Shown here: one piece after another, positions 1-64,000 of the stretch
Numbering within the stretch: position 1 is the first letter of the stretch
Layout: every line of letters starts with the position of its first letter
Notes under the pieces: model-generated
The model's database searches: none
The model's input: only the letters and a program-made list of their open reading frames with translations
Told to the model about the DNA's origin: nothing
Source of the DNA: Clostridia bacterium
GTDB taxonomy: Bacteria > Bacillota > Clostridia > Oscillospirales > Acutalibacteraceae
NCBI GenBank assembly: GCA_017436915.1
Contig: JAFSCE010000020.1
Coordinates: forward strand, 1-64,000
Reading direction: 5' to 3'
DNA length: 64,000 nucleotides
Program-made: the position numbers and the translations under genes

Positions 1-76
1 TGGCAGGGGCAGAAGGACTCGAACCCTCGGCACGCGGTTTTGGAGACCGCTGCTCTACCAACTGAGCTATGCCCCT
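1..76 (-). tRNA. tRNA-Trp (CCA)
   Basis: Read on the minus strand, the segment folds as a cloverleaf. The acceptor arm is AGGGGCA paired with TGCCCCT, the D-arm is normal, the anticodon loop reads CTCCAAA with anticodon CCA, and the T-arm carries GGTTCGAGTCC. The CCA tail is encoded (1-3), so the gene is complete at the very edge of the window. It lies downstream of rpoD together with the next tRNA and probably forms a small tRNA cluster that continues outside the window. Confidence 0.97.
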
Positions 77-117
77 ATATCACGGTGCAAGGAGTGCTCC
101 TTGCACCGATGCTTGTT

Positions 118-194
118 TGGTGGGCCTTCAGGGACTCGAACCCGGGACCAACCGGTTATGAGCCGGTTGCTCTAACCAACTGAGCTAAAGGCCC
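118..194 (-). tRNA. tRNA with CAU anticodon (Ile2 or Met)
   Basis: The minus strand gives a full cloverleaf with acceptor GGGCCTT, anticodon loop CTCATAA (anticodon CAT) and an encoded CCA tail. The body resembles, from memory, Firmicutes tRNA-Ile2, in which TilS converts C34 to lysidine; an elongator tRNA-Met would show the same anticodon. The acceptor begins with a normal G-C pair, which argues against initiator tRNA. Met versus Ile2 cannot be settled by eye. Confidence 0.93.
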
Positions 195-241
195 ATGCGG
201 CACGAGTCCTATTCTACCACAAATACGGCGGTTGTCAAGTG

Positions 242-1414
242 TTAATCCAAGAAATCCTTTAATTTTTTGCTGCGGCTGGGGTGGCGCAGTTTGCGCAACG
301 CCTTCGCTTCGATCTGACGGATACGCTCACGCGTGACGTCAAACTCTTTGCCGACCTCCTCCAGCGTGCGCGGACGGCCGTCCTCCAGACCGAAACGCAA
401 CGACAGCACGCGCGCCTCACGCTGGGTGAGCGTGCCGAGCACGTCGCGAAGCTGTTCACGGAGCAGCATACGGGATGCCGCATCCGCCGGTGCGGGGGCC
501 TCGTCGTCGGGGATAAAGTCGCCAAGGTGGCTGTCCTCTTCCTCACCGATGGGCGTTTCGAGCGATACCGGCTCCTGCGCGACACGCATGATCTCGCGCA
601 CTTTATCTGCCGGCATGTCCAGTTCGGCGGCAATTTCCTCGGCGGTCGGCTCATGACCGTTTTTATGCAACAACTGGCTGGACACCTTTTTCACTTTATT
701 GATGGTTTCCACCATGTGTACGGGAATACGGATGGTACGCGCCTGATCGGCGATCGCACGCGTGATTGCCTGGCGGATCCACCACGTGGCGTAGGTGGAG
801 AATTTAAAGCCCTTGGTATAGTCGAATTTTTCAACGGCTTTGATTAAGCCCAGGTTACCCTCTTGGATCAGATCCAAGAACTGCATACCGCGACCGACAT
901 AACGTTTCGCGATACTGACGACCAAACGGAGGTTGGCTTCGGAAAGACGTTTTTTGGCATAATCACTGCCTTCGGCGATCTTGATGGATAACTCGATCTC
1001 CTCTTCGGGTGACAACAGCGGAACGCGACCGATCTCTTTGAGGTACACCTTTACCGGATCGTCGGTGGCAACACCGTCGGCGGCACCGTCGTCGCTGCTC
1101 TCGGTTTCGGCAACTTCGACAGCGGCTTCCATCTCTTCAAACGCGGTTTCGCTGAAATCATCGATGACCTCGATGCTCATGCTTTCCAGCGTTTCATACA
1201 GCTTGTCCATCTGCTCCGGATCAAAATCCAGATTCTCCATCGCATCCAAAATCTCTTGCGTTGTCAGCTTACCCTTGGTGCGACCGAGTTCAATAAGCTC
1301 GTTGAGTTGTGTCTTTTTATCCTTCTTCACCAACGAAACATCCAACAGATCATCGGATACGAGTGATTCTTGACCCGTCACTTCCTTAAGGATATCGGCT
1401 TTGTTTTCTTGCAT
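242..1414 (-). CDS. rpoD: RNA polymerase primary sigma factor (RpoD/SigA)
   Basis: The product (390 aa) is the housekeeping sigma-70 factor that directs RNA polymerase to TTGACA/TATAAT promoters. The N-terminal region 1.1 is short and acidic (about 1-110). Region 1.2 begins near 119. Region 2 spans about 158-229 and includes the melting segment [15 protein letters not shown]. Region 3 spans about 237-300. Region 4.2 (about 349-376) contains the -35 helix [13 protein letters not shown]. The length suits the compact sigma-A of Gram-positives. It is the last gene of dgt-dnaG-rpoD, 36 bp after dnaG, with AGGAATGAAAA-type spacing before its ATG. The consensus promoters found elsewhere in the window fit this factor. 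Function is firmly assigned. Confidence 0.98.
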
Positions 1415-1450
1415 TTTTCATTCCTCCGTGCAATCGTTCGTTTACCTTTT

Positions 1451-3214
1451 TTACTTTTTCATTTGTTTCATGGCATTGAGTTTTTCCTGAATCTGCTCAG
1501 GGGTGAGTTCCGACGGTTGCCTGAGCGCCGCTAACTGGTTCTCACTTTTGATAACGGAAACGTAGCGTTTGGCTTCTTCGACCGTTAGCGACGATACGTG
1601 CTCGCGCGCATCCCGCACCATTTTTGTAATATACGCCATTTCATCCGGTTCATACTCTTCCGACAGAAAGCCAAGCTCGACGCCAAGGCCTTGCTGATAC
1701 CGACTGACCAGCTGCTCATACACTTTACGGTTAAATGGTGTGACCATTTCTTCCGGTGACAAGAGCGGAACGACGGCGGTCAAATAATCAGGATTGAGCA
1801 GGATCGCGCCGAGAAGACTTTCCTCTGCACTGGCACCTCGTACGTGTGCTTTGGCATCCGGATTGACTTTCTGCGTGGAACTTTCGGCGTTACGCACCAC
1901 CTGCGAGAGTTGTTTTTCCTGTTGTTTACGGCGCCGCTGTTTTATCTGAAATTCCAACTGGGACTGTAACGCCGTTTTGGATACCTGCAGATCTGCCGCC
2001 AAGCGGCCAATATACACGTCCCGCTCAAGCGGACTGTGCAGATCCGCCAGCAGAGCAGTGGCTTCTTTGAGGTAATTCACCTTGCCGTCGGATGTATTTA
2101 AAAGATGCCGTTTGCCGAGTTCAATGAGACGGTACTCCACGTCGTTAGAGGCGCGCTCGACGAGTAACTTAAAGCGTTCCGGCCCGTTGTTCTTAATAAA
2201 TTCATCGGGATCCTTGCCGTCGGGAATCGTGACCAAACGGATCCGCAGACCGACGTCACGCAACAGACCGATGGCACGCTGTGCGCCTTTTTGACCGGCG
2301 GCATCCGCATCGAACACCAATACGACTTCGTCCGTATACCGCGACAAGAGCCGCGCGTGCTCCGCGGTAAACGACGTGCCAAGTGCCGCCACCGCGTTTT
2401 GAAAGCCCGCTTGATGCAGGGCGATGACGTCCATATACCCCTCACACAAAATGAGGTGATCCGTTTTTTGCTGTTTGGCGAAATTCAGTGCAAACAGGTT
2501 ATTGGTCTTTTTAAACACCAGCGTATCGCCGGAGTTAAGATATTTCGGCTTGGAATCGTCCAGCACGCGACCGCCGAACGCAATAACGTTGCCGCGCACG
2601 TCAATGATGGGGATCATCACACGGTTGCGGAAAATATCGTAGATACCGCGTCCGTTTTTACTCCTGGCACACAACCACGCGAGGACCAGCTCTTCGTCAT
2701 GAAAGCCCTTTTTTCGCAATTCAGACCGCAAAAAATCAAAACTTTGCGGCGCGTACCCTAACCCAAAATGCTTGATGGTCGCATCGGTATAACCACGGCT
2801 GTGATAATAATCCAAGCCGACACGGCCACCCTGTGAATACAGGTATGAATGGAATAGGCGCGCTGCTTCGCGGTTGGCTTCCAAAATGCGCATCCGTTGT
2901 TTTGCCGTTACGTCGTTATACGACTGCTCCGGCATGGTCATCCCTGCCCGATCCGCCAAAAACTTGACGGCATCGATATAACTTAAATTTTCAATTTTAC
3001 GAATAAAGGTGACAACGTCACCACCTGCGCCGCAACCAAAACAATAAAATGAGTTGGTTTCGGGGTACAGGTTGAACGACGGCGTTTTTTCGCCGTGGAA
3101 CGGACAAAGTCCTACGAAATTGCGACCGCGCCGTTTTAAGGAAACGTACGACGACACAACACTTTCAATATCATTTTTCGCATTCAATTCTTGTATAAAG
3201 CTATCCGGTAACAT
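1451..3214 (-). CDS. dnaG: DNA primase
   Basis: DnaG (587 aa) makes the RNA primers for DNA replication. The N-terminal CHC2 zinc-binding domain has C37-H40-C58-C61. The RNA-polymerase core includes DIFRNRVMIPI near 193-203. The TOPRIM domain carries E258 in CEGYMDV and the metal-binding D302-A-D304. The C-terminal helicase-interaction region (from about 440) is divergent, as is usual. It sits between dgt and rpoD in the macromolecular-synthesis operon, co-directional with both and with short gaps, so co-transcription is likely. The ATG follows a GA-rich Shine-Dalgarno stretch (AAAGAGGATAG). Confidence 0.97.
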   Translation of the reverse strand: MLPDSFIQELNAKNDIESVVSSYVSLKRRGRNFVGLCPFHGEKTPSFNLYPETNSFYCFGCGAGGDVVTFIRKIENLSYIDAVKFLADRAGMTMPEQSYNDVTAKQRMRILEANREAARLFHSYLYSQGGRVGLDYYHSRGYTDATIKHFGLGYAPQSFDFLRSELRKKGFHDEELVLAWLCARSKNGRGIYDIFRNRVMIPIIDVRGNVIAFGGRVLDDSKPKYLNSGDTLVFKKTNNLFALNFAKQQKTDHLILCEGYMDVIALHQAGFQNAVAALGTSFTAEHARLLSRYTDEVVLVFDADAAGQKGAQRAIGLLRDVGLRIRLVTIPDGKDPDEFIKNNGPERFKLLVERASNDVEYRLIELGKRHLLNTSDGKVNYLKEATALLADLHSPLERDVYIGRLAADLQVSKTALQSQLEFQIKQRRRKQQEKQLSQVVRNAESSTQKVNPDAKAHVRGASAEESLLGAILLNPDYLTAVVPLLSPEEMVTPFNRKVYEQLVSRYQQGLGVELGFLSEEYEPDEMAYITKMVRDAREHVSSLTVEEAKRYVSVIKSENQLAALRQPSELTPEQIQEKLNAMKQMKK

Positions 3215-3252
3215 GTAACTATCCTCTTTTCAATACGTAATCTTATTATCGT

Positions 3253-4266
3253 TTAGATGGCGCTGATATGTTGACCCGACCAGCCGCGCGGGATAAAGAG
3301 CTCGTGGTATTTTTCCAATGCAAAATTATCCGTCATGCCGGCGATATAATCGCATGCGGCGCGTCGGACACCGTCACGCGCGGCGATTGCTTGGAATTCA
3401 TCCGGAAGGCGGTCGGCATCTTTTGCATAGTACTCGTACAAACGACTGACAAATTCGTCGACTTTTTTCTCCTCGTCTTTGGCGATGGAATCCAGATACA
3501 AGCGATCAAACATAAACGTATGGATCGCGTCAAACGCTTGTTGCACAGCGGGAGCAAAGACGATGTCGTCCGTGCTGTTTTCCACTATCGAACGAATCAG
3601 CGTATCAAACCGTTCGGCACGGGTCTCACCCAGCACCGCACGAATCTCCAACGGAATATCCGATTCACAAAACACCTTGGCACGCAGGGCGTCGTCAATA
3701 TCGTGGTTAATATACGCAACGTGATCCGCAACACGTACAATGCGCCCTTCGAGCGTTTGCGCTTGCTCGCCTTTGGTGTGACAGAGCATGCCGTTACGCA
3801 CTTCCCACGTGAGGTTTAACCCCTGACCGTCGTTTTCCAAACACTCCACCACGCGTACGCTTTGCTCATAGTGACGAAAGCCACCATCCATGCAACGGTT
3901 GAGCGCTCGCTCACCCGCGTGACCGAACGGAGTGTGACCCAGATCGTGTGCTAACGCGATCGCTTCGGTGAGATCTTCATTCAGCTGCAATGCGCGGGCA
4001 ACCGTACGTGCAATCTGTGAAACCTCTAACGTGTGGGTCAACCGTGTGCGGTAATGATCCCCTTTTGGCGATAAAAACACCTGCGTTTTGTGCTTTAAAC
4101 GGCGGAATGCTTTGCAGTGCAATACGCGGTCGCGGTCACGCTGAAAATCGGTGCGGAAATCGCACTTTTCTTCCGGTTTTTCTCGGCCTTTACTATCCGC
4201 CGCGAACGTCGCACGCGACGATAAAATCAAACGCTCGTTTTGCTCAATTCTTTCTCTTGGGATCAT
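3253..4266 (-). CDS. dgt: dGTPase-like deoxynucleoside triphosphohydrolase
   Basis: This is an HD-domain triphosphohydrolase of the Dgt family (about 337 aa), expected to cleave dGTP or related dNTPs to deoxynucleoside plus triphosphate. Metal ligands are visible: H78 in RLTHT and the H107-D108 pair in AHDLGHTPFGH. The C-terminal dGTPase region is complete. The reading frame is open for another 36 bases upstream, but the ATG at 4266 follows AAAGGCGGTGATACC at proper spacing and is preferred. It opens the dgt-dnaG-rpoD operon typical of Clostridia. The exact nucleotide preference cannot be read from sequence. Confidence 0.93.
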   Translation of the reverse strand: MIPRERIEQNERLILSSRATFAADSKGREKPEEKCDFRTDFQRDRDRVLHCKAFRRLKHKTQVFLSPKGDHYRTRLTHTLEVSQIARTVARALQLNEDLTEAIALAHDLGHTPFGHAGERALNRCMDGGFRHYEQSVRVVECLENDGQGLNLTWEVRNGMLCHTKGEQAQTLEGRIVRVADHVAYINHDIDDALRAKVFCESDIPLEIRAVLGETRAERFDTLIRSIVENSTDDIVFAPAVQQAFDAIHTFMFDRLYLDSIAKDEEKKVDEFVSRLYEYYAKDADRLPDEFQAIAARDGVRRAACDYIAGMTDNFALEKYHELFIPRGWSGQHISAI

Positions 4267-4335
4267 GGTATCACCGCCTTTTACTTTGTTATACGCAACC
4301 ATTCGCGTATTTTCCTCTATTTTTTTGAAACTTTT

Positions 4336-4959
4336 TTAAAAAGAATCGTACCGTTCGTCGGTTTTTACAAACGTCAGTGCTCCGCAAGAACGGTCTGTAA
4401 GTTGTTTTTGGAACGCATCCACCGCTTCGAGCGGCAAATGCAACGACACGGTGACGGCACTTTCGAACGCCGCATCATCCACTTTGCCGCCGCATTCGGG
4501 AATGAGCGATTGCAAAAAACCGTACTGCGCGTAATCGCACGTGATCTCGCCATACGCGCACAAGCGGCGCTCGATCACACCCGCTTCACTGACGGCAAGC
4601 GCGGCACTTTGCGAATACGCGCGCACCAAACCGCCCGTGCCGAGCAGGATGCCGCCAAAATAACGGGTGACGACGATGACGCAATCGGTGAGCCCCTGCT
4701 TTTGCAACACTTCGAGAGTGGGCAGTCCTGCCGTTCCCTGCGGCTCGTTATCGTCCGAAAAGCGGCTGATGCCACTCTCACGCAGCACGTACGCATACAC
4801 GTTATGGCGCGCGTCCCAATGTTCCTTTTTTTTGGCGGCGATAAAGTCCAGCGCCTCCTTTTCGGTCGTTACCGGACACACCGCCCCGATAAAGCGGGAA
4901 CGGCGATCGATATATTCAGCTGTTGCCGCCTTCGCGACGGTTTTGTACGCCGTTTCCAC
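4336..4959 (-). CDS. YigZ/IMPACT family protein
   Basis: This 207-aa protein matches the YigZ/IMPACT family: an N-terminal UPF0029 fold with the conserved DDNEPQGTAG and RYFGGILLGTGGLVRAY motifs (about 70-130), and a C-terminal DUF1949-like domain. Bacterial members are implicated in translation or proteolysis-related roles (for example YvyE) but their biochemical activity is uncertain. A GTG start at 4959 follows GGAGTGGTAGT. The gene stands upstream of dgt on the same strand with a 69-bp gap, which may contain the dgt promoter. Confidence 0.9.
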   Translation of the reverse strand: METAYKTVAKAATAEYIDRRSRFIGAVCPVTTEKEALDFIAAKKKEHWDARHNVYAYVLRESGISRFSDDNEPQGTAGLPTLEVLQKQGLTDCVIVVTRYFGGILLGTGGLVRAYSQSAALAVSEAGVIERRLCAYGEITCDYAQYGFLQSLIPECGGKVDDAAFESAVTVSLHLPLEAVDAFQKQLTDRSCGALTFVKTDERYDSF

Positions 4960-5016
4960 ACTACCACTCCTAACGAGAAAAGGCAGCGCATTACTGCACT
5001 GCCCTTATCCACAATC

Positions 5017-5226
5017 TTATTTGCCTTCTTTCATACCAAAGCGCTTGTTGAAACGATCAACACGACCGCCGGTATCAACCAGCTTCTGTCTGCCGGTGAA
5101 GAACGGATGGCACTTGGAGCAGATTTCCACGCGGATATTCTCACAGGTGGACGAGGTTTCGATAACCTCACCGCAAGCGCAAGTAATCGTGGTTTTCTCG
5201 TACTTGGGATGGATATTCTCTTTCAT
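5017..5226 (-). CDS. rpmE: 50S ribosomal protein bL31 (zinc-binding form)
   Basis: This is a 69-aa large-subunit ribosomal protein. The zinc-binding quartet C16, C18, C36 and C39 marks the C+ form of bL31, which can also act as a cellular zinc store. The end RFNKRFG is the family signature. The reading frame extends upstream, but the ATG at 5226 lies just after GAAAGAGGTGACAAGA and matches the conserved N-terminus MKENIHPKY. It is followed 58 bp later by the YigZ-family gene on the same strand. Confidence 0.96.
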
Positions 5227-5289
5227 TCTTGTCACCTCTTTCAGAAGCCGGTTTATTCCAATATCGAAGGAATCCTCCGTTGAAATCAA

Positions 5290-5380
5290 TGGCGGAGAGT
5301 TAGGGATTTGAACCCTAGGTACGCTTTAAACGTACACACGATTTCCAATCGTGCGCCTTCGACCACTCAGCCAACTCTCC
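5290..5380 (-). tRNA. tRNA-Ser (GGA)
   Basis: The minus strand gives a class II tRNA with acceptor GGAGAGT, anticodon loop TTGGAAA (anticodon GGA), a long variable arm (GTACGTTTAAAGCGTAC) typical of Ser tRNAs, and an encoded CCA tail at 5290-5292. It lies immediately upstream of rpmE. Confidence 0.96.
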
Positions 5381-5459
5381 GTGTCAGCATTCATGCGCTA
5401 AACTATTATAATGAATGCTAACTGAAAAATCAAGTGTTTTTTGAAATTTCTTAAAATTT

Positions 5460-6476
5460 TTATAACAGCGGGATTCCCGCCTCGGCACAGCGCTGTACCA
5501 TCTCTTCCGGCCACAGAGATGCCTGTACCTCGCCGATGTGGGCTTTTTCCAAGAAAAACATGCACAGCCGTGACTGACCGATGCCGCCGCCGACCGTCAG
5601 CGGTAACTCACCGCTGAGTAACGCTTTTTGGAACGGCAGTTCGGCGCGATCGGTGCAACCCGCGGCTTCCAACTGCGCTTTGAGCGATGCCTCATCCACG
5701 CGAATGCCCATGGAAGACATTTCCAGCGCGCGCTCTAACAGCGGGTAGTAGAAAATAATGTCGCCGTTCAACTGCCAATCGTCGTAATCGGGAGCGCGGC
5801 CGTCGTGCTTCTTGCCCGAGCGGAGTTTGCCGCCGATCTGCATTAAGAAAATGGCGCCGTATTTGCGCGCGGCTTCCGTTTCGCGCTCGGATGCCGTTAG
5901 ATTCGGATATTCGTCCTCAAGCTCCTGCGTGGTAACGAACGTGATGTGATCGGGAAGCTTGCGGCTCAAATACGGATACCGCGCTTCAATCATCGCTTCC
6001 ATGTCCAAGCACACGCTGTAAATGCGGTTCACGATGCTTTTGAGCGTTTCCACCGTGCGATCTTCGCGGGCGATAACCTTTTCCCAGTCCCACTGATCGA
6101 CGTACAGCGAATGAACGTTATCCGTTACCTCATCGCGGCGGATGGCGTTCATGTCGGTATATAACCCCTTACCGACTTCCATGCCGTACCGTTTAAGTGC
6201 GTAGCGTTTCCATTTTGCCAGTGAATGTACCACTTCCGCCACGTGACCGTCGTCGTTGAGAATATCAAAGCTGACCGCACGCTCGACACCGCTTAAGTTA
6301 TCGTTAAGGCCCGAAGCGGGCAACACGAACAACGGCGCGGAAACGCGCGTTAACGATAAATGGCGTGCCAAACGTTCCTCAAAGGTATCTTTGAGAAGCT
6401 TGATCGCTTTTTCGGTTTCCAGAATATCCAGATGCGGACGATAGCCGTCCGGAATCTGTAAGCGGTATTGACTCAT
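5460..6476 (-). CDS. asnA: Aspartate-ammonia ligase (asparagine synthetase A)
   Basis: AsnA (338 aa) makes asparagine from aspartate, ammonia and ATP; its fold resembles class II aminoacyl-tRNA synthetases. Family segments include LFVLPASGLNDNLSG, the conserved VHSLAKWKR (about 83-91), YTDMNAIRRDE (about 106-116) and the C-terminal GGGIGQSRLCM (about 297-307). Length equals the family norm of about 330. The ATG at 6476 is preceded by an AAAGGGG-type Shine-Dalgarno site. The cyclase-family gene lies 65 bp upstream on the same strand. That gap is too short for a T-box leader. Confidence 0.96.
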   Translation of the reverse strand: MSQYRLQIPDGYRPHLDILETEKAIKLLKDTFEERLARHLSLTRVSAPLFVLPASGLNDNLSGVERAVSFDILNDDGHVAEVVHSLAKWKRYALKRYGMEVGKGLYTDMNAIRRDEVTDNVHSLYVDQWDWEKVIAREDRTVETLKSIVNRIYSVCLDMEAMIEARYPYLSRKLPDHITFVTTQELEDEYPNLTASERETEAARKYGAIFLMQIGGKLRSGKKHDGRAPDYDDWQLNGDIIFYYPLLERALEMSSMGIRVDEASLKAQLEAAGCTDRAELPFQKALLSGELPLTVGGGIGQSRLCMFFLEKAHIGEVQASLWPEEMVQRCAEAGIPLL

Positions 6477-6541
6477 GTCATTCTCCCCTTTTTACAAGCA
6501 GAAGTAATCGTACCACACTTTATTGCAGATTGCAAGATGTT

Positions 6542-7150
6542 TTACCGCCAGATCCGCCCATCCCAATCAATACGATCCGACTCAGCGAGCACGGCGCGAA
6601 CGGGAGCGCCGTCTGCGCCCGCGATCTTGATCGGTGCCGCCATCAGAAGATACGTCTCCCCTGCCTTGGCGTTTGTGAGATCGAGCCCCTCCAGCAGTAC
6701 CATGCCCGTGCCAAGCAGTTGACGGTGTACCTCGGCGGTGTATTGCGGGGGCGCGACCGACTGCCCTTCCACACCGAGCAGCAGTACCCCCGCATCCGAT
6801 AAGACGAACGCGGCACTCGGGGAAAGCTGCACAGAGCCCTTGAACAGCACCCGCTTTTTGAGGTACGGCAACAGTTCCTCCGCGCGATCACCGAGCAGTA
6901 ACCCGTCACATTCAATAACGACACATTCTCCAATGCAAGCATCCAATTCGACTTTGTCGATCGCAGTGCCGTCCGGCAAGAAATGACGCGGCGCATCCAT
7001 GTGCGTGCCGTTGTGCAAGCAAGCGGAGATCGCCGTGGTGTTGCACACGTCGCCGTGCGACATACGCGAAAGCGGCTCCAATTTTGGTGCGGGGTCGCCC
7101 GGATAGACCGGCGCCCTTGTGAGTTCACGGGTAATGTCGATGAGTTTCAT
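6542..7150 (-). CDS. Cyclase family protein (kynurenine formamidase-like)
   Basis: This 202-aa metal-dependent hydrolase belongs to the cyclase family (PF04199). The diagnostic HGTHMDAPRHF motif at about 46-56 supplies the metal-binding His and Asp residues, and the N-terminal DITRELTRAPVYPGD is typical. Family members include bacterial kynurenine formamidase (KynB) and less characterised amidohydrolases. No other tryptophan-degradation gene is near, so the substrate is unknown. The ATG follows AAGGGGAGGGCGAGCGT. Confidence 0.85.
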   Translation of the reverse strand: MKLIDITRELTRAPVYPGDPAPKLEPLSRMSHGDVCNTTAISACLHNGTHMDAPRHFLPDGTAIDKVELDACIGECVVIECDGLLLGDRAEELLPYLKKRVLFKGSVQLSPSAAFVLSDAGVLLLGVEGQSVAPPQYTAEVHRQLLGTGMVLLEGLDLTNAKAGETYLLMAAPIKIAGADGAPVRAVLAESDRIDWDGRIWR

Positions 7151-7243
7151 ACGCTCGCCCTCCCCTTATATAACCTATACTATATCACAAGGCAAACAAT
7201 AAGTCAATTTGCAGGGATTTTTTGAGTTTTTTATGTTTTACTC

Positions 7244-7271
7244 TTGACAACCCGACGGATTTTGTTATAAT
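7244..7271 (+). promoter_or_regulatory. Promoter of tRNA-Pro
   Basis: A perfect -35 TTGACA (7244-7249) and perfect -10 TATAAT (7266-7271) are separated by 16 bp. Transcription would start about 6 nt before the mature tRNA end at 7284. This is the closest match to the sigma-A consensus in the window. Confidence 0.9.
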
Positions 7272-7283
7272 GGATAAGCACAT

Positions 7284-7360
7284 CCGGGTGTAGCGCAGAT
7301 TGGTAGCGCGCTTGAATGGGGTTCAAGAGGCCGCAGGTTCGACTCCTGTCACTCGGACCA
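7284..7360 (+). tRNA. tRNA-Pro (GGG)
   Basis: Acceptor CCGGGTG pairs with CACTCGG, the anticodon stem is CTTGA/TCAAG with loop ATGGGGT (anticodon GGG), the T-arm contains GGTTCGACTCC, and CCA is encoded. It stands alone on the plus strand between minus-strand genes, with its own promoter and terminator. Copies of its 3' end are found downstream (7407-7422 inverted, 7536-7550 direct). Confidence 0.96.
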
Positions 7361-7397
7361 AAAAAGCACTCACGGCATTCGCCGTGGGTGCTTTTTT
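7361..7397 (+). terminator. Terminator of tRNA-Pro
   Basis: The stem AAAAAGCACTCACGGC pairs with GCCGTGGGTGCTTTTT around an ATTC loop with one wobble pair, and ends in a T-run. It directly follows the CCA of the tRNA. Confidence 0.9.
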
Positions 7398-7764
7398 CAT
7401 TAAAAGAGTGACAGGAGTCGAAAGCCCGTTAAGAAAACGTCACAGTGTGACGTTTTTAGGGCGTCGCGTTGCACCGCCCTGACGACCTGTACCGAAACTC
7501 ATAGACGAGATCTTGCTACCGCACTGTACAAAAGGCCTGTCACTCGGACCTCTCAAAGCCCTTGCCAACTAAAGACGAGCGAGAGGGTTTCGGCGATCAG
7601 CATAACTTGCCGGTGGCAAGTTTGCCGCCGAAAATGGCGAGACGGGCACCGCGTAAGCGGTCGTCGAGCCTCCGTCTGCGAGCGAATGCGAAGCAGACGA
7701 CAAGAGGCCGCATCTAATAATTTTACGAAATTCGAGTCAAGCGTGGACTTTGCCTACCCGCACC
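7398..7764. other. Non-coding region with tRNA-Pro 3'-end copies and inverted repeats
   Basis: No convincing gene is seen in this stretch of about 370 bp. It contains a 16-nt inverted copy of the tRNA-Pro T-arm/acceptor segment (7407-7422 versus 7338-7353). A 15-nt direct copy of its last bases lies at 7536-7550 (versus 7345-7359). An 11-1-11 palindrome AAAACGTCACA/TGTGACGTTTT spans 7434-7456. Hairpins AACTTGCC/GGCAAGTT (7604-7622) and CGTCTGC/GCAGACG (7673-7699) follow. A tRNA-like end TTCGAGTC...CGCACCA lies at 7730-7764. It may be the scar of an element that integrated at the tRNA, or a structured non-coding RNA locus. Confidence 0.6.
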
Positions 7765-7801
7765 AAAAAAGACGGTAACCGCACGGTTACCGTCTTTTTT
7801 T
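7765..7801. terminator. Bidirectional terminator at the end of ygiQ
   Basis: The stem GACGGTAACC/GGTTACCGTC is flanked by A6 and T-rich tails, so it can work on both strands. The stop codon of the minus-strand YgiQ gene lies inside the hairpin. Confidence 0.9.
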
Positions 7802-9661
7802 AGGTCTTGTGTTACGGATTGTTTTCTTTTTTGGAATCGGTCTTCTGCCCTGCGCATTTGACGGGCGGGTATCTTGTACCAAGCAGTCTTTGCCGCTACC
7901 GATGAGATCATATCGTCCGTAGCGTTTGAGTGTTCGCAACACCATCTCGCGGTTTTCGGGCTTGAAATACTGCAGTAGGGCGCGCTGTTCCGCTTTTTCC
8001 GCAGGGGTTTTTGCCACATAGATCGGCTGCATGGTGAGCGGATCTAACCCCGTGTAATACATACAGGTGGACACCGTGCCGGGGGTGGGATAAAAATCCT
8101 GCACCTGCTCGGGGCGCATGCCCTCCCTTTTCAGAAACACCGACAATTCAATAGCGTCTTTGAGCGTACTGCCCGGGTGCGACGACATGAGGTACGGCAC
8201 CAAGAACTGTTCTTTTGCTTCGCTTTTGGTGAGCTCGTAAAACCGTTTTTTGAATTTAAGATAGGTTTCGACGGTGGGTTTGCCCATCGCGGTGAGCACC
8301 GCCGCCGAGCAATGCTCGGGGGCGACTTTGAGTTGACCGCTGACGTGATGGCGAACGAGTTCTTTGAAAAACGCTTCGTTCGGATCGGCAATCAAATAAT
8401 CGAAACGAATCCCTGAACGGATAAACACCTTTTTGATTTTCGGGAGTGCGCGGATCTTGCGCAGCAGTGCCAGATAATCCGTGTGATCCACCTTGACCTG
8501 CGAGCAGATTTTCGGTGCTAAGCATTTGCGATTCGGGCACATACCGTGTGCTTCTTGCTTTTTGCAGGACGGGGAACGGAAATTCGCGGTGGGACCGCCG
8601 ACGTCGTGAATGTACCCCTTGAAATCGGGCAGTTCAGTCAGTTTTTTGGCTTCGCGGATAACCGATTCATGACTGCGAACGGTCACCTGTCTGCCCTGAT
8701 GGTACGCGATGGAGCAGAAATTGCACGCGCCGAAGCAACCACGGTTGTGAGCAAGTGAAAATTTGACTTCCTCGATACCCGGAACGCCGCCGAGCGGCTC
8801 GTACGAGGGATGATAATCTCGCATGAACGGCAAGTCGTAGATATGATCGAGTTCGGCGGTGGAAAGCGGCGGCATGGGCGGGTTCTGCACGATAATCACT
8901 TTGCCGTGCTTTTGGATGATGGTTCTCCCCCGCACCGCATCTTGTTCCTCTTGCTGAATCTTGGTGGCGATCGCGTATTGCTTTTTGCCGCTGTCGTTAG
9001 GTTCTTTTACGATATCATACGACGGACATTCCACCGCGGCGCGCCATTCGTATTCGTTGCTCGGTACTTTGTAGCAGGTGCCGAGAATATCGGTCATGGT
9101 AGAAACGGATTCGCCGCTATCGAGCCGCCTTGCGATCTCGACGGCGTGTTTTTCGCCCATGCCGTACATTAACAGGTCAGCATCCGAATCGATAAGGATG
9201 GAGGGACGCACGCGATCGTCCCAGTAATCATAATGCGCAAAACGACGCAACGACGCCTCAAGGCCGCCGATGGCGATGGGAATATCACCGTACAGTTCGC
9301 GTATCTTTTTGGAATACACGATCACCGCGCGGTCGGGGCGCGCGCCCGCTTTACCGCCCGCGGTGTACGCGTCGTCACTGCGCCGTCTTTTAGCGGCGGT
9401 GTAATGCGCCACCATGGAATCGATATTGCCCGAGTTCACGAAAAACGCCAGACGCGGTCTGCCGAATTCCTTGAAATCGGCATCGCTTTTCGGCTGAGAT
9501 AAGATGCAGACGGAATACCCCGCATCCTCCAGCACGCGCGAAATGATGGCGGTGCCGAAACTGGGGTGATCCACGTACGCATCACCCGTTACCAATACGA
9601 TATCCGGTTGTTCGATACCCGCCGCTTTCATTTCGCGGGCGCTTAACGGTAAAAACGGCAT
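7787..9661 (-). CDS. YgiQ family radical SAM protein
   Basis: This 624-aa protein is a radical SAM enzyme of the YgiQ (UPF0313) family. The N-terminal DUF3367-like region is followed by the 4Fe-4S/SAM motif C309-x3-C313-x2-C316 in RGCFGACNFCS, and by the C-terminal DUF3362 region (DFYPTPGTVSTCMYYTG near 540). The tail after about 590 is basic and low complexity. The reaction catalysed is unknown for the family. The ATG at 9661 follows AAGGAGTCAGT. The DmpA-type peptidase ends 10 bp upstream on the same strand, so the two are probably one transcript. Confidence 0.93.
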   Translation of the reverse strand: MPFLPLSAREMKAAGIEQPDIVLVTGDAYVDHPSFGTAIISRVLEDAGYSVCILSQPKSDADFKEFGRPRLAFFVNSGNIDSMVAHYTAAKRRRSDDAYTAGGKAGARPDRAVIVYSKKIRELYGDIPIAIGGLEASLRRFAHYDYWDDRVRPSILIDSDADLLMYGMGEKHAVEIARRLDSGESVSTMTDILGTCYKVPSNEYEWRAAVECPSYDIVKEPNDSGKKQYAIATKIQQEEQDAVRGRTIIQKHGKVIIVQNPPMPPLSTAELDHIYDLPFMRDYHPSYEPLGGVPGIEEVKFSLAHNRGCFGACNFCSIAYHQGRQVTVRSHESVIREAKKLTELPDFKGYIHDVGGPTANFRSPSCKKQEAHGMCPNRKCLAPKICSQVKVDHTDYLALLRKIRALPKIKKVFIRSGIRFDYLIADPNEAFFKELVRHHVSGQLKVAPEHCSAAVLTAMGKPTVETYLKFKKRFYELTKSEAKEQFLVPYLMSSHPGSTLKDAIELSVFLKREGMRPEQVQDFYPTPGTVSTCMYYTGLDPLTMQPIYVAKTPAEKAEQRALLQYFKPENREMVLRTLKRYGRYDLIGSGKDCLVQDTRPSNAQGRRPIPKKKTIRNTRPKKRR

Positions 9662-9670
9662 ACTGACTCC

Positions 9671-10720
9671 TTATAGGTATTCAGGTATAAATTCGTTTAA
9701 GCCGCGCAGGACTTTGCCCGAATAGCCGACCACGCGGTCGGCGGTGGACATCGCGTTTAAGATGGCTTCCTCCACCGATTCAGAGCAAGCGCGGCAGATC
9801 TCTTCAATGGAGCTGTTGTTGACCGCCTGCATGGTGCGAAACGCGCCGTCGTCCCGCATGTGGCGGTTGGCGGTGGTAAAGGCGAGAACGACGTCCCCGC
9901 TGCCGTGACCGAGATACGAGCCGGTACGGATAAGTCCCACCGCCGCGCGCTTGGCAACGCGTTTGAGTTGTAATTCGGACAACGGGATATCGGTGGCGAT
10001 CACCATCATGATGGAGCCTTTGTCACATTCCGCGCGTTCTTCTTCGCGGAGTTTCTCCGCAATTCGTTTGCCAATGGGGCGGCCGTCGATACATAGGTCA
10101 TCCGTTCGACCGAAGTTGCATTGCACCAACGCGCCGACGGTATGCGTTTTGCCATCCAGTTCGATCTGCCGCGAGGCAGAACCGATGCCGCCTTTCAGGC
10201 CGAAGCCGGTGGTGCCTTTACCGGCGCCCACGTCACCCTCGTCAAAATCCGTGCAGGCGGCGGCAATTGCGGCACGCACCTCGGCCTCGCCGAGCGGTCT
10301 GTCAGAATTATCGCTCATCGCCGAGTCGTTGGTTTCACCCACGACCGGATTGATGGTGGTGCACTCCAAGCCTTCCTTCGCGCACTGCTCGAGCGTATAC
10401 CCAACAAGTCCGTCGGCAACCTTGCCGACGTTCAGTGTGTTTGTCAGCGCAATGGGGGTTTCCAGTTCGCCCAACTCGTCGAGCTGAATGGTGCCCGCAG
10501 TTTTGCCAAAGCCGTTGATGACGTGGGCAACGGCGGTGAGTTTATCGGCATACACGTTGTCGGGTGCCGGTAAGATCACGGTGACACCGGTGCGATGTTT
10601 CTCATCGTCCAAGGTATAGTGACCGACGGTAACGCCGGGAACGTCCGTGATCTTATTGAGCGGACCGGGTGTCATACGGCCGATAACGATACCGTAGTCG
10701 CGAATACGTTTTTTGTTCAT
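9671..10720 (-). CDS. P1 family peptidase (DmpA/S58 aminopeptidase)
   Basis: This 349-aa protein belongs to peptidase family S58 (L-aminopeptidase D-Ala-esterase/amidase DmpA, beta-peptidyl aminopeptidases). These are Ntn-type hydrolases that cleave themselves before a catalytic Ser. The expected Gly-Ser site is seen in DKGSIMMVIATDIPL (about 234-248), and the downstream RTGSYLGHGSGDVVLAF motif is conserved. The N-terminus IRDYGIVIGRMTPGPLNKIT is typical. The ATG follows AAGGAGATTATTATT. The physiological substrate is not known. Confidence 0.9.
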   Translation of the reverse strand: MNKKRIRDYGIVIGRMTPGPLNKITDVPGVTVGHYTLDDEKHRTGVTVILPAPDNVYADKLTAVAHVINGFGKTAGTIQLDELGELETPIALTNTLNVGKVADGLVGYTLEQCAKEGLECTTINPVVGETNDSAMSDNSDRPLGEAEVRAAIAAACTDFDEGDVGAGKGTTGFGLKGGIGSASRQIELDGKTHTVGALVQCNFGRTDDLCIDGRPIGKRIAEKLREEERAECDKGSIMMVIATDIPLSELQLKRVAKRAAVGLIRTGSYLGHGSGDVVLAFTTANRHMRDDGAFRTMQAVNNSSIEEICRACSESVEEAILNAMSTADRVVGYSGKVLRGLNEFIPEYL

Positions 10721-10823
10721 AATAATAATCTCCTTGCCATTTGCCTAATCATTATACCAAAGCCACAGACACGTGTCAATGTTCCGCTGTCGAGTGGTGT
10801 CGAACACTTTCTCATAGAGGGAC

Positions 10824-10853
10824 TTGCTATTTTGATACGGGATTTGGTATAAT
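10824..10853 (+). promoter_or_regulatory. Promoter of the branching-enzyme gene
   Basis: TTGCTA (10824-10829) and a perfect TATAAT (10848-10853) are spaced 18 bp apart, 27 bp before the start codon. Confidence 0.7.
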
Positions 10854-10880
10854 AAGAATATCAGAAAGGTGGTGTCCCCC

Positions 10881-12842
10881 ATGGCAAAGCGTTCTCTCCC
10901 CATTCTCAAAATTGATCCGTATTTGGAGCCGTACGCAGATGATCTGCAGTTGCGTGTGGATCTCATTGCCAAAAAGAAGGCCGAACTGGGTGAACTCACG
11001 GAGTTTGCAAACGGGCACCGCTATTTTGGGTTTCACCGTACAGAAAACGGATGGGTATACCGCGAATGGGCGCCCGCCGCAGATGCTTTATATCTGACGG
11101 GCGATTTTAACAACTGGGACACTGCCGCCTGCCCGATGACGAAACTTGCGAACGGCGTGTTTGAGGTACAGGTGGACGATCTGCACGTGGGGCAAAAGGT
11201 GCAGACCATCGTGTGGAATAACGGTCAGATGCTTCGACGTATCCCCTTGTATGCCACGCGGGTGGTGCAAGACCCCGTGACATATTGGTGGTGTGCGGAG
11301 TTGGAGGATACCACTGCCCCCTACCCCTGGACCGACGATGAATTTGCGCCCGCCAAAACGCCGTTTATTTACGAGTGCCATATCGGTATGGCACAGGAAA
11401 AAGGTGCGGTGGGCAGTTACCGCGAATTTACCGAACACATCCTGCCGCGTGTGAAAGCAGCGGGATATAACACGATACAGATCATGGCGATCATGGAGCA
11501 TCCGTACTACGGCTCGTTTGGGTATCAGGTGTCGAATTTCTTTGCCGCCTCCTCCCGCTACGGGACAAGCGAGGAACTCAAAGAACTCATCAACACCGCG
11601 CACGAAATGGGGATCGCCGTGCTGTTAGACGTCGTTCACTCCCACGCGGTGAGTAACACCAGCGAGGGAATCAACGAGTTTGACGGTACGACGTACCAAT
11701 TCTTCCACGAAGGCGGTCGCGGCGATCACAGCGCGTGGGGTACCAAATTGTTTAACTATGGCAAAAACGAGGTGCTGCATTTTCTCTTATCCAACCTGCG
11801 ATACTGGATGGAGGTTTTCCATTTCGACGGATTCCGTTTTGACGGCGTGACCTCGATGCTGTACCACGATCACGCCTTGGGCACTGCGTTCACCGATTAC
11901 AGCATGTATTTTTCGCTGAACACCGATGTGGAAGCGGTCACTTATTTGGCACTTGCCAACGAGCTCGTTCACACGCTCAACCCTAAAGCAATCACGATCG
12001 CGGAGGATATGTCGGGTATGCCGGGTATGTGTTTGCCTATTAAAGACGGCGGGATCGGGTTTGATTATCGGCTGTCGATGGGTGTGCCGGATTTATGGAT
12101 CAAACTGCTCAAAGAGGTGTCGGACGAGCACTGGAACATGGGACAGTTATGGTATGAACTGACCAACCGCCGCCCGAAAGAGAAAAACATCGGCTACTGC
12201 GAATCGCACGACCAGGCGCTTGTGGGGGATAAAACCATCATGTTCCGTTTGTGCGATGCCGAGATGTATACGCACATGCAAAAATTCGGTGGGAGTTTGA
12301 TCATTGACCGCGGTATTGCGCTTCACAAAATGATCCGTTTGCTTACCGCCTCTCTCAGCGGTGAGGGGTATCTGAATTTTATGGGCAATGAGTTCGGGCA
12401 TCCCGAATGGATCGATTTTCCGCGCGAAGGAAACGGATGGAGCCATCACTACTGCCGCCGTCAATGGAGTTTGGCGGATAACCCCGATCTGCGCTACCGC
12501 GAGCTTAACGATTTCGACAAAGCGATGCTTGATCTCTTGAAACGGGAAAAGACACTTTCAAAGCCATCGGTTTGTCTGTCCATCCACGAGGACGACAAGG
12601 TGCTGATTTTTGAAAAAGGGAATTTGGTGTTTGCGTTTAACTTCCACCCCGAAAAATCGTTTGACGGGTATCCCGTTCCTGCTGCCAAAGTCGGCACCTA
12701 CAAGGTGATCCTCTCCTCTGACGACGGCGTGTTCGGCGGATTTGACCGTGTGGACAAGTCGGTGCGGTACACGGCACAAGATAACGGATTTCGGTGTTAT
12801 CTTCCGAATCGTTCGGCGATCGTGTTTAAAAAAACAAAATAA
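10881..12842 (+). CDS. glgB: 1,4-alpha-glucan branching enzyme, GH13_8 (eukaryote-like) type
   Basis: This 653-aa protein introduces alpha-1,6 branches into glycogen. An N-terminal carbohydrate-binding module 48 region (about 55-140) precedes the GH13 barrel. The catalytic triad is D321 (FRFDGVTSMLY), E375 (TIAEDMSGMP) and D444 (ESHDQALVGDKT). These motif sequences match plant, animal and fungal branching enzymes (subfamily GH13_8) better than the usual bacterial GlgB (GH13_9). The ATG at 10881 is chosen because AAAGGTGG lies 8 bp upstream; an in-frame GTG at 10869 overlaps that site. No other glycogen gene is nearby, so it is monocistronic here. Confidence 0.93.
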   Translation: MAKRSLPILKIDPYLEPYADDLQLRVDLIAKKKAELGELTEFANGHRYFGFHRTENGWVYREWAPAADALYLTGDFNNWDTAACPMTKLANGVFEVQVDDLHVGQKVQTIVWNNGQMLRRIPLYATRVVQDPVTYWWCAELEDTTAPYPWTDDEFAPAKTPFIYECHIGMAQEKGAVGSYREFTEHILPRVKAAGYNTIQIMAIMEHPYYGSFGYQVSNFFAASSRYGTSEELKELINTAHEMGIAVLLDVVHSHAVSNTSEGINEFDGTTYQFFHEGGRGDHSAWGTKLFNYGKNEVLHFLLSNLRYWMEVFHFDGFRFDGVTSMLYHDHALGTAFTDYSMYFSLNTDVEAVTYLALANELVHTLNPKAITIAEDMSGMPGMCLPIKDGGIGFDYRLSMGVPDLWIKLLKEVSDEHWNMGQLWYELTNRRPKEKNIGYCESHDQALVGDKTIMFRLCDAEMYTHMQKFGGSLIIDRGIALHKMIRLLTASLSGEGYLNFMGNEFGHPEWIDFPREGNGWSHHYCRRQWSLADNPDLRYRELNDFDKAMLDLLKREKTLSKPSVCLSIHEDDKVLIFEKGNLVFAFNFHPEKSFDGYPVPAAKVGTYKVILSSDDGVFGGFDRVDKSVRYTAQDNGFRCYLPNRSAIVFKKTK

Positions 12843-12889
12843 CTGCGAGGCGTCATCGTTGAACGTTGGCGTCGTTATTTATAAAAACC

Positions 12890-12918
12890 TTGACGAAAAA
12901 GTAAAAACGTGTTATAAT
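12890..12918 (+). promoter_or_regulatory. Promoter of the V-type ATPase operon
   Basis: TTGACG (12890-12895) and a perfect TATAAT (12913-12918) lie 17 bp apart. The predicted 5' leader is about 115 nt before the first start codon at 13040. Confidence 0.85.
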
Positions 12919-12946
12919 GCTAAAAACCAAGCATAATAACGACATT

Positions 12947-12985
12947 AAAGGAACCAGCTGGCTGCAGAGGACGTTGGTTCCTTTT
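12947..12985 (+). terminator. Terminator-like hairpin in the ATPase operon leader
   Basis: AAAGGAACCA (12947-12956) pairs with TGGTTCCTTT (12975-12984) and is followed by a T-rich run, forming an intrinsic-terminator shape between the promoter and the first gene. The loop contains smaller self-complementary pieces (CCAGCTGG, CAGCTGGCTG) that could form alternative pairings. It is a candidate transcription attenuator. Which signal would control it is unknown. Confidence 0.6.
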
Positions 12986-13039
12986 TGTTTTTCGGGGCCT
13001 AACAACGGCTAAATCACATGGTAAAAAGGAGATAAAAGT

Positions 13040-13648
13040 ATGGAAATTCAGGTTGCGGAACTGATCGAGCAGATTAAAAAAGAAGGCGTGGCAACTGCCG
13101 AAGCAGAAGCAAAAGCGATTGTCGATGCGGCAAAAGCCGATGCCGAAAAGATCATTGCAGAAGCAACGGCTCAGGCAAATAAAATTGTAAGCGACGCAAA
13201 AGCCGAGACGGATCGAATGACAAAATCAAGTGAAGACGCTATCCGTCAGGCGGGCCGCAACTTATTGATCTCTTTCAGAGAAAGTGTATCAAGAGAGCTC
13301 AAGGCCATTATCAGGGAAAACGTTTCTGCCGTGTATTCATCGGAGGTACTGTCACAGCTTATCGTTAACGTTGTCGCAAGTTGGGCAAATAATCCGGACG
13401 CCGAGGATGTTGCCGTGATCTTAAACACCGAGGATCTTCAGAAATTGGAAAAAACGATACAGGCAGCTCTTAAAGAAAAACTGTTAACAGGTATTACGCT
13501 TAAAGCAACCGATACGTTTGACGGCGGGTTCCGTATTGCCGTGAATAACGGAAGCGCCTATTATGATTATTCCGCGGAGGCGGTTGTGGCCATGCTTTCA
13601 AATTATCTTAGCCCTAAAGTTACCAAACTTTTGAAAGAGGCGGAGTAA
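13040..13648 (+). CDS. V-type ATP synthase subunit E
   Basis: This 202-aa protein is the E subunit of the peripheral stalk. It begins with an Ala/Glu/Lys-rich helix (about 1-75; heptad-like EAEAKAIVDAAKADAEKI) that would pair with a G/H-type partner, followed by a globular C-terminal domain that docks on the catalytic head. The ATG follows AAAAGGAGATAAAAGT. It opens an operon E-DUF2764-A-B-D-I-K. No gene for a G/H partner is present in the operon, as is usual for this clade. Confidence 0.88.
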   Translation: MEIQVAELIEQIKKEGVATAEAEAKAIVDAAKADAEKIIAEATAQANKIVSDAKAETDRMTKSSEDAIRQAGRNLLISFRESVSRELKAIIRENVSAVYSSEVLSQLIVNVVASWANNPDAEDVAVILNTEDLQKLEKTIQAALKEKLLTGITLKATDTFDGGFRIAVNNGSAYYDYSAEAVVAMLSNYLSPKVTKLLKEAE

Positions 13649-13649
13649 T

Positions 13650-14207
13650 ATGGCTGAGTATTATCTGATTTCACAGCTTCCGTCTTTGGACGGGATCGGC
13701 GAAAACGCGCCGCTTCCCATTTCCGAAGAGCATTTCACCGAGTTGTGCCATCGCTTTTTAGGGAAAAAGTCGCTGGCGGCTATGAGAAAGCTTACCTTAT
13801 CCCCGCCAAAAAGCGCTGAAAGTTCGGGCTCTTCTTTTATTGACGCTTGGAATGAAAGCGAACGGAATTTGCGATTTGCTCTTGGTAAGGTTCGTGCGGA
13901 GAAACTAAGAAAACCGTTCGATACGAAAAATCGGATTTTTCCCGTGGAATACAGCAAGGCGGCAAGTGCGGCTTTGGAAACCGAAAATCCGATGGAAGCC
14001 GAAAAATATTTGAATCATTTTCGCCTGGGGATCTTGGAAGCTCTCCGACCGATGGATAGCTTCTCTGAAGAATATATCTTCTATTACGGACTTAAATTGA
14101 AGTTGCTTCTTCGCATGAGGCGGTTTGACACAAGCACCGGCGAAAAAGCGTATAAAACGATTTACGACTCCATAGTAAATGGGGATAGGTTGGAGGTAAT
14201 ACCATGA
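13650..14207 (+). CDS. DUF2764 family protein of V-ATPase operon (possible C-subunit substitute)
   Basis: This 185-aa protein starts 1 bp after subunit E ends and overlaps subunit A by 4 bp, so it is tightly coupled to the ATPase. It resembles DUF2764 proteins found at this position in spirochaete, Bacteroidetes and Chlamydia-type V-ATPase operons. The sequence is mostly helical with no signal peptide or membrane segment. No recognisable C/d subunit, which links the rotor ring to the central stalk, is encoded, so a role as its replacement is a reasonable inference but not shown by motif. Confidence 0.75.
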   Translation: MAEYYLISQLPSLDGIGENAPLPISEEHFTELCHRFLGKKSLAAMRKLTLSPPKSAESSGSSFIDAWNESERNLRFALGKVRAEKLRKPFDTKNRIFPVEYSKAASAALETENPMEAEKYLNHFRLGILEALRPMDSFSEEYIFYYGLKLKLLLRMRRFDTSTGEKAYKTIYDSIVNGDRLEVIP

Positions 14208-15973
14208 CCGAAAACAAAGGAAAAGTTGTTAGCATAAACGGAAACTTGGTGTCTGTCGAGTTTGACGGCAACGTTTCCATGAATGAAATATGCTACGTTT
14301 TGGTTGGCGATACCGCTTTGAAAAGCGAGGTCATCCGCATTAAGGGTAACGTTGCTCAAGTGCAGGTCTACGAGATGACGGATGGTATCAAATGCGGGGA
14401 CGAAGTGGAATTTACGGGGGATATGCTTTCTGCCGATCTTGGCCCGGGATTGCTCGGTCAGATATACGACGGACTGCAGAACCCGCTCCCTGTTTTGGCA
14501 GAGCAAGCCGGTTGGTTCTTAGAAAGAGGCATTTACGCTGACGGGCTGGATGCCGAGAAGAAATGGGAATTCACGCCGACTGCCGCCGTTGGTGACAGTG
14601 TTCGTGCAGGTGAATACATCGGCACGGTTCCCGAAGGCCCGTTTACCCATAAAATTTTTATACCCTTTTATCTGCTTGGAAACTATACGATAAAATCCAT
14701 CGCCGACAAAGGCGACTATACCGTTAAAGAAACCATTGCGGTTATAACCGATGAACGCGGCCGCGAAATTCCCCTTTCCATGTCTTTCAAGTGGCCCGTG
14801 AAACGTGCTGTAAAATGCTACAGCGAGAGATTAGCACCTGTCGAAACCATGGAAACAAAGGTGCGCCTGATCGACTCGTTCTTCCCCGTTGCGAAAGGCG
14901 GAACCTATTGCACTCCCGGACCGTTTGGCGCAGGAAAAACCGTGTTGCAGCATACCACGTCGAAATATGCGGACGTGGATATCGTGATCATCGCCGCTTG
15001 CGGCGAGCGTGCCGGTGAAGTCGTGGAAACACTGACGGAGTTCCCCGAACTGACCGATCCGAAAACCGGTCGTTCGCTTATGGAACGAACCATTATTATC
15101 TGTAACACGTCCTCGATGCCCGTCGCCTCCCGTGAAGCTTCGGTTTACACGGCGGTAACACTGGCTGAGTACTATCGACAGATGGGACTTCACGTGTTGA
15201 TGCTGGCCGATTCCACGTCGCGCTGGGCGCAAGCCATGCGTGAAATGTCGGGCAGACTCGAAGAGATTCCCGGCGAAGAAGCATTCCCTGCTTATCTCGA
15301 ATCGTATATTGCCGCCTTCTACGAAAGAGCGGGTTACGTCCGCTTGCCTGACGGCAGTAACGGTTCGGTTACCATCGGCGGCACCGTATCTCCTGCGGGC
15401 GGTAACTTTGAGGAACCCGTAACGCAGGCGACCTTAAAAGTTGTGGGTGCTTTCCACGGTCTTTCCCGCGAGCGTTCGGATGCGAGAAAGTATCCCGCCA
15501 TTGATCCGCTTATCTCTTGGTCGAAGTACACCAGCGTTATTGATGCTGAAAAATTGGCATTTTGCAAAGGTGTTTTGCATCACGGCGACGAGATCGGCTC
15601 CATGATGAAGGTGGTCGGTGAGGAAGGTACGACGCTTGAGGATTATATTACCTACTTGAAATCCGAAATGCTCGATGCCGTGTATCTGCAACAAAACTCC
15701 TTTGATTTGGTCGAGGCAAACTGCGGGAAATTGCGTCAGCGCTACGTTACCGATAAACTGGTCTATATTTTGGGCAGCGATTACGCTCTCCAAAGCAAAG
15801 ATGATGCGCGCAGTTACTTTAACCGCATGCGCCAGAGATTTATCGACTGGAATTATACCGAGTTTGAAAGCGATGGCTTTACAAAGGCGGAATCGGCGAT
15901 CGATGAATTGTATCGCGAGGGTGACGGCAACTTGTCCGCACCTGCCAAAAAACTGTTAAAGGACGGTGAATGA
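14204..15973 (+). CDS. ntpA: V-type ATP synthase catalytic subunit A
   Basis: This is the catalytic subunit (589 aa) of the V1/A1 head. The N-terminal beta-barrel is followed by the A-subunit-specific non-homologous insert (about 115-190) and the P-loop GPFGAGKT at 239-246. The nucleotide-binding core includes a Walker B-type stretch ([19 protein letters not shown]) and [16 protein letters not shown]. It overlaps DUF2764 and subunit B by 4 bp each (ATGA junctions). Length is as expected for A subunits. Confidence 0.97.
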
Positions 15974-17268
15974 GCGTGAACAAAGTATATAACCGAATCG
16001 AATCGATTACCGGTAACGTTATCACTGTCCGAGCAACCGGCGTTCAATACAAGGAATTGGCACAGATCAATACGCGGTTCGGCAAATCTTTGGCTCAGGT
16101 CAACAAGATTGAAGGAGATTTGGTATCCCTACAAGTCTTCGCCGGCGGTCAGGGCGTTTCCACGGGAGATGAAGTACGTTTTCTCGGCCGCGAAATGCGC
16201 GTATCGTTCAGCGAGGATCTGTTGGGACGTATATTCAACGGTTCGGGCGAGCCGAGAGATAAAGGCCCTGCTCTTACCGACAACATGAAGCCCATTGGCG
16301 GGCCTTCCGTTAATCCTACCAAACGTATCCTTGCCAATCGCATGATGAGAACCAACATTCCCATGATCGATATGTTTAATACGCTGGTCGTTTCTCAGAA
16401 ATTGCCTATCTTCTCGATTTCGGGCGAACCGTACAACCAGCTCCTTGCCCGTATTGCCATGCAGGCCGAAGCAGATGTCATTGTGCTTGGCGGCATGGGA
16501 CTGAAATACGATGACTTTTTGTATTTTAAGGATGCGCTTTCCAAGGGCGGTGCATTAAGCAAGACCGTTATGTTCGTTCATACGGCTTCCGACCCTACCG
16601 TTGAGTGCATGATGATTCCCGATATGGTATTGGCCGTTGCCGAACAGTTTGCGCTTCAAAACAAAGACGTTTTGGTGCTTCTGACCGATATGACAAACTT
16701 TGCCGATGCCATGAAAGAAATTGCGATCACGCAAGAGCAAGTGCCGTCCAACCGCGGGTATCCCGGTGATCTCTATTCACAGCTGGCATCGCGTTACGAA
16801 AAGGCAGTCGACTTTGCAAATTCCGGCTCGGTTACCGTTTTGGCGGTTACCACGATGCCCGGCGACGACGTGACTCATCCCGTTCCCGACAATACCGGCT
16901 ATATTACGGAGGGTCAGTATTACCTCAAAGGCGGTCGCATTGAGCCCTTTGGTTCTCTCTCTCGACTCAAGCAAAACGTAAACGGCAAAACACGAAAAGA
17001 CCATCGGGCACTGATGGATGCGATGATTCGGTTGTATTCGTCTTACAAAGAAACGCTTGAAAAGAAAAACATGGGCTTTTCCATGAGCCGTTGGGATGAA
17101 AAATTGCTGAAATACGGCGATCTTTTTGAAAGTGAATTGATGTCGCTGTCCGTTAATCTTCCGCTGGAAGAGGCACTTGATTTGGGTTGGAAGATTTTGG
17201 CGGATTGCTTTGAGAAAGATGAAACCGGAATCAAGTCGGACCTTACGGATGAGTTTTGGCCTGATTAA
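15970..17268 (+). CDS. ntpB: V-type ATP synthase subunit B
   Basis: This is the non-catalytic subunit (432 aa) alternating with A in the head. It contains [31 protein letters not shown] in place of a functional P-loop, and [18 protein letters not shown]. The degenerate P-loop is the normal state for B subunits. The start codon overlaps the stop of ntpA. All other features match the family. Confidence 0.96.
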
Positions 17269-17282
17269 GGAGGTCTGTGGTT

Positions 17283-17915
17283 TTGGCAAAAATCAAACTA
17301 ACTAAAAACGAGTTAAAGGTACAAAAGGACGCACTGAAAATGTACCGTCGATATTTGCCTACTCTGACACTGAAAAAACAACAACTCCAATCCGAGATCC
17401 GCACCATTGAAGCCAAGGCAAAAGCAGTGAGAAAAGAACGAGAAAACCTGGAATTGGGATTCCGAGAATGGATCGCTGTTTTTAGCGAAACGGATGCCTT
17501 CCCCAAAGGAATCATAACCGTCCGCAATATTCGCAAAGGAACGGGAAACATTGCGGGCGTTGATATTCCGACGTTTGAGGGTGCGGATTTTGAACGAGGA
17601 GAATACGATCTCTACGAAACGCCTCTTTGGGTGGATATCGCCGCAAACCATATGGAAACGGCAATGGCACTCGATTTAGAGGCGGAAGTGTTGGATGAAC
17701 AAGTGAAGCTCTTAGAAAAGGAGTTGCTGGCGACTTCTCAACGAGTTAACTTGTTTGAAAAGGTGAAAATCCCCGAAACAGAGGAAAATATCAAAAAGAT
17801 CTCGATCTATATGGCAGACCAACAGGTCAGTGCCGTCGTGCGTTCAAAAATATCAAAGCGCAAGATAGCCCTTCGTAATGCTGCGGCTTCCGAGCAGGAG
17901 GTTTATGCATTATGA
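17283..17915 (+). CDS. ntpD: V-type ATP synthase subunit D
   Basis: Subunit D (about 210 aa) forms the central rotor shaft. Its long N- and C-terminal helices (about 1-65 and 135-205) would make the coiled coil inside the A3B3 head. The chosen TTG start at 17283 gives MAKIKLTKNEL and lies 9 bp after AAGGAGG; a GTG at 17277 is only 3 bp from that site. It overlaps subunit I by 4 bp. No separate F subunit gene is seen. Confidence 0.9.
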   Translation: MAKIKLTKNELKVQKDALKMYRRYLPTLTLKKQQLQSEIRTIEAKAKAVRKERENLELGFREWIAVFSETDAFPKGIITVRNIRKGTGNIAGVDIPTFEGADFERGEYDLYETPLWVDIAANHMETAMALDLEAEVLDEQVKLLEKELLATSQRVNLFEKVKIPETEENIKKISIYMADQQVSAVVRSKISKRKIALRNAAASEQEVYAL

Positions 17916-19801
17916 TCGTGCCTATGAAAAAAGTTTCTCTGATTATCAGAGAAAACAAAAAGAATGAAACCCTAAAAACGCTTCGCAAATTGGGTATTGT
18001 CCACATTGAAATAACGGAAGGGTCCGGCGAACGACTCACACTGCTCCAAGAACAAATGGCGTTACTGGAAAGCGCGATCTTTGCCATTGGTAAAACGAAA
18101 AAGTCGGAGCAAAAAGACGTGAGCGATCAAGAGGCGTTATCCGTTGCAACCAAAGTTCAAGCTCTCTGCGAGGAGAAAAAGCAATGTCAGGCAGAAAAGA
18201 TCGCGCTGAGCTCTGAGCTTGACCGCTTGAAAAGCTGGGGCGACATCGATCCGAGCAGTATTCGCGATTTGGAATCAAAAGGGTATGAGGTGTCCTTTTA
18301 TGAGATGCCAAAGAATGAATACGAATCGCTCGCAGACGATGTTGAAACCGTTCGGCTGGATGCCACGAAATCGACCGTTCGATTTATGTTGCTCAACCCC
18401 GATGCGTCGCTGAGCGGTTACCGCCTCACAATGCCTTTGATTTCTACCGTTGAAATGAAGCAGCGGCTCTGTGAACTAACGGCACGCATGGATGAAATTG
18501 ACGAAACGATTGCATCCAATGCTTGCTATATTGAGAGCATCAAGCGCACGATCCAAGCCGCCGAAAAGGAATCGCTGTTTGAGACCTATGCTACGGGTAT
18601 GGCAGATGAAGAATTGTCACCCGAAAGCGAAAAGTCGATTTCCGTTTCCTATTTCACGGGATATATTGAGACAGAAAACCTGGATAAACTGAAAGAAACG
18701 GCGGCCGGCAATTCGTGGGGACTTCTCGTGGAAGAACCAAGTGAAGAGGATAACGTTCCTACGAAACTGAAAAACAACAAGTTTGTCAGTTTAATTTATC
18801 CTTTAACCGACTTTTTGGGCACCGTTCCCGGATATTTCGAATACGACATTTCGGGTTGGTTTTTAGCGTTTATTCTCATATTCTTCGGGATCATTTTCGG
18901 TGACGGCGGATACGGTCTGTTTATCTGTGCGGTTGCGGCGATCCCCATTATCAAATCACTCGTTACCAAAAAGACGGTTTCCCCCATGTTCTTGCTTATA
19001 GGACTTTTCGGTCTTTCAACCGTTGTGTGGGGCACGCTTACGTGCACGTGGTTCGGACTCTCTCCGGAGCAACTGCCCGGATGGATAAAAAGCTTATCGA
19101 TACCGCTGATTTCAAACGTGTATGGCGATAAGATCTGGTATCCGTTTTGGACGAACGGTGCAGCAGGGCTCACGACGGCTCAGAATCTGCAGATATTCTG
19201 TTTCTCGCTGGCGCTGATACAACTGACGGTGGCGCACGTAAAAGGTGCCATCCGAAATAAGGGCTCCTTAAAGATGCTCGGTGATATCGGTTCGATATTA
19301 CAGCTTTTCGGTATTTTTTATTTGGTGCTCAGTCTTGTCGTAAACGCCGAGGTGTTCAGTTTCGGACTCGTAATCGGCGGTGTTCCCATAGGAACGGTTG
19401 CTATCGCGTTGATAGCCGTCGGATTTGTCCTGAGCTTCGTGTTCTCGAACTATGAAGGAAGCATCGTCAAATCCATACTGTCAAGCTGTACCAACATCGT
19501 GTCGGTTCTGCTTGGCGTCGTGAACGTGTTTTCGGATATCGTTTCGTATATTCGACTGTGGGCTGTCGGACTTGCAGGTGCCGCCATCTCCGCTACCGTG
19601 AACGAATTGGCAGGGCCGTTGCTCGGCAACTTCTTATTTATGATCGTTGCCATTGTTCTGCTGGTGTTTGGACACGGACTGAACATGATCTTAAACGTTC
19701 TTTCGGTTATCGTTCACGGAATTCGTCTTAACACCTTGGAGTTCTCCTCGCATTTGGATATGTCGTGGAGTGGGCATAAATTTAAACCTTTTAAAGAATA
19801 A
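17912..19801 (+). CDS. ntpI: V-type ATP synthase subunit I (a-subunit)
   Basis: This 629-aa protein is the stator membrane subunit that forms the ion half-channels. The soluble N-terminal half (about 1-310) contains coiled-coil stretches. The C-terminal half has about seven or eight membrane helices, including FFGIIFGDGGYGLF (about 326-339) and SDIVSYIRLWAVGLAGAAIS with the essential Arg (about 545-565). Length is within the 600-660 range. The operon order places it before the K ring subunit. Confidence 0.94.
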   Translation: MIVPMKKVSLIIRENKKNETLKTLRKLGIVHIEITEGSGERLTLLQEQMALLESAIFAIGKTKKSEQKDVSDQEALSVATKVQALCEEKKQCQAEKIALSSELDRLKSWGDIDPSSIRDLESKGYEVSFYEMPKNEYESLADDVETVRLDATKSTVRFMLLNPDASLSGYRLTMPLISTVEMKQRLCELTARMDEIDETIASNACYIESIKRTIQAAEKESLFETYATGMADEELSPESEKSISVSYFTGYIETENLDKLKETAAGNSWGLLVEEPSEEDNVPTKLKNNKFVSLIYPLTDFLGTVPGYFEYDISGWFLAFILIFFGIIFGDGGYGLFICAVAAIPIIKSLVTKKTVSPMFLLIGLFGLSTVVWGTLTCTWFGLSPEQLPGWIKSLSIPLISNVYGDKIWYPFWTNGAAGLTTAQNLQIFCFSLALIQLTVAHVKGAIRNKGSLKMLGDIGSILQLFGIFYLVLSLVVNAEVFSFGLVIGGVPIGTVAIALIAVGFVLSFVFSNYEGSIVKSILSSCTNIVSVLLGVVNVFSDIVSYIRLWAVGLAGAAISATVNELAGPLLGNFLFMIVAIVLLVFGHGLNMILNVLSVIVHGIRLNTLEFSSHLDMSWSGHKFKPFKE

Positions 19802-19824
19802 ATTGTTTATAAAGGAGAATCGTT

Positions 19825-20250
19825 ATGAATTTGGGAATGTTATCAACCGCGTTGGCAATGGGTATCGCCGCAATCGGCTCGGCTATCGGTATCGGTATTG
19901 CGGGTCAGGCCTCCATCGGTGCTTGGAAAAAGTGCTATATGAGCAATAAAGCGGCACCGTTCATCCTCACCGTTTTTGCAGGTGCACCGTTAACGCAGAC
20001 CATTTACGGCTTTCTGTTGATGCAACAGATGAAGGCATCCTCTGCCGATCCCGCGTTTTTACTCGGACTCGGAATTGCGTCCGGCGTAGCAATGGCCGCT
20101 TCGGCGGTATTCCAGGGAAAAGCCGGTGCGGCAGGCGCCGATGCGTTGGCTGAAACGGGAAAAGGGTTTTCGCAGTACATCACGGTCGTTGGACTTTGCG
20201 AAACGGTTGCGCTGTTTGCGCTCGTTTTCAGCATGGTAGCGTTGGGATAA
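19825..20250 (+). CDS. ntpK: V-type ATP synthase subunit K (rotor ring proteolipid)
   Basis: This 141-aa double-hairpin proteolipid has four membrane helices. The second hairpin carries the ion-binding E126 in LCETVALF. The first hairpin has Q58 at the equivalent place, the V-type pattern of one carboxylate per four helices. T57, Q58, Q97 and E126-T127 line up with the Na+ ligands known from Enterococcus hirae NtpK (T64, Q65, Q110, E139), which suggests Na+ rather than H+ coupling. RBS AAAGGAG precedes the ATG. It ends the operon at a strong terminator. Confidence 0.94.
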   Translation: MNLGMLSTALAMGIAAIGSAIGIGIAGQASIGAWKKCYMSNKAAPFILTVFAGAPLTQTIYGFLLMQQMKASSADPAFLLGLGIASGVAMAASAVFQGKAGAAGADALAETGKGFSQYITVVGLCETVALFALVFSMVALG

Positions 20251-20265
20251 TTTCTAAACACAAAG

Positions 20266-20306
20266 AAAAACGGTGTGACTCCCGAAAAGGGGTCACACCG
20301 TTTTTT
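20266..20306. terminator. Bidirectional terminator between ntpK and the FliB-like gene
   Basis: AAAAACGGTGTGAC and its complement, with an inner CCC/GGG stem and GAAAA loop, form a long hairpin with A- and T-runs on either side. It serves both convergent transcripts. Confidence 0.92.
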
Positions 20307-21063
20307 ATACGGTATTTAAGACAACTTCAAGGTTTTCGTTTGAATATTCAACCTCCGCCGAATATAAGCGGCAGATCTCGCAAAGTTCGTCCATCTCTGT
20401 GTTCTGTGCGAGCGTGAGAATCACTGCCGCCGCGTGTGCAGCAAAACGGGGGTGCGCGTGGCGGAACATAAAATACGCTGTCAGCCGTTCCCACAAAACG
20501 CCCCGTTCCTCGGTAAATGACGAACAAGCACCGAGTTTATCAAGATAGGCATCCCATGCGGGGTCTAACCGTTCAAGCGAACGGTAAAATACTGCCCATT
20601 CGGCGGGGGGACGCGTATCCGAAAACGGCAGGACGGCGGTTTCGACTTCTATGGTAGCACCCGTATCGGCATTGAGAAACCGAACGGGGCTTTCCAGTAT
20701 CAAACGGCACGCCGCCTCACAGCAAAGACCCAGCCCCAACCGCAGATCGTCACCGAGATACGTGCGAAAGCGCGGATGGTCGGTGCAAATGTCGCACAAA
20801 GCATCCTCGCCGAGCGTGCAGATGATATCGCAAAGCCCCCGCTCGTTTAAGAACACGCAACGGTCGTGTTTATCCAACCGAAAGCACGGCTGATCTTCGT
20901 GAACGATGCCGTCGCGCAGGCGGTTGCCGAAATCACCCTTTACCGCGGTGTACCATTCGTAGGTGTCGGGGTCAATATCGATCTCCCAACCGATGCAACA
21001 GTTGTGACGGCAACGGTCGGCAAGGCAGTGAAACGCGTTGTAATACGCGGGTATGATCGTCAT
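20305..21063 (-). CDS. FliB-like (flagellin lysine-N-methylase family) protein
   Basis: This 252-aa Cys-rich protein resembles the FliB family. A CxxxxC-x3-CC cluster with a GWEIDID motif lies near 13-30. Further Cys residues sit at about 60, 69, 78, 82, 90 and 93 (CVFLNERGLCDI, GEDALCDICTDHPR) and 114, 115 and 119. FliB methylates flagellin lysines in Salmonella, but many clostridial relatives sit in genomes without flagella and their substrates are unknown. No flagellar gene is present in this window. The ATG at 21063 lies 4 bp after the ktrA stop, so it is probably the last gene of cysK-ktrB-ktrA. Confidence 0.75.
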   Translation of the reverse strand: MTIIPAYYNAFHCLADRCRHNCCIGWEIDIDPDTYEWYTAVKGDFGNRLRDGIVHEDQPCFRLDKHDRCVFLNERGLCDIICTLGEDALCDICTDHPRFRTYLGDDLRLGLGLCCEAACRLILESPVRFLNADTGATIEVETAVLPFSDTRPPAEWAVFYRSLERLDPAWDAYLDKLGACSSFTEERGVLWERLTAYFMFRHAHPRFAAHAAAVILTLAQNTEMDELCEICRLYSAEVEYSNENLEVVLNTV

Positions 21064-21067
21064 AATA

Positions 21068-21715
21068 TCAGGTCTTTTTGGTAAGGGCGCGGATGTCCTT
21101 CTCATCACCCAACACCAACACGTGATCGGTATCTTCAAAACGGTGGGTCATATCGGCAAGTTGAAGATCACTGCCGATCCGCACCGCCAAAATATTAACC
21201 CCGTGCACACGGCGAACGTCGAGTTCGGGGATGGTTTTGCCTACCCACGTTTTGGGAACGGCGGTTTCATACACGGCGATATGCTCGGACAGTTTATAAT
21301 AGTCGAACACGTTGCGGCCACTGTACTGAACAGCTAGTTTATAGGCAAGATCCTTTTCGGGATACACCACCGCATCGGCACCGTTGCGCAGCAAGAATTT
21401 TTCTTGAATTTTGGTGCTTGCCTTGCTGATGACCGTTTTGGCGCCCAGATCCTTAAGCAAGCTGGTGATCTCCAAGCTGCTTTGGAAATCGCTGCCGATG
21501 CACACGAAACACATGTCAAAGCTGTTGACCGATAAGCTTTTGAGCACCTCTTCGTTTTTGCAATCCGCGATCTTCGCAAGGGCGACCTCACCGCTCATGC
21601 GGCTGATGATCTCCTCGTTTTGGTCCACGATCATAACATCGTTGCCGAGTTCGGTCAGTTTGCGGCTCAAATGCTGGCCGAAACGACCCATGCCGATCAC
21701 TAAAAAGTTTTTCAT
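21068..21715 (-). CDS. ktrA: Potassium uptake regulatory subunit KtrA/TrkA family
   Basis: This 215-aa cytosolic RCK protein gates the K+ channel KtrB. The Rossmann fold begins VIGMGRFG (6-13) with the acidic residue of VDQNEE after strand 2, so it binds ATP/ADP or NAD. The C-terminal RCK_C domain (about 135-210) would bind c-di-AMP in characterised relatives. The ATG at 21715 has GAGGTGAGG just upstream. It directly follows ktrB with 10 bp between. Confidence 0.93.
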   Translation of the reverse strand: MKNFLVIGMGRFGQHLSRKLTELGNDVMIVDQNEEIISRMSGEVALAKIADCKNEEVLKSLSVNSFDMCFVCIGSDFQSSLEITSLLKDLGAKTVISKASTKIQEKFLLRNGADAVVYPEKDLAYKLAVQYSGRNVFDYYKLSEHIAVYETAVPKTWVGKTIPELDVRRVHGVNILAVRIGSDLQLADMTHRFEDTDHVLVLGDEKDIRALTKKT

Positions 21716-21725
21716 ATTCCTCACC

Positions 21726-23059
21726 TCATCCGACGCCTACCGTCTCTTCGGGAGACAGGGCGATCTCTTGCTTTTTCTTTTGCATAAACACCATGGCGAA
21801 CGACAAACTGCCGATACGCCCGCTAAACATCAGTAAGATTATTACGCACTGCGACAACACGGTTAAGTCACGGGTGATACCCGTGGTCATGCCGACCGTA
21901 CTGGTTGCCGACACGCACTCGAATACCACATCCATAAAGGAAAGTTCGGGTTGCACGGCACAAACCAAAAAGATGCCGGTAACGACAAGCGTAAGATAGA
22001 CGCCCACCACCGACAGCGCATTCACGAGCGTTTCCTTCGGCAGACGTTTGCCGAACACGTTATATCCCGAGCGGCGGCGCAGGTTGCTGAACATGCAGAT
22101 CACAAGAACGGCTACCGTTACCGTTTTCATACCGCCTGCCGTCGATCCCGGTGAGCCGCCTACCATCATAAACAGAACGGATAACAGCTGCGAAGCAGGG
22201 GTCAGCGCGGCGGTGTCCACCGCGTTAAAGCCCGCCGTGCGGGGGGTTACCGAATCGAAAAAAGCGTGCAACACTTGTTTGGGCACCGACATACCCGCGC
22301 CCGTTGCATGGCGTTCCAACACGAAAAACAGGAGAGTGCCGACCACGGTTAGCCCGACCGTGATCGTCAATGCGATTTTGGAATGCAGACGGTATTGGCG
22401 AAGATGGTGGCGATGTTTTAACACGTCATCCCACACGATAAAGCCGATACCGCCGATCAAAATCAACAGCGCAATCGTTATCAAAAAGAGGGGATTCTCC
22501 CCCATGGAGGCAAGCGAACCAAACGCACCCTCGCTGCCGAGCAGATCAAAGCCCGCGTTGCAAAAAGCGGAAATGCTTAAAAACGTTCCTGTGTACACAC
22601 CGCGCGCGATGCCGAATTTCGGGATCAGGCACGCCGACAAGATCACCGCACCGACGCCCTCTACAATGAGCGTGCCGCATACGATACGTTTTGTCAGCCG
22701 CACCATGCCGCCGATATCCGGCATGTTGAAGTTTTCTTTAAGTAACGTGCGTTCCCTGAGTGAAATGGTGCGGTGTAACGCCACCGAAAACGCGGTCATC
22801 AGTGTCATAAAACCCAAACCGCCGATTTGAATCAAGGTGATGATGACCAGTTGACCAAACAGCGACCAGTGCAGGTAGGTGTCCACCAAAACCAAACCGG
22901 TGACACACGTGGCGGAGGTGGCGGTGAAAAGCGAGGTTAAAAACGGAGTCGCTTCCCCGCTTTTGGAGGCGATGGGCAGGCATAACAGACCGGCGCCAAG
23001 CAGAATCAACAATAAAAAGCCCACCGCGACGCGCTTCGGGTAAGAAACAGCACGGCGTT

Positions 23060-23063
<4 letters not shown>
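21726..23063 (-). CDS. ktrB: Potassium transporter KtrB (TrkH family)
   Basis: This 445-aa membrane protein has the four-fold M1-P-M2 repeat of K+ transporters. Selectivity-loop segments [10 protein letters not shown] (first repeat, about 50), [11 protein letters not shown] (second), [10 protein letters not shown] (third) and [11 protein letters not shown] (fourth) are visible, each with the conserved Gly. It imports K+ with Na+ assistance in known systems. Its ATG overlaps the cysK stop by 4 bp. Confidence 0.95.
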
Positions 23064-23992
<929 letters not shown>

Positions 23993-24110
23993 GCGGTCAG
24001 ATCCTTTCACGATACTCGCTGTATAGTATACCACAAATATATATCATTTTCAAGCCGCGACAAAATATCGCTTGATTTTTGAAGAGTTCTGTGATACCAT
24101 AAGAAGGCAC

Positions 24111-24184
24111 GCGGGAGTAATTCAATGGTAGAATGTCAGCTTCCCAAGCTGAATACGCGGGTTCGATTCCCGTCTTCCGCTCCA
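24111..24184 (+). tRNA. tRNA-Gly (CCC)
   Basis: Acceptor GCGGGAG pairs with CTTCCGC, anticodon stem TCAGC/GCTGA carries loop TTCCCAA (anticodon CCC), the T-arm is GGGTTCGATTCCC, and CCA is encoded. A weak promoter (TTGATT 24072, TACCAT 24095, 17 bp) lies upstream. It is followed at once by a terminator and then by the hairpin array. Confidence 0.96.
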
Positions 24185-24218
24185 AAAAAGAACGAAGCAT
24201 TTGCTTCGTTCTTTTTTT
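24184..24218 (+). terminator. Terminator of tRNA-Gly
   Basis: AAAAAAGAACGAAGCA pairs with TGCTTCGTTCTTTTTT around a TT turn, ending in seven Ts. Confidence 0.92.
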
Positions 24219-24220
24219 AT

Positions 24221-24413
24221 CCAAGCCGCAGGATTGGCATATCATCACCGCGCGAAGTGCGGTGTATATCATCAAAAAGCAGACTGCGATCTGCTTTTTG
24301 TATCTCATCACGCCTTAGCGTGTATTTTTCCTGCAGCTTGATGATATACAACACTTCGTGTTGGTGATATGCAATTCCTGCGGAATTGATGATATGCAAC
24401 GGCTGCGCCGTTG
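24221..24413. repeat. Array of seven short hairpins with 8-bp conserved spacers and inverted symmetry
   Basis: Seven perfect or near-perfect hairpins lie at 24221-24237, 24246-24264, 24273-24300, 24309-24322, 24349-24363, 24372-24388 and 24397-24413. Stem sequences differ from one another. Six of the stems start CA and end TG, and most loops read CTGCG or CTTCG or their complement. Spacers in the left half are CATATCAT, TATATCAT and TATCTCAT. Spacers in the right half are the reverse complement type, ATGATATA, GTGATATG and ATGATATG. The change of orientation happens around the palindrome CTGCAG at 24331-24336. The array sits between tRNA-Gly and a four-helix-bundle gene. Confidence 0.85.
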
Positions 24414-24439
24414 ATTTATTGGTCACTGTCTGCTATAAT
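24411..24439 (+). promoter_or_regulatory. Promoter of the four-helix-bundle gene
   Basis: TTGATT (24411-24416) and TATAAT (24434-24439) are spaced 17 bp. The -35 box begins in the last three bases of the seventh hairpin, so the array is physically joined to this promoter. Confidence 0.8.
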
Positions 24440-24460
24440 ACTTGCGAAAGGAGTGTTGAT

Positions 24461-24808
24461 ATGTCCAAAAATTATTTGTTAACCTATTCCGAACAACTTG
24501 CGACAAATATTGAATTGCTTTGTCAAAACATAAAAGCTCCGTCAAACACTCTTTTTCAGATTCGGAAAAGTTCAAGTAGTGTTTATGCAAACATTCGTGA
24601 AGCTAATTACGGACAGAGCATGGCAGATATGCTTTCCAAATTTGAGATTGCGTTAAAAGAGTGTACCGAAACAGAGGGTTGGCTACAGCTGCTTTTCAAC
24701 ACAAACGCCATTGACGACATTACATATAAAAAACACAGAAATCTTTGTGGTCGTATTAGGAGAATGCTGATTGCCAGCTGCAAAACGCTCAAGGACAACG
24801 CAAAATAA
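24461..24808 (+). CDS. Four-helix-bundle protein (S23/IVP, Avd-like)
   Basis: This 115-aa protein matches the four-helix-bundle family originally found in 23S rRNA intervening sequences and related to the diversity-generating-retroelement accessory protein Avd. Typical features are NTLFQIRKSSSSVYANIREANYG (helix-turn with SxxxxANIxE, about 28-50), then FEIALKECTETEGWL and a C-terminal RRMLIASCKTL helix. The ATG at 24461 follows AAAGGAG at 8 bp; the reading frame is open upstream through the promoter. Relatives form ring-like oligomers with a basic surface that suggests nucleic-acid binding. It is probably the partner of the adjacent hairpin array, which is an inference from position. Confidence 0.88.
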   Translation: MSKNYLLTYSEQLATNIELLCQNIKAPSNTLFQIRKSSSSVYANIREANYGQSMADMLSKFEIALKECTETEGWLQLLFNTNAIDDITYKKHRNLCGRIRRMLIASCKTLKDNAK

Positions 24809-24884
24809 CGCATCGTATGAAATTGCGTTCTCTACCCTTCCGCGGGTGGAAAAAGAAAAAACTATCGAATGGAGGGTAACCCTT

Positions 24885-25142
24885 ATGCAACCGATGTATT
24901 GGTACCTGTGTGTTATATCGGCCATTGCCGTCATACTGGCAGTGTGTGACAAGATCGCGGCAAAATGCCGTGCACGGCGGGTGCCCGAATTAACGCTGTT
25001 CGTCGTATCCTTGCTTGGCGGTAGTGCCGCGATGTATCTTGCCATGCTGTTTATTCGTCACAAAACAAAGCACAAACGGTTTATGCTGGGGTTGCCCGCC
25101 ATCATCCTCGCGCAAGTGGCATTGTATTGCTTGTTTATATAA
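24885..25142 (+). CDS. DUF1294 family membrane protein
   Basis: This 85-aa protein has three predicted membrane helices (about 5-22, 36-55, 66-84) and the conserved DKxxAKxxxxRVPE segment followed by LxGGSAAMYLAMLFIRHKTKH that marks DUF1294. Its role is unknown. The ATG at 24885 follows GGAGGGTAACCCTT; the frame is open further upstream but without a suitable start. It lies 76 bp behind the four-helix-bundle gene. Confidence 0.85.
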   Translation: MQPMYWYLCVISAIAVILAVCDKIAAKCRARRVPELTLFVVSLLGGSAAMYLAMLFIRHKTKHKRFMLGLPAIILAQVALYCLFI

Positions 25143-25171
25143 AAAAGACCGCTCATTGAGCGGTCTTTTCT
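25141..25171. terminator. Terminator between DUF1294 gene and membrane protein gene
   Basis: AAAAAAGACCGCTC/GAGCGGTCTTTTC with an ATT loop, usable by both convergent genes. Confidence 0.9.
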
Positions 25172-26028
25172 TTACTCTCTGTGATAAGCCACACGACGGC
25201 GGCGATCAGTAAAACGGCAGTCACGACAAAGGCAACGGTGGCAACGGTGTTTGCGCGGCCGAGCACGGTATACAGCAAGCCGTTCACGTACTCGCGCAGG
25301 GCGGAATCGCCGATAGCAATTTTGGAGGGAAGATCGAGCCCGACAAACAGCCACATGGGTACCGCGACAAGCGCACTACTGATAAACAAGGTGCTTGCCG
25401 TGTTGTACGCGCGCTGACGGAGCGTGCTTTTAAAGGGAATCAAACTGACCGCTGTCAGTGCGACGACCGCGAGCAACAGCCAAATTCCCGCATTGGCAAC
25501 GCGCCGAAGCGGCGAAGTTTCCGCAAACAGCGGGTGAGCGGTTTTGACGAGTTTATCGCTGATGCCGATGCTCATGACAAGCGCCGTACTTTCGGCAAGT
25601 TCCCCTGCGATCGTCTGTGAAGCATCGGGATCCAAGGGGCGCTCCTCTGCGGGCAGGGTTTCAAAGAACGAGTCGATCGTATTCTTGAACGGTGCGGGGT
25701 CTAACGTCAAGGTCGGCAATTTTTGGCCGCTGCATAACGTGCGATAGACCGCCGCCATCTGTTTCTTTGCCACCGCTTGCACCGTCTGCACGGGAACGGC
25801 TGCCTTGAGGATGTCATACGGCAGATCGTAAAATAATCCTTCCGATTCCAAATGCTCTGACACTTCCGTGTAAAGGGCCGAAACAAAAGCATCCGTTTCG
25901 GCGGTCGCCGTGTAAACCTCCGGGTCAAACAGCGCTTGCAGCGAAAAGGCAAGAAGCGAGAAAACGACCGCTACACAAAGGAGTGCAGCAATCAGAAGGC
26001 GGGCAATTGACAACAATGGTTTAGCCAT
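25153..26028 (-). CDS. Hypothetical membrane protein of a sortase operon
   Basis: This 291-aa protein is not recognised as a named family. It has an N-terminal membrane helix (about 8-30), an extracytoplasmic domain of about 150 residues, and three C-terminal helices (about 184-204, 213-232, 262-284). Its ATG lies 8 bp inside the end of the sortase gene and follows AAGGAGTGGAAGACCT, so it is translationally coupled. The layout surface protein-sortase-membrane protein suggests a helper role in surface-protein display. No catalytic motif is visible. Confidence 0.75.
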   Translation of the reverse strand: MAKPLLSIARLLIAALLCVAVVFSLLAFSLQALFDPEVYTATAETDAFVSALYTEVSEHLESEGLFYDLPYDILKAAVPVQTVQAVAKKQMAAVYRTLCSGQKLPTLTLDPAPFKNTIDSFFETLPAEERPLDPDASQTIAGELAESTALVMSIGISDKLVKTAHPLFAETSPLRRVANAGIWLLLAVVALTAVSLIPFKSTLRQRAYNTASTLFISSALVAVPMWLFVGLDLPSKIAIGDSALREYVNGLLYTVLGRANTVATVAFVVTAVLLIAAVVWLITESKEKTAQ

Positions 26029-26674
26029 AGGTCTTCCACTCCTTCCCTTCGATCTTGCGGCAGATCAGTGCGAGACGCTGCTTTTTAAACTGATAACCGT
26101 TTTTTCGCGGATAGCAGGTGTACAAAAACAGCGTTTCCCCCTCGTCCTCTTTGGGAGAAAGCGCGGAATTATCTTGATAGTGGAAAATAAGCGTATCCAC
26201 AACCTCGTACACGTACTTGCCGTATTTGGTGTCCATCGTGATGTGCGTGCCGATCTTGGTGGTTTCTAACTCATAAAAATGTGCCGTCACGTGAGCAGAT
26301 AACACCGTTCTGCCGCCCTGCCCGCAAAAGCGGGAATTGAAACGCATACCCGCGCCCTTACGCAATAGCGCATTTTCATCCCCGAAAAATACGGGGATAT
26401 CGCGTTCTTCCCAACCGTCCACGTTGAGGGTAGCCCACTGCTCACCGTAAAAAATGGGAGGAATATGCCCCTCCTCCTGCGTGACTGTATTGTTTGATGA
26501 GGAACCACCTGCCATGCCGGTGATCAGTTGATAATATGTCGACTCTGCAATTACTGTTTGGAATAACACCACCGAGGCACACAGTAAAGCGCAGATTGTC
26601 AAAAAGTGTGGTAACAGCAAGAAAAAGCCCTTGAACCAAGGGCTTTTTCTTAAAAGTCGTAAATTCAGTTTCAT
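26021..26674 (-). CDS. Sortase family transpeptidase
   Basis: This 217-aa protein has an N-terminal membrane anchor (about 14-42) and a sortase fold. The catalytic residues are H128 (LSAHVTAHF), C187 (LFLYTCYP) and an Arg at R200 (KKQRLALICR) or R206. The TLFLYTC motif and single N-terminal anchor fit class D/E-like sortases of Clostridia, though the class is not certain. The ATG at 26674 lies 8 bp after the stop of a small surface-protein gene whose C-terminus looks like a sorting signal. Its early codons (26619-26651) form a terminator-like hairpin. Confidence 0.85.
   Translation of the reverse strand: MKLNLRLLRKSPWFKGFFLLLPHFLTICALLCASVVLFQTVIAESTYYQLITGMAGGSSSNNTVTQEEGHIPPIFYGEQWATLNVDGWEERDIPVFFGDENALLRKGAGMRFNSRFCGQGGRTVLSAHVTAHFYELETTKIGTHITMDTKYGKYVYEVVDTLIFHYQDNSALSPKEDEGETLFLYTCYPRKNGYQFKKQRLALICRKIEGKEWKTYG
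26619..26651 (-). terminator. Terminator-like hairpin inside the start of the sortase gene
   Basis: On the minus strand AAGAAAAAGCCCTTG (26651-26637) pairs perfectly over 15 bp with CAAGGGCTTTTTCTT (26633-26619), with a GTT loop. It begins about 30 bp after the surface-protein stop codon. The same bases encode sortase residues 8-19. It would lower sortase transcription relative to the surface protein. Confidence 0.7.
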
Positions 26675-26681
26675 CGACCGA

Positions 26682-27236
26682 TCAGCGGGAAGCAACCAGC
26701 TTCTTGCCGTACACGGCAGCACCGGCAGCCACAACGACCAGCAAAGCCGCCACGGTGATCATGGTGTAATCAACCGAGGTGTTGGTCTTTTTGACGTCAA
26801 AGTCAATATCCGCGATCTTCTGCTCGCCTTTGTAGACGTAGAAATCTACGTCGCCCTTGTGAACCGGATTCTCGGCAGGGGTGATCTCGCAAGTCAGACC
26901 CAAGGTGGTGCAAGCATCTTTCACTTCAGCCAAAACGGCTTTTTGCTCGGCATTGGTATAGTCGGACATAGAGTCGCCCTTATCCTCTTTGACGGCAGCT
27001 TTGGCAGCTTCCATGTTTTTGATGACGGCAGCCGCTTGTTCGGAATCCACCTCGACCTGCTGCAAAACGTTCTCCAACAAGGGCAGATACTCCGCCTGAT
27101 AAGCAGCCGGGATCAGTTCCTTCGCTTTTGCGATAATATCCTCTTTCGGGGTGGCAGCGGAAACGGGGGCTACCATCATGGCGACAACGCCAACCAGAAC
27201 CAAGCATGCAGAAACAATAGACAATACTTTTTTCAT
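26682..27236 (-). CDS. Small secreted surface protein with sorting-signal-like tail
   Basis: This 184-aa protein is not a named family. It has a signal peptide (1-28, cut after APVSAA), an acidic helical domain, a small domain with two Cys (DACTTLGLTCEI, about 105-116), and a C-terminus made of KKTNTSVDY, a hydrophobic helix of about 20 residues and the basic end GKKLVASR. That is the layout of a cell-wall sorting signal with NTSVD-like residues in place of LPXTG. The sortase immediately downstream is the likely processing enzyme. RBS GGAGAGAGTGTC precedes the ATG. Confidence 0.75.
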   Translation of the reverse strand: MKKVLSIVSACLVLVGVVAMMVAPVSAATPKEDIIAKAKELIPAAYQAEYLPLLENVLQQVEVDSEQAAAVIKNMEAAKAAVKEDKGDSMSDYTNAEQKAVLAEVKDACTTLGLTCEITPAENPVHKGDVDFYVYKGEQKIADIDFDVKKTNTSVDYTMITVAALLVVVAAGAAVYGKKLVASR

Positions 27237-27356
27237 GACACTCTCTCCTATTCAGCACAATGTGCTTAATTGATAAAAATGCTCAAGGATAGTTTACACC
27301 CTTTTCACACCGTTTGTCAACTGGCTTTTTAGATTTTCTTTTGTCGAAATATTAAG

Positions 27357-27385
27357 TTGATTTACTTTTACAAATTTGCTATACT
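27357..27385 (+). promoter_or_regulatory. Promoter of the lamin-tail/CotH pair
   Basis: TTGATT (27357-27362) and TATACT (27380-27385) are 17 bp apart, 37 bp before the start codon at 27423. Confidence 0.75.
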
Positions 27386-27422
27386 GATTGTGTCTATTTT
27401 GTATAAAGGAGGTAGTTGTCGG

Positions 27423-28364
27423 ATGCGCCGTACAGGATTCGCTATATCGGCAGTGTGTTTACTGTGCACACTGCTCGTCGGTTGTGCCAACGGGCAGCCA
27501 ACTACAAATATCGACATCCGCATAAATGAAGTGCAAACTGCCGGCGGCGACGCAGACTGGATCGAGTTGTACAATGCCGGCACTACGCCGTTTTCACTCG
27601 ACGGTTGCTTTTTGTCCGACGACGAACAATCGCCCGGTAAATGGATGTTCCCGGACGTCACTTTATCAGCGGGCGACTACTTGATTGTATACGCAGACAA
27701 AAAAGACAGCACCACCGAACGGCTTTCCGTTTCCTTTTCGCTGAAATCCTCCGGTGAAACAGTGGTGCTCAGCGACCAAAAGGGAAACACGTTGGACAAG
27801 CTTGCCGTTCCCGAAAGTATCCCCGGTGTATCCTACGGTCGCGATACGAACGGTAAATTTGTATGGTACGCCGCCCCCACGCCGGGCTCCTCAAATGAAA
27901 ACGGCATGCTTCTTGGTGAGCAATCCGTAAACGTTCAACACGGTGTGCGGATCAACGAATTCATGTCCCGCAACCGCTCGGTTTTGTATGATCGCGATGG
28001 CGATTACGGCGACTGGGTGGAATTATATAATTTTTCGGATAGCACGATTGATCTGTCGGGATATTTCCTGACCGATTCCAAAAAAGACGTTCACAAGTGG
28101 CAATTCCCCGACGGCACCACGATACCCTCGGGCGGATATCTTATCGTGTTCTGCTCGGGCAAAACAAGCGTGCGAGGCGAATGGCACGCGTCGTTTAAGC
28201 TCGGCGAATCGGATTCGTTTTTGGGGCTGTACACCGACACCGGTTCGTTTTGTTCCGGCGTGACGTATTCCCCCACCGAACAAGATCAATCCGTTGTTTA
28301 CACCAAAGACGGCAGCTACGCCCCCTGCCAATATCCCACGCCGGGTTATGGAGGTGTACGATGA
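27423..28364 (+). CDS. Lamin-tail-domain lipoprotein
   Basis: This 313-aa lipoprotein has a signal peptide ending in the lipobox LVGC (lipidated C21). Two lamin-tail domains (LTD) follow. Each has a start like IRINEVQ or VRINEFMSRNRS, then DWIELYN/DWVELYN, FLSDDEQSPGKWMFPD/FLTDSKKDVHKWQFPD and GDYLIVY/GGYLIVFCSGK. Bacterial LTDs occur on secreted proteins, often with nucleases or CotH; the binding partner is unknown. The ATG at 27423 follows AAAGGAGGTAGTTGTCGG. It overlaps the next gene by 4 bp. Confidence 0.85.
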   Translation: MRRTGFAISAVCLLCTLLVGCANGQPTTNIDIRINEVQTAGGDADWIELYNAGTTPFSLDGCFLSDDEQSPGKWMFPDVTLSAGDYLIVYADKKDSTTERLSVSFSLKSSGETVVLSDQKGNTLDKLAVPESIPGVSYGRDTNGKFVWYAAPTPGSSNENGMLLGEQSVNVQHGVRINEFMSRNRSVLYDRDGDYGDWVELYNFSDSTIDLSGYFLTDSKKDVHKWQFPDGTTIPSGGYLIVFCSGKTSVRGEWHASFKLGESDSFLGLYTDTGSFCSGVTYSPTEQDQSVVYTKDGSYAPCQYPTPGYGGVR

Positions 28365-30757
28365 AAGAATTGACCCAAAAACAACGCAAACATCTGCTGA
28401 TCGGCATTTGCGCTGTCGGGATTCCGCTTTTGTTGCTCGTCTCGCTCTTGTGGGGCAACCCCAAGGAGGCACCCGCCGCGCTACTACGTATCAGCGAAGT
28501 GATGAATCACAACCGATCGGTCTATGCGGACGACGACGGCAACTATCACGATTGGGTGGAGATCCAAAACACGGGCGGCTATGCAATATCGCTGGACGGT
28601 TTCTCGATCACCGACGATCCCGAACAGCCGGACAAATACGTGTTTGAAAACATGGTATTGAAAGCGGGAGAATGCGTTGCCGTTCATCTGACCGGTAAAA
28701 AGAGCGAATCGCGGTTTCTGTACGCGCCGTTCGGGCTGGCTTCGTCGGGTGATACGGTGTATCTGTGTGACGGCGAAACCGTGTTGGATCGGTTAACGGT
28801 TGACGAATCGCCCGAAAACGTTTCATACGGGCGACGCGGCAATGACGACGTTTGGTTTGCCGTGCCGACCCCGGGAAAACCGAACGACGCCATTTGTGCC
28901 AAGACGGTAGACGAACTGAAGGACGCTTGTTATACCGGCGTGATGATCAGCGAGGTGTGTGCGGTATCGGCTTCCGACGATACCGATTGGGTGGAACTGC
29001 GCAACACCACCGATAAGGCGATCTCGCTCGACGGATACCGTCTGACAGAAGCGCCCGAAGATGAGGGCTATCGTTTTGAAAACGTCACCGTTGAGCCGGG
29101 CGAGTACTATACGCTTGCCTGCGACAGCAACCCGCCGACGGGTATCACCCCGTGTGCGCCGTTCTCGCTGGATCGATTCGGCGATACGCTGTATCTCTAC
29201 GCGCCGAGCGGCGTGCTGTGCGATTCGTTTGAAACCGGCAAGCAACGGAGCGGTGTGACCAGCGGCCGTGCGGGTGACGATCGTACAAAACGCGTGTATT
29301 TTGACACCTCCACCAAAAACGCCGCCAACGGCAACGCGTATGTTGGTTACGCTCCTGCCCCCGCCATTCAGAAAATCGGTGGGTACGTAGAAACGGGAAC
29401 GACCGTTACCATCACCGTGCCGAACGGCTGTGAGGTCTATTACACGTTGAACGGCTCCACTCCTACGACGGCATCCCCTGCATACGTGGCGGGACAGACC
29501 GTTACCATCGCCGAAAACGCCGTGTTGCGTGCGGTCGCGTACCGCAAGGGGTATCTGCCGAGCGACGTGGTTACGCAAACGTTCCTTACCACCGACAAAC
29601 ACGACCTGCCGATCGTGAGCGTTTCCGGCGACTACGACGCGCTGTTCGGTCCAAACGGTACCTTTACGCGCTACAATAACGAAACGTTGACTGCTCCGGT
29701 ACACATGGAATATTTCACGAAAGACGGTACCAAGGAGATCGCGTTTGACAGCATTTTAAAAATCGCGGGCGGCATGAGCCGCACAAATCCGCAAAAGGCC
29801 TTTTCGCTCAAACTCAATCAGACGGTCGGCGTGTCCTCGGTTACCTATCCGTTTTTTGAGGACAGTGCCGTGAACACTTTCTCGGATCTGCTGTTGCGCC
29901 CGTCCGGTTCGGACTGGGATAAGGCCAAGTTGCGCGACGAATTTGCCGCTACGGCGCTGAAAAACACCGAGGAGTTGGTGATACAATCCGCTCGCCCGGT
30001 GGCACTGTATATCAACGGTGACTATCACGGCTTATATTATCTGCGGGAGAAACGCAACGAGGCGTTCATTGCTTCGTATACCGGCATTCCCGAGGAATAC
30101 GTGCAATTGGCGGAAATGCCTGCCGTATTTGAATCGACTGCCAATATGGATCCCGACATGGCTGAATTGATCGACTACGCAAAAACGCACGATCTGACCG
30201 AAAAAGAACACTACGAGCACGTGCTCTCCAAGATCAACGAAACGTCGCTGATACGGTATTTTGCCATCCAGAGTTACCTCGGCAACGGCGATATGATCAA
30301 TAACATCGCCTGCTACCGCGATACGCGCGGCGGCGAATGGAACTGGATCATTTTTGACATGGATTGGGCGTGCACAAGCTTTTACAGCAATCACGAATTT
30401 ATCAAGCAGTTGTATAACGGAACAGGGCAAAACACGTTTCAGAATTACTATTATCCCCTGATCACCGCCCTATTCAAAAACGAGGAGTTTTCCGCACAAT
30501 TTTTGAGCGAATATAAGCGCTTGATGGATACGACACTTTCTGCCGACCGTCTTGTTCCGATCCTGGACGAGCTTGCCAATGCGATTCGTTCCGAGATTCC
30601 GCGCCAGCTGGCCGAGTTCGGCGCTCCCTCGACGGCACGGTTTGAACAGCAAGTAAACTACATGCGGAATTTCCTTAAAAATCGCAAGACCGTGATGGAA
30701 CGCCAACTCAAAGGGGTATTTGATCTCACCGATGAGGATTGGGAGTCTATAGAATAA
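28361..30757 (+). CDS. Lamin-tail/CotH-kinase membrane-anchored protein
   Basis: This protein (about 798 aa) has an N-terminal membrane anchor (about 12-31) and two lamin-tail domains (about 40-180 and 195-320). A chitobiase-like beta domain (about 345-410; VYYTLNGSTPTTASPAY) and a CotH domain (about 430-770) follow. The CotH domain has the kinase-like motifs YLREKRNEAF, FAIQSYLGNGD and WIIFDMDWACTSF. In Bacillus, CotH phosphorylates spore-coat proteins. Here the protein is predicted to face outside, so the target may be surface proteins. The start is the ATG at 28361 overlapping the previous stop, after GGAGGTGTACG. Confidence 0.88.
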   Translation: MKELTQKQRKHLLIGICAVGIPLLLLVSLLWGNPKEAPAALLRISEVMNHNRSVYADDDGNYHDWVEIQNTGGYAISLDGFSITDDPEQPDKYVFENMVLKAGECVAVHLTGKKSESRFLYAPFGLASSGDTVYLCDGETVLDRLTVDESPENVSYGRRGNDDVWFAVPTPGKPNDAICAKTVDELKDACYTGVMISEVCAVSASDDTDWVELRNTTDKAISLDGYRLTEAPEDEGYRFENVTVEPGEYYTLACDSNPPTGITPCAPFSLDRFGDTLYLYAPSGVLCDSFETGKQRSGVTSGRAGDDRTKRVYFDTSTKNAANGNAYVGYAPAPAIQKIGGYVETGTTVTITVPNGCEVYYTLNGSTPTTASPAYVAGQTVTIAENAVLRAVAYRKGYLPSDVVTQTFLTTDKHDLPIVSVSGDYDALFGPNGTFTRYNNETLTAPVHMEYFTKDGTKEIAFDSILKIAGGMSRTNPQKAFSLKLNQTVGVSSVTYPFFEDSAVNTFSDLLLRPSGSDWDKAKLRDEFAATALKNTEELVIQSARPVALYINGDYHGLYYLREKRNEAFIASYTGIPEEYVQLAEMPAVFESTANMDPDMAELIDYAKTHDLTEKEHYEHVLSKINETSLIRYFAIQSYLGNGDMINNIACYRDTRGGEWNWIIFDMDWACTSFYSNHEFIKQLYNGTGQNTFQNYYYPLITALFKNEEFSAQFLSEYKRLMDTTLSADRLVPILDELANAIRSEIPRQLAEFGAPSTARFEQQVNYMRNFLKNRKTVMERQLKGVFDLTDEDWESIE

Positions 30758-30779
30758 TTTCCAAAAAGGAGGAAGCGGT

Positions 30780-33700
30780 ATGTTACAATTGATTATCGGC
30801 CGTTCCGGCTCGGGTAAAACGACCGAGCTGTATCGTGCCATGCGTAAAGATGCCGAGCAAAGTGATGCGCCGCTGTTCCTTTTGGTGCCCGAGCAGGCAT
30901 CGTTTGACAACGAGCGACGCTTACTGTATGAATTTGGTCCGTTGCTTTCGCAACGCGTGCAGGTCTTAAGTTTTACGCGCATGGTAAACGCGGTGTTCCG
31001 TCAGATCGGCGGACTTGCCGGCAAGCGGATGGATCCCACCGTGTCGCTACTCATCATGAGTCAGGCGTTGCACAGCATTGCCGATTCGCTGTCGTTATAT
31101 CGCCGTCACGTGGATAATCCCGATTATCTGAGTACCTTGCTGCAGTTTTTATCTGAATGTAAACAGTGCGCCATCACCCCGCAGTTGCTCACGGAAACCG
31201 TAAAACAGTTGCCGGAGGGGGTACTGCGTTCCAAAGCAGAGGAGACGGCGCTGATCTTTGAGGCCTATGAGGCGCTGGTGGCTGATGCCGAGCTTATCGA
31301 CCCGCAGGACGATTTAACGATACTCGCCGAGCGCTTGCCCGAGTGCACCTTGTTCGACGGGGCACACGTATTTGTAGATTCGTTTAAGGGATTTACCGAG
31401 CAGGAAATGCTGGTGCTCGATCGCCTGCTGGCAAAAGTCGCCTCCATGACGGTGTGCTTGTGTACCGATACCGTTACCCCGCAGAACACGCTCGGTCGCT
31501 TTTCCTCGGTGGCGCGTACCGCTACTCGCTTGCGTGATGCCGCCGCGCGGCATCACATGCCGATTGCCGCGGTACAACACCTGACGCACAATCATCGTAC
31601 TGCCGATCCCGCGCTTGCCGCGCTGGAGGCAGGGTGCTTCACCCCTGCCGCCGAGCCGTACGAGCAGCCGACCGATGCCGTTTGTATTACCCCCTGTGCC
31701 GACCGTGCAGAGGAGTGTCGGTATACGGCAAGAGAGATTCGCCGTTTATTACGTGAGAATGGCGGTCACTGCCGCGATTTCACCGTGGTGGCACGCAACA
31801 GTGCCGATTACAGCGATCTGCTCACCGCCGCGTTAGGGCGCGAGGGGCTCCCCTGCACACCCGATCTGCGCGAGCCGGTGGTAACAAAGCCGCTTATCAC
31901 GCTGATCGAATCTGCCTTTGCGGCGATCGATCGATGGGACAGTGCGGACGTGCTGCGTATCGTCAAAACGGGGCTTGCGGGCTTTTCCGCCACCTCCGCC
32001 GCGAAACTCGAAAACTACGTCTTTTTATGGAATGTACAAGGTAAAAAATGGAAAGTGCCGTTCACCCTGCATCCCGACGGATTGCAGGCGGAAGTCGATG
32101 ATTCTTCGACCGAGCGGCTTGAATACTTAAACCATCTGCGCCACCGTTTGGCGGGGCCGCTTATTCATCTGCAAACGAAGCTCGACGGCAAGCACAACGG
32201 TCGGGAATTTGCGTCTGCAGTATGGAACTATTTGCAAGAAATGCGTGTGCCGCGTTTGGTGCGCTTACAAGTGGCGCGCTTAAAACAGGCGGGCGAACTG
32301 CACGCCGCCGAGCAACAGGCACGGATGTGGGACTACGTGGTTTCCCTGCTGGATAAGTTTGCCGCGCTGACCACACCCGCTACCGCGAAGCAATTTGCCG
32401 TGTTGTGGCATCTGGCGGTGTCGTCGGACGATCTCGGTAGTATTCCGCCGACGTTGGACGGGGTGAATTTCGGTTCTGCTAACCGTATTCGCTATACTGC
32501 TCCGAAAACCGTGTTTATTCTGGGTGCAAACGAGGGGGTCTTCCCCGCCTACCCGCCGACAGGCGGCTTATTAAACGATCACGAACGGCGGCAACTCACG
32601 GCACTTGGTCTGCCGATGGCGGACGATGCCGATCACCAAACCGCCGAAGAACGGTATTATGCGTATATGGCGGTTGCCGCGCCGTCCGAAAGACTGGTCA
32701 TCACCTACGTACAGGCGGCGGCAGGCGAAGCACAGCAGCCTTCCTCGCTCGTGAATACCGTTGCACAAATTTTGCCGAACTGCATGATAGGCAACGCCGC
32801 CGCTGCGGGGGCGTGTGAATCGGCGGCAGATGCGTTTTATCGGTTATCTACCCTCTGGCACGACGACTGTGAGGAAACGGCATCGCTGCGCACAGTGTGC
32901 GACGAGTTGCCGATTTACACCGACCGCGTTCGTGCCATCCGCCAAGCAGGGCAAGGGTTTGCCATGCAGGACCCCGCACTTGCACGCCGCTTGTTCGGCA
33001 AGGATATGTGGTTATCCCCCAGCAAGATGGATACGTATCACACGTGTCGGTTTTCGTATTTCTGCAAATACGGACTGCACGCGTACCCGCGCACCCGTGC
33101 ACAGTTGGATCCCGCGCAAGTGGGAACGTTGTCGCACTATATCATGAGTGAGTTGTTACCGAAATACGTCGCGCGCGGTTACGTCGGTTGCACCAAGGAC
33201 GCGGTGCGCGCCGACGTGGATGCCGCCGTGCGTGCCTACATTCGTGATATGCTCGGCGGCGAAGATGCCGACGGGCGGCTGCGCGGAACGATGTCACATC
33301 TTATTCGTTTTTGCCACGAGTTGATGTGGCGCGTGGTATGCGAACTGAAAGACAGCCGTTTTGTACCGGTGGATTATGAGGTGGCGGTTGGCGGAGATGA
33401 GGGTATCCCCTCCTGGAACTTGAAAACAACGGATGGCGCCACCGTGCGCGTACACGGTATCGTGGACCGCGTGGATGCTTTCCGCGACGGCGATAAGACG
33501 TTTATCCGTATCGTCGATTATAAAAGCGGTAACAAGATCTTCAACCTCGACAAGGTGTTGGCGGGGCTGGATATGCAGATGCTCATTTATCTGTTTGCCA
33601 TTTGCGAAAACGGTGCGGCGCGTTATGGGGACGTTTCCCCCGCGGGCGTGTTGTACTTGCCCGCCAAGTTGCCGTTTGTGAGTATCAACCGTGAAATGTC

Positions 33701-34124
33701 GGAACAAGCACTCGATCGCGAGCGTTTTAAGGTGATGTGCACCAACGGGCTGCTGATCGACGATCCCGACGTGTTGCGTGCCATGGAGCCGGATCTTGCG
33801 GGTATCTTTATTCCCGTTTCCACCGTAAAGTCGGGAGAGCTTTCCAAGACCTCCTCCCTTGCCACGTTGGAGCAATTCGGGTATATTCGAGACCGCATAC
33901 AGAAATTGCTCACGGAGATGGCCGAACAGTTGCACGCCGGTGCGGTAAATGCCGTGCCGATCGGCGGCGACAAGGACGGTTGCCAGTATTGCGACTATCA
34001 CGATGTGTGCTGTCACGAGCCGACCGACCCCGTGCGTGAACTTACCTTTAGAAAACTCGACGAGGTCCTCGCGTCTCTGAATACTCTTGAAACGGAGGTG
34101 GACGACCGTGGATTGGACAACTGA
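30780..34124 (+). CDS. addB: ATP-dependent helicase/nuclease subunit AddB
   Basis: AddB (1114 aa) pairs with AddA to resect double-strand breaks and respond to Chi. A P-loop GRSGSGKTT lies at 7-15. The C-terminal nuclease domain has IRIVDYKSGNK near 910 and is bracketed by the iron-sulfur Cys set: one at about 755 (YHTCRFSYFC) and C1068-x2-C1071-x5-C1077. All four presumed [4Fe-4S] ligands are thus present. RBS GGAGGAAGCGGT precedes the ATG. The 3' end overlaps addA by 17 bp. Confidence 0.95.
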   Translation: MLQLIIGRSGSGKTTELYRAMRKDAEQSDAPLFLLVPEQASFDNERRLLYEFGPLLSQRVQVLSFTRMVNAVFRQIGGLAGKRMDPTVSLLIMSQALHSIADSLSLYRRHVDNPDYLSTLLQFLSECKQCAITPQLLTETVKQLPEGVLRSKAEETALIFEAYEALVADAELIDPQDDLTILAERLPECTLFDGAHVFVDSFKGFTEQEMLVLDRLLAKVASMTVCLCTDTVTPQNTLGRFSSVARTATRLRDAAARHHMPIAAVQHLTHNHRTADPALAALEAGCFTPAAEPYEQPTDAVCITPCADRAEECRYTAREIRRLLRENGGHCRDFTVVARNSADYSDLLTAALGREGLPCTPDLREPVVTKPLITLIESAFAAIDRWDSADVLRIVKTGLAGFSATSAAKLENYVFLWNVQGKKWKVPFTLHPDGLQAEVDDSSTERLEYLNHLRHRLAGPLIHLQTKLDGKHNGREFASAVWNYLQEMRVPRLVRLQVARLKQAGELHAAEQQARMWDYVVSLLDKFAALTTPATAKQFAVLWHLAVSSDDLGSIPPTLDGVNFGSANRIRYTAPKTVFILGANEGVFPAYPPTGGLLNDHERRQLTALGLPMADDADHQTAEERYYAYMAVAAPSERLVITYVQAAAGEAQQPSSLVNTVAQILPNCMIGNAAAAGACESAADAFYRLSTLWHDDCEETASLRTVCDELPIYTDRVRAIRQAGQGFAMQDPALARRLFGKDMWLSPSKMDTYHTCRFSYFCKYGLHAYPRTRAQLDPAQVGTLSHYIMSELLPKYVARGYVGCTKDAVRADVDAAVRAYIRDMLGGEDADGRLRGTMSHLIRFCHELMWRVVCELKDSRFVPVDYEVAVGGDEGIPSWNLKTTDGATVRVHGIVDRVDAFRDGDKTFIRIVDYKSGNKIFNLDKVLAGLDMQMLIYLFAICENGAARYGDVSPAGVLYLPAKLPFVSINREMSEQALDRERFKVMCTNGLLIDDPDVLRAMEPDLAGIFIPVSTVKSGELSKTSSLATLEQFGYIRDRIQKLLTEMAEQLHAGAVNAVPIGGDKDGCQYCDYHDVCCHEPTDPVRELTFRKLDEVLASLNTLETEVDDRGLDN

Positions 34125-37100
34125 GCAAAAACATTGTATTTATTCGCACGGCGGCACCTTGTTGGTATCGGCGGCCGCCGGATCGGGTAAGACTACCGTT
34201 TTGGTAGAGCGCATCGTACAGCATATCCTCGCCGGTCACGACGTGGATCGGCTGTTGGTCGTCACCTTTACCAATGCTGCCGCCGCGGAAATGCGGCAAC
34301 GGTTGACAAAAGCGCTAACGAAGCAGGCCGCCGAGCAACCCGAAAATTGGCATTTACAACAGCAGTTGATTCGTCTGCCGCGTGCGGATATCTGCACCGT
34401 GGACAGCTTTTGCATCAATTTGGTGCGCGAGAAATTTCATCACTTAAACGTTTCGCCGCAATTCCGCGTGGGCGACGAGCAACAGCTCGCCCTGCTCAAG
34501 CGCGAGGCGCTGGACGATACGTTGCAACACTTTTATTCGGAGCAACAACCGGATTTTCTGGAACTCGCCGAAACGATGACCGACGGTAAGTCGGATGCTC
34601 GTTTGATGAGTACCGTCGATACCTTGTTTTCGTTTATCCAATCGTATCCCGATCCCGAGCGTTGGCTGCAAGAGACCGCCGCCATGTACGACCGCACCGA
34701 CACCGTTTCGGAAACCGTGTGGGGTAAAGCGCTGCTGAACAAGATCCGCGAAGTGCTCGCGCGCTGTCAGCGGTTGTATACGTCGGCACTCGAAAACACG
34801 CTTGGGGACACCGTACTGGTGCGCGCCTATTCTCCTGCACTGACGGAGGAACTCGAACAAGTTAAAAAACTGCGCGAACACGCTGAGAACGGCCGTTTTA
34901 ACCCCTTATTCGAGGGGCTTATGAATTTCGCCTTCGTGCGATTCACCTCCACGGCCGGTTGTGAAGATACCGAGGCGCGTGACCGTGCAAAAGCATTGCG
35001 CGACAACTCCAAAAAGCTGATCGGTGATCTGCAAAAGTTATACTGCGGCACCGAGCAGCAATGTCTGGAGGATATTACGCGGTCCGCCCGCCTGATTCGT
35101 GTGCTGTACGAGGTCATTCGTCGTTTTATGGCGGTGTTTACCGAGAAAAAGCGACAGGCAAATCTCCTCGATTTCAGCGATACCGAGCATTTGGCACTAT
35201 CCTTGCTCACCGAATACGATGAACAAAACAACTTAGTACCGACCGACCATGCGCGTGAGATCGCCGCGCGGTACGACGAGGTCATGGTGGACGAGTATCA
35301 GGATACCAACGCCGTGCAGGACGCGCTGTTTAAGGCACTCTCCCGCAACGAGCAGAATCTGTTTATGGTAGGCGACGTCAAGCAAAGCATCTACGCTTTC
35401 CGCAAGGCGAAACCGAAGCTGTTTTTGGATCGTCGGGGCAGGTATCCGTTGTTTACGGGCGATAATTACCCCGGCACCATTTTGCTCGGTCACAATTTCC
35501 GTAGTCGCCGTGCGGTGACAGACGTTGTGAATTTTGTGTTTCATCAGTTGATGATTCCCGCACTCGGCGGAATCGATTATAACGAGCAGGAAAAACTGCA
35601 CTACAAAGCCCCCTATCCGTCGCTTGAGGACGAGTCGGCATACGATACCGAGTGCTTGATCCTCGACGGCAAAGAAGCAAAAGTCCTTGGACTTTCCGCC
35701 GACGAGGCGGAGGGACGCTTGATTGCCGAGCGTATCCAACACCTGATGCGTGAACTTTCCGTAACGGAAAAGGACGGCTCGCGCCGTCCCTTACAGTACA
35801 AGGATTGTTGCATTTTACTGCGTAGTCACAAAAGCCACGCGCTCGCCTACTGTAAGGCGTTGGAAAGCTACGGGATTCCGACCGTTGCGAATTTGGAAAG
35901 CAATTTCTTTGAAACACCCGAGGTGCGGCTGACGCTGTCCCTTTTGCGGTGTATCGACAATCCGCTCTTAGACATTCCGCTTGTGGCGGTAATGCTCTCC
36001 CCCTTGTTCGGCTTTACGACCGACGATTTGGCAACCATCCGCCTGTGTCGCCCGAAAGCGGCCTTGTATATGGCGGTCACCGCCGCCGCTCGCGATGCCG
36101 AACACGCTCTCGCCGAGCGATGCCGCGCGTTTTTGCAAACGCTTAACCACTATCGACAAGTGTCGGCACTGCTCACGGTTGACCGTCTGCTTACCCGCCT
36201 GTATGAAGACCTCTCCTTGCCCGAATTGTTCAGTGCTCGCTTTGGAGGTGCCGCACGCGCCGCCAATCTGCGCGTGCTGTACGAGCAATGCAGTCGATTT
36301 GAGCAGGGCGGATTCCGCGGCTTGTCCGCGTTTATTCGTCACATTGACCGTTTGCAGGAACAAGGCATCAAATTATCCGCCGCCACACCCGACACGGAAA
36401 ACGCCGTGCGCATTATGACGGTGCACGGTTCCAAAGGGCTTGAATTCCCCGTTGTCTTTTTGGCGGGACTTGCCACCTCTTCGGGCGGCGAGGATGCCAA
36501 AAAGGATCTGTTGTTACATTCGGAGTACGGTGCGGGTATGAATTACCGCGATCCCGTCACATTTGTGCGCCGCCACACCCTGCCGCGCAACGGACTGTTA
36601 CTCATGCAAAAGGACGAGGCGCGCGAAGAAGAATTGCGGATCTTATACGTGGCGATGACGCGTGCCCGCGAAAAGTTGTTTCTCGTGACGACCTTGGGGT
36701 CACCCGAAAACACCTTGAGCGCGCTCGCAACCGGTATTGATCCGAGCCGCGATACGCTACCGCCCGAAACGCTCACGGACGCCAACTGTTTAAGCGATTG
36801 GGTGCTCACCGCGCTTCTTCGCCATCCCTCCTGCGGGGTGCTTCGCGAGTGCGCCGGGGTAAACATACCGATCACACTGCCCGATACCGCCACCGTGCGG
36901 GTATCGTTCTGCTCGCCGCCGATCCTCAAAAACGAGGAAGAGGACGGCGCGGATAAGACAACTACTGCACAGCCGAACGACGCGCTTGTGAGCGCGCTGC
37001 GTGAACGCATCGCGTATACGTATCCTCACGGGAATCTGTCCCGCGTGCCGACCAAGCTTGCCGCCTCTGCAGCCGCTGCTGATCCCACCCGTCCCGAACT

Positions 37101-37644
37101 GGTGGCGCACGCGCGGCCGACCTTCTTATCGAAGCAAGAACTCACCCCCGCCGAGCGCGGTACGGCGATGCACAACTTTATGCAGTATGCGAATTTTACT
37201 GCTGCCGCTGCCTCCACCGAAACGGAAGCAAAACGCCTGGAAACGGCGGGCTTCTTATCCGCCGAACAGGCCGCATCGCTCGACCATCACCGCCTGCGCG
37301 CATTCTTTGACAGCGACCTGTACCGCCGCATTCTGGCATCCGATCGCGTGATGCGCGAAGTGCCGTTCACGTTCCGTGAGGCGGCGTCTGCTTATGACCC
37401 CTCCGTCACCGACCCGAACGAGGCGGTGGTGGTACAAGGTATTGCGGACTGCGTGTTTGTGGAAAACGGCGGGCTGGTGATCGTGGATTACAAGACCGAT
37501 CGGGTGAACAAGCCCTACGAGCTTGCCGAACGGTACCGCGCACAGCTGGAAATATACGCTCGCGCGTTATCTGCCGTTTGGCAGTTGCCGGTACGGGAAT
37601 GTTTGTTATATTCGTTCTCGCTTAAAGCCACGGTTAAAATTTAA
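34108..37644 (+). CDS. addA: ATP-dependent helicase/nuclease subunit AddA
   Basis: AddA (about 1178 aa) is the UvrD-type helicase and nuclease of AddAB. Motif I is AAAGSGKTT near 17-25. Motif Ia VTFTNAAAAEMR, motif II MVDEYQDTN near 392-400, motif V/VI VHGSKGLEFPVVFLAG and the C-terminal nuclease motif VIVDYKTDRVN near 1128 are all seen. A GTG at 34108 is the preferred start because ACGGAGGTGG lies just upstream; the open frame begins with TTG at 34087. The 3' end overlaps the convergent gerC-like gene by 11 bp. Confidence 0.95.
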   Translation: MDWTTEQKHCIYSHGGTLLVSAAAGSGKTTVLVERIVQHILAGHDVDRLLVVTFTNAAAAEMRQRLTKALTKQAAEQPENWHLQQQLIRLPRADICTVDSFCINLVREKFHHLNVSPQFRVGDEQQLALLKREALDDTLQHFYSEQQPDFLELAETMTDGKSDARLMSTVDTLFSFIQSYPDPERWLQETAAMYDRTDTVSETVWGKALLNKIREVLARCQRLYTSALENTLGDTVLVRAYSPALTEELEQVKKLREHAENGRFNPLFEGLMNFAFVRFTSTAGCEDTEARDRAKALRDNSKKLIGDLQKLYCGTEQQCLEDITRSARLIRVLYEVIRRFMAVFTEKKRQANLLDFSDTEHLALSLLTEYDEQNNLVPTDHAREIAARYDEVMVDEYQDTNAVQDALFKALSRNEQNLFMVGDVKQSIYAFRKAKPKLFLDRRGRYPLFTGDNYPGTILLGHNFRSRRAVTDVVNFVFHQLMIPALGGIDYNEQEKLHYKAPYPSLEDESAYDTECLILDGKEAKVLGLSADEAEGRLIAERIQHLMRELSVTEKDGSRRPLQYKDCCILLRSHKSHALAYCKALESYGIPTVANLESNFFETPEVRLTLSLLRCIDNPLLDIPLVAVMLSPLFGFTTDDLATIRLCRPKAALYMAVTAAARDAEHALAERCRAFLQTLNHYRQVSALLTVDRLLTRLYEDLSLPELFSARFGGAARAANLRVLYEQCSRFEQGGFRGLSAFIRHIDRLQEQGIKLSAATPDTENAVRIMTVHGSKGLEFPVVFLAGLATSSGGEDAKKDLLLHSEYGAGMNYRDPVTFVRRHTLPRNGLLLMQKDEAREEELRILYVAMTRAREKLFLVTTLGSPENTLSALATGIDPSRDTLPPETLTDANCLSDWVLTALLRHPSCGVLRECAGVNIPITLPDTATVRVSFCSPPILKNEEEDGADKTTTAQPNDALVSALRERIAYTYPHGNLSRVPTKLAASAAAADPTRPELVAHARPTFLSKQELTPAERGTAMHNFMQYANFTAAAASTETEAKRLETAGFLSAEQAASLDHHRLRAFFDSDLYRRILASDRVMREVPFTFREAASAYDPSVTDPNEAVVVQGIADCVFVENGGLVIVDYKTDRVNKPYELAERYRAQLEIYARALSAVWQLPVRECLLYSFSLKATVKI

Positions 37645-38665
37645 AGGTTACGGAAACGGTCTTATCACACGCTTTTAGCTGTGATCGGGCCGTTTCTTGC
37701 GTAACAGTGAGATACTGCTGTGCGGTCGTGCGGGCAAGGCCGAGCGGATCGCAATCCGTCGCATCCAACACCTGCAACGCATCGATCATGCAGGTTTTCG
37801 CAAAATCCTCCACCGCCGACAGCGTTGGTTTTTCCTTGCTTTGCCGTTCGGTTACACGCACCTGTCCCGTTACCGCAAACTCATACTTAAAACCCTGACC
37901 GTCCTTATGGACGGTCAGTTTTGTTTTGACCGATTCGAGGGTGTAGGTCACGCCGTTTGCGGTGTATAAAAGCTGCTTGATTTCGTTGCCGAGCAACAGT
38001 AGTCCCGTTGTTTGCTCTGCGGTTAATTCCCCAACGAACGCGCCGTCGCGGAACAACGCCGTGCCGTCTAAGCGAGGGATGCCGTCCGACACCGAAACGA
38101 TGGGTAACGTCGCATCGAACATGCCCGACGAGGCGCGCTGAACATCGAGCAAGTCACGTTTGGCGCAAACGCCCCACGCGGCGCCCTCCTCCAGCATACC
38201 CACCACATAGCGGGCGGGGATCGCATCGTTTCCCGATGAAATGCCGAGCAAGTCGGCGGGATCGCCGCGACACACCACGATCGGGACCAGTGGACGCCCC
38301 TCTCCATTACGAATCAAATAATCCAAACTGTCGAACAAGGACAGCGATTCACACTGCGCGGTGCTGACTGCCACGACCTGATTTTGCAGGATGTAGGCGT
38401 GCCTGCCCGCTTCGTTCAAAAACGCGTGAAGTGCCGCCGACACCGAGTCGCCTGTTGCTTCATAGACCGCTGTGGCGGTGTCGTCCTGCTCGGATAAGCT
38501 GGAGGCGGTTTTGAGCCCCTCCACCGCTTGTACCGATAACACGCACGCACCGTCTTTTTGATGAATCCCCAGTGCCGTTACCACAATCTCGCCGCGTAGT
38601 GCCGTGTCGGCGTTGCAGCCGCAAAGAAGCGGGATGAGTAACAAGAGTGCACACAGTCGTTTCAT
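37634..38665 (-). CDS. Ger(x)C-family spore germination lipoprotein
   Basis: This lipoprotein (about 343 aa) is the C subunit of a germinant receptor. Signal peptide with lipobox LCGC (C17) is followed by the two-domain GerC fold (DTALRGEIVVTALGIHQKDG near the start; C-terminal VTGQVRVTERQSKEKP and TAQQYLTVTQE). The start at 38665 (MKRLCALLLL) is chosen over an in-frame ATG 84 bp upstream that lies inside gerB. It overlaps gerB by 4 bp. GerABC complexes sense nutrients in the spore inner membrane; the ligand cannot be predicted. Confidence 0.88.
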   Translation of the reverse strand: MKRLCALLLLIPLLCGCNADTALRGEIVVTALGIHQKDGACVLSVQAVEGLKTASSLSEQDDTATAVYEATGDSVSAALHAFLNEAGRHAYILQNQVVAVSTAQCESLSLFDSLDYLIRNGEGRPLVPIVVCRGDPADLLGISSGNDAIPARYVVGMLEEGAAWGVCAKRDLLDVQRASSGMFDATLPIVSVSDGIPRLDGTALFRDGAFVGELTAEQTTGLLLLGNEIKQLLYTANGVTYTLESVKTKLTVHKDGQGFKYEFAVTGQVRVTERQSKEKPTLSAVEDFAKTCMIDALQVLDATDCDPLGLARTTAQQYLTVTQETARSQLKACDKTVSVTFKF

Positions 38666-39678
38666 ACGCGTTTCCTCCTGTACACAAGCGGTAAACCGAG
38701 GCAAAAGAGGGCGAGCACGCCCCAGTACAAATAGGTTATCAGCCGCCATTGTCCCGAAAGCCCTACCGTGCGGGTGAGCACCAGCAGCACAATGAGGATA
38801 AGCGCTCCCAATGCGGCGGACGGCACGCGATATTTTTCGCCAAATAGGTGCCGCGCGTGATCAAGGTAGATAGAGCCAAACAGCGACACCCGCACGAAGA
38901 ACGTACCGAGCCACAGTGCCACCACCAACAGATCCAACCGCTCCATGACGCCTGCTTTTGCCGCGGTGACCGCGGTATAAAACGGGTAAGCGGTGAGTCC
39001 TGCAAAATCGCCGAGCACACCCGTGGTGACGATACAGACAAAAAACGTCAGTACGGCATTGAGCCCCACAAACACGGTGAACGTCTTGCCGACCTTGCCG
39101 TTCACACTTGAATACAATGCTCCTACCGCGACCACTTCTGCCGTGCGGGGCAGTTCTTTGACGGTTTGCGCGAATACCTCCCGCCATCCGCCGAACACGG
39201 CGGGTGGGAAATTCACCGCTTCGATCTGCGGGATGAGCAAAGCACCGAACAGCAAGAGCAGCGCGATTCCCAAAACTGCCACCACGGCGGCGGTGCGGCC
39301 AAGCGCCTGCACACCGTACAGTGCCGCCGCGAAGCCCACCACGATGAGCGACACGGTGAGTAGGGTCACGGAAAAGTCCGCTTTGACCGTTTCCTCGGCA
39401 AAGTCACGAAACTGCAGCATATCGAGATACAAAACGAACAAACTGACAAGCAAATACCCGCCGCTCACGATTCGGCTTGAAATGCCGCGGCGCAACAAGA
39501 GCACGGTCGGCAGGATGAGCAGTAAGAGAAAAAGGGCGTTGAGTGCCGTGACCGCTACAAGATCGGGAACGGTGAGTGTATGCAAGCTGTCGGACGGTAA
39601 AAGCAGGCAGCTTGAGAGCCGCCCTGCCAAGAGCAACCATAAAAATTGAGTGCCGCCAATGCGGTTCCCTGTTGTCAC
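38662..39678 (-). CDS. GerB-family spore germination permease
   Basis: This 338-aa protein has about ten membrane helices and belongs to the spore germination branch (GerAB) of the amino acid/polyamine/organocation transporters. N-terminal IGGTQFLWLLLAGRLSS and RRGISSRIVSG loops are typical. In B. subtilis GerAB this subunit binds the germinant L-alanine. It overlaps both neighbours by 4 bp (gerA upstream, gerC downstream), so the three are co-translated. Confidence 0.9.
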   Translation of the reverse strand: MTTGNRIGGTQFLWLLLAGRLSSCLLLPSDSLHTLTVPDLVAVTALNALFLLLLILPTVLLLRRGISSRIVSGGYLLVSLFVLYLDMLQFRDFAEETVKADFSVTLLTVSLIVVGFAAALYGVQALGRTAAVVAVLGIALLLLFGALLIPQIEAVNFPPAVFGGWREVFAQTVKELPRTAEVVAVGALYSSVNGKVGKTFTVFVGLNAVLTFFVCIVTTGVLGDFAGLTAYPFYTAVTAAKAGVMERLDLLVVALWLGTFFVRVSLFGSIYLDHARHLFGEKYRVPSAALGALILIVLLVLTRTVGLSGQWRLITYLYWGVLALFCLGLPLVYRRKRV

Positions 39679-41162
39679 TGCGGCGCTTCCTCCTCTCCGT
39701 CTTTGATCTCGGAGCCGACCACGTTTTGTACGCGAAAGCTGTTTTTAGACAGCCGCCGCCAGCCCGAACGGATGAACACGTCACGCATGGCTTTCAAACT
39801 AAACGGTGTGATGGGAGCGGTGACGGGAATGGTATCCACATCCAAGCTCACCAAACTGCACAAGAGCAGCAGTGCGCCCAACAGTACGCCGTATAAACCG
39901 AGCGCACCGCCGAGAACGATAAACAGAAATCGAAGCACCGCGATACTGCCGTATAAGCTGGGAATAACGAAGGCGCTGATGGAGGTGAGTGCCACCACGA
40001 TGACCATCGGTGCACCGACGAGCCCCGCACGCACCACCGATTCGCCAATGACCAACGCGCCGACAATGCTGACAGCGTGCCCGACGGATTTCGGAAAGCG
40101 AAGTCCCGCCTCGCGCATGATCTCGAACAAAAAGTGAATGAGCAACGCCTCCGCCACGAGCGGAAACGGTGTGGAGCGTGCCGAATTGATAAAGGTTAGT
40201 AACAGTTCGCTCGGGAGCATGTCGGCATGGTGGGTGCCGATCGCCACGTACAGTCCCGGCAACAGTAAGCTGATGAAAAACGAAACGTATTTGATCAGAC
40301 GAATAAAGCTCGCGTACACGGGGTGCTGTGTGTAATCGTCCATAGACTGAAAATGCTCGGCAAACAGATACGGTACCACCAAGGCAAACGGCGTACCGTC
40401 TACCAGCACGCCGATGCGCCCCTCTGCGACCTTGCCGCACAGCGTATCGGGACGCTCGGTCACGTCTACGCCCGTAAACAGCGAGCGCCGCTTTCCCTCC
40501 AAAAACGGTTGCAGGTAGCCCGATTCCAGAACGATATCGAGCGGGCAGTTTTGGATTCGTTTTCGCACGTCTTTCAGTAATGCGTTGGATACCCGCCCGC
40601 GCATATAACAAAGGCAAACGGCGGTTTTGCTCATCCCCCCGACGGTGAGCATTTCAAACGTGAGGTTCGGTGTTTTTAAGCGGCGGCGGATCATGGAAAC
40701 GTTGATGCGGATCGCCTCGGTAAACCCCTCGCGTGAGCCGCGTACCCCTACCTCGGTAGACGGCTCGGATACACCGCGAATCATGAACGCCTGCAAGCCG
40801 CCGAGCACCGCGCGGTCTACCCCATCGAGCAATACCGCCGCAAAACCGGAAACAATGAGTTCCGAGAGTTGTTCCAGCGTGTCCGCTTTGAGCAGATCCA
40901 CAAAACCGAGCACCGTTTTTTCAATATCGCGCATCGCGTCGTCTGCTGTTTTATACGTGTGCGGCATGCGAGAGAGGGGTAATAACACCGCATCGGTCAT
41001 CATGTGACGGTCGATCATTCCCTCAATGCTGACCACCGCCGCCGAAAAACCCGCGACAACAATCTCGCGGATCACCAGATCGGAACTGACGTCAAACGCG
41101 TTTCGCAACGTCTCTAAGTTTTCGGATAACACCGCCGAAAGCGGTGTGTTCGAATTTGTCAT
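39675..41162 (-). CDS. GerA-family spore germination protein
   Basis: This protein (about 495 aa) is the A subunit of a germinant receptor. A soluble N-terminal domain (about 1-280) contains DLVIREIVVAGFSAAVVSIEG and the DVTERPDTLCGKVAEGRIGVLVDGTPFALVVPYLFAEHFQS hallmark region. About five to six membrane helices and an amphipathic C-terminus follow. GerA subunits assemble as pentameric channels in current models. The ATG at 41162 is favoured over upstream TTG codons because an MTNSN start follows GGTGATTAAG. It begins the gerA-gerB-gerC operon. Confidence 0.92.
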   Translation of the reverse strand: MTNSNTPLSAVLSENLETLRNAFDVSSDLVIREIVVAGFSAAVVSIEGMIDRHMMTDAVLLPLSRMPHTYKTADDAMRDIEKTVLGFVDLLKADTLEQLSELIVSGFAAVLLDGVDRAVLGGLQAFMIRGVSEPSTEVGVRGSREGFTEAIRINVSMIRRRLKTPNLTFEMLTVGGMSKTAVCLCYMRGRVSNALLKDVRKRIQNCPLDIVLESGYLQPFLEGKRRSLFTGVDVTERPDTLCGKVAEGRIGVLVDGTPFALVVPYLFAEHFQSMDDYTQHPVYASFIRLIKYVSFFISLLLPGLYVAIGTHHADMLPSELLLTFINSARSTPFPLVAEALLIHFLFEIMREAGLRFPKSVGHAVSIVGALVIGESVVRAGLVGAPMVIVVALTSISAFVIPSLYGSIAVLRFLFIVLGGALGLYGVLLGALLLLCSLVSLDVDTIPVTAPITPFSLKAMRDVFIRSGWRRLSKNSFRVQNVVGSEIKDGEEEAPQ

Positions 41163-41237
41163 CTTAATCACCAACAACGAGTATGGGCGGAATATTCCGC
41201 TTTAAACCCGTCCATACTGCAAAAAGAGGTGATGACG

Positions 41238-41918
41238 GTGGCAATAACGGCGATTCGTACCGCGATCATTTATCTGTTTTTGATCGCGGCGCTGCGTGTT
41301 ACGGGAAAACGGCAATTAGGCGAACTGCAACCCATTGAATTGGTCGTCACCCTACTCATCTCCGACCTCGCCTCGGTGCCGATGCAGGAAAGCGGCGCGC
41401 CGCTGTTGTCAGGGCTCATCCCCATCGCGGTACTGGTGTCGCTGGAGCTTATTTTGTCTGCCCTGATGATGAAAAGCAACGGCTTATCTCGCTTAATCAG
41501 CGGGAATCCCGTGGTGCTTATCAACGACGGAAAGCTCTCTCAAAAAGCCCTGCGGCAGCTGCGGCTGACGGTGGAGGATCTCTTGGAAACGCTCCGCCAG
41601 CAAGAGGTGTTTGACCTGCGCGACGTGCGGTACGCCATTGCGGAGACAAACGGCAAGATCAGCATTTTCAAGCACGCGGATTGCCAAACCGCCACCGTGC
41701 GCGACCTAAAGAAAAAACCGCCGAGCGGCGGCGCGGCGGTACCGGTGGTCAACGACGGCAAGTTGGTGGACTGGGGCATGCAGATGATGGGGATATCGGA
41801 ACGCTGGGTGCTGGACGTTTTGGAAAAACACGGTTGTCCGCTTTCGGAAACGCTTTTACTCACCGCCGACAGTAAGCGGCAGGTCTATCTGATACGAAAA
41901 GGAGAGGAAAGCGCGTGA
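41238..41918 (+). CDS. DUF421 (YetF/YdfR) family membrane protein
   Basis: This protein (about 226 aa) has three N-terminal membrane helices (about 5-85) and a cytosolic DUF421 domain with LRVTGKRQLGELQPIELVV, GNPVVLINDGKL and EVFDLRDVRYAIAETNGKISIF. Members are common in spore formers; YetF has been linked to spores and lipid-related functions but is not biochemically defined. GTG at 41238 is preferred, 6 bp after AGAGGTG; an ATG at 41232 overlaps that site. It overlaps the DUF4363 gene by 4 bp and is divergent from gerA. Confidence 0.88.
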   Translation: MAITAIRTAIIYLFLIAALRVTGKRQLGELQPIELVVTLLISDLASVPMQESGAPLLSGLIPIAVLVSLELILSALMMKSNGLSRLISGNPVVLINDGKLSQKALRQLRLTVEDLLETLRQQEVFDLRDVRYAIAETNGKISIFKHADCQTATVRDLKKKPPSGGAAVPVVNDGKLVDWGMQMMGISERWVLDVLEKHGCPLSETLLLTADSKRQVYLIRKGEESA

Positions 41919-42295
41919 AGCGTGTGCTCGTTGCCGTTGTGCTGTTGTTGCTCGTATGCATCGGTTGCGCCGTGTCCATCACGTTGCAACACGCGGTGCT
42001 TGAGGAGTTCATGACAAAAACGGAGCAGATGGAAGAGCTGTTCAAACGCGGTGATGTGGCGGGTGCGGTCGCCGCGGCGGAGTCGTTCACCGCGGATTAT
42101 ACCGATAAGACGCGGGTTTTCTCGCTGTTTTTACCGCACACCATGCTCACCGAGGTGGAAAAAAGCGTGGTGAGTTTGCCCGCGATCCTCACACACGGCG
42201 AGCACAAGGATTTCGTTGCCGAGGTGCATCGTTGCCGCCTGCTGTTGCAGAAAATGCATGATTTAGAGATGCCGACGTTGCAGAATATTTTATAA
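41915..42295 (+). CDS. DUF4363 family protein
   Basis: This 126-aa protein has one N-terminal membrane helix (about 4-24) and an extracytoplasmic helical domain. It matches DUF4363, which is regularly encoded next to DUF421 in Clostridia. A GTG start at 41915 overlaps the DUF421 stop. The two are probably a complex in the spore or vegetative membrane; function unknown. The gene ends right at a terminator shared with rnpB. Confidence 0.8.
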   Translation: MKRVLVAVVLLLLVCIGCAVSITLQHAVLEEFMTKTEQMEELFKRGDVAGAVAAAESFTADYTDKTRVFSLFLPHTMLTEVEKSVVSLPAILTHGEHKDFVAEVHRCRLLLQKMHDLEMPTLQNIL

Positions 42296-42333
42296 AAAAG
42301 CACCGCTGACAGCTTGTCAGCGGTGCTTTTTTT
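42294..42333. terminator. Bidirectional terminator of DUF4363 and rnpB
   Basis: CACCGCTGACA/TGTCAGCGGTG with a GCT loop, flanked by A- and T-runs. It serves the plus-strand DUF421-DUF4363 pair and the minus-strand RNase P RNA. Confidence 0.92.
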
Positions 42334-42340
42334 GTTATTA

Positions 42341-42713
42341 GATGAGTGGGTCTGTAAGCCGAGTTCTGTCTTGGACAATCATCTATCTCGACTGCGTGTT
42401 GCCACGCAGCTCCAGCCGCCCGTCGAAGCACGTCGGGCCAACGTATCGCTTCAGTCGGCGTTGCATCGGATAGGGTTTGCAGGGCCACGCAGTCTCCTGC
42501 GTGCCGGTGAGCTCTTACCTCGCCTTTCCACCCTTACCTGCGGGCGATGCGGTACGCATACTCAATGTCTTGCGACAAAGCCGCAGGCGGTATATCTCTG
42601 TTGCACTTTCCCTAAGGTCACCCTCGGCGGCCGTTAGCCGTTATCCCGCCCTGTGATGCTCGGACTTTCCTCACACACGCGGCGCGTGTGCGCGACTGCC
42701 CGACCCACTCACT
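42341..42713 (-). ncRNA. rnpB: RNase P RNA (class A)
   Basis: The minus strand begins GTGAGTGGGTCGGGCAGTCG and contains the conserved GAGGAAAGTCCGAGCATC and CAGGGCGGGATAACGGC. The core segments AGGGTGACCTTAGGGAAAGT, GGGTGGAAAGGCGAGGTAAG and GACAGAACTCGGCTTACAGA follow. The 5' GAGTGGGTC pairs with the 3' GACCCACTC to form P1. About 373 nt is normal for class A. It matures the 5' ends of tRNAs such as those in this window. Ends are estimated to within a few bases. Confidence 0.97.
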
Positions 42714-42718
42714 GAGTT

Positions 42719-42733
42719 ATTTTAGCCGACTTT

Positions 42734-42747
<14 letters not shown>
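42719..42747 (-). promoter_or_regulatory. Promoter of rnpB, overlapping the end of clpC
   Basis: On the minus strand a perfect TTGACA (42747-42742) and TAAAAT (42724-42719) are 17 bp apart. The -35 box encodes part of the last residues of ClpC, whose stop is at 42734. Transcription would start at about 42713. Confidence 0.85.
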
Positions 42748-45196
<2,449 letters not shown>

Positions 45197-45207
45197 ACGA
45201 TCACTCC

Positions 45208-46221
45208 TTATTGTAATCTTTCGCGAACGAGTGCCGCGCGGCGTTTATCGCGTTCGGCGGGATCCAGTTCGCACCCTGCCTGCTGCATGAGAGCGGCGGG
45301 CTGGGCATCCACCATTAAATGGCTGATGCCGTTTAAGTCGACCGACGTCAAGATATTCATCGCTGCGCCCATGCGCACGTGGGAAATTAAGGACATAAAT
45401 TCTTTGCCCGATAACAGCCGCGCGTTTTGCAGGATGCCGAGCGAACGGTAGACGCGGTCTTCCAGTGCGGGGGTCTCGCGCAGTTGCTCGCGGTAACCGC
45501 GTTCTTCTTTGACGATCTGCCCGACGATGCTTTTTAAGTTCTCAATCGCCTCTTGCTCGGTGATGCCGAGCGTGACCTGATTCGAGAGCTGATACATCGC
45601 GCCCTCCGACCGACTGCCCTCGCCGTACATACCCCGAATGGTAAGTCCTAATTTCGAAACGGTGTTGGCGAGCTGTTGAATCACGCCTTTTTCCTGGAGC
45701 GCCGGCAGGTGCAGCATCACCGAAGCGCGCATGCCCGTGCCGAGATTGGTGGGACATTGCGTGAGATATCCCAGACGATCATCAAACGCGAAATGCAGGC
45801 GCGCATCCAGAAAATCATCCCAACAGTTTGCCGCCGTGAACGCTTCGTCCAGTGCCAGCCCTGCGTGCATGGCTTGAATACGGACGTGGTCTTCCTCGCC
45901 GATCATCACGCTGACGCTTTCGTCGGGAGAGAGCAACAACGCCTCACCCTCGGGATGCGCGGTGAAATTCGGACTGATGAGATGCCGTTCCACCATGGAA
46001 AGGGCATCCCATTCGGATAATTCGGTCATGCGGATACACTGAAAAGCACCGCTACCGTCTTGCGGGAACGCCTCGAAGATCTGCCCGATCACCTCTTCTC
46101 GCTGTTCGGCGGTCATGCCCGCGGGGAAAGGCAGGTGGTTTAAGTTGCGCGCAAAGCGGACGCGGGTGCTGACGACGACGTCACCGTCGGTACCGCTTTG
46201 TTGATACCATTTTGCGGTCAT
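45208..46221 (-). CDS. mcsB: Protein arginine kinase McsB
   Basis: McsB (337 aa) phosphorylates arginines on proteins and so tags them for ClpCP. The guanido-kinase fold is seen as STRVRFARNLNHLPFP (18-33), the GEEDH segment (108-112) and the active-site C156 in QCPTNLGTG. The C-terminal RDKRRA (324-329) matches the RDxxRA phosphoarginine-receptor motif that allosterically activates McsB. It overlaps mcsA by 4 bp. Slightly shorter than B. subtilis McsB but with all key residues. Confidence 0.96.
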   Translation of the reverse strand: MTAKWYQQSGTDGDVVVSTRVRFARNLNHLPFPAGMTAEQREEVIGQIFEAFPQDGSGAFQCIRMTELSEWDALSMVERHLISPNFTAHPEGEALLLSPDESVSVMIGEEDHVRIQAMHAGLALDEAFTAANCWDDFLDARLHFAFDDRLGYLTQCPTNLGTGMRASVMLHLPALQEKGVIQQLANTVSKLGLTIRGMYGEGSRSEGAMYQLSNQVTLGITEQEAIENLKSIVGQIVKEERGYREQLRETPALEDRVYRSLGILQNARLLSGKEFMSLISHVRMGAAMNILTSVDLNGISHLMVDAQPAALMQQAGCELDPAERDKRRAALVRERLQ

Positions 46222-46718
46222 TTCGCATCCCCCTCCTCTAATTCGCGGATCCGATCACGCAGTGCGGCGCACTGCTCGTATTCCTGATTTGCAATATGCG
46301 CGGCAAGCTGCTCGCGCAGTGCTTTGAGTTCGTGCTCTTTTTTGACCGTTTCATCTGCTTTTTCCGCCACCTTACCCGTGTGCTGAGTCTTGCCGTGAAT
46401 GCGTTGGATGGACGGCAACAGACGATCGTAAAACGTGCGGTAACAAGTGGGGCAACCGGGTCTGCCCATCTCGGCAATTTCTTTAAAACTGCGCCCGCAA
46501 TCCTCACAGCGCACGGTATCCTCCGGCGCACGTTTGGCGGGCTCTAAAAACAACGAGCCCCAAAAATCGTTCAGATCAAAGCCAAGCCCGCCGAACGCGG
46601 TGTTAACCCCCTGCTCGGCGGCGCAGTGCGCACACAGATTCCACTGGGTGGTTTTACCGTTAACGGTTTTGGTAATATGGGTCGTCGCGGGGTATTTCCC
46701 GCAGTGATCACAATTCAT
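46218..46718 (-). CDS. mcsA: McsA, activator of McsB
   Basis: McsA (166 aa) is the zinc-binding activator of McsB. Four CxxC pairs are visible: CDHC (3-6), CAHC (about 28-31), CEDC and CPTC (about 73-98). The C-terminal UVR motif (about 133-162; LAAHIANQEYEQCAALRDRI) contacts ClpC or McsB. It stands 12 bp after ctsR and overlaps mcsB. RBS AAGGAGGTAACAGT precedes the ATG. Confidence 0.95.
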   Translation of the reverse strand: MNCDHCGKYPATTHITKTVNGKTTQWNLCAHCAAEQGVNTAFGGLGFDLNDFWGSLFLEPAKRAPEDTVRCEDCGRSFKEIAEMGRPGCPTCYRTFYDRLLPSIQRIHGKTQHTGKVAEKADETVKKEHELKALREQLAAHIANQEYEQCAALRDRIRELEEGDAK

Positions 46719-46730
46719 ACTGTTACCTCC

Positions 46731-47186
46731 TTAAATGTATGCCGCTAACATGTGCTTTAAGAGTGACGCCCGCAAACGGTCACGCGTCTCCACCGGGACG
46801 TCGCGGTACGCGCGGTCGGACAGCGCTGCCGCCATCACGCCCGCCGCTTGCTTGCTTAAAAAGCCCTGATACACCATGCTTTGTAAGATCGACTCCGCCG
46901 CCGCGGGAACGAGTTCGTCACCAATGGAGTTGACGATATGCATCAGTGGTGTTGCTTCCCGTTGCGGAGCCACCCGACGGATGCGGATGTATCCACCGCC
47001 GCCGCGCCGACTTTCCACTACGTACCCCTGCTGCGGCGTAAACCGCGAAGTCAGCACGTAGGTGATCTGACTCGGCACGCAACCGAGCTGTTCCGCCAAT
47101 TCGTTGCGGCGCAACTGAGCCGCGCCGTCCTCCGCCTGTTCCATCATACTCATAATATAGGCGGTTATCGCATCGCTGATACGCAT
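46731..47186 (-). CDS. ctsR: CtsR, heat-shock repressor
   Basis: CtsR (151 aa) represses clp genes and is itself inactivated by heat and by McsAB. It has an N-terminal winged helix (AEQLGCVPSQITYVL, about 31-45) with the glycine-rich wing and thermosensor RRGGGGYIRI (about 60-69). A C-terminal helical dimer domain follows. The ATG at 47186 follows AAAGGAAGTGATCCT; an in-frame codon 30 bp upstream lacks a ribosome site. Two perfect CtsR boxes lie upstream, so it represses its own operon. Confidence 0.96.
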   Translation of the reverse strand: MRISDAITAYIMSMMEQAEDGAAQLRRNELAEQLGCVPSQITYVLTSRFTPQQGYVVESRRGGGGYIRIRRVAPQREATPLMHIVNSIGDELVPAAAESILQSMVYQGFLSKQAAGVMAAALSDRAYRDVPVETRDRLRASLLKHMLAAYI

Positions 47187-47207
47187 AGGATCACTTCCTT
47201 TGTCACG

Positions 47208-47236
47208 AGTATACAACGAAAGTCAAATAAAGTCAA
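47208..47236 (-). promoter_or_regulatory. Promoter of ctsR-mcsA-mcsB-clpC
   Basis: On the minus strand TTGACT (47236-47231) and TATACT (47213-47208) are spaced 17 bp. The -35 box is part of the first CtsR operator. Confidence 0.85.
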
Positions 47237-47253
47237 AGTCAAATAAAGTCAAA
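47221..47253. promoter_or_regulatory. Two tandem CtsR operators
   Basis: AGTCAAATAAAGTCAAA occurs at 47221-47237 and again at 47237-47253, sharing one base, with a 16-bp period. Each copy is a perfect match to the CtsR heptad consensus RGTCAAA-NAN-RGTCAAA. The first covers the -35 box of the ctsR promoter. Confidence 0.95.
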
Positions 47254-47418
47254 TCGGTTTATATTTTTGCGATTTTCAGAGTTTAGCACCGTTTTGCTCT
47301 TGTTTTCTCCCGAAATCAAGTTTTTTCAAATTTTCTTCACTCATCGTGTATCGCGGCATAAGATGAAATGAAAGCAGGTTCAACACCTGCGGTTTCCATG
47401 AAAGGGGGATATCCGAAT

Positions 47419-47586
47419 ATGTGTCTGCGTAATCTCTTCTGTGGTGAGGCGAACTGCTCCTGGCTGCTCTTCATCATCGTGATCCTGTTGCTCATCGACA
47501 ACAGCGACTGCGGCAACGATTGCTACAATGGTTGCAACAACGGCTGCTACAATGAGCGCAACAACGGTTGCGGCTGCGGCTGCTAA
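47419..47586 (+). CDS. Small Cys-rich membrane peptide, paralogue 1
   Basis: This 55-aa peptide is not recognised. It has MCLRNLFCGEANCSW, one hydrophobic helix LLFIIVILLLI (about 16-26), then DNSDCGNDC and an Asn/Cys/Gly-rich tail ending GCGCGC. Twelve Cys are too many for a simple membrane anchor and suggest metal binding or cross-linking. The ATG at 47419 lies 8 bp after AAAGGGGGAT. The second paralogue follows 31 bp later. Small Cys- or Gly-rich single-helix peptides are common in spore coats, so a spore role is possible. Confidence 0.75.
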   Translation: MCLRNLFCGEANCSWLLFIIVILLLIDNSDCGNDCYNGCNNGCYNERNNGCGCGC

Positions 47587-47617
47587 TATCTCTTAAAAGT
47601 GAAGGGAGAACTGTTTT

Positions 47618-47731
47618 ATGTGTTTAAGAAACTTATTCTGCGGTGACGTCAACTGCACTTGGCTGCTTTTCATCATCGTCATCCTGCTGCTCATCGACAA
47701 TAACGACTGCGGCTGCGATTGCGGCTGCTGA
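47618..47731 (+). CDS. Small Cys-rich membrane peptide, paralogue 2
   Basis: This 37-aa peptide repeats the plan of its neighbour: MCLRNLFCGDVNCTW, hydrophobic LLFIIVILLLI, then DNNDCGCDCGC. The first 30 residues match paralogue 1 at all but a few positions, while the Asn/Cys-rich tail is shorter. A ribosome site GAAGGGAGAA precedes the ATG. A tandem duplication with tail-length change is the simplest explanation. Function unknown; too short for routine gene callers. Confidence 0.72.
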   Translation: MCLRNLFCGDVNCTWLLFIIVILLLIDNNDCGCDCGC

Positions 47732-47748
47732 TCTGTCGGCTTAAGTTC

Positions 47749-47786
47749 GGGCGCCCGCCGTGACCAATCGGTCGCGGCGGGCGCCC
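47749..47786 (+). other. Strong 17-bp GC-rich hairpin
   Basis: GGGCGCCCGCCGTGACC pairs with GGTCGCGGCGGGCGCCC around AATC with one wobble pair. It ends the small-peptide transcript but lacks a T-run, so it may work as an mRNA 3'-stabilising structure or a weak terminator. Confidence 0.7.
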
Positions 47787-47803
47787 TCGTTATTGCCCCG
47801 AAT

Positions 47804-47832
47804 TTGACAAATCCCGATTTTTTTGGTATACT
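47804..47832 (+). promoter_or_regulatory. Promoter of the PH-domain gene
   Basis: A perfect TTGACA (47804-47809) and TATACT (47827-47832) lie 17 bp apart. A similar TGACAAA(A/T)CCCGATTTTT sequence recurs at 47843-47862 in the 5' leader. Confidence 0.85.
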
Positions 47833-47881
47833 GCTTCCGTTGTGACAAAATTCCCGATTTTTCGAATTCGGAGGTATGCCC

Positions 47882-48217
47882 ATGGCAACAGCATTTTCCG
47901 CGAAACGGTGCAGCCGTCTGTTCGGTCTGCCGCTGTCGCTGACGCACTACGTTATCGACGGTGAATCGTTATCCGAACAAACCGGTCTGTTTTCCGTTAC
48001 CGCAAAAGCGGTATCTCTGTCGCACGTTCGGAATATGGTGGTAGTACGGTCGACCTGGCAAAAGTTATTCGGTCTGTCTACCGTGCACGTGGCCACCGCC
48101 GATCCGGCACTTCCGGAATTTATCGTTCACAACATCCGCGGCGGCAAAGTCTTCGCCGCCAAGCTTCAACAAGCGACGGAAGCCGCTTCGTCATTGCGGC
48201 AAATTGTGACGGAGTGA
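47882..48217 (+). CDS. Bacterial PH-domain (bPH) protein
   Basis: This protein (111 aa) resembles bacterial pleckstrin-homology domains (bPH2/YdbS-like). The YVIDGESLSEQTGLFSVTAKAVSLSHVRNMVV segment and the later LFGLSTVHVATADPALPEFIVHNIRGG segment are typical of this fold. It has no membrane helices, unlike YdbS. ATG 47882 is chosen over 47876 because GGAGG lies 7 bp away. It is followed 35 bp later by the E2-fold gene on the same strand. Confidence 0.75.
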   Translation: MATAFSAKRCSRLFGLPLSLTHYVIDGESLSEQTGLFSVTAKAVSLSHVRNMVVVRSTWQKLFGLSTVHVATADPALPEFIVHNIRGGKVFAAKLQQATEAASSLRQIVTE

Positions 48218-48252
48218 GATTCCACACTTAAAACATGTGAGGATGGGACAAT

Positions 48253-49140
48253 ATGGAACCTAAAAAGAGACGCTTTGGCGACCGAAAAGATGGTTGGCGC
48301 CTGCGCCATACGCAATCCTTGTTCGCGGTCATGCCCCATTTGATGAAGACGCGCACCGATTCACAAGTGTTCTTCGATGAGGAGATCGACATTGAATATC
48401 TGGAAAAGTACGTGCGTGCGATGCGCAAGGAACACGATATGCCCACCTTTTCGCTGTATCATCTTATTATCGCGGCAGTGGTGCGGATGTTCGTCTTGCG
48501 CCCGCGGCTCAACCGTTTTATCATGAACGGCAAGGCGTACGCCCGCAATCGGCTGACCGCCTCAATGACTGCCAAACACAGCTTGTCCAAGGATGCAGAG
48601 GAATCCTGCATCAAACCGCAGTTTGAAAAGACCGATACGGTGTTTGACGTCTACCGGCGCGTCAGTGAGGCAATGGATAAGGAAGTTAAGAACATTGACG
48701 ATGCCAATACCACTGACGTAGCGGCGAAGATCTTAAACAAGCTGCCCGCCTGGATGGTACGCGCGTTCGTCAATTTTATCATCTTTATGGATCACCGCGG
48801 CTGGATGACCGAGTTCATCAACGAACTCAGCCCGTTCCACACCTCGTTTTACATCACCGACGTCGGCTCGATCGGTATTCAGCCGGTGTACCACCACATT
48901 TACAATTTCGGCACCACCTCGGTGTTTGTGGCAATGGGCAAAAAGACCGTCGTTCCCGTCGCCCTGCCGGACGGTACCGTTTCCACCAAAAAAGTCATTC
49001 GCGTAAAACTCGTGTTGGATGAGCGTATTTGCGACGGACATTATTACGCGGAATCGTTCCGTATGCTCCGCCGCTTGTTAAAGCACCCCGAGCAACTGGA
49101 AGTTCCGCCCACGGAATTCCCCGAGGACGAGTGGATCTGA
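48253..49140 (+). CDS. Chloramphenicol-acetyltransferase/E2-fold protein lacking the catalytic His
   Basis: This 295-aa protein resembles the CoA-dependent acyltransferase fold of 2-oxo acid dehydrogenase E2 subunits and CAT. A substrate-side segment MTAKHSLSKDAEES, the DVGSIGIQPVYHHIYNFGTTSVFVAMG stretch (about 212-238) and the C-terminal DERICDGHYYAESF (about 256-269) fit this fold. In active E2 enzymes that last motif reads DHRxxDG; here the His is Glu, so normal acyl transfer is unlikely. It has no lipoyl domain. It probably shares a transcript with the PH-domain gene. Confidence 0.75.
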   Translation: MEPKKRRFGDRKDGWRLRHTQSLFAVMPHLMKTRTDSQVFFDEEIDIEYLEKYVRAMRKEHDMPTFSLYHLIIAAVVRMFVLRPRLNRFIMNGKAYARNRLTASMTAKHSLSKDAEESCIKPQFEKTDTVFDVYRRVSEAMDKEVKNIDDANTTDVAAKILNKLPAWMVRAFVNFIIFMDHRGWMTEFINELSPFHTSFYITDVGSIGIQPVYHHIYNFGTTSVFVAMGKKTVVPVALPDGTVSTKKVIRVKLVLDERICDGHYYAESFRMLRRLLKHPEQLEVPPTEFPEDEWI

Positions 49141-49142
49141 TC

Positions 49143-49178
49143 AAAAAGGGCTGTGTTCTGTCGAACACAGCCCTTTTC
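49143..49178. terminator. Terminator between E2-fold gene and aminotransferase
   Basis: AAAAAGGGCTGTGTTC/GAACACAGCCCTTTT with a TGTC loop, usable by both convergent genes. Confidence 0.92.
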
Positions 49179-49187
49179 TTATATTGT

Positions 49188-50366
49188 TTATTTGAGCAAG
49201 TCACCAAGTATGGCGATACCTTTTTTGATCTCCTCGTTTGAGGGAGTGGAATAGTTTAATCGGAACGATTGCGACGGTGCGGACAAATCGCAATTAAAGG
49301 TGGTACCCGGCACGACAAATACTTTCCGTTCCGCCGCCTCCGCCACGAAATCCGCCATTGGGATACGCTTTGGCAGCGTGCACCATAAGAACAGGCCGCC
49401 CTCGGGGCGCGTGTAGGTGACGTCACTCGGCGTGCACGCATCAAGCGTTTCAAGCATACAACCGCATTTTTCGCGGTATAAACTGCGGATAAAGTCGATA
49501 TGCGCGTCTAAATCGTGGCGTTTCATAAACTCGGCGCACAGCATTTGGAAAAACAGGTTGGTGTGCACGTCCTCCACTTGTTTGGCGACAACCAGTTTTT
49601 GCACCACCGCTTCGGGACCGCAAACGTAACCGACACGCATCCCCGCCGACAGAATTTTGGAGAACGTGCCGCAGTAGATCACCCTGCCGTCGGTATCCAT
49701 GCTTTTAATGGTGGGCAGTTCCGCGCCCGCAAAGCGCAAATCACCGTAAGGGTTATCTTCGAGGATCATGACGTCGTATTGTTTAGCGAGCGCGTACACC
49801 GTTTTTCGTTTTTCAAGCGACATGGTGATTCCCGCCGGATTTTGGAACGTCGGGATGAGGTACAACAGTTTTGCATTCGGGTGGGCTTTGAGTGCGGCTT
49901 CCAAGCCCTCAAGCGAGATGCCGTCCTCTTCCAGTTCCACGCCGACGGGGCAAGCACCTAACGAGCGAAAAGCATTCAGCGCGCCAATAAAGCTGGGGTT
50001 TTCGCAAATGACGACGTCCCCTGCGTCACATAAGGTTTTACAGGCAAGCTCGATCCCCTGCTGACCACCGCTGGTAATGACGGTCATATTAGATGCGGTG
50101 TCCACGCCGAAACGGCGAGCCAGACGGTCTGCCACCAATTCGCGAAGCGGTGTATACCCTTCGGTGGTGCCGTATTGCAGGGCGACGGATGCCCGATTTT
50201 CAAAAATATCGGCGGCGATCGCCGCCATCTGTTCCGCCGGAAACGATTCGGGTGCGGGGTTGCCTGCGGCGAACGAGATGGCGCCCGGCTGACCCAAGCT
50301 TTTGAAAATTTCACGAATGGCAGACGGTTTCATGTCACGCATGGCTGCCGAGAATTGATACTTCAT
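49188..50366 (-). CDS. PLP-dependent aminotransferase (2-aminoadipate/LysN-like)
   Basis: This fold-type I aminotransferase (about 392 aa) begins at the ATG at 50366, which follows AAAAAGGTGATAAT. ISFAAGNPAPESFP at the N-terminus, YLIPTFQNPAGITMSLEKR, ILEDNPYGDLRF (PLP-binding Asp/Tyr) and GTFSKILSAGMRVGYV with the Schiff-base Lys identify the class. Relatives act on 2-aminoadipate, aromatic or branched amino acids; specificity is not readable. No MocR-type regulator domain is fused. It is divergent from metY with about 120 bp between start codons. Confidence 0.88.
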   Translation of the reverse strand: MKYQFSAAMRDMKPSAIREIFKSLGQPGAISFAAGNPAPESFPAEQMAAIAADIFENRASVALQYGTTEGYTPLRELVADRLARRFGVDTASNMTVITSGGQQGIELACKTLCDAGDVVICENPSFIGALNAFRSLGACPVGVELEEDGISLEGLEAALKAHPNAKLLYLIPTFQNPAGITMSLEKRKTVYALAKQYDVMILEDNPYGDLRFAGAELPTIKSMDTDGRVIYCGTFSKILSAGMRVGYVCGPEAVVQKLVVAKQVEDVHTNLFFQMLCAEFMKRHDLDAHIDFIRSLYREKCGCMLETLDACTPSDVTYTRPEGGLFLWCTLPKRIPMADFVAEAAERKVFVVPGTTFNCDLSAPSQSFRLNYSTPSNEEIKKGIAILGDLLK

Positions 50367-50418
50367 ATTATCACCTTTTTGTACTTTATCACAAATCTTT
50401 CCGCCTTGCAAGTTCCCG

Positions 50419-50447
50419 TTGACAAAACATTTCAGAAAAGATATACT
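50419..50447 (+). promoter_or_regulatory. Promoter of metY-metA
   Basis: A perfect TTGACA (50419-50424) and TATACT (50442-50447) are 17 bp apart. The leader is only about 30 nt, so there is no room for a SAM riboswitch or T-box. Confidence 0.85.
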
Positions 50448-50483
50448 TTAAGCGTATATCCATCGAAAGGAAGCGATTTTATT

Positions 50484-51761
50484 ATGAACGATTATCGCGC
50501 CGAGACGCTTTGTATTCAGGGCGGCTACCAGCCGCAAAACGGTGAGCCGCGCGTGCTCCCGATCTATCAAAGCACGACGTATAAATACGATTCTGCCGAT
50601 CATCTGGGCAAATTGTTTGATTTGGAAGCGCCCGGTCACATGTATACCCGCATTTCCAACCCCACCGTTGCGGCGGTTGAGGATAAAATTGCCGCGTTAG
50701 AGGGCGGTGTGGGTGCCATGTGCACCTCGTCCGGTCAGGCGGCATCGCTGATGGCGATCTTTAACATTACGAGCGCGGGGCAGAATTTCGTGAGCTTGTC
50801 CACCATTTACGGCGGCACCACCAATCTGTTCGCCGTGACCATGAAGCGCATGGGCATTGAAGTGCGCTTTTTAACCCCCGATATGACCGACGAGCAAGCG
50901 GACGCGTTGTTTGACGAAAATACGCGGCTCGTATTTGGCGAGACCATCGCCAATCCCGCACTCAACGTGCTGGATATTGAGCGGTATGCGGCGCTCGCTC
51001 ACCGTCACGGTGTGCCGCTGATCGTGGATAACACCTTTGCCACTCCCATCCTGTGCCGTCCGTTTGAACACGGCGCGGATATCGTGATGCATTCCACCAC
51101 CAAGTACATGGACGGTCACGCCACGGTGGTCGGCGGTGTGATCGTGGACAGCGGTAATTTCGATTGGGCGGCATCCGGCAAGTATCCGGAGCTGACCACC
51201 CCCGACGAGTCGTACCACGGTGTCGTGTACACCGAGAATTTCGGCAAAGCGGCCTACATCACCAAGGCCCGCGTGCAGTTGATGCGCGATCTGGGCTCCA
51301 CGCCGCAACCGCTTGCCATGTTTGTTTTAAACCTCGGCTTGGAAACGCTGGCCCTGCGCATGGAGCGTCACTGCCAAAACGCGCAGGCGGTTGCCGAGTA
51401 TTTGGAAAAACATGAAAAGGTCGCTTGGGTGAATTACCCCGGCCTTGCCTCCTCCGATCAACACGCGCTGGCACAAAAATACCTGCCGAAAGGTTGCTGC
51501 GGCGTTATTTCGTTTGGTGTCAAAGGCGGTCGCGCCTCGGCGGTTACGTTTATGGATTCGTTAAAGCTCGCGGCGGTTGTCGTGCACGTGGCGGATGCCC
51601 GCACCTCGGTGTTGCATCCCGCTTCCACCACCCACCGTCAGCTCACCGACGAACAGCTCGTTGCCACCGGTATCACGCCGGATATGGTGCGTCTGTCGGT
51701 CGGCATTGAGAACGTCGACGATATCATTGCTGATCTGGAGCAAGCATTAGCAAACGTCTAA
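50484..51761 (+). CDS. metY: O-acetylhomoserine sulfhydrylase
   Basis: This 425-aa Cys/Met-metabolism PLP enzyme converts O-acetylhomoserine and sulfide to homocysteine. [31 protein letters not shown] and [15 protein letters not shown] are seen in the N-terminal half. The PLP lysine lies in [17 protein letters not shown]. The length and the gap after [17 protein letters not shown] are of the long OAH sulfhydrylase type rather than the shorter CGS/CGL. Start at 50484 follows GAAAGGAAGCG. The adjacent metA supplies its substrate. Confidence 0.95.
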
Positions 51762-51776
51762 AGGAGGGCTTTTTAC

Positions 51777-52694
51777 ATGCCCATTAAAATTCCCAATCAG
51801 TTGCCGGCAACGCAAACCCTGACCGACGAAAATATTTTCGTTATCACCGAAACGCGCGCACTGACGCAGGATATTCGTCCGCTGAAGATCTTATTGCTCA
51901 ACCTGATGCCGAAAAAGATCGTCACCGAAACGCAGATGGCGCGCTTGCTCGGCAACACGCCGTTGCAGGTGGAACTGGAACTGATCCACACCCGCACCCA
52001 TCATTCGCGCAACACGCCCGAGGATCACATGCTGATGTTTTACAAAACCTTTGACGACGTCAAAGAGAAAAAGTACGACGGCATGATCATCACGGGAGCG
52101 CCGGTGGAGCATCTGCCCTTTGAAGAGGTGGAATACTGGGACGAGCTGTGCACCATCATGGAATGGAGCAAAACGCACGTCACCAGTACACTGCATATCT
52201 GCTGGGGCGCGCAAGCGGGGCTTTACTACCATTACGGTATCCAAAAACAACCCTTGCCGAAAAAAATGTTCGGCATTTTCCCGCATATCGTTGAGCATAA
52301 ACATTCCATTCTGTTCCGTGGATTTGACGAGGTGTTCAACGTTCCGCAGTCGCGGCACACCACTATCGACCGCGGGGATATTGAGCACGTACCGGAACTT
52401 AAGATCCTCGCCTCCTCCGAGCAGGCGGGCGTGTACGCCGTTGCCACCAAGAAAGGGCGACAGATCTTCATCACGGGGCATTCGGAATACGATGCCACCA
52501 CTTTAAAAGAGGAGTATGAACGCGATAAAGCGGCAGGACTTCCGATTGAGGTGCCGTTCAACTATTTCCCTGACGACGATCCCTCACGCACCCCGCCGAT
52601 CACCTGGCGTTCGCACGCGAATCTCTTGTTTTCCAACTGGCTGAACTACTTTGTGTATCAGACCACGCCGTACGATATCGATCAGATCAATTAA
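51777..52694 (+). CDS. metA: Homoserine O-acetyltransferase (MetA family)
   Basis: MetA (305 aa) activates homoserine for methionine synthesis. The catalytic C142 lies in HICWGAQAG and the His/Glu pair in TGHSEYD near 236-241. Residue 111 is Glu in [16 protein letters not shown]. In this family Glu at 111 goes with acetyl-CoA and Gly with succinyl-CoA, so the product should be O-acetylhomoserine, which fits metY next to it. RBS AAAGGAGGGC precedes the ATG, 15 bp after metY. Confidence 0.96.
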
Positions 52695-52698
52695 CAAA

Positions 52699-52730
52699 AA
52701 CCGCGGTAGGCAACATTGCCTACCGCGGTT
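52699..52730 (+). terminator. Terminator of metY-metA
   Basis: AACCGCGGTAGGCAA pairs perfectly with TTGCCTACCGCGGTT around CA, followed by a short T-rich tail. Confidence 0.9.
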
Positions 52731-52813
52731 CATTTTATTGCAAATGCGGGGTAAAAGTCTCACCTCATCCGCTCACTCGAGGAGAAAACTTGAGGCGTGA
52801 TAGGGAGTAAAAG

Positions 52814-52842
52814 AAGCGGGGGTGCGTATGGCACCCCCGCTT
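52814..52842 (-). terminator. Terminator of the surface-protein gene
   Basis: AAGCGGGGGTGC/GCACCCCCGCTT hairpin; read on the minus strand it is followed by TTCTTTTA. A second small hairpin GGGGCGA/TCGCCCC lies at 52888-52906. The rest of the gap 52735-52938 shows no gene. Confidence 0.85.
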
Positions 52843-52938
52843 GCCTATTGAATTTGTCGTAAAGGCGTGTCGCACATGTGAAGTTGCGGGGCGAGACTTT
52901 CGCCCCTTGTTATCGGTGCGTCACACAAACAAATCGAA

Positions 52939-54240
52939 TCAGTTGTCTTCGGGTTCCCAGGTGTTATCGGTGCGACCGCTGTAAATGTCGGTATCGCTGT
53001 CCTCTTTGGCGGTTTCTTGTTCGGTTTGCGCTTCTTTCACCTCTTCCGGCTTGCGGAACACAAAGAAATACAGAAGCACGCCCGCGCCCGCGATCAGTAG
53101 GATACCCGCGATCAGCAGGACGATCAAGCGCCACGACATACCGCCTGCGCTCTCTTCTTCCTCTTCACCGAAACCGATAAGCGTATACGCTTCGAGCGAA
53201 TTGATCTTGAGCTCAAACATACCGTTCTTCACTTCGAGCTTCTGCGGTGTCATCAAACCGTCACCGTCCATCACGGTGATCGCAAACGCAGACGATTTCT
53301 TCATTTCTGAAGGAATCGGCAACTGAACAGTGTAGATAATACCCTCGGGCAACGCCGTCACCGGCACCTCTTTGCCGGCGCGAGAGAGCATCAGCAAAGA
53401 CAGATCAAAGGTGAACACCTGACGCTGATCCTCGGAGTAGCCCGAAAATTCCGATACGTTCGACAAGGCCGCCTGCACCATGGTGGGCGTGACCTCTGTA
53501 ACCGAGGTGCGCACGCTGAGCATCGGGGTGTTGCCCGTGCGTCCCACCAGTTTTTTATAATCCGCTTCGGATACCAAGAGGCGCGCCTTGGACAAGAATT
53601 CCTGACGCGTTAATCCAAAGTTTTCGAGCAACGCCGTATCGGTTAGCGCGTTCATCGCGATCATGTCGTCTTCAACAGCAGTCGTGCTGTTGCCCTTGAC
53701 CGTTGCCGTGGTCGACGCGGTGGAACCGGTGGTCGCCGCCGCCTGCTGTTCGGTGGTGGTCTCCTCCGTGGCCGTTGTCGTGGCATCACCGCTCACGGTG
53801 GTAGTGGTCTCCTCCGCGACCGTCGTGGTGACGGGTGCCACCGTGGTGGTAGCGGCCGACGGACGCGTGATCGTTTGCTCGGCACACGCCTCGTAGATCA
53901 TCGTCGACGTGTAATGCTCTGCACCTTTAAAGGTTGCTTTTTTGCCCTCGTCAACGTCAAAAGCCGACTTGTAAACACCTTCGGCGTTCGTCTCCCCGTT
54001 TTCCGGCATGCCTTGCATCATCAAATACACCGGATATCCGTTCACCGGCGCGCCGTTTGCATCGACCGCTTTGACCGTGAGCGTACCGTCGGCATTAAAC
54101 GATGCCGTTAAGGTCACCGCGACGCGTTGCGGTGCCACGGTGTTTGCCGTCGTCGTGGTCGTTTCCTCGGCACTGACGCCGACCGCCATCACGCCCACAA
54201 GGAGCAACACTGCCAGCAGTACCGCTACTATCTTTTTCAT
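52939..54240 (-). CDS. Type I membrane surface protein with Thr-rich linker
   Basis: This 433-aa protein is not a named family. It has a signal peptide (1-24, MKKIVAVLLAVLLLVGVMAV), a short Ig-like or carboxypeptidase-regulatory-like domain (about 40-130; NADGTLTVKAVDANGAPVNG) and a Thr/Val-rich linker with many TTT runs (about 135-185). A second folded domain (about 190-365), one membrane helix (about 375-400) and an acidic cytosolic tail with EEVKEAQTEQE follow. There is no LPXTG-type signal. The ATG at 54240 follows AAGGAGGAATTGTAC. A wall-spanning sensor or anchor is plausible. Confidence 0.78.
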   Translation of the reverse strand: MKKIVAVLLAVLLLVGVMAVGVSAEETTTTTANTVAPQRVAVTLTASFNADGTLTVKAVDANGAPVNGYPVYLMMQGMPENGETNAEGVYKSAFDVDEGKKATFKGAEHYTSTMIYEACAEQTITRPSAATTTVAPVTTTVAEETTTTVSGDATTTATEETTTEQQAAATTGSTASTTATVKGNSTTAVEDDMIAMNALTDTALLENFGLTRQEFLSKARLLVSEADYKKLVGRTGNTPMLSVRTSVTEVTPTMVQAALSNVSEFSGYSEDQRQVFTFDLSLLMLSRAGKEVPVTALPEGIIYTVQLPIPSEMKKSSAFAITVMDGDGLMTPQKLEVKNGMFELKINSLEAYTLIGFGEEEEESAGGMSWRLIVLLIAGILLIAGAGVLLYFFVFRKPEEVKEAQTEQETAKEDSDTDIYSGRTDNTWEPEDN

Positions 54241-54334
54241 GTACAATTCCTCCTTGCACATAGTCTGTTAAGGATAACATACCATAAAACCATTCAAAAG
54301 TAAATGTTCCACTAAAATATTTTACCCCTCCCTC

Positions 54335-54363
54335 TTGCTTTTTTGAGATTTTTACGCTATACT
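54335..54363 (+). promoter_or_regulatory. Promoter of the Crp-family regulator operon
   Basis: TTGCTT (54335-54340) and TATACT (54358-54363) lie 17 bp apart. The predicted start, at about 54370, is just before the palindrome at 54374-54389. Confidence 0.75.
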
Positions 54364-54373
54364 ATAGAAAAGT

Positions 54374-54389
54374 TGTCCCATTTGGGACA
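54374..54389. promoter_or_regulatory. Palindromic operator candidate
   Basis: TGTCCCA and TGGGACA form a perfect 7-2-7 inverted repeat with a TT centre, located at about +4 to +19 of the predicted transcript. This is the size expected for a Crp/Fnr dimer site, though the half-site differs from classical TGTGA or TTGAT. Position suggests auto-repression. Confidence 0.65.
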
Positions 54390-54417
54390 CTTTTGATACA
54401 ACAGGGAGGGGAAGCCG

Positions 54418-55044
54418 ATGGGGGTCACTTGTCCGTTATCCGCATTTTTTCTGTTTGACGGGCTAAACGACGAGGTGTTAAGCGCAATTGAACAACGCCT
54501 GACGCCTGCCGTTTGCTACCGTCGCGGGCAGGTCGTGTACAACACCGATACCTTTCGCCGCGCCGTGGGGTTGATCGTGCGTGGGTCGGTGGTGGTCCGT
54601 TCGTCGGGCGAGGTGGTGATCAACCGCCTGCACGCGGGCGAGATCTTCGGTGTGGCGGCACTGTTCGACAGTGAGCAGGACGCCTACGTGACCGAGATCA
54701 CCGCCGCCGAGGATACTGCCGTGCGGTTTATTCCGCAGGAACTGATGTCACGGTTGCTCATGGAGTTCCCCTTGATCGCGGAACGCTATATTCGTTTTTT
54801 GTCCGATCGCGTGCGGTTTCTCAATCGCAAGCTTTCGGCACTCACCATCGGCAACACCGAAAACCGTTTGTATCACCATCTGCTCTCCCACCAGGACGAG
54901 CAAGGCACCATTCAGCTGCCGGGTACGATGACCGAACTGGCGAAAGCCCTTAACATGGGGCGGTCCAGTTTGTATCGTGCGTTAGACACGTTGGTGCGTG
55001 AAGGCATCCTCATTAAAGAGGGTAAAACGTATCGTATTTCTTAA
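54418..55044 (+). CDS. Crp/Fnr family transcriptional regulator
   Basis: This 208-aa regulator has an N-terminal cyclic-nucleotide-binding-like barrel (about 15-120), a dimer helix (about 120-148) and a C-terminal winged helix with recognition helix NMGRSSLYRALDTL (about 178-191). Only two Cys (C5, C32) are present, so an Fnr-type iron-sulfur cluster is unlikely. The barrel lacks the cAMP-binding consensus. It heads the operon with an ABC importer, 17 bp before the substrate-binding protein, and probably controls that importer. RBS GGGAGGGGAAGCCG. Confidence 0.9.
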   Translation: MGVTCPLSAFFLFDGLNDEVLSAIEQRLTPAVCYRRGQVVYNTDTFRRAVGLIVRGSVVVRSSGEVVINRLHAGEIFGVAALFDSEQDAYVTEITAAEDTAVRFIPQELMSRLLMEFPLIAERYIRFLSDRVRFLNRKLSALTIGNTENRLYHHLLSHQDEQGTIQLPGTMTELAKALNMGRSSLYRALDTLVREGILIKEGKTYRIS

Positions 55045-55061
55045 GAAAGAAGGAATCTTGT

Positions 55062-56036
55062 ATGAAAAAAGTAGTATCACTCGTACTCGCCGTATTGCTC
55101 CTCGCCACGATGACGATCGGCTGTACTAAAGAGCCCGCTCCGAAAACGACGGTTAGAATCGGCGCGATTCAAGGACCGACCGGTATCGGCATGGTGCATT
55201 TGATGGAAGCGGATAAAAACGAAACCGCCACCAACGATTACGAGTTCACCGTTTCGTCCGTGCCGCAGGATATCGGCACGCAGCTCGCTTCGGGCAATTT
55301 AGACATCGCCGCCGTTCCCACCAACCTCGCCTCTTCCCTGTATCAAAAGACGGCAGGTAAGGTGCAACTGCTCGCGGTCAACACGCTGGGTGTGTTGTAT
55401 ATGCTGGATAACGGCAACGGCATCAATTCCATTGCCGATCTCAAAGGCAAGACCATCTATTCCACGGGCGAGGGTGCGAACCCCGAATACATTTTGCGGT
55501 ACGTCTTAAGCAAAAACGGCATTGATCCCGACAAAGACGTGACGATTGAATTTTTGGCGGAAAACACCGAGTTAGTCGCGAAAATGGTAAAAGGTGATAT
55601 TACACTCGCGATGGTTCCCGAACCGAACGTATCCGCTATCATCTCCCAAAACCAAGCCGTGAAAGTGGCACTCTCCATGAACACCGAATGGGAAGCGGTT
55701 GCCGGTGCCAACAACAAGCTGATGATGGGCTGTGTGGCGGTGCGTAAAGAGTTTGCAGAAGCCAACAAAGCCGCGGTGGACGCGTTCCTTGCCGAGTATA
55801 AAGCATCCATTGAGAAAGCCGCCGACGTGGAAGCGACCGCCGCGTTGTGCGAGAGCTACGGCATCATTCCCAAAGCACCGCTTGCTAAAAAAGCTATTCC
55901 GAATTGCCAGCTTACCTTCGTATCCGGTGCGGACATGAAGGCGCAGATCGCGGGCTATTATCAGGTGCTCTTTGATGCCAACCCGAAAGCGATCGGCGGT
56001 AAATTACCGGATGATGCGTTCTATTATGCAGGATAA
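55062..56036 (+). CDS. ABC transporter substrate-binding lipoprotein (NitT/TauT-like)
   Basis: This 324-aa lipoprotein has a signal peptide with lipobox TIGC (C21). The mature part has the NMT1/SsuA-type type II binding fold, with segments such as RIGAIQGPTGIGMVHLM, SGNLDIAAVPTNLASSLYQ and SIADLKGKTIYSTGEGANPEY. NitT/TauT relatives carry nitrate, sulfonates, thiamine precursors or other small ligands; the ligand cannot be read here. It is followed by a permease (11-bp overlap) and an ATPase. RBS GAAAGAAGGAATCTTGT. Confidence 0.88.
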   Translation: MKKVVSLVLAVLLLATMTIGCTKEPAPKTTVRIGAIQGPTGIGMVHLMEADKNETATNDYEFTVSSVPQDIGTQLASGNLDIAAVPTNLASSLYQKTAGKVQLLAVNTLGVLYMLDNGNGINSIADLKGKTIYSTGEGANPEYILRYVLSKNGIDPDKDVTIEFLAENTELVAKMVKGDITLAMVPEPNVSAIISQNQAVKVALSMNTEWEAVAGANNKLMMGCVAVRKEFAEANKAAVDAFLAEYKASIEKAADVEATAALCESYGIIPKAPLAKKAIPNCQLTFVSGADMKAQIAGYYQVLFDANPKAIGGKLPDDAFYYAG

Positions 56037-56781
56037 GGTCAAAAGAGCAATTCGCGGGGTTGCGGTCGCGGTGTTTTGGATCGGGGTGTGGTGGCTCATC
56101 GCCGCACTGGTGCGGCAAGAGCTGCTTATCCCCTCTCCGCTCGTTGCATTAAACACCTTGCTTACCCTTTTGCCGACGTCGCTGTTTTGGCAGTCGGTGG
56201 GAATGTCGCTGCTGCGTATCGTGCTGGGCTTTTTGGCGGCGCTAATTGGCGGTGCGGCACTGGCAGTGGTCACCTCACGCTTTTCTTTGATCCGTGCGTT
56301 GGTTGCCCCGTTGTTGCACATTATCCGCGCGGCGCCCGTTGCTTCCTTTATCATTCTCACCTTGGTGTGGATCGATTACGACGTGATCCCCGCGTTCATC
56401 GCCTTTTTGATGGTGTTGCCCATCGTTTGGGTGAACGTAGAAGAGGGGATTCGCCGCACCGATAAAGGGTTGCTCGAAATGACAAAGCTCTACGCGGTGT
56501 CACCGCGCCGTGTGTTGACGCGGGTATATCTCCCCTCCATCAAACCGTATTTCTTGACGGCTGCCGTTAACGGGTTGGGATTTGCATGGAAGTCGGGAGT
56601 GGCGGCGGAGATCATTTGCCGTCCCGATCTGGCGATCGGCAATCGCCTGCAGCTTGCTAAGATGACACTTGAAACCCCCGAGGTGTTTGCCTGGACCGCC
56701 GTGGTGATCGTGTTGAGTATTCTCTTAGAAAAGCTGTTGCTCTGTATGACACGAAAGGAGGGCGCTCATGGTAAAACTTGA
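56026..56781 (+). CDS. ABC transporter permease (NitT/TauT-like)
   Basis: This protein (251 aa) has about six membrane helices and the conserved cytosolic loop EEGIRRTDKGLLEMTKLYAVSPRRVLTRVYLPSIKPYF (about 137-175), which contains the EAA motif that docks on the ATPase. The ATG at 56026 is the last of several nearby Met codons and overlaps the end of the binding-protein gene by 11 bp; a start up to 54 bp earlier cannot be excluded. It overlaps the ATPase gene by 14 bp. Confidence 0.9.
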   Translation: MQDKVKRAIRGVAVAVFWIGVWWLIAALVRQELLIPSPLVALNTLLTLLPTSLFWQSVGMSLLRIVLGFLAALIGGAALAVVTSRFSLIRALVAPLLHIIRAAPVASFIILTLVWIDYDVIPAFIAFLMVLPIVWVNVEEGIRRTDKGLLEMTKLYAVSPRRVLTRVYLPSIKPYFLTAAVNGLGFAWKSGVAAEIICRPDLAIGNRLQLAKMTLETPEVFAWTAVVIVLSILLEKLLLCMTRKEGAHGKT

Positions 56782-57325
56782 CCGTGTATCCTTTTCTTAC
56801 GGGGGCGCTCCCGTCTTAAAGGACGTGTCGCTGACGTTGCCCAAAAGCGGTGCCATTTGCTTGTTCGGTCCGTCGGGGTGCGGGAAAACCACCCTTTTGC
56901 GGTTGATCGCGGGGTTGGAAGCACCCACCGACGGCACGATTCATCGCAAGGCGTCGCGTGTGGCAATGGTGTTCCAGGAAAACCGCTTGGTGCCGTGGCT
57001 GACGGTCAGAGAAAATCTGCTCTTAGTCACCGACGACGGTGACGCAGTGGAAAAAGCACTCGCCGCCGTTTCGTTACAGGACGTCGCAAACGAACTGCCC
57101 GACGCACTCAGCGGCGGGATGCAGCGACGCGTGGCACTGGCACGCGCACTCGCGTTCGGCGGTGATCTGCTCTTGTTAGACGAGCCGTTCAACGGCTTGG
57201 ACGACGGCTTAAAGGTCACTGTCGCCGCGGCACTGCGCGAACGATTTGCCGAGTGCCCGATCGTAATGGTCACGCATTCGCTTGATGAGGCCGCCTTATT
57301 TGATGCGACAGTCATCACACTGTAA
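56768..57325 (+). CDS. ABC transporter ATPase (short form)
   Basis: This 185-aa ATPase energises the importer. All nucleotide-binding motifs are present: Walker A GPSGCGKTT (about 33-41), Q-loop FQENRLVPW, signature LSGGMQRR, Walker B LLLLDEP, and H-loop VMVTHSLDEA. It lacks the 60-70 residue C-terminal extension of typical NitT/TauT ATPases (about 250 aa) and stops right after the core. The stop is followed by a clean terminator, so this looks like a natural short form. Confidence 0.92.
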   Translation: MVKLDRVSFSYGGAPVLKDVSLTLPKSGAICLFGPSGCGKTTLLRLIAGLEAPTDGTIHRKASRVAMVFQENRLVPWLTVRENLLLVTDDGDAVEKALAAVSLQDVANELPDALSGGMQRRVALARALAFGGDLLLLDEPFNGLDDGLKVTVAAALRERFAECPIVMVTHSLDEAALFDATVITL

Positions 57326-57334
57326 AAACCACTT

Positions 57335-57366
57335 CCGCCCCGCTGTTGACAGCGGGGCGGAGTTTT
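57335..57366 (+). terminator. Terminator of the ABC importer operon, with an embedded -35 box
   Basis: CCGCCCCGCTG (57335-57345) pairs perfectly with CAGCGGGGCGG (57350-57360) around the loop TTGA and is followed by AGTTTTT. The -35 element TTGACA of the next promoter lies in its loop and right arm. Confidence 0.88.
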
Positions 57367-57374
57367 TGTATACT
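57346..57374 (+). promoter_or_regulatory. Promoter of DUF4364 and the two-component system
   Basis: A perfect TTGACA (57346-57351) and TATACT (57369-57374) are 17 bp apart. The -35 overlaps the upstream terminator hairpin. Confidence 0.85.
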
Positions 57375-57398
57375 GAATAGGTAAAGGAGGCGCGTCGT

Positions 57399-57986
57399 AT
57401 GGATCGTGATGCCTTTGGTGCGGGCGTAGAGCCCGGCGGGTTACATTCCCGACATGAAATTAAAATTCTGATATGTTACGTGCTGATCGCGGCGGGCGTG
57501 CCGATGCCCCGCAACGACGTGCTCGATATTATTTGCGGAAACGGCATGGCAAACTTTTTTGATACCAGTGCCGCCATTGACGAATTGGTGGAGCTCGACA
57601 ACCTGCGCGAACGCGAGGACGATACCCTTGCCGTGACCGAAGTGGGCTCCCACGCGGCGGAAACGCTTGCCGACTTGCTCCCTTATACCATTCGCGAGCG
57701 CGCGTCCAAAGCGGCGGTACAACTGCTTGCACGCCGTCGCAGTGAGCAAGAAAATCACGTGAAGACTTTGAAAACCGAGGCGGGTGTTACCGTGACCTGC
57801 ACCGTTGGGGACGAAGAGGCGCCGCTTTTATCTTTCACGTTATTGGTGGCGGACGACCGTCAAGCCGCTTTAGTGCGCGAGCAATTTTTGGAGGATCCGC
57901 TGCTCTTGTATCAAAGCGTGATCGCTATCTTAACGGGTGGCGCGCGTTTTGAAGCGAACGATCGAATCGTTATCGATCTGAAATAG
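57399..57986 (+). CDS. DUF4364 family protein
   Basis: This 195-aa protein matches DUF4364, common in Clostridia. An N-terminal winged-helix-like domain (about 25-85; IKILICYVLIAAGVPMPRNDVLDIICGNG, then LVELDNLREREDDTLAVTEVG) is followed by a C-terminal domain with GVTVTCTVGDEEAPLLSFTLLVAD. It is probably a DNA-binding regulator. It is 11 bp from the response-regulator gene and so likely co-expressed with it. RBS AAAGGAGGCGCGTCGT. Confidence 0.85.
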   Translation: MDRDAFGAGVEPGGLHSRHEIKILICYVLIAAGVPMPRNDVLDIICGNGMANFFDTSAAIDELVELDNLREREDDTLAVTEVGSHAAETLADLLPYTIRERASKAAVQLLARRRSEQENHVKTLKTEAGVTVTCTVGDEEAPLLSFTLLVADDRQAALVREQFLEDPLLLYQSVIAILTGGARFEANDRIVIDLK

Positions 57987-57997
57987 GATGTGATTGT

Positions 57998-58666
57998 ATG
58001 AAGTCTGCTACCATTCTGATCGTTGACGACGAGATGCGTATGCGCCGTGTCATCGCCGATTATCTGCGCATCAAAGGGTATGAAACGCTGGAAGCCGCCG
58101 ACGGTGTTGAGGCGTTAGAGGTGTTTTATGAAAAACACCCCGATCTCGTGATCTTGGACGTCATGATGCCGAAAAAGGACGGCTGGCAGGTGTGCCGCGA
58201 GATCCGTCAAACGCACCGTACCCCCATTATCATGCTTACCGCCCGCAGTGAGGAAGCAGACGAACTGCAGGGCTTTGAACTGGGTGCGGACGAATACGTG
58301 GCAAAACCGTTCAGCTTAAAGATCCTGTCCGCCCGTATTGAGGCGATTCTTCGTCGCAAGGGCGATGCCGTGTTGGCGGATCCGTCGCGGTTGCGCATTG
58401 ACAAGCTCGCACGCGAGGTGTACGTGGATAACACGTTGGTACAGCTTACCTATACGGAATTTGAACTGCTGGAATATTTAACGACCAACAAGGGAGTCGC
58501 GCTGTCGCGGGACCGTATTCTGAACAGTGTTTGGCAATACGATTACGACGGTGACGCCCGCACGGTAGACACGCATATTAAGAAACTGCGCAGTAAATTG
58601 GGTGAAGTCGGTAATCGCATTAAGACGGTGCGTGGCATCGGATATAAATTTGAGGATGAAGTATGA
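57998..58666 (+). CDS. OmpR-family response regulator
   Basis: This 222-aa regulator has a receiver domain (about 4-118) with acidic pair D10-D11, phospho-acceptor D54 in LVILDVMMP, and the conserved Lys in YVAKPFS. The C-terminal OmpR/PhoB winged helix (about 130-220) ends RTVDTHIKKLRSKL...IKTVRGIGYKFE. It overlaps the kinase gene by 4 bp. The regulon is not predictable. Confidence 0.95.
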   Translation: MKSATILIVDDEMRMRRVIADYLRIKGYETLEAADGVEALEVFYEKHPDLVILDVMMPKKDGWQVCREIRQTHRTPIIMLTARSEEADELQGFELGADEYVAKPFSLKILSARIEAILRRKGDAVLADPSRLRIDKLAREVYVDNTLVQLTYTEFELLEYLTTNKGVALSRDRILNSVWQYDYDGDARTVDTHIKKLRSKLGEVGNRIKTVRGIGYKFEDEV

Positions 58667-60069
58667 AAACTGCCGTAACACGTTTTTTTCGGTCGATCGC
58701 CGGCAAGGTGTTCTGCGTGTTCACTGCGTGTGTTTTGGCACTGTTGTTATTCAATTGGTTGCTTAACACCGTTGCCCTTGCACGGCTGAATGAACAAAAG
58801 AGTGAGGCCTTACTGACAGGGGCCTATACCGACGCTGTCGATGCGATCGCTGAACGTAAGCACCCTGCGCACGTGTTAGAACCGTATTATACCGAGCACG
58901 GCATGTCGATCGTGATACGTACCGACCATCAGGTAATATATGTCATTCCGCAACCGGACACACCCGTCTTTCTGTCACAGCCCTACACTCCCCAAACTAA
59001 CGGGTACCGTCTGGTAGAGCATGACGATCAGTTGTCGTTGTATGGCAAAATGAACGGTGTTTACATCACGTTGCATCTGTCGACGAATGAACAAACGACG
59101 GGCGCAAGCAGTCGTTTCTTATGGTGGGTAACACTCGCCACGTTGCTGCTTAGTTGCGTGATCGCCTTTGTACTCGCCCGCGTGTTCACCCGTCCCGTGC
59201 GGCGGTTGTCGGATATGGCCGCGCGCATGGCGCACATGGATTTTTCGGATCGATACAACGGAGGCGGTGAGGACGAGCTTGCCGAGCTCGGGCACAGTTT
59301 AAACACCGTGTCTGAAACGATGGAGCAAAGCTTATCGGAACTCAAAACCGCCAACGCGCGCTTGCAAAGTGACATGGAGATGACCGCCCGCCAAAACGAA
59401 GCGCGCAGTCGATTTATTCGCAACGTCTCACACGAACTAAAAACGCCCATCTCGCTGATTCAAACGTATGCGGAGGGGTTGCACGAAAACATTGCGGGGG
59501 ATGCCGCCAACCGTGAATTTTATTGTTCCGTTATTGAGGATGAAGCGGCAAAGCTTTCGCAGATCATTGCAAAGCTCACTACCTTGATGCAACTGGAAAC
59601 AGGCGGTGACGAGCTAACCATTGAACGCTTTGATCTCTCCTCTTTGCTTTCGCGGCTGTTACAGCGTTACGCACCTTTATTTGCCGAGCGCGCCGTCGCG
59701 TTGCCGACACTTTCCGACGAGCCGTTGTTTGTGTGGGGTGATGCCCTGCTGATCGAGCAGGTGCTCACCAACTACCTGACAAACGCCCTTCACCACGTCA
59801 CCGAGGGCGGCGAGATCGGCATCGGCGTACAGCCGACGGAGCGTGCCGTGCGGGTGACGGTATTTAACACCGGCGCACCGATCCCCGAAGAGGATCTGCC
59901 GCATATTTGGGAAAGCTTTTATAAAATTGACAAAGCGCATACCCGCGCCTACGGCGGTACCGGTATCGGGTTGTCCGTTGTGGCAGCGATCATGCAGGCA
60001 CACCGCTTGCCGTACGGTGTGCAGAACGTGCCAAACGGTGTGGAGTTCTTTATTGAATTACAACGCTAA
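58663..60069 (+). CDS. Sensor histidine kinase
   Basis: This 468-aa kinase has two membrane helices (about 14-38 and 152-173) around an extracytoplasmic sensor of about 110 residues. A HAMP domain (about 172-225), the H-box with H257 in FIRNVSHELKTPIS, the N-box NYLTNALHH (about 369-377) and the G-boxes YGGTGIGLSVV follow. The sensor region has no recognisable ligand motif. It pairs with the overlapping response regulator and ends at a bidirectional terminator. Confidence 0.95.
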   Translation: MKTAVTRFFRSIAGKVFCVFTACVLALLLFNWLLNTVALARLNEQKSEALLTGAYTDAVDAIAERKHPAHVLEPYYTEHGMSIVIRTDHQVIYVIPQPDTPVFLSQPYTPQTNGYRLVEHDDQLSLYGKMNGVYITLHLSTNEQTTGASSRFLWWVTLATLLLSCVIAFVLARVFTRPVRRLSDMAARMAHMDFSDRYNGGGEDELAELGHSLNTVSETMEQSLSELKTANARLQSDMEMTARQNEARSRFIRNVSHELKTPISLIQTYAEGLHENIAGDAANREFYCSVIEDEAAKLSQIIAKLTTLMQLETGGDELTIERFDLSSLLSRLLQRYAPLFAERAVALPTLSDEPLFVWGDALLIEQVLTNYLTNALHHVTEGGEIGIGVQPTERAVRVTVFNTGAPIPEEDLPHIWESFYKIDKAHTRAYGGTGIGLSVVAAIMQAHRLPYGVQNVPNGVEFFIELQR

Positions 60070-60108
60070 AAACGGATGAGGTCACTTGACCTCATCCGTT
60101 TCTTTTTT
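60068..60108. terminator. Bidirectional terminator between the histidine kinase gene and comF
   Basis: AAAACGGATGAGGTCA pairs with TGACCTCATCCGTTT around CT, followed by CTTTTTT. The comF stop codon lies within it. Confidence 0.92.
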
Positions 60109-60801
60109 GCGTTTATGGACGGCGATCGTCACGGCAAGCACGCGCTTGGCACCGTAGATCTTCAGCATTTTGGCGCATTCGCTAAGCGTGGCACCCGTGG
60201 TCATTACGTCATCCACTAATAAGAGCGTTTTGCCGCGAACGGCGGGGTCGATCACGTCGAACACGCCGAGCACGTTACCCGATCGCGCATGAAAATCGAG
60301 CGCTTTTTGCGGTGGCGTTTCGTAGATCTTGGCAAGTGCCGCATACACCGGCAAAGATAACCGTTCGCCGAGTGCTTCGGCAAGCAGTCGCCCTTGATTA
60401 TACTCTCTTTGCCGCTCGGCACGCCGTGTCATTGGCACATACACCAATCCATCGATGGACTCATCACCATACTCACGGCAGACCACCGTGTGCATATGAT
60501 CGGCAAAACAGGCGATCGCATCCGGATCGTCGTGCCGTTTCAGCCGTAACACGCCGCTGCGGGCGGCTGCCTCGTAATAAAACGGTGCCGCCACTTTATC
60601 AAATGCCGATCGCCGATTCCCACAGTCACAGTGCTTTTTATAATGCCCGCAATACGGACACAGCGGTGGGCGGATAAAGGATAACTGCCGCGCACACGGC
60701 TCACAGCTTTGGTGCCACGGCGGAATGACCGTATCGCAAAATATACAGCGTTTCGGCAAGAAAATGGCGAGAAAGCACCGCCTAACCCTCTTCCAATTCA
60801 T
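60082..60801 (-). CDS. ComF family protein
   Basis: This protein (239 aa) has an N-terminal zinc-binding part (CIFC near 20-23, CEPC, CPYC, CDC) and a phosphoribosyltransferase-like domain with the PRPP motif LLLVDDVMTTGATLSE near 194-209. ComF is needed for DNA uptake in naturally competent bacteria; many non-competent bacteria also carry it. The ATG at 60801 overlaps the stop of recD2; a GTG one codon earlier is possible. Confidence 0.93.
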   Translation of the reverse strand: MNWKRVRRCFLAIFLPKRCIFCDTVIPPWHQSCEPCARQLSFIRPPLCPYCGHYKKHCDCGNRRSAFDKVAAPFYYEAAARSGVLRLKRHDDPDAIACFADHMHTVVCREYGDESIDGLVYVPMTRRAERQREYNQGRLLAEALGERLSLPVYAALAKIYETPPQKALDFHARSGNVLGVFDVIDPAVRGKTLLLVDDVMTTGATLSECAKMLKIYGAKRVLAVTIAVHKRKKETDEVK

Positions 60802-63014
60802 CACGAAAAGAATCGCCCCGCTTGTTCCAAAAAGAAGGTAAGCCCCGTATACCGCAACGTTTTGCGGTGGTTCTTCACCATCGCGCCCACTGTTTCACGG
60901 TCACCGACAGCGATTAAAAGGGATTTAGCACGCGTGACGGCGGTATACAGTAAATTGCGGTAACAAAGCAATTGCGGCACGTGGCACAGCGGTAACACCA
61001 CCGTATCGAACTCGCTTCCCTGGCTTTTGTGTACCGTGATCGCGTACGCGAGTTCCAGTTCTTTGGCTTGCTCATAGGTATACAGTGCTACGCGGTCGTC
61101 GTAGCGAACTTTGAGCAGTTGCTCACGCGGGGAGATCTCCTCAAGGATCCCAATGTCACCGTTAAAGACACCCGTTCCCATTTCGCCGCTGTCCCGCGTC
61201 CAACCGATGTCGTAGTCGTTTTTGATATGCATGACCTTATCGCCCTCACGGAGCATCGACGATTCGCCGCTCCATTCGCGCTTGCTTTCGGCGGGAGGAT
61301 TCAGCGCTTCCTGCAACCGCTCGTTAAGATGCACCGTGCCGAGAGGGCCCTTGCGACCGGGGCACAGCACTTGAATTCCGTCAAACACGCTGGTGCCATA
61401 CCCTGCAGGCAGGCGACGCGCGCACAGATCCACCACCGCGTCGGCGGCACCGTCGGGGATAAACTCCTCCAAAAAGAAGCAATCACCTTGCTTTTTGCTG
61501 AATTTCGGCATATCGCCCACCACAATGCGGTGCGCGTTGGCGACGATATCACTCGTCAGCGCTTGGCGGAATACTTGATTTAATTTCACCACCGGCAACA
61601 CGCCGCTGTCGATCAGATCGTGCAACACACTGCCGGCACCCACCGCGGGGAGCTGATCGGTATCCCCCACCAAAATCAGGCGGCACGCGGGTTTGAGTGC
61701 GCGCAATAAGCTTTCAAACAACAGGGCATCCACCATCGACACCTCGTCGACGATCAGTGCATCCGCCTCCAGCGGATTTTTCTCGTTACGGTCGAATACG
61801 GGGGTATCGTTGTCGTCCCATTTCACCTCCAGTAAGCGATGAATGGTGCGCGCTTCGCACCCCGTCAGTTCGGTCATACGTTTGGCGGCGCGCCCCGTGG
61901 GTGCGGCGATCTCTACCCGCTTGCCAAGTCCCTCCAGCAGGGCAATGATGGCACGCAGGGTGGTTGTTTTGCCCGTACCGGGACCGCCGGTGAGGATGAG
62001 TACCCCTTTTTCCACCGCGGCAAGCACCGCTTCGCGCTGCCGTTCTTGGTAGGTGATGCCGTTTTGCCTCTCCATGGTTTGAAGATTGCGGCGGATCTTG
62101 TCGCTCACCTCGGTGTGGAAACCCGTCATCAAGCGAATACGCGAGGCGGCGTATTTTTCCGCCTGATGCAAGGCGGGTAAAAACACAAACACCTGCTCGC
62201 CGATTCGCTCGGTGCGTACCGTGAAATTGGTGACCATATCCTGCAACGTTTCGCCTGTTTTGATGGCGTCAATACCGAGCATCTGTGCCGTGGCGGCAAT
62301 CAGCTTGTCCGACGGCAAGCAGGTGTGCCCGTTTTGCAGATTGTGCCGCAATACGTGTATAAGCCCCGCTTCAATACGGCGGGGGTCATCCGGCAAGCGA
62401 TCCATGCTCATGCAAATGGCATCTGCACGGTCAAAGGAAATGTATAACCCCACCGAGCACAGCAGATACGGATTGGAACGGATGGTTTCCACCGTAGAGG
62501 CACCCCACCGTTTCCAACAGCGCAGGGCTTCGCTTTGGGTCAGCCCGTAACCCGAAAACGCGAGGATCACCTCACGCAAACCGAACTGCTCGCGGTATTC
62601 TTTGGCGATCTTTTCGGCTTTGGAGGCGGTGATACCGCGCACCTCACACAGCCGCTCGGGTTCTTCCTCCATCACACGCAGAGTATCTTCCCCGAACTGT
62701 GCCACCAACGCGGAGGCGGTTACCGGTCCGATACCCTTGATCGCGCCCGACGCCAAATACCGAAACACCGCGTCGCGGTCGGTAGGCAGTTCGTGTTCAC
62801 AGGTATGCGCGCGAAACTGACGGCCGAATTTGGGATGTTCCACCCATTCGCCCGTCAGCTTGAGTTGTTCGCCTGCCTGCGTGGTCGGCAGGACACCCAC
62901 TACCTTGTGGAATTCGTCCTCCGCCACAAGTTCCAACACCGTCCAGCCGTTTTCCTCGTTACGGAAAACTACCCGCTCCACGGTGCCGGATAACACCTGT
63001 TTTGCCTCGTCCAT
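60801..63014 (-). CDS. recD2: RecD-like DNA helicase (RecD2/YrrC)
   Basis: RecD2 (about 737 aa) is a 5'-3' SF1B helicase of genomes without RecBC. It has an N-terminal OB-like region (SGTVERVVFRNEENGWTVL), helix-hairpin-helix repeats (GPVTASALVAQFGEDTL, about 100-160), motif I GGPGTGKTTT and motif II DEVSMVDALL. Motif VI AYAITVHKSQGSEFDTVV and VTRAKSLLIAVGD follow near the C-terminus. The ATG at 63014 follows GAGGATCGAAGC; the longer open frame upstream is out of family. It overlaps comF. Confidence 0.95.
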   Translation of the reverse strand: MDEAKQVLSGTVERVVFRNEENGWTVLELVAEDEFHKVVGVLPTTQAGEQLKLTGEWVEHPKFGRQFRAHTCEHELPTDRDAVFRYLASGAIKGIGPVTASALVAQFGEDTLRVMEEEPERLCEVRGITASKAEKIAKEYREQFGLREVILAFSGYGLTQSEALRCWKRWGASTVETIRSNPYLLCSVGLYISFDRADAICMSMDRLPDDPRRIEAGLIHVLRHNLQNGHTCLPSDKLIAATAQMLGIDAIKTGETLQDMVTNFTVRTERIGEQVFVFLPALHQAEKYAASRIRLMTGFHTEVSDKIRRNLQTMERQNGITYQERQREAVLAAVEKGVLILTGGPGTGKTTTLRAIIALLEGLGKRVEIAAPTGRAAKRMTELTGCEARTIHRLLEVKWDDNDTPVFDRNEKNPLEADALIVDEVSMVDALLFESLLRALKPACRLILVGDTDQLPAVGAGSVLHDLIDSGVLPVVKLNQVFRQALTSDIVANAHRIVVGDMPKFSKKQGDCFFLEEFIPDGAADAVVDLCARRLPAGYGTSVFDGIQVLCPGRKGPLGTVHLNERLQEALNPPAESKREWSGESSMLREGDKVMHIKNDYDIGWTRDSGEMGTGVFNGDIGILEEISPREQLLKVRYDDRVALYTYEQAKELELAYAITVHKSQGSEFDTVVLPLCHVPQLLCYRNLLYTAVTRAKSLLIAVGDRETVGAMVKNHRKTLRYTGLTFFLEQAGRFFS

Positions 63015-63049
63015 GCTTCGATCCTCGCCGAACATATATTCTGTTTTTA

Positions 63050-63358
63050 TTATAACGCACCTTGCGACTCTTGTAAAGCGGTTTTGCAGATTAGTCCGAG
63101 CTCCGTGCAAAGTCGTATGAGCGGCTCGTTTTCTTCGGTGAGTACCACGATCGGTGTGAAGCCGCCGTTTGGGCAAAGACGCGTCCACGCCGCCAAACGG
63201 CGGATGCGGTATTCGGCATCCTCCTCCGCCGAAACGGTAAACGTCAGTTGCTCGCGCTTGCCGGCAAATATGAAGCGCCAACAGATCCGCGCCACCAAAT
63301 CGGCGGCGCCGTAAACCGCAAGCAAGAGCGCAATAACGGACGCGATCATCTCCCACAT
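63050..63358 (-). CDS. Hypothetical small membrane-anchored protein
   Basis: This 102-aa protein is not recognised. It has one N-terminal membrane helix (about 4-24) followed by a basic turn and a small cytosolic domain with strand-like patterns (REQLTFTVSAEEDAEYRIRRL, then FTPIVVLTEENEPLIRLC). The ATG at 63358 is preferred because GGGGGCAGAGGAT lies just upstream. It lies 35 bp upstream of recD2 and 49 bp downstream of the deacetylase, all on the minus strand. Confidence 0.7.
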   Translation of the reverse strand: MWEMIASVIALLLAVYGAADLVARICWRFIFAGKREQLTFTVSAEEDAEYRIRRLAAWTRLCPNGGFTPIVVLTEENEPLIRLCTELGLICKTALQESQGAL

Positions 63359-63407
63359 ATCCTCTGCCCCCTTTTGTGCCAGTGTATGGGGGTGGACAAA
63401 GAGTCGG

Positions 63408-64000
63408 TTACAATAAATCTGAAAGCGGCGCGAAGCGATACCCCATGGATTCCCATTTCGTGAGCAATTCGTCCAAGATCTGCGCGTTGGTCGCCGAGGT
63501 GCTGTGCAACAAGACGATCGCACCGGGATGTACTCTTGTCGTGAGTTTTTCCAGCGCTTGCTCGCGGGTGGGTTGGCGGTCCACGTACCAATCGACGTAC
63601 GCTAAACTCCAGAAAAAGGTGCGGTATCCCATCTCGCTTGCCATTTTTAGATTGGATTCGCTGAAATTTCCCTGCGGCGGGCGGTAGAATTTCGGCATAT
63701 CCTTACCGATCAGCGTGCGATAGGCGTCTTCCAAGTCGGTGAGTTCTTTTTCAAACGCCGCACGGTCCGCGATCTTCGACATATCAGGGTGGTTTGCCGT
63801 GTGGTTGCCGACGGTATGCCCCTCCGCCACCATGCGTTTAACAAGTTCGGGGGCGGTGTCCAGATAATTCTTGACGAGGAAAAAGGTCGCTTTGGCGTCA
63901 TGCTTTTTAAGCGCGTCCAAAATCGGCGCGGTGTTGCCGTTTTCAAAGCCCGCGTCGAACGTCAGATACAGCGTTTTGCCGTTTTCGGTGGAGGTGTCCC
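63408..64000 (-). CDS. Polysaccharide deacetylase, PdaA-like (N-terminus outside the window)
   Basis: The open frame runs off the end of the window, so only the C-terminal 197 residues or so are visible. A NodB domain shows YLTFDAGFENG with the catalytic Asp, the metal site HTANHPD, and RPPQGNFSE. The TFDAGFENG form and the segment ELVKRMVAEGHTVGNHT resemble PdaA, which deacetylates muramic acid during spore-cortex muramic-lactam formation. This fits the sporulation genes elsewhere in the window. PdaB or a vegetative deacetylase remain possible without the N-terminus. Confidence 0.85.
   Translation of the reverse strand, partial: DTSTENGKTLYLTFDAGFENGNTAPILDALKKHDAKATFFLVKNYLDTAPELVKRMVAEGHTVGNHTANHPDMSKIADRAAFEKELTDLEDAYRTLIGKDMPKFYRPPQGNFSESNLKMASEMGYRTFFWSLAYVDWYVDRQPTREQALEKLTTRVHPGAIVLLHSTSATNAQILDELLTKWESMGYRFAPLSDLL

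What the first reader, a model, noticed from the sequence alone, without database searches (positions are those of the whole stretch)
24221..24808. Hairpin array with inverted symmetry, fused to the promoter of a four-helix-bundle (Avd/S23-like) gene
Seven hairpins with different stems but a common plan lie in 193 bp. Six stems start CA and end TG, loops are mostly CTGCG/CTTCG or the complement, and spacers are 8 bp. Spacers are ATATCAT-type on the left and its reverse complement ATGATAT on the right, flipping near a CTGCAG palindrome (24331-24336). Stems vary while being kept complementary, as expected for selected DNA or RNA structure. The last hairpin carries the start of the -35 box of a gene whose relatives bind nucleic acids (Avd, rRNA intervening-sequence protein). 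The block sits right after a tRNA-Gly terminator, a common integration place. My hypothesis is a small mobile or regulatory unit in which the protein recognises the hairpins.
Basis: partly seen in the sequence, partly recalled or inferred. Interest (0 to 1): 0.82.

Follow-up and report, generated by a model that had tools for sequence, protein, structure and literature searches.

The report
Mobile hairpin arrays with helix-bundle protein
A small stretch of DNA built from repeated hairpins turns out to be one copy of a widespread, jumping DNA element whose only recurring protein is a tiny four-helix bundle of unknown function, and each version of that protein comes with its own version of the repeat, which suggests the protein recognises it.

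Summary
The array is real (24221-24413): seven hairpins, spacers ATATCATCA on the left and TGATGATAT on the right, covarying stems, single-strand fold z -8.7. It is not unique. About nine more arrays lie in the same genome, 44 of 394 genomes of the order carry it sporadically, and about half start right after a tRNA terminator (about 30 anticodons). Behind it come a fixed promoter and one small gene, most often a TIGR02436/S23 four-helix-bundle (fhb) gene. Of 78 other fhb genes in the order, 57 have such an inverted array upstream (0 of 337 control windows), with a spacer specific to the protein subfamily (Mantel r 0.65, 0/2000). Outside the order, fhb genes lie between inverted period-7 arrays. 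Three Nostoc plasmid comparisons show the fhb+heptamer unit replacing 62-330 bp of target DNA. fhb identity (83-90%) exceeds ClpC identity (48-65%) between the same genomes, so the unit is horizontally transferred. I conclude: a family of mobile elements without any known recombinase, with fhb as the cognate protein; gene-less or other-cargo arrays are non-autonomous copies. Binding and insertion chemistry are inferred, not shown.

The parts
24111..24184 (+). tRNA-Gly(CCC), the host gene behind which the element sits
   Evidence: ARAGORN and Rfam RF00005
24184..24218 (+). Intrinsic terminator AAAAAAGAACGAAGCATTTGCTTCGTTCTTTTTTT; the same stem recurs before other arrays
24221..24237 (+). First hairpin P0 (CCAAGCCGCAGGATTGG); in other copies its 5' arm is the complement of the central segment
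24246..24264 (+). Left hairpin 1 (after spacer CATATCATCA)
24273..24300 (+). Left hairpin 2
24309..24322 (+). Left hairpin 3
24330..24340 (+). Central segment CCTGCAGCTTG, decayed complement of the P0 arm; point where spacer orientation flips
24349..24363 (+). Right hairpin 1 (after spacer TGATGATATA)
24372..24388 (+). Right hairpin 2
24397..24413 (+). Right hairpin 3, overlaps the -35 box
24411..24439 (+). Promoter TTGATT-17-TATAAT; position conserved in other gene-bearing copies
24447..24453 (+). Ribosome-binding site AAAGGAG
24461..24808 (+). fhb gene, 115-aa four-helix-bundle protein (TIGR02436, PF05635; AF2 pLDDT 94.7)

Best explanation
The block is one copy of a mobile-element family in which a short array of DNA hairpins in inverted halves is the element's recognition region, and the adjacent four-helix-bundle (TIGR02436/S23) protein is its cognate protein. 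SHOWN: the array is structured and its stems covary; most fhb genes in the order have such an array immediately upstream; the spacer type follows the protein subfamily; units move between families of bacteria; they sit often behind tRNA and other terminators; relatives in Nostoc plasmids are filled sites in which an fhb gene between inverted heptamer arrays replaces target DNA. INFERRED: the fhb oligomer (pentamer in solved relatives) binds the repeated unit, probably as single-stranded or extruded DNA (spacer ATATCA plus a C(GNA)G mini-hairpin on one strand), brings the two inverted halves together, and lets host replication or recombination enzymes copy or insert the unit next to hairpin-forming DNA such as terminators. 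Arrays without fhb, empty or with other small genes behind the same promoter, are non-autonomous copies moved in trans.
For: Structure: hairpin covariation score 0.527 vs 0.107 shuffled, 97% paired vs 28-51% when slid, one G-U in 276 cells; ssDNA fold z -8.7; closing pair C-G in 387/408 triloops vs 20/69 in controls, and GNA or TNC loop polarity coupled to spacer polarity across families even though family 1 has the halves swapped. Association: fhb genes with an inverted-repeat array upstream 57/78 vs 0/337; family-1 fhb genes L216-L232 all have a TGATGATAT array, the 61-67% identical group L233-L243 has GATNNCATAC arrays; Mantel r 0.65, 0/2000. Two natural chimeras (N half family 1, C half of another family) carry family-1 spacers. 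Mobility: 44/394 genomes, 30/169 genera, multi-copy; fhb 83-90% identical where ClpC is 48-65%; filled and empty sites; 65 arrays directly behind about 30 kinds of tRNA. Outside the order: period-7 arrays upstream in 21/29, downstream in 20/29, inverted sharing in 17/29 vs 1.4% of controls. fhb is the only widely recurrent protein cluster near arrays; no recombinase, transposase or RT is.
Against: Gene and array are physically adjacent, so spacer-subfamily correlation can come from co-inheritance without binding; the chimeras have the same weakness. The protein has no known catalytic site. 26 of 44 array-bearing genomes showed no family-1 fhb, though several are incomplete. A clean filled/empty pair is shown for the heptamer relatives, not for the hairpin form: in the window's genus only a diverged array-free site is known. 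Most genomes are metagenome assemblies that break at repeats.
Confidence: 0.7

Rival explanations
1. Regulatory array: the hairpins are operator DNA, the fhb protein is an autoregulator, and arrays in front of other genes form its regulon.
For: The last hairpin abuts a -35 box and 64 of 146 arrays have a -10 box at the expected place, with start codons mostly about 60 bp after the array.
Against: About half of the arrays have no promoter behind them; in other phyla the arrays flank fhb on both sides and the unit interrupts genes; sporadic, horizontally moving distribution.
Confidence: 0.13
2. Integron-like gene cassettes: arrays are folded recombination sites used by an unlinked tyrosine recombinase, with tRNA 3' ends as the platform; fhb is only the commonest cargo.
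For: Different single genes behind the same array and promoter, tandem units, tRNA sites, perfect repeats of the tRNA 3' end in L016 and L141.
Against: Only about 3 of 65 tRNA sites show such a repeat; no recombinase recurs near arrays; the genome's two PF00589 genes are unlinked; every fhb subfamily has its own array type, unlike cargo.
Confidence: 0.1
3. RNA element: the array acts as a transcribed structure (IVS-like, cut by RNase III, or a tRNA-linked transcript) bound by fhb as RNA.
For: RNA fold z -9.5; relatives of the protein are encoded in rRNA intervening sequences (PMC4990558); some arrays run straight into the ribosome-binding site without a visible promoter.
Against: A terminator precedes the array and the promoter follows it in the window; almost no G-U pairs (1 in 276); each strand shows GNA loops in only one half.
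Confidence: 0.1
4. Passive repeats: replication slippage and gene conversion made the arrays, fhb is a passenger.
For: Heptamer repeats are common in bacterial genomes and slippage has been proposed for them (PMC4679880).
Against: Compensatory stem changes, inverted halves, subfamily-specific spacers and insertions with sharp ends at the arrays.
Confidence: 0.04

Closest known systems
S23p/IVP elements in 23S rRNA intervening sequences (Coxiella, Leptospira, Brucella; PMC4990558)
   Same: Same protein family (PF05635); short selfish-looking unit with inverted ends, placed in or beside structural RNA genes; mobility by the ORF product was proposed but is described as unresolved
   Different: IVS lie inside 23S rRNA helices and are cut out as RNA by RNase III; these lie behind terminators or in genes and have hairpin or heptamer arrays
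REP/REPIN-BIME palindromes with RAYT proteins (from my own knowledge)
   Same: Dispersed inverted hairpin units, many non-autonomous copies, one cognate gene per repeat type
   Different: RAYTs are Y1 (HUH) nucleases; fhb has no nuclease fold and no such protein recurs near the arrays
Cyanobacterial STRR heptamers (own knowledge) and Beggiatoaceae TAACTGA repeats (PMC4679880)
   Same: Intergenic tandem 7-mers, family-specific sequence, scattered taxonomically
   Different: Not linked to fhb genes in the text I searched; hairpins between repeats and inverted halves were not found described there
Integron gene cassettes / attC (from my own knowledge)
   Same: Single genes next to a structured, sequence-variable folded site; tandem units
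   Different: No integrase found, own promoter in each unit, array upstream of the gene
DGR Avd protein (4dwl, 8ub7)
   Same: Fold match TM 0.75-0.80; a nucleic-acid-handling relative
   Different: About 14% identity; no reverse transcriptase recurs nearby

Membership tests
TIGR02436 / PF05635 (S23, IVP) protein family | Curated profile score and four-helix fold | tested here: met
   70.4 bits vs cut-off 24; 63.3 vs 33.8; AF2 pLDDT 94.7, 2rld TM 0.86
23S rRNA intervening sequence (IVS) | Located in a 23S rRNA helix | tested here: not met
   Lies behind tRNA-Gly; no rRNA in the window
23S rRNA intervening sequence (IVS) | Excised by RNase III from the transcript | not testable with these tools
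   Needs RNA
REP/RAYT system | Cognate Y1 HUH transposase | tested here: not met
   No transposase is recurrent near about 150 arrays; the recurrent protein is fhb
REP/RAYT system | Dispersed inverted hairpin units with one cognate protein type per repeat type | tested here: met
Integron / tyrosine-recombinase cassette | Linked integrase and attachment-site duplication | tested here: not met
   About 3 of 65 sites with a tRNA-end repeat; integrases unlinked and not recurrent
Diversity-generating retroelement (Avd) | Adjacent reverse transcriptase | tested here: not met
   No RT cluster near arrays
Diversity-generating retroelement (Avd) | Template and variable repeats | not tested
   Not searched
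Transposable element in general | Filled and empty sites, defined ends (heptamer relatives) | tested here: met
   L360/L377, L363/L376, L364/L371-L375
Transposable element in general | Filled and empty sites for the hairpin form in the window's order | tested here: inconclusive
   Array-free tRNA-Gly site in G007 is too diverged for exact ends
Already catalogued RNA family | Rfam 15 match over the array | tested here: not met
   Only tRNA and RNase P in the window

The most novel reading that the evidence does not exclude
S23/TIGR02436 four-helix-bundle proteins, a large group annotated without function, are the mobility proteins of a pan-bacterial class of transposable elements that lack any recombinase or nuclease: they recognise cognate single-stranded or extruded hairpin or heptamer arrays in inverted halves and use host replication or recombination to insert beside hairpin DNA, with loss of target DNA. 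rRNA intervening sequences would be a specialised branch.
Probability: 0.45. Interest if true: 0.95.

Novelty: categorically new. Interest (0 to 1): 0.85.

Why it matters
It gives a large orphan protein family a cognate nucleic-acid partner and a likely role, links three separate puzzles (rRNA intervening sequences, heptamer repeats, hairpin arrays behind tRNAs), and makes the question raised for IVS in 1993 (cited in PMC4990558), whether the ORF serves mobility, directly testable. It also points to a gene-cassette traffic at tRNA terminators in gut Clostridia.

Tried and rejected
Rfam scan: no RNA family. Phage and plasmid nucleotide searches: no match; viral contigs gave two coding chance matches and two records of one prophage beside an array. 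tRNA 3'-end duplication as general attachment site: fails in most loci. Recurrent integrase, transposase or RT: none; the second-largest protein cluster was translated array sequence, an artefact. G-U against A-C mismatch test for strand: too few mismatches. The exact k-mer score misses arrays with variable spacers (L246, L254 and L268 look like arrays by eye), so 57/78 is a lower bound. A Fisher test of array vs family-1 fhb per genome is not independent, because every such fhb has its own array; not used as evidence. First 15-mer extraction was out of frame, corrected. V-ATPase subunit A was a poor divergence yardstick because of paralogues; ClpC was used instead. Literature: no paper found linking TIGR02436 or 'four helix bundle protein' to terminal inverted repeats; only open-access text was searched.

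Full report
OBSERVATION. The block at 24221-24413 contains seven hairpins in the stated plan, between a tRNA-Gly(CCC) terminator and a TTGATT-17-TATAAT promoter that precedes a 115-aa four-helix-bundle gene. The single strand folds far better than shuffles (DNA z -8.7, RNA z -9.5). In the predicted DNA fold the left and right spacers pair with each other, so that side hairpins project from a common backbone. The CTGCAG motif is part of a decayed copy of a segment complementary to the first hairpin's arm; across 165 left ends, 132 keep at least 8 exact complementary bases with 13 different sequences.

THE SAME ELEMENT ELSEWHERE. The 1.5-Mb genome holds about nine further arrays. Nearly all follow a tRNA or other terminator ending TTTTTATCC; some are in tandem with a small gene in each unit. 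In the order, 44 of 394 genomes and 30 of 169 genera have it, the reversed control pattern none; a scan of species genomes gave at least 120 stretches, all shown being labelled Clostridia, Oscillospiraceae or similar gut lineages. Of 122 arrays with enough upstream sequence, 71 have a same-strand tRNA within 420 bp and 65 within 175 bp, with about 30 different anticodons. Phage and plasmid collections have no nucleotide match.

CARGO. Of 146 arrays, 64 have a -10 box at the expected place and the first start codon then lies mostly near 60 bp; 15 of 102 first ORFs are fhb, the rest are lipoproteins, small membrane proteins, HAD-like proteins and others, and many arrays have nothing. Clustering all ORFs in about 150 loci gives fhb as the only widely recurrent real protein, in 29 loci; no recombinase, transposase or reverse transcriptase stands out.

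STRUCTURE IS CONSERVED, SEQUENCE IS NOT. 46 distinct 15-nt hairpins from one slot type pair in 97% of cells (28-51% when slid), with covariation score 0.527 against 0.107 for shuffles and only one G-U in 276 cells. C-G closes 387 of 408 triloops (control 20 of 69); loops are GNA on the strand where the spacer reads ATATCA and TNC where it reads TGATAT, in family 1 and in the other families, although the halves are swapped between them. Near absence of G-U pairs and this strand rule favour recognition of single-stranded or extruded DNA; this is inference.

THE PROTEIN TRACKS THE ARRAY. Homologues of the window protein were sought in 394 genomes. All close ones (79-90% identity; L217-L232) have the TGATGATAT array directly upstream; the 61-67% group (L233-L243) has the same architecture with GATNNCATAC spacers (right half only in L237). 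Eighty more distant fhb genes were fetched: 57 of 78 have a 7-mer present at least five times over both orientations, against none of 337 control windows, with spacer types such as GTGATAT, GCGATAT, TCGATAT, ATGAAAT, GTGAAAT, TGAATTG, AATGATG, AGCTAAA. Protein identity and shared spacers correlate (Mantel r 0.65, 0/2000). Two chimeric proteins with a family-1 N half and a foreign C half have family-1 arrays. Adjacency could explain all of these by linkage alone.

BEYOND THE ORDER. In 29 fhb loci from other Bacillota, Cyanobacteria, Bacteroidota, Spirochaetota and Chloroflexota (one of the 29 is from the same order), period-7 arrays lie upstream in 21 and downstream in 20 (other periods upstream in 1), and the same 7-mer in inverted orientation at least twice on both sides in 17, against 1.4% of control placements. 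These look like an ancestral form: inverted heptamer arrays around the gene; the Oscillospirales-type form has hairpins between the repeats and the whole inverted array upstream (two or more copies of the motif downstream in only 5 of 55).

INSERTION. In Nostoc C052 plasmid A (L364) the unit (AATTCGT)n-fhb-(ACGAATT)n replaces 188 bp that five related plasmids keep (L371-L375); in Nostoc N6 (L360) it lies in a DNA cytosine methyltransferase gene, intact in L377, with about 330 bp missing; in Nostoc TCL26-01 (L363) it lies between cas2 and cas1, which are 2 bp apart in L376, where about 62 bp have no counterpart. The ends of the insert coincide with the heptamer arrays. Loss of target DNA is unlike a simple insertion with a short target duplication. 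In the window's order, fhb proteins 83-90% identical occur in genomes whose ClpC is 48-65% identical, so the unit is transferred horizontally.

WHAT IT IS CALLED. By sequence and fold the protein belongs to the S23/IVP family (2rld, 2gsc), with the DGR protein Avd as a distant fold relative. IVS of 23S rRNA carry the same family and a role of the ORF in mobility has been suggested (PMC4990558), but location in rRNA is not met here. The pattern resembles REPIN/RAYT, but without a nuclease. I found no description of fhb with such arrays in the open-access text searched.

JUDGEMENT. Mobile element with fhb as its own protein: likely (0.7). fhb as the factor that recognises the array: probable but unproven. 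How it inserts is unknown.

Noticed in passing
L053, L049, L073, L113, L117 (right ends of gene-less arrays): These arrays end in a T-arm mimic, roughly GGGTTCGAATTCATACGCAAAACTGCCNAAAATATCTTTTTTGTAGC, regardless of the tRNA in front.
   Followed up: partly
L018:1700-1790, L065, L122, L175: Gene-bearing units share a 3' end CTCGGTTTTC...GTGTCATTAAGTTCAAACTACCC just before the next unit's terminator.
   Followed up: partly
L378:27307-33654 (Dolichospermum pAfl69): Nine period-7 arrays in 50 kb, all within 6.3 kb around the fhb gene and none elsewhere.
   Followed up: partly
L359, L363 (cas2-fhb-cas1), L358 (hsdS-fhb-hsdR), L367, L368, L370 (helicase-fhb-methylase and similar): fhb units often sit inside defence-type operons on plasmids; whether this is sampling or preference is open.
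   Followed up: no
L215:1830-2200: In a same-genus genome the tRNA-Gly(CCC) 3' end plus terminator is duplicated around a short insert, another kind of event at the same tRNA.
   Followed up: no
G000 C9:60765-end and C17:1-155: Two contig ends carry overlapping array sequence; probably one tandem cassette locus broken by assembly.
   Followed up: no
L259, L266, L275: Three genomes have an fhb unit of the ATGAAAT type in what looks like the same place, behind an ATP synthase subunit K gene.
   Followed up: no
L244 and L325: Chimeric fhb proteins in genomes of two different bacterial families, with the same breakpoint near REAQYAHGK.
   Followed up: partly
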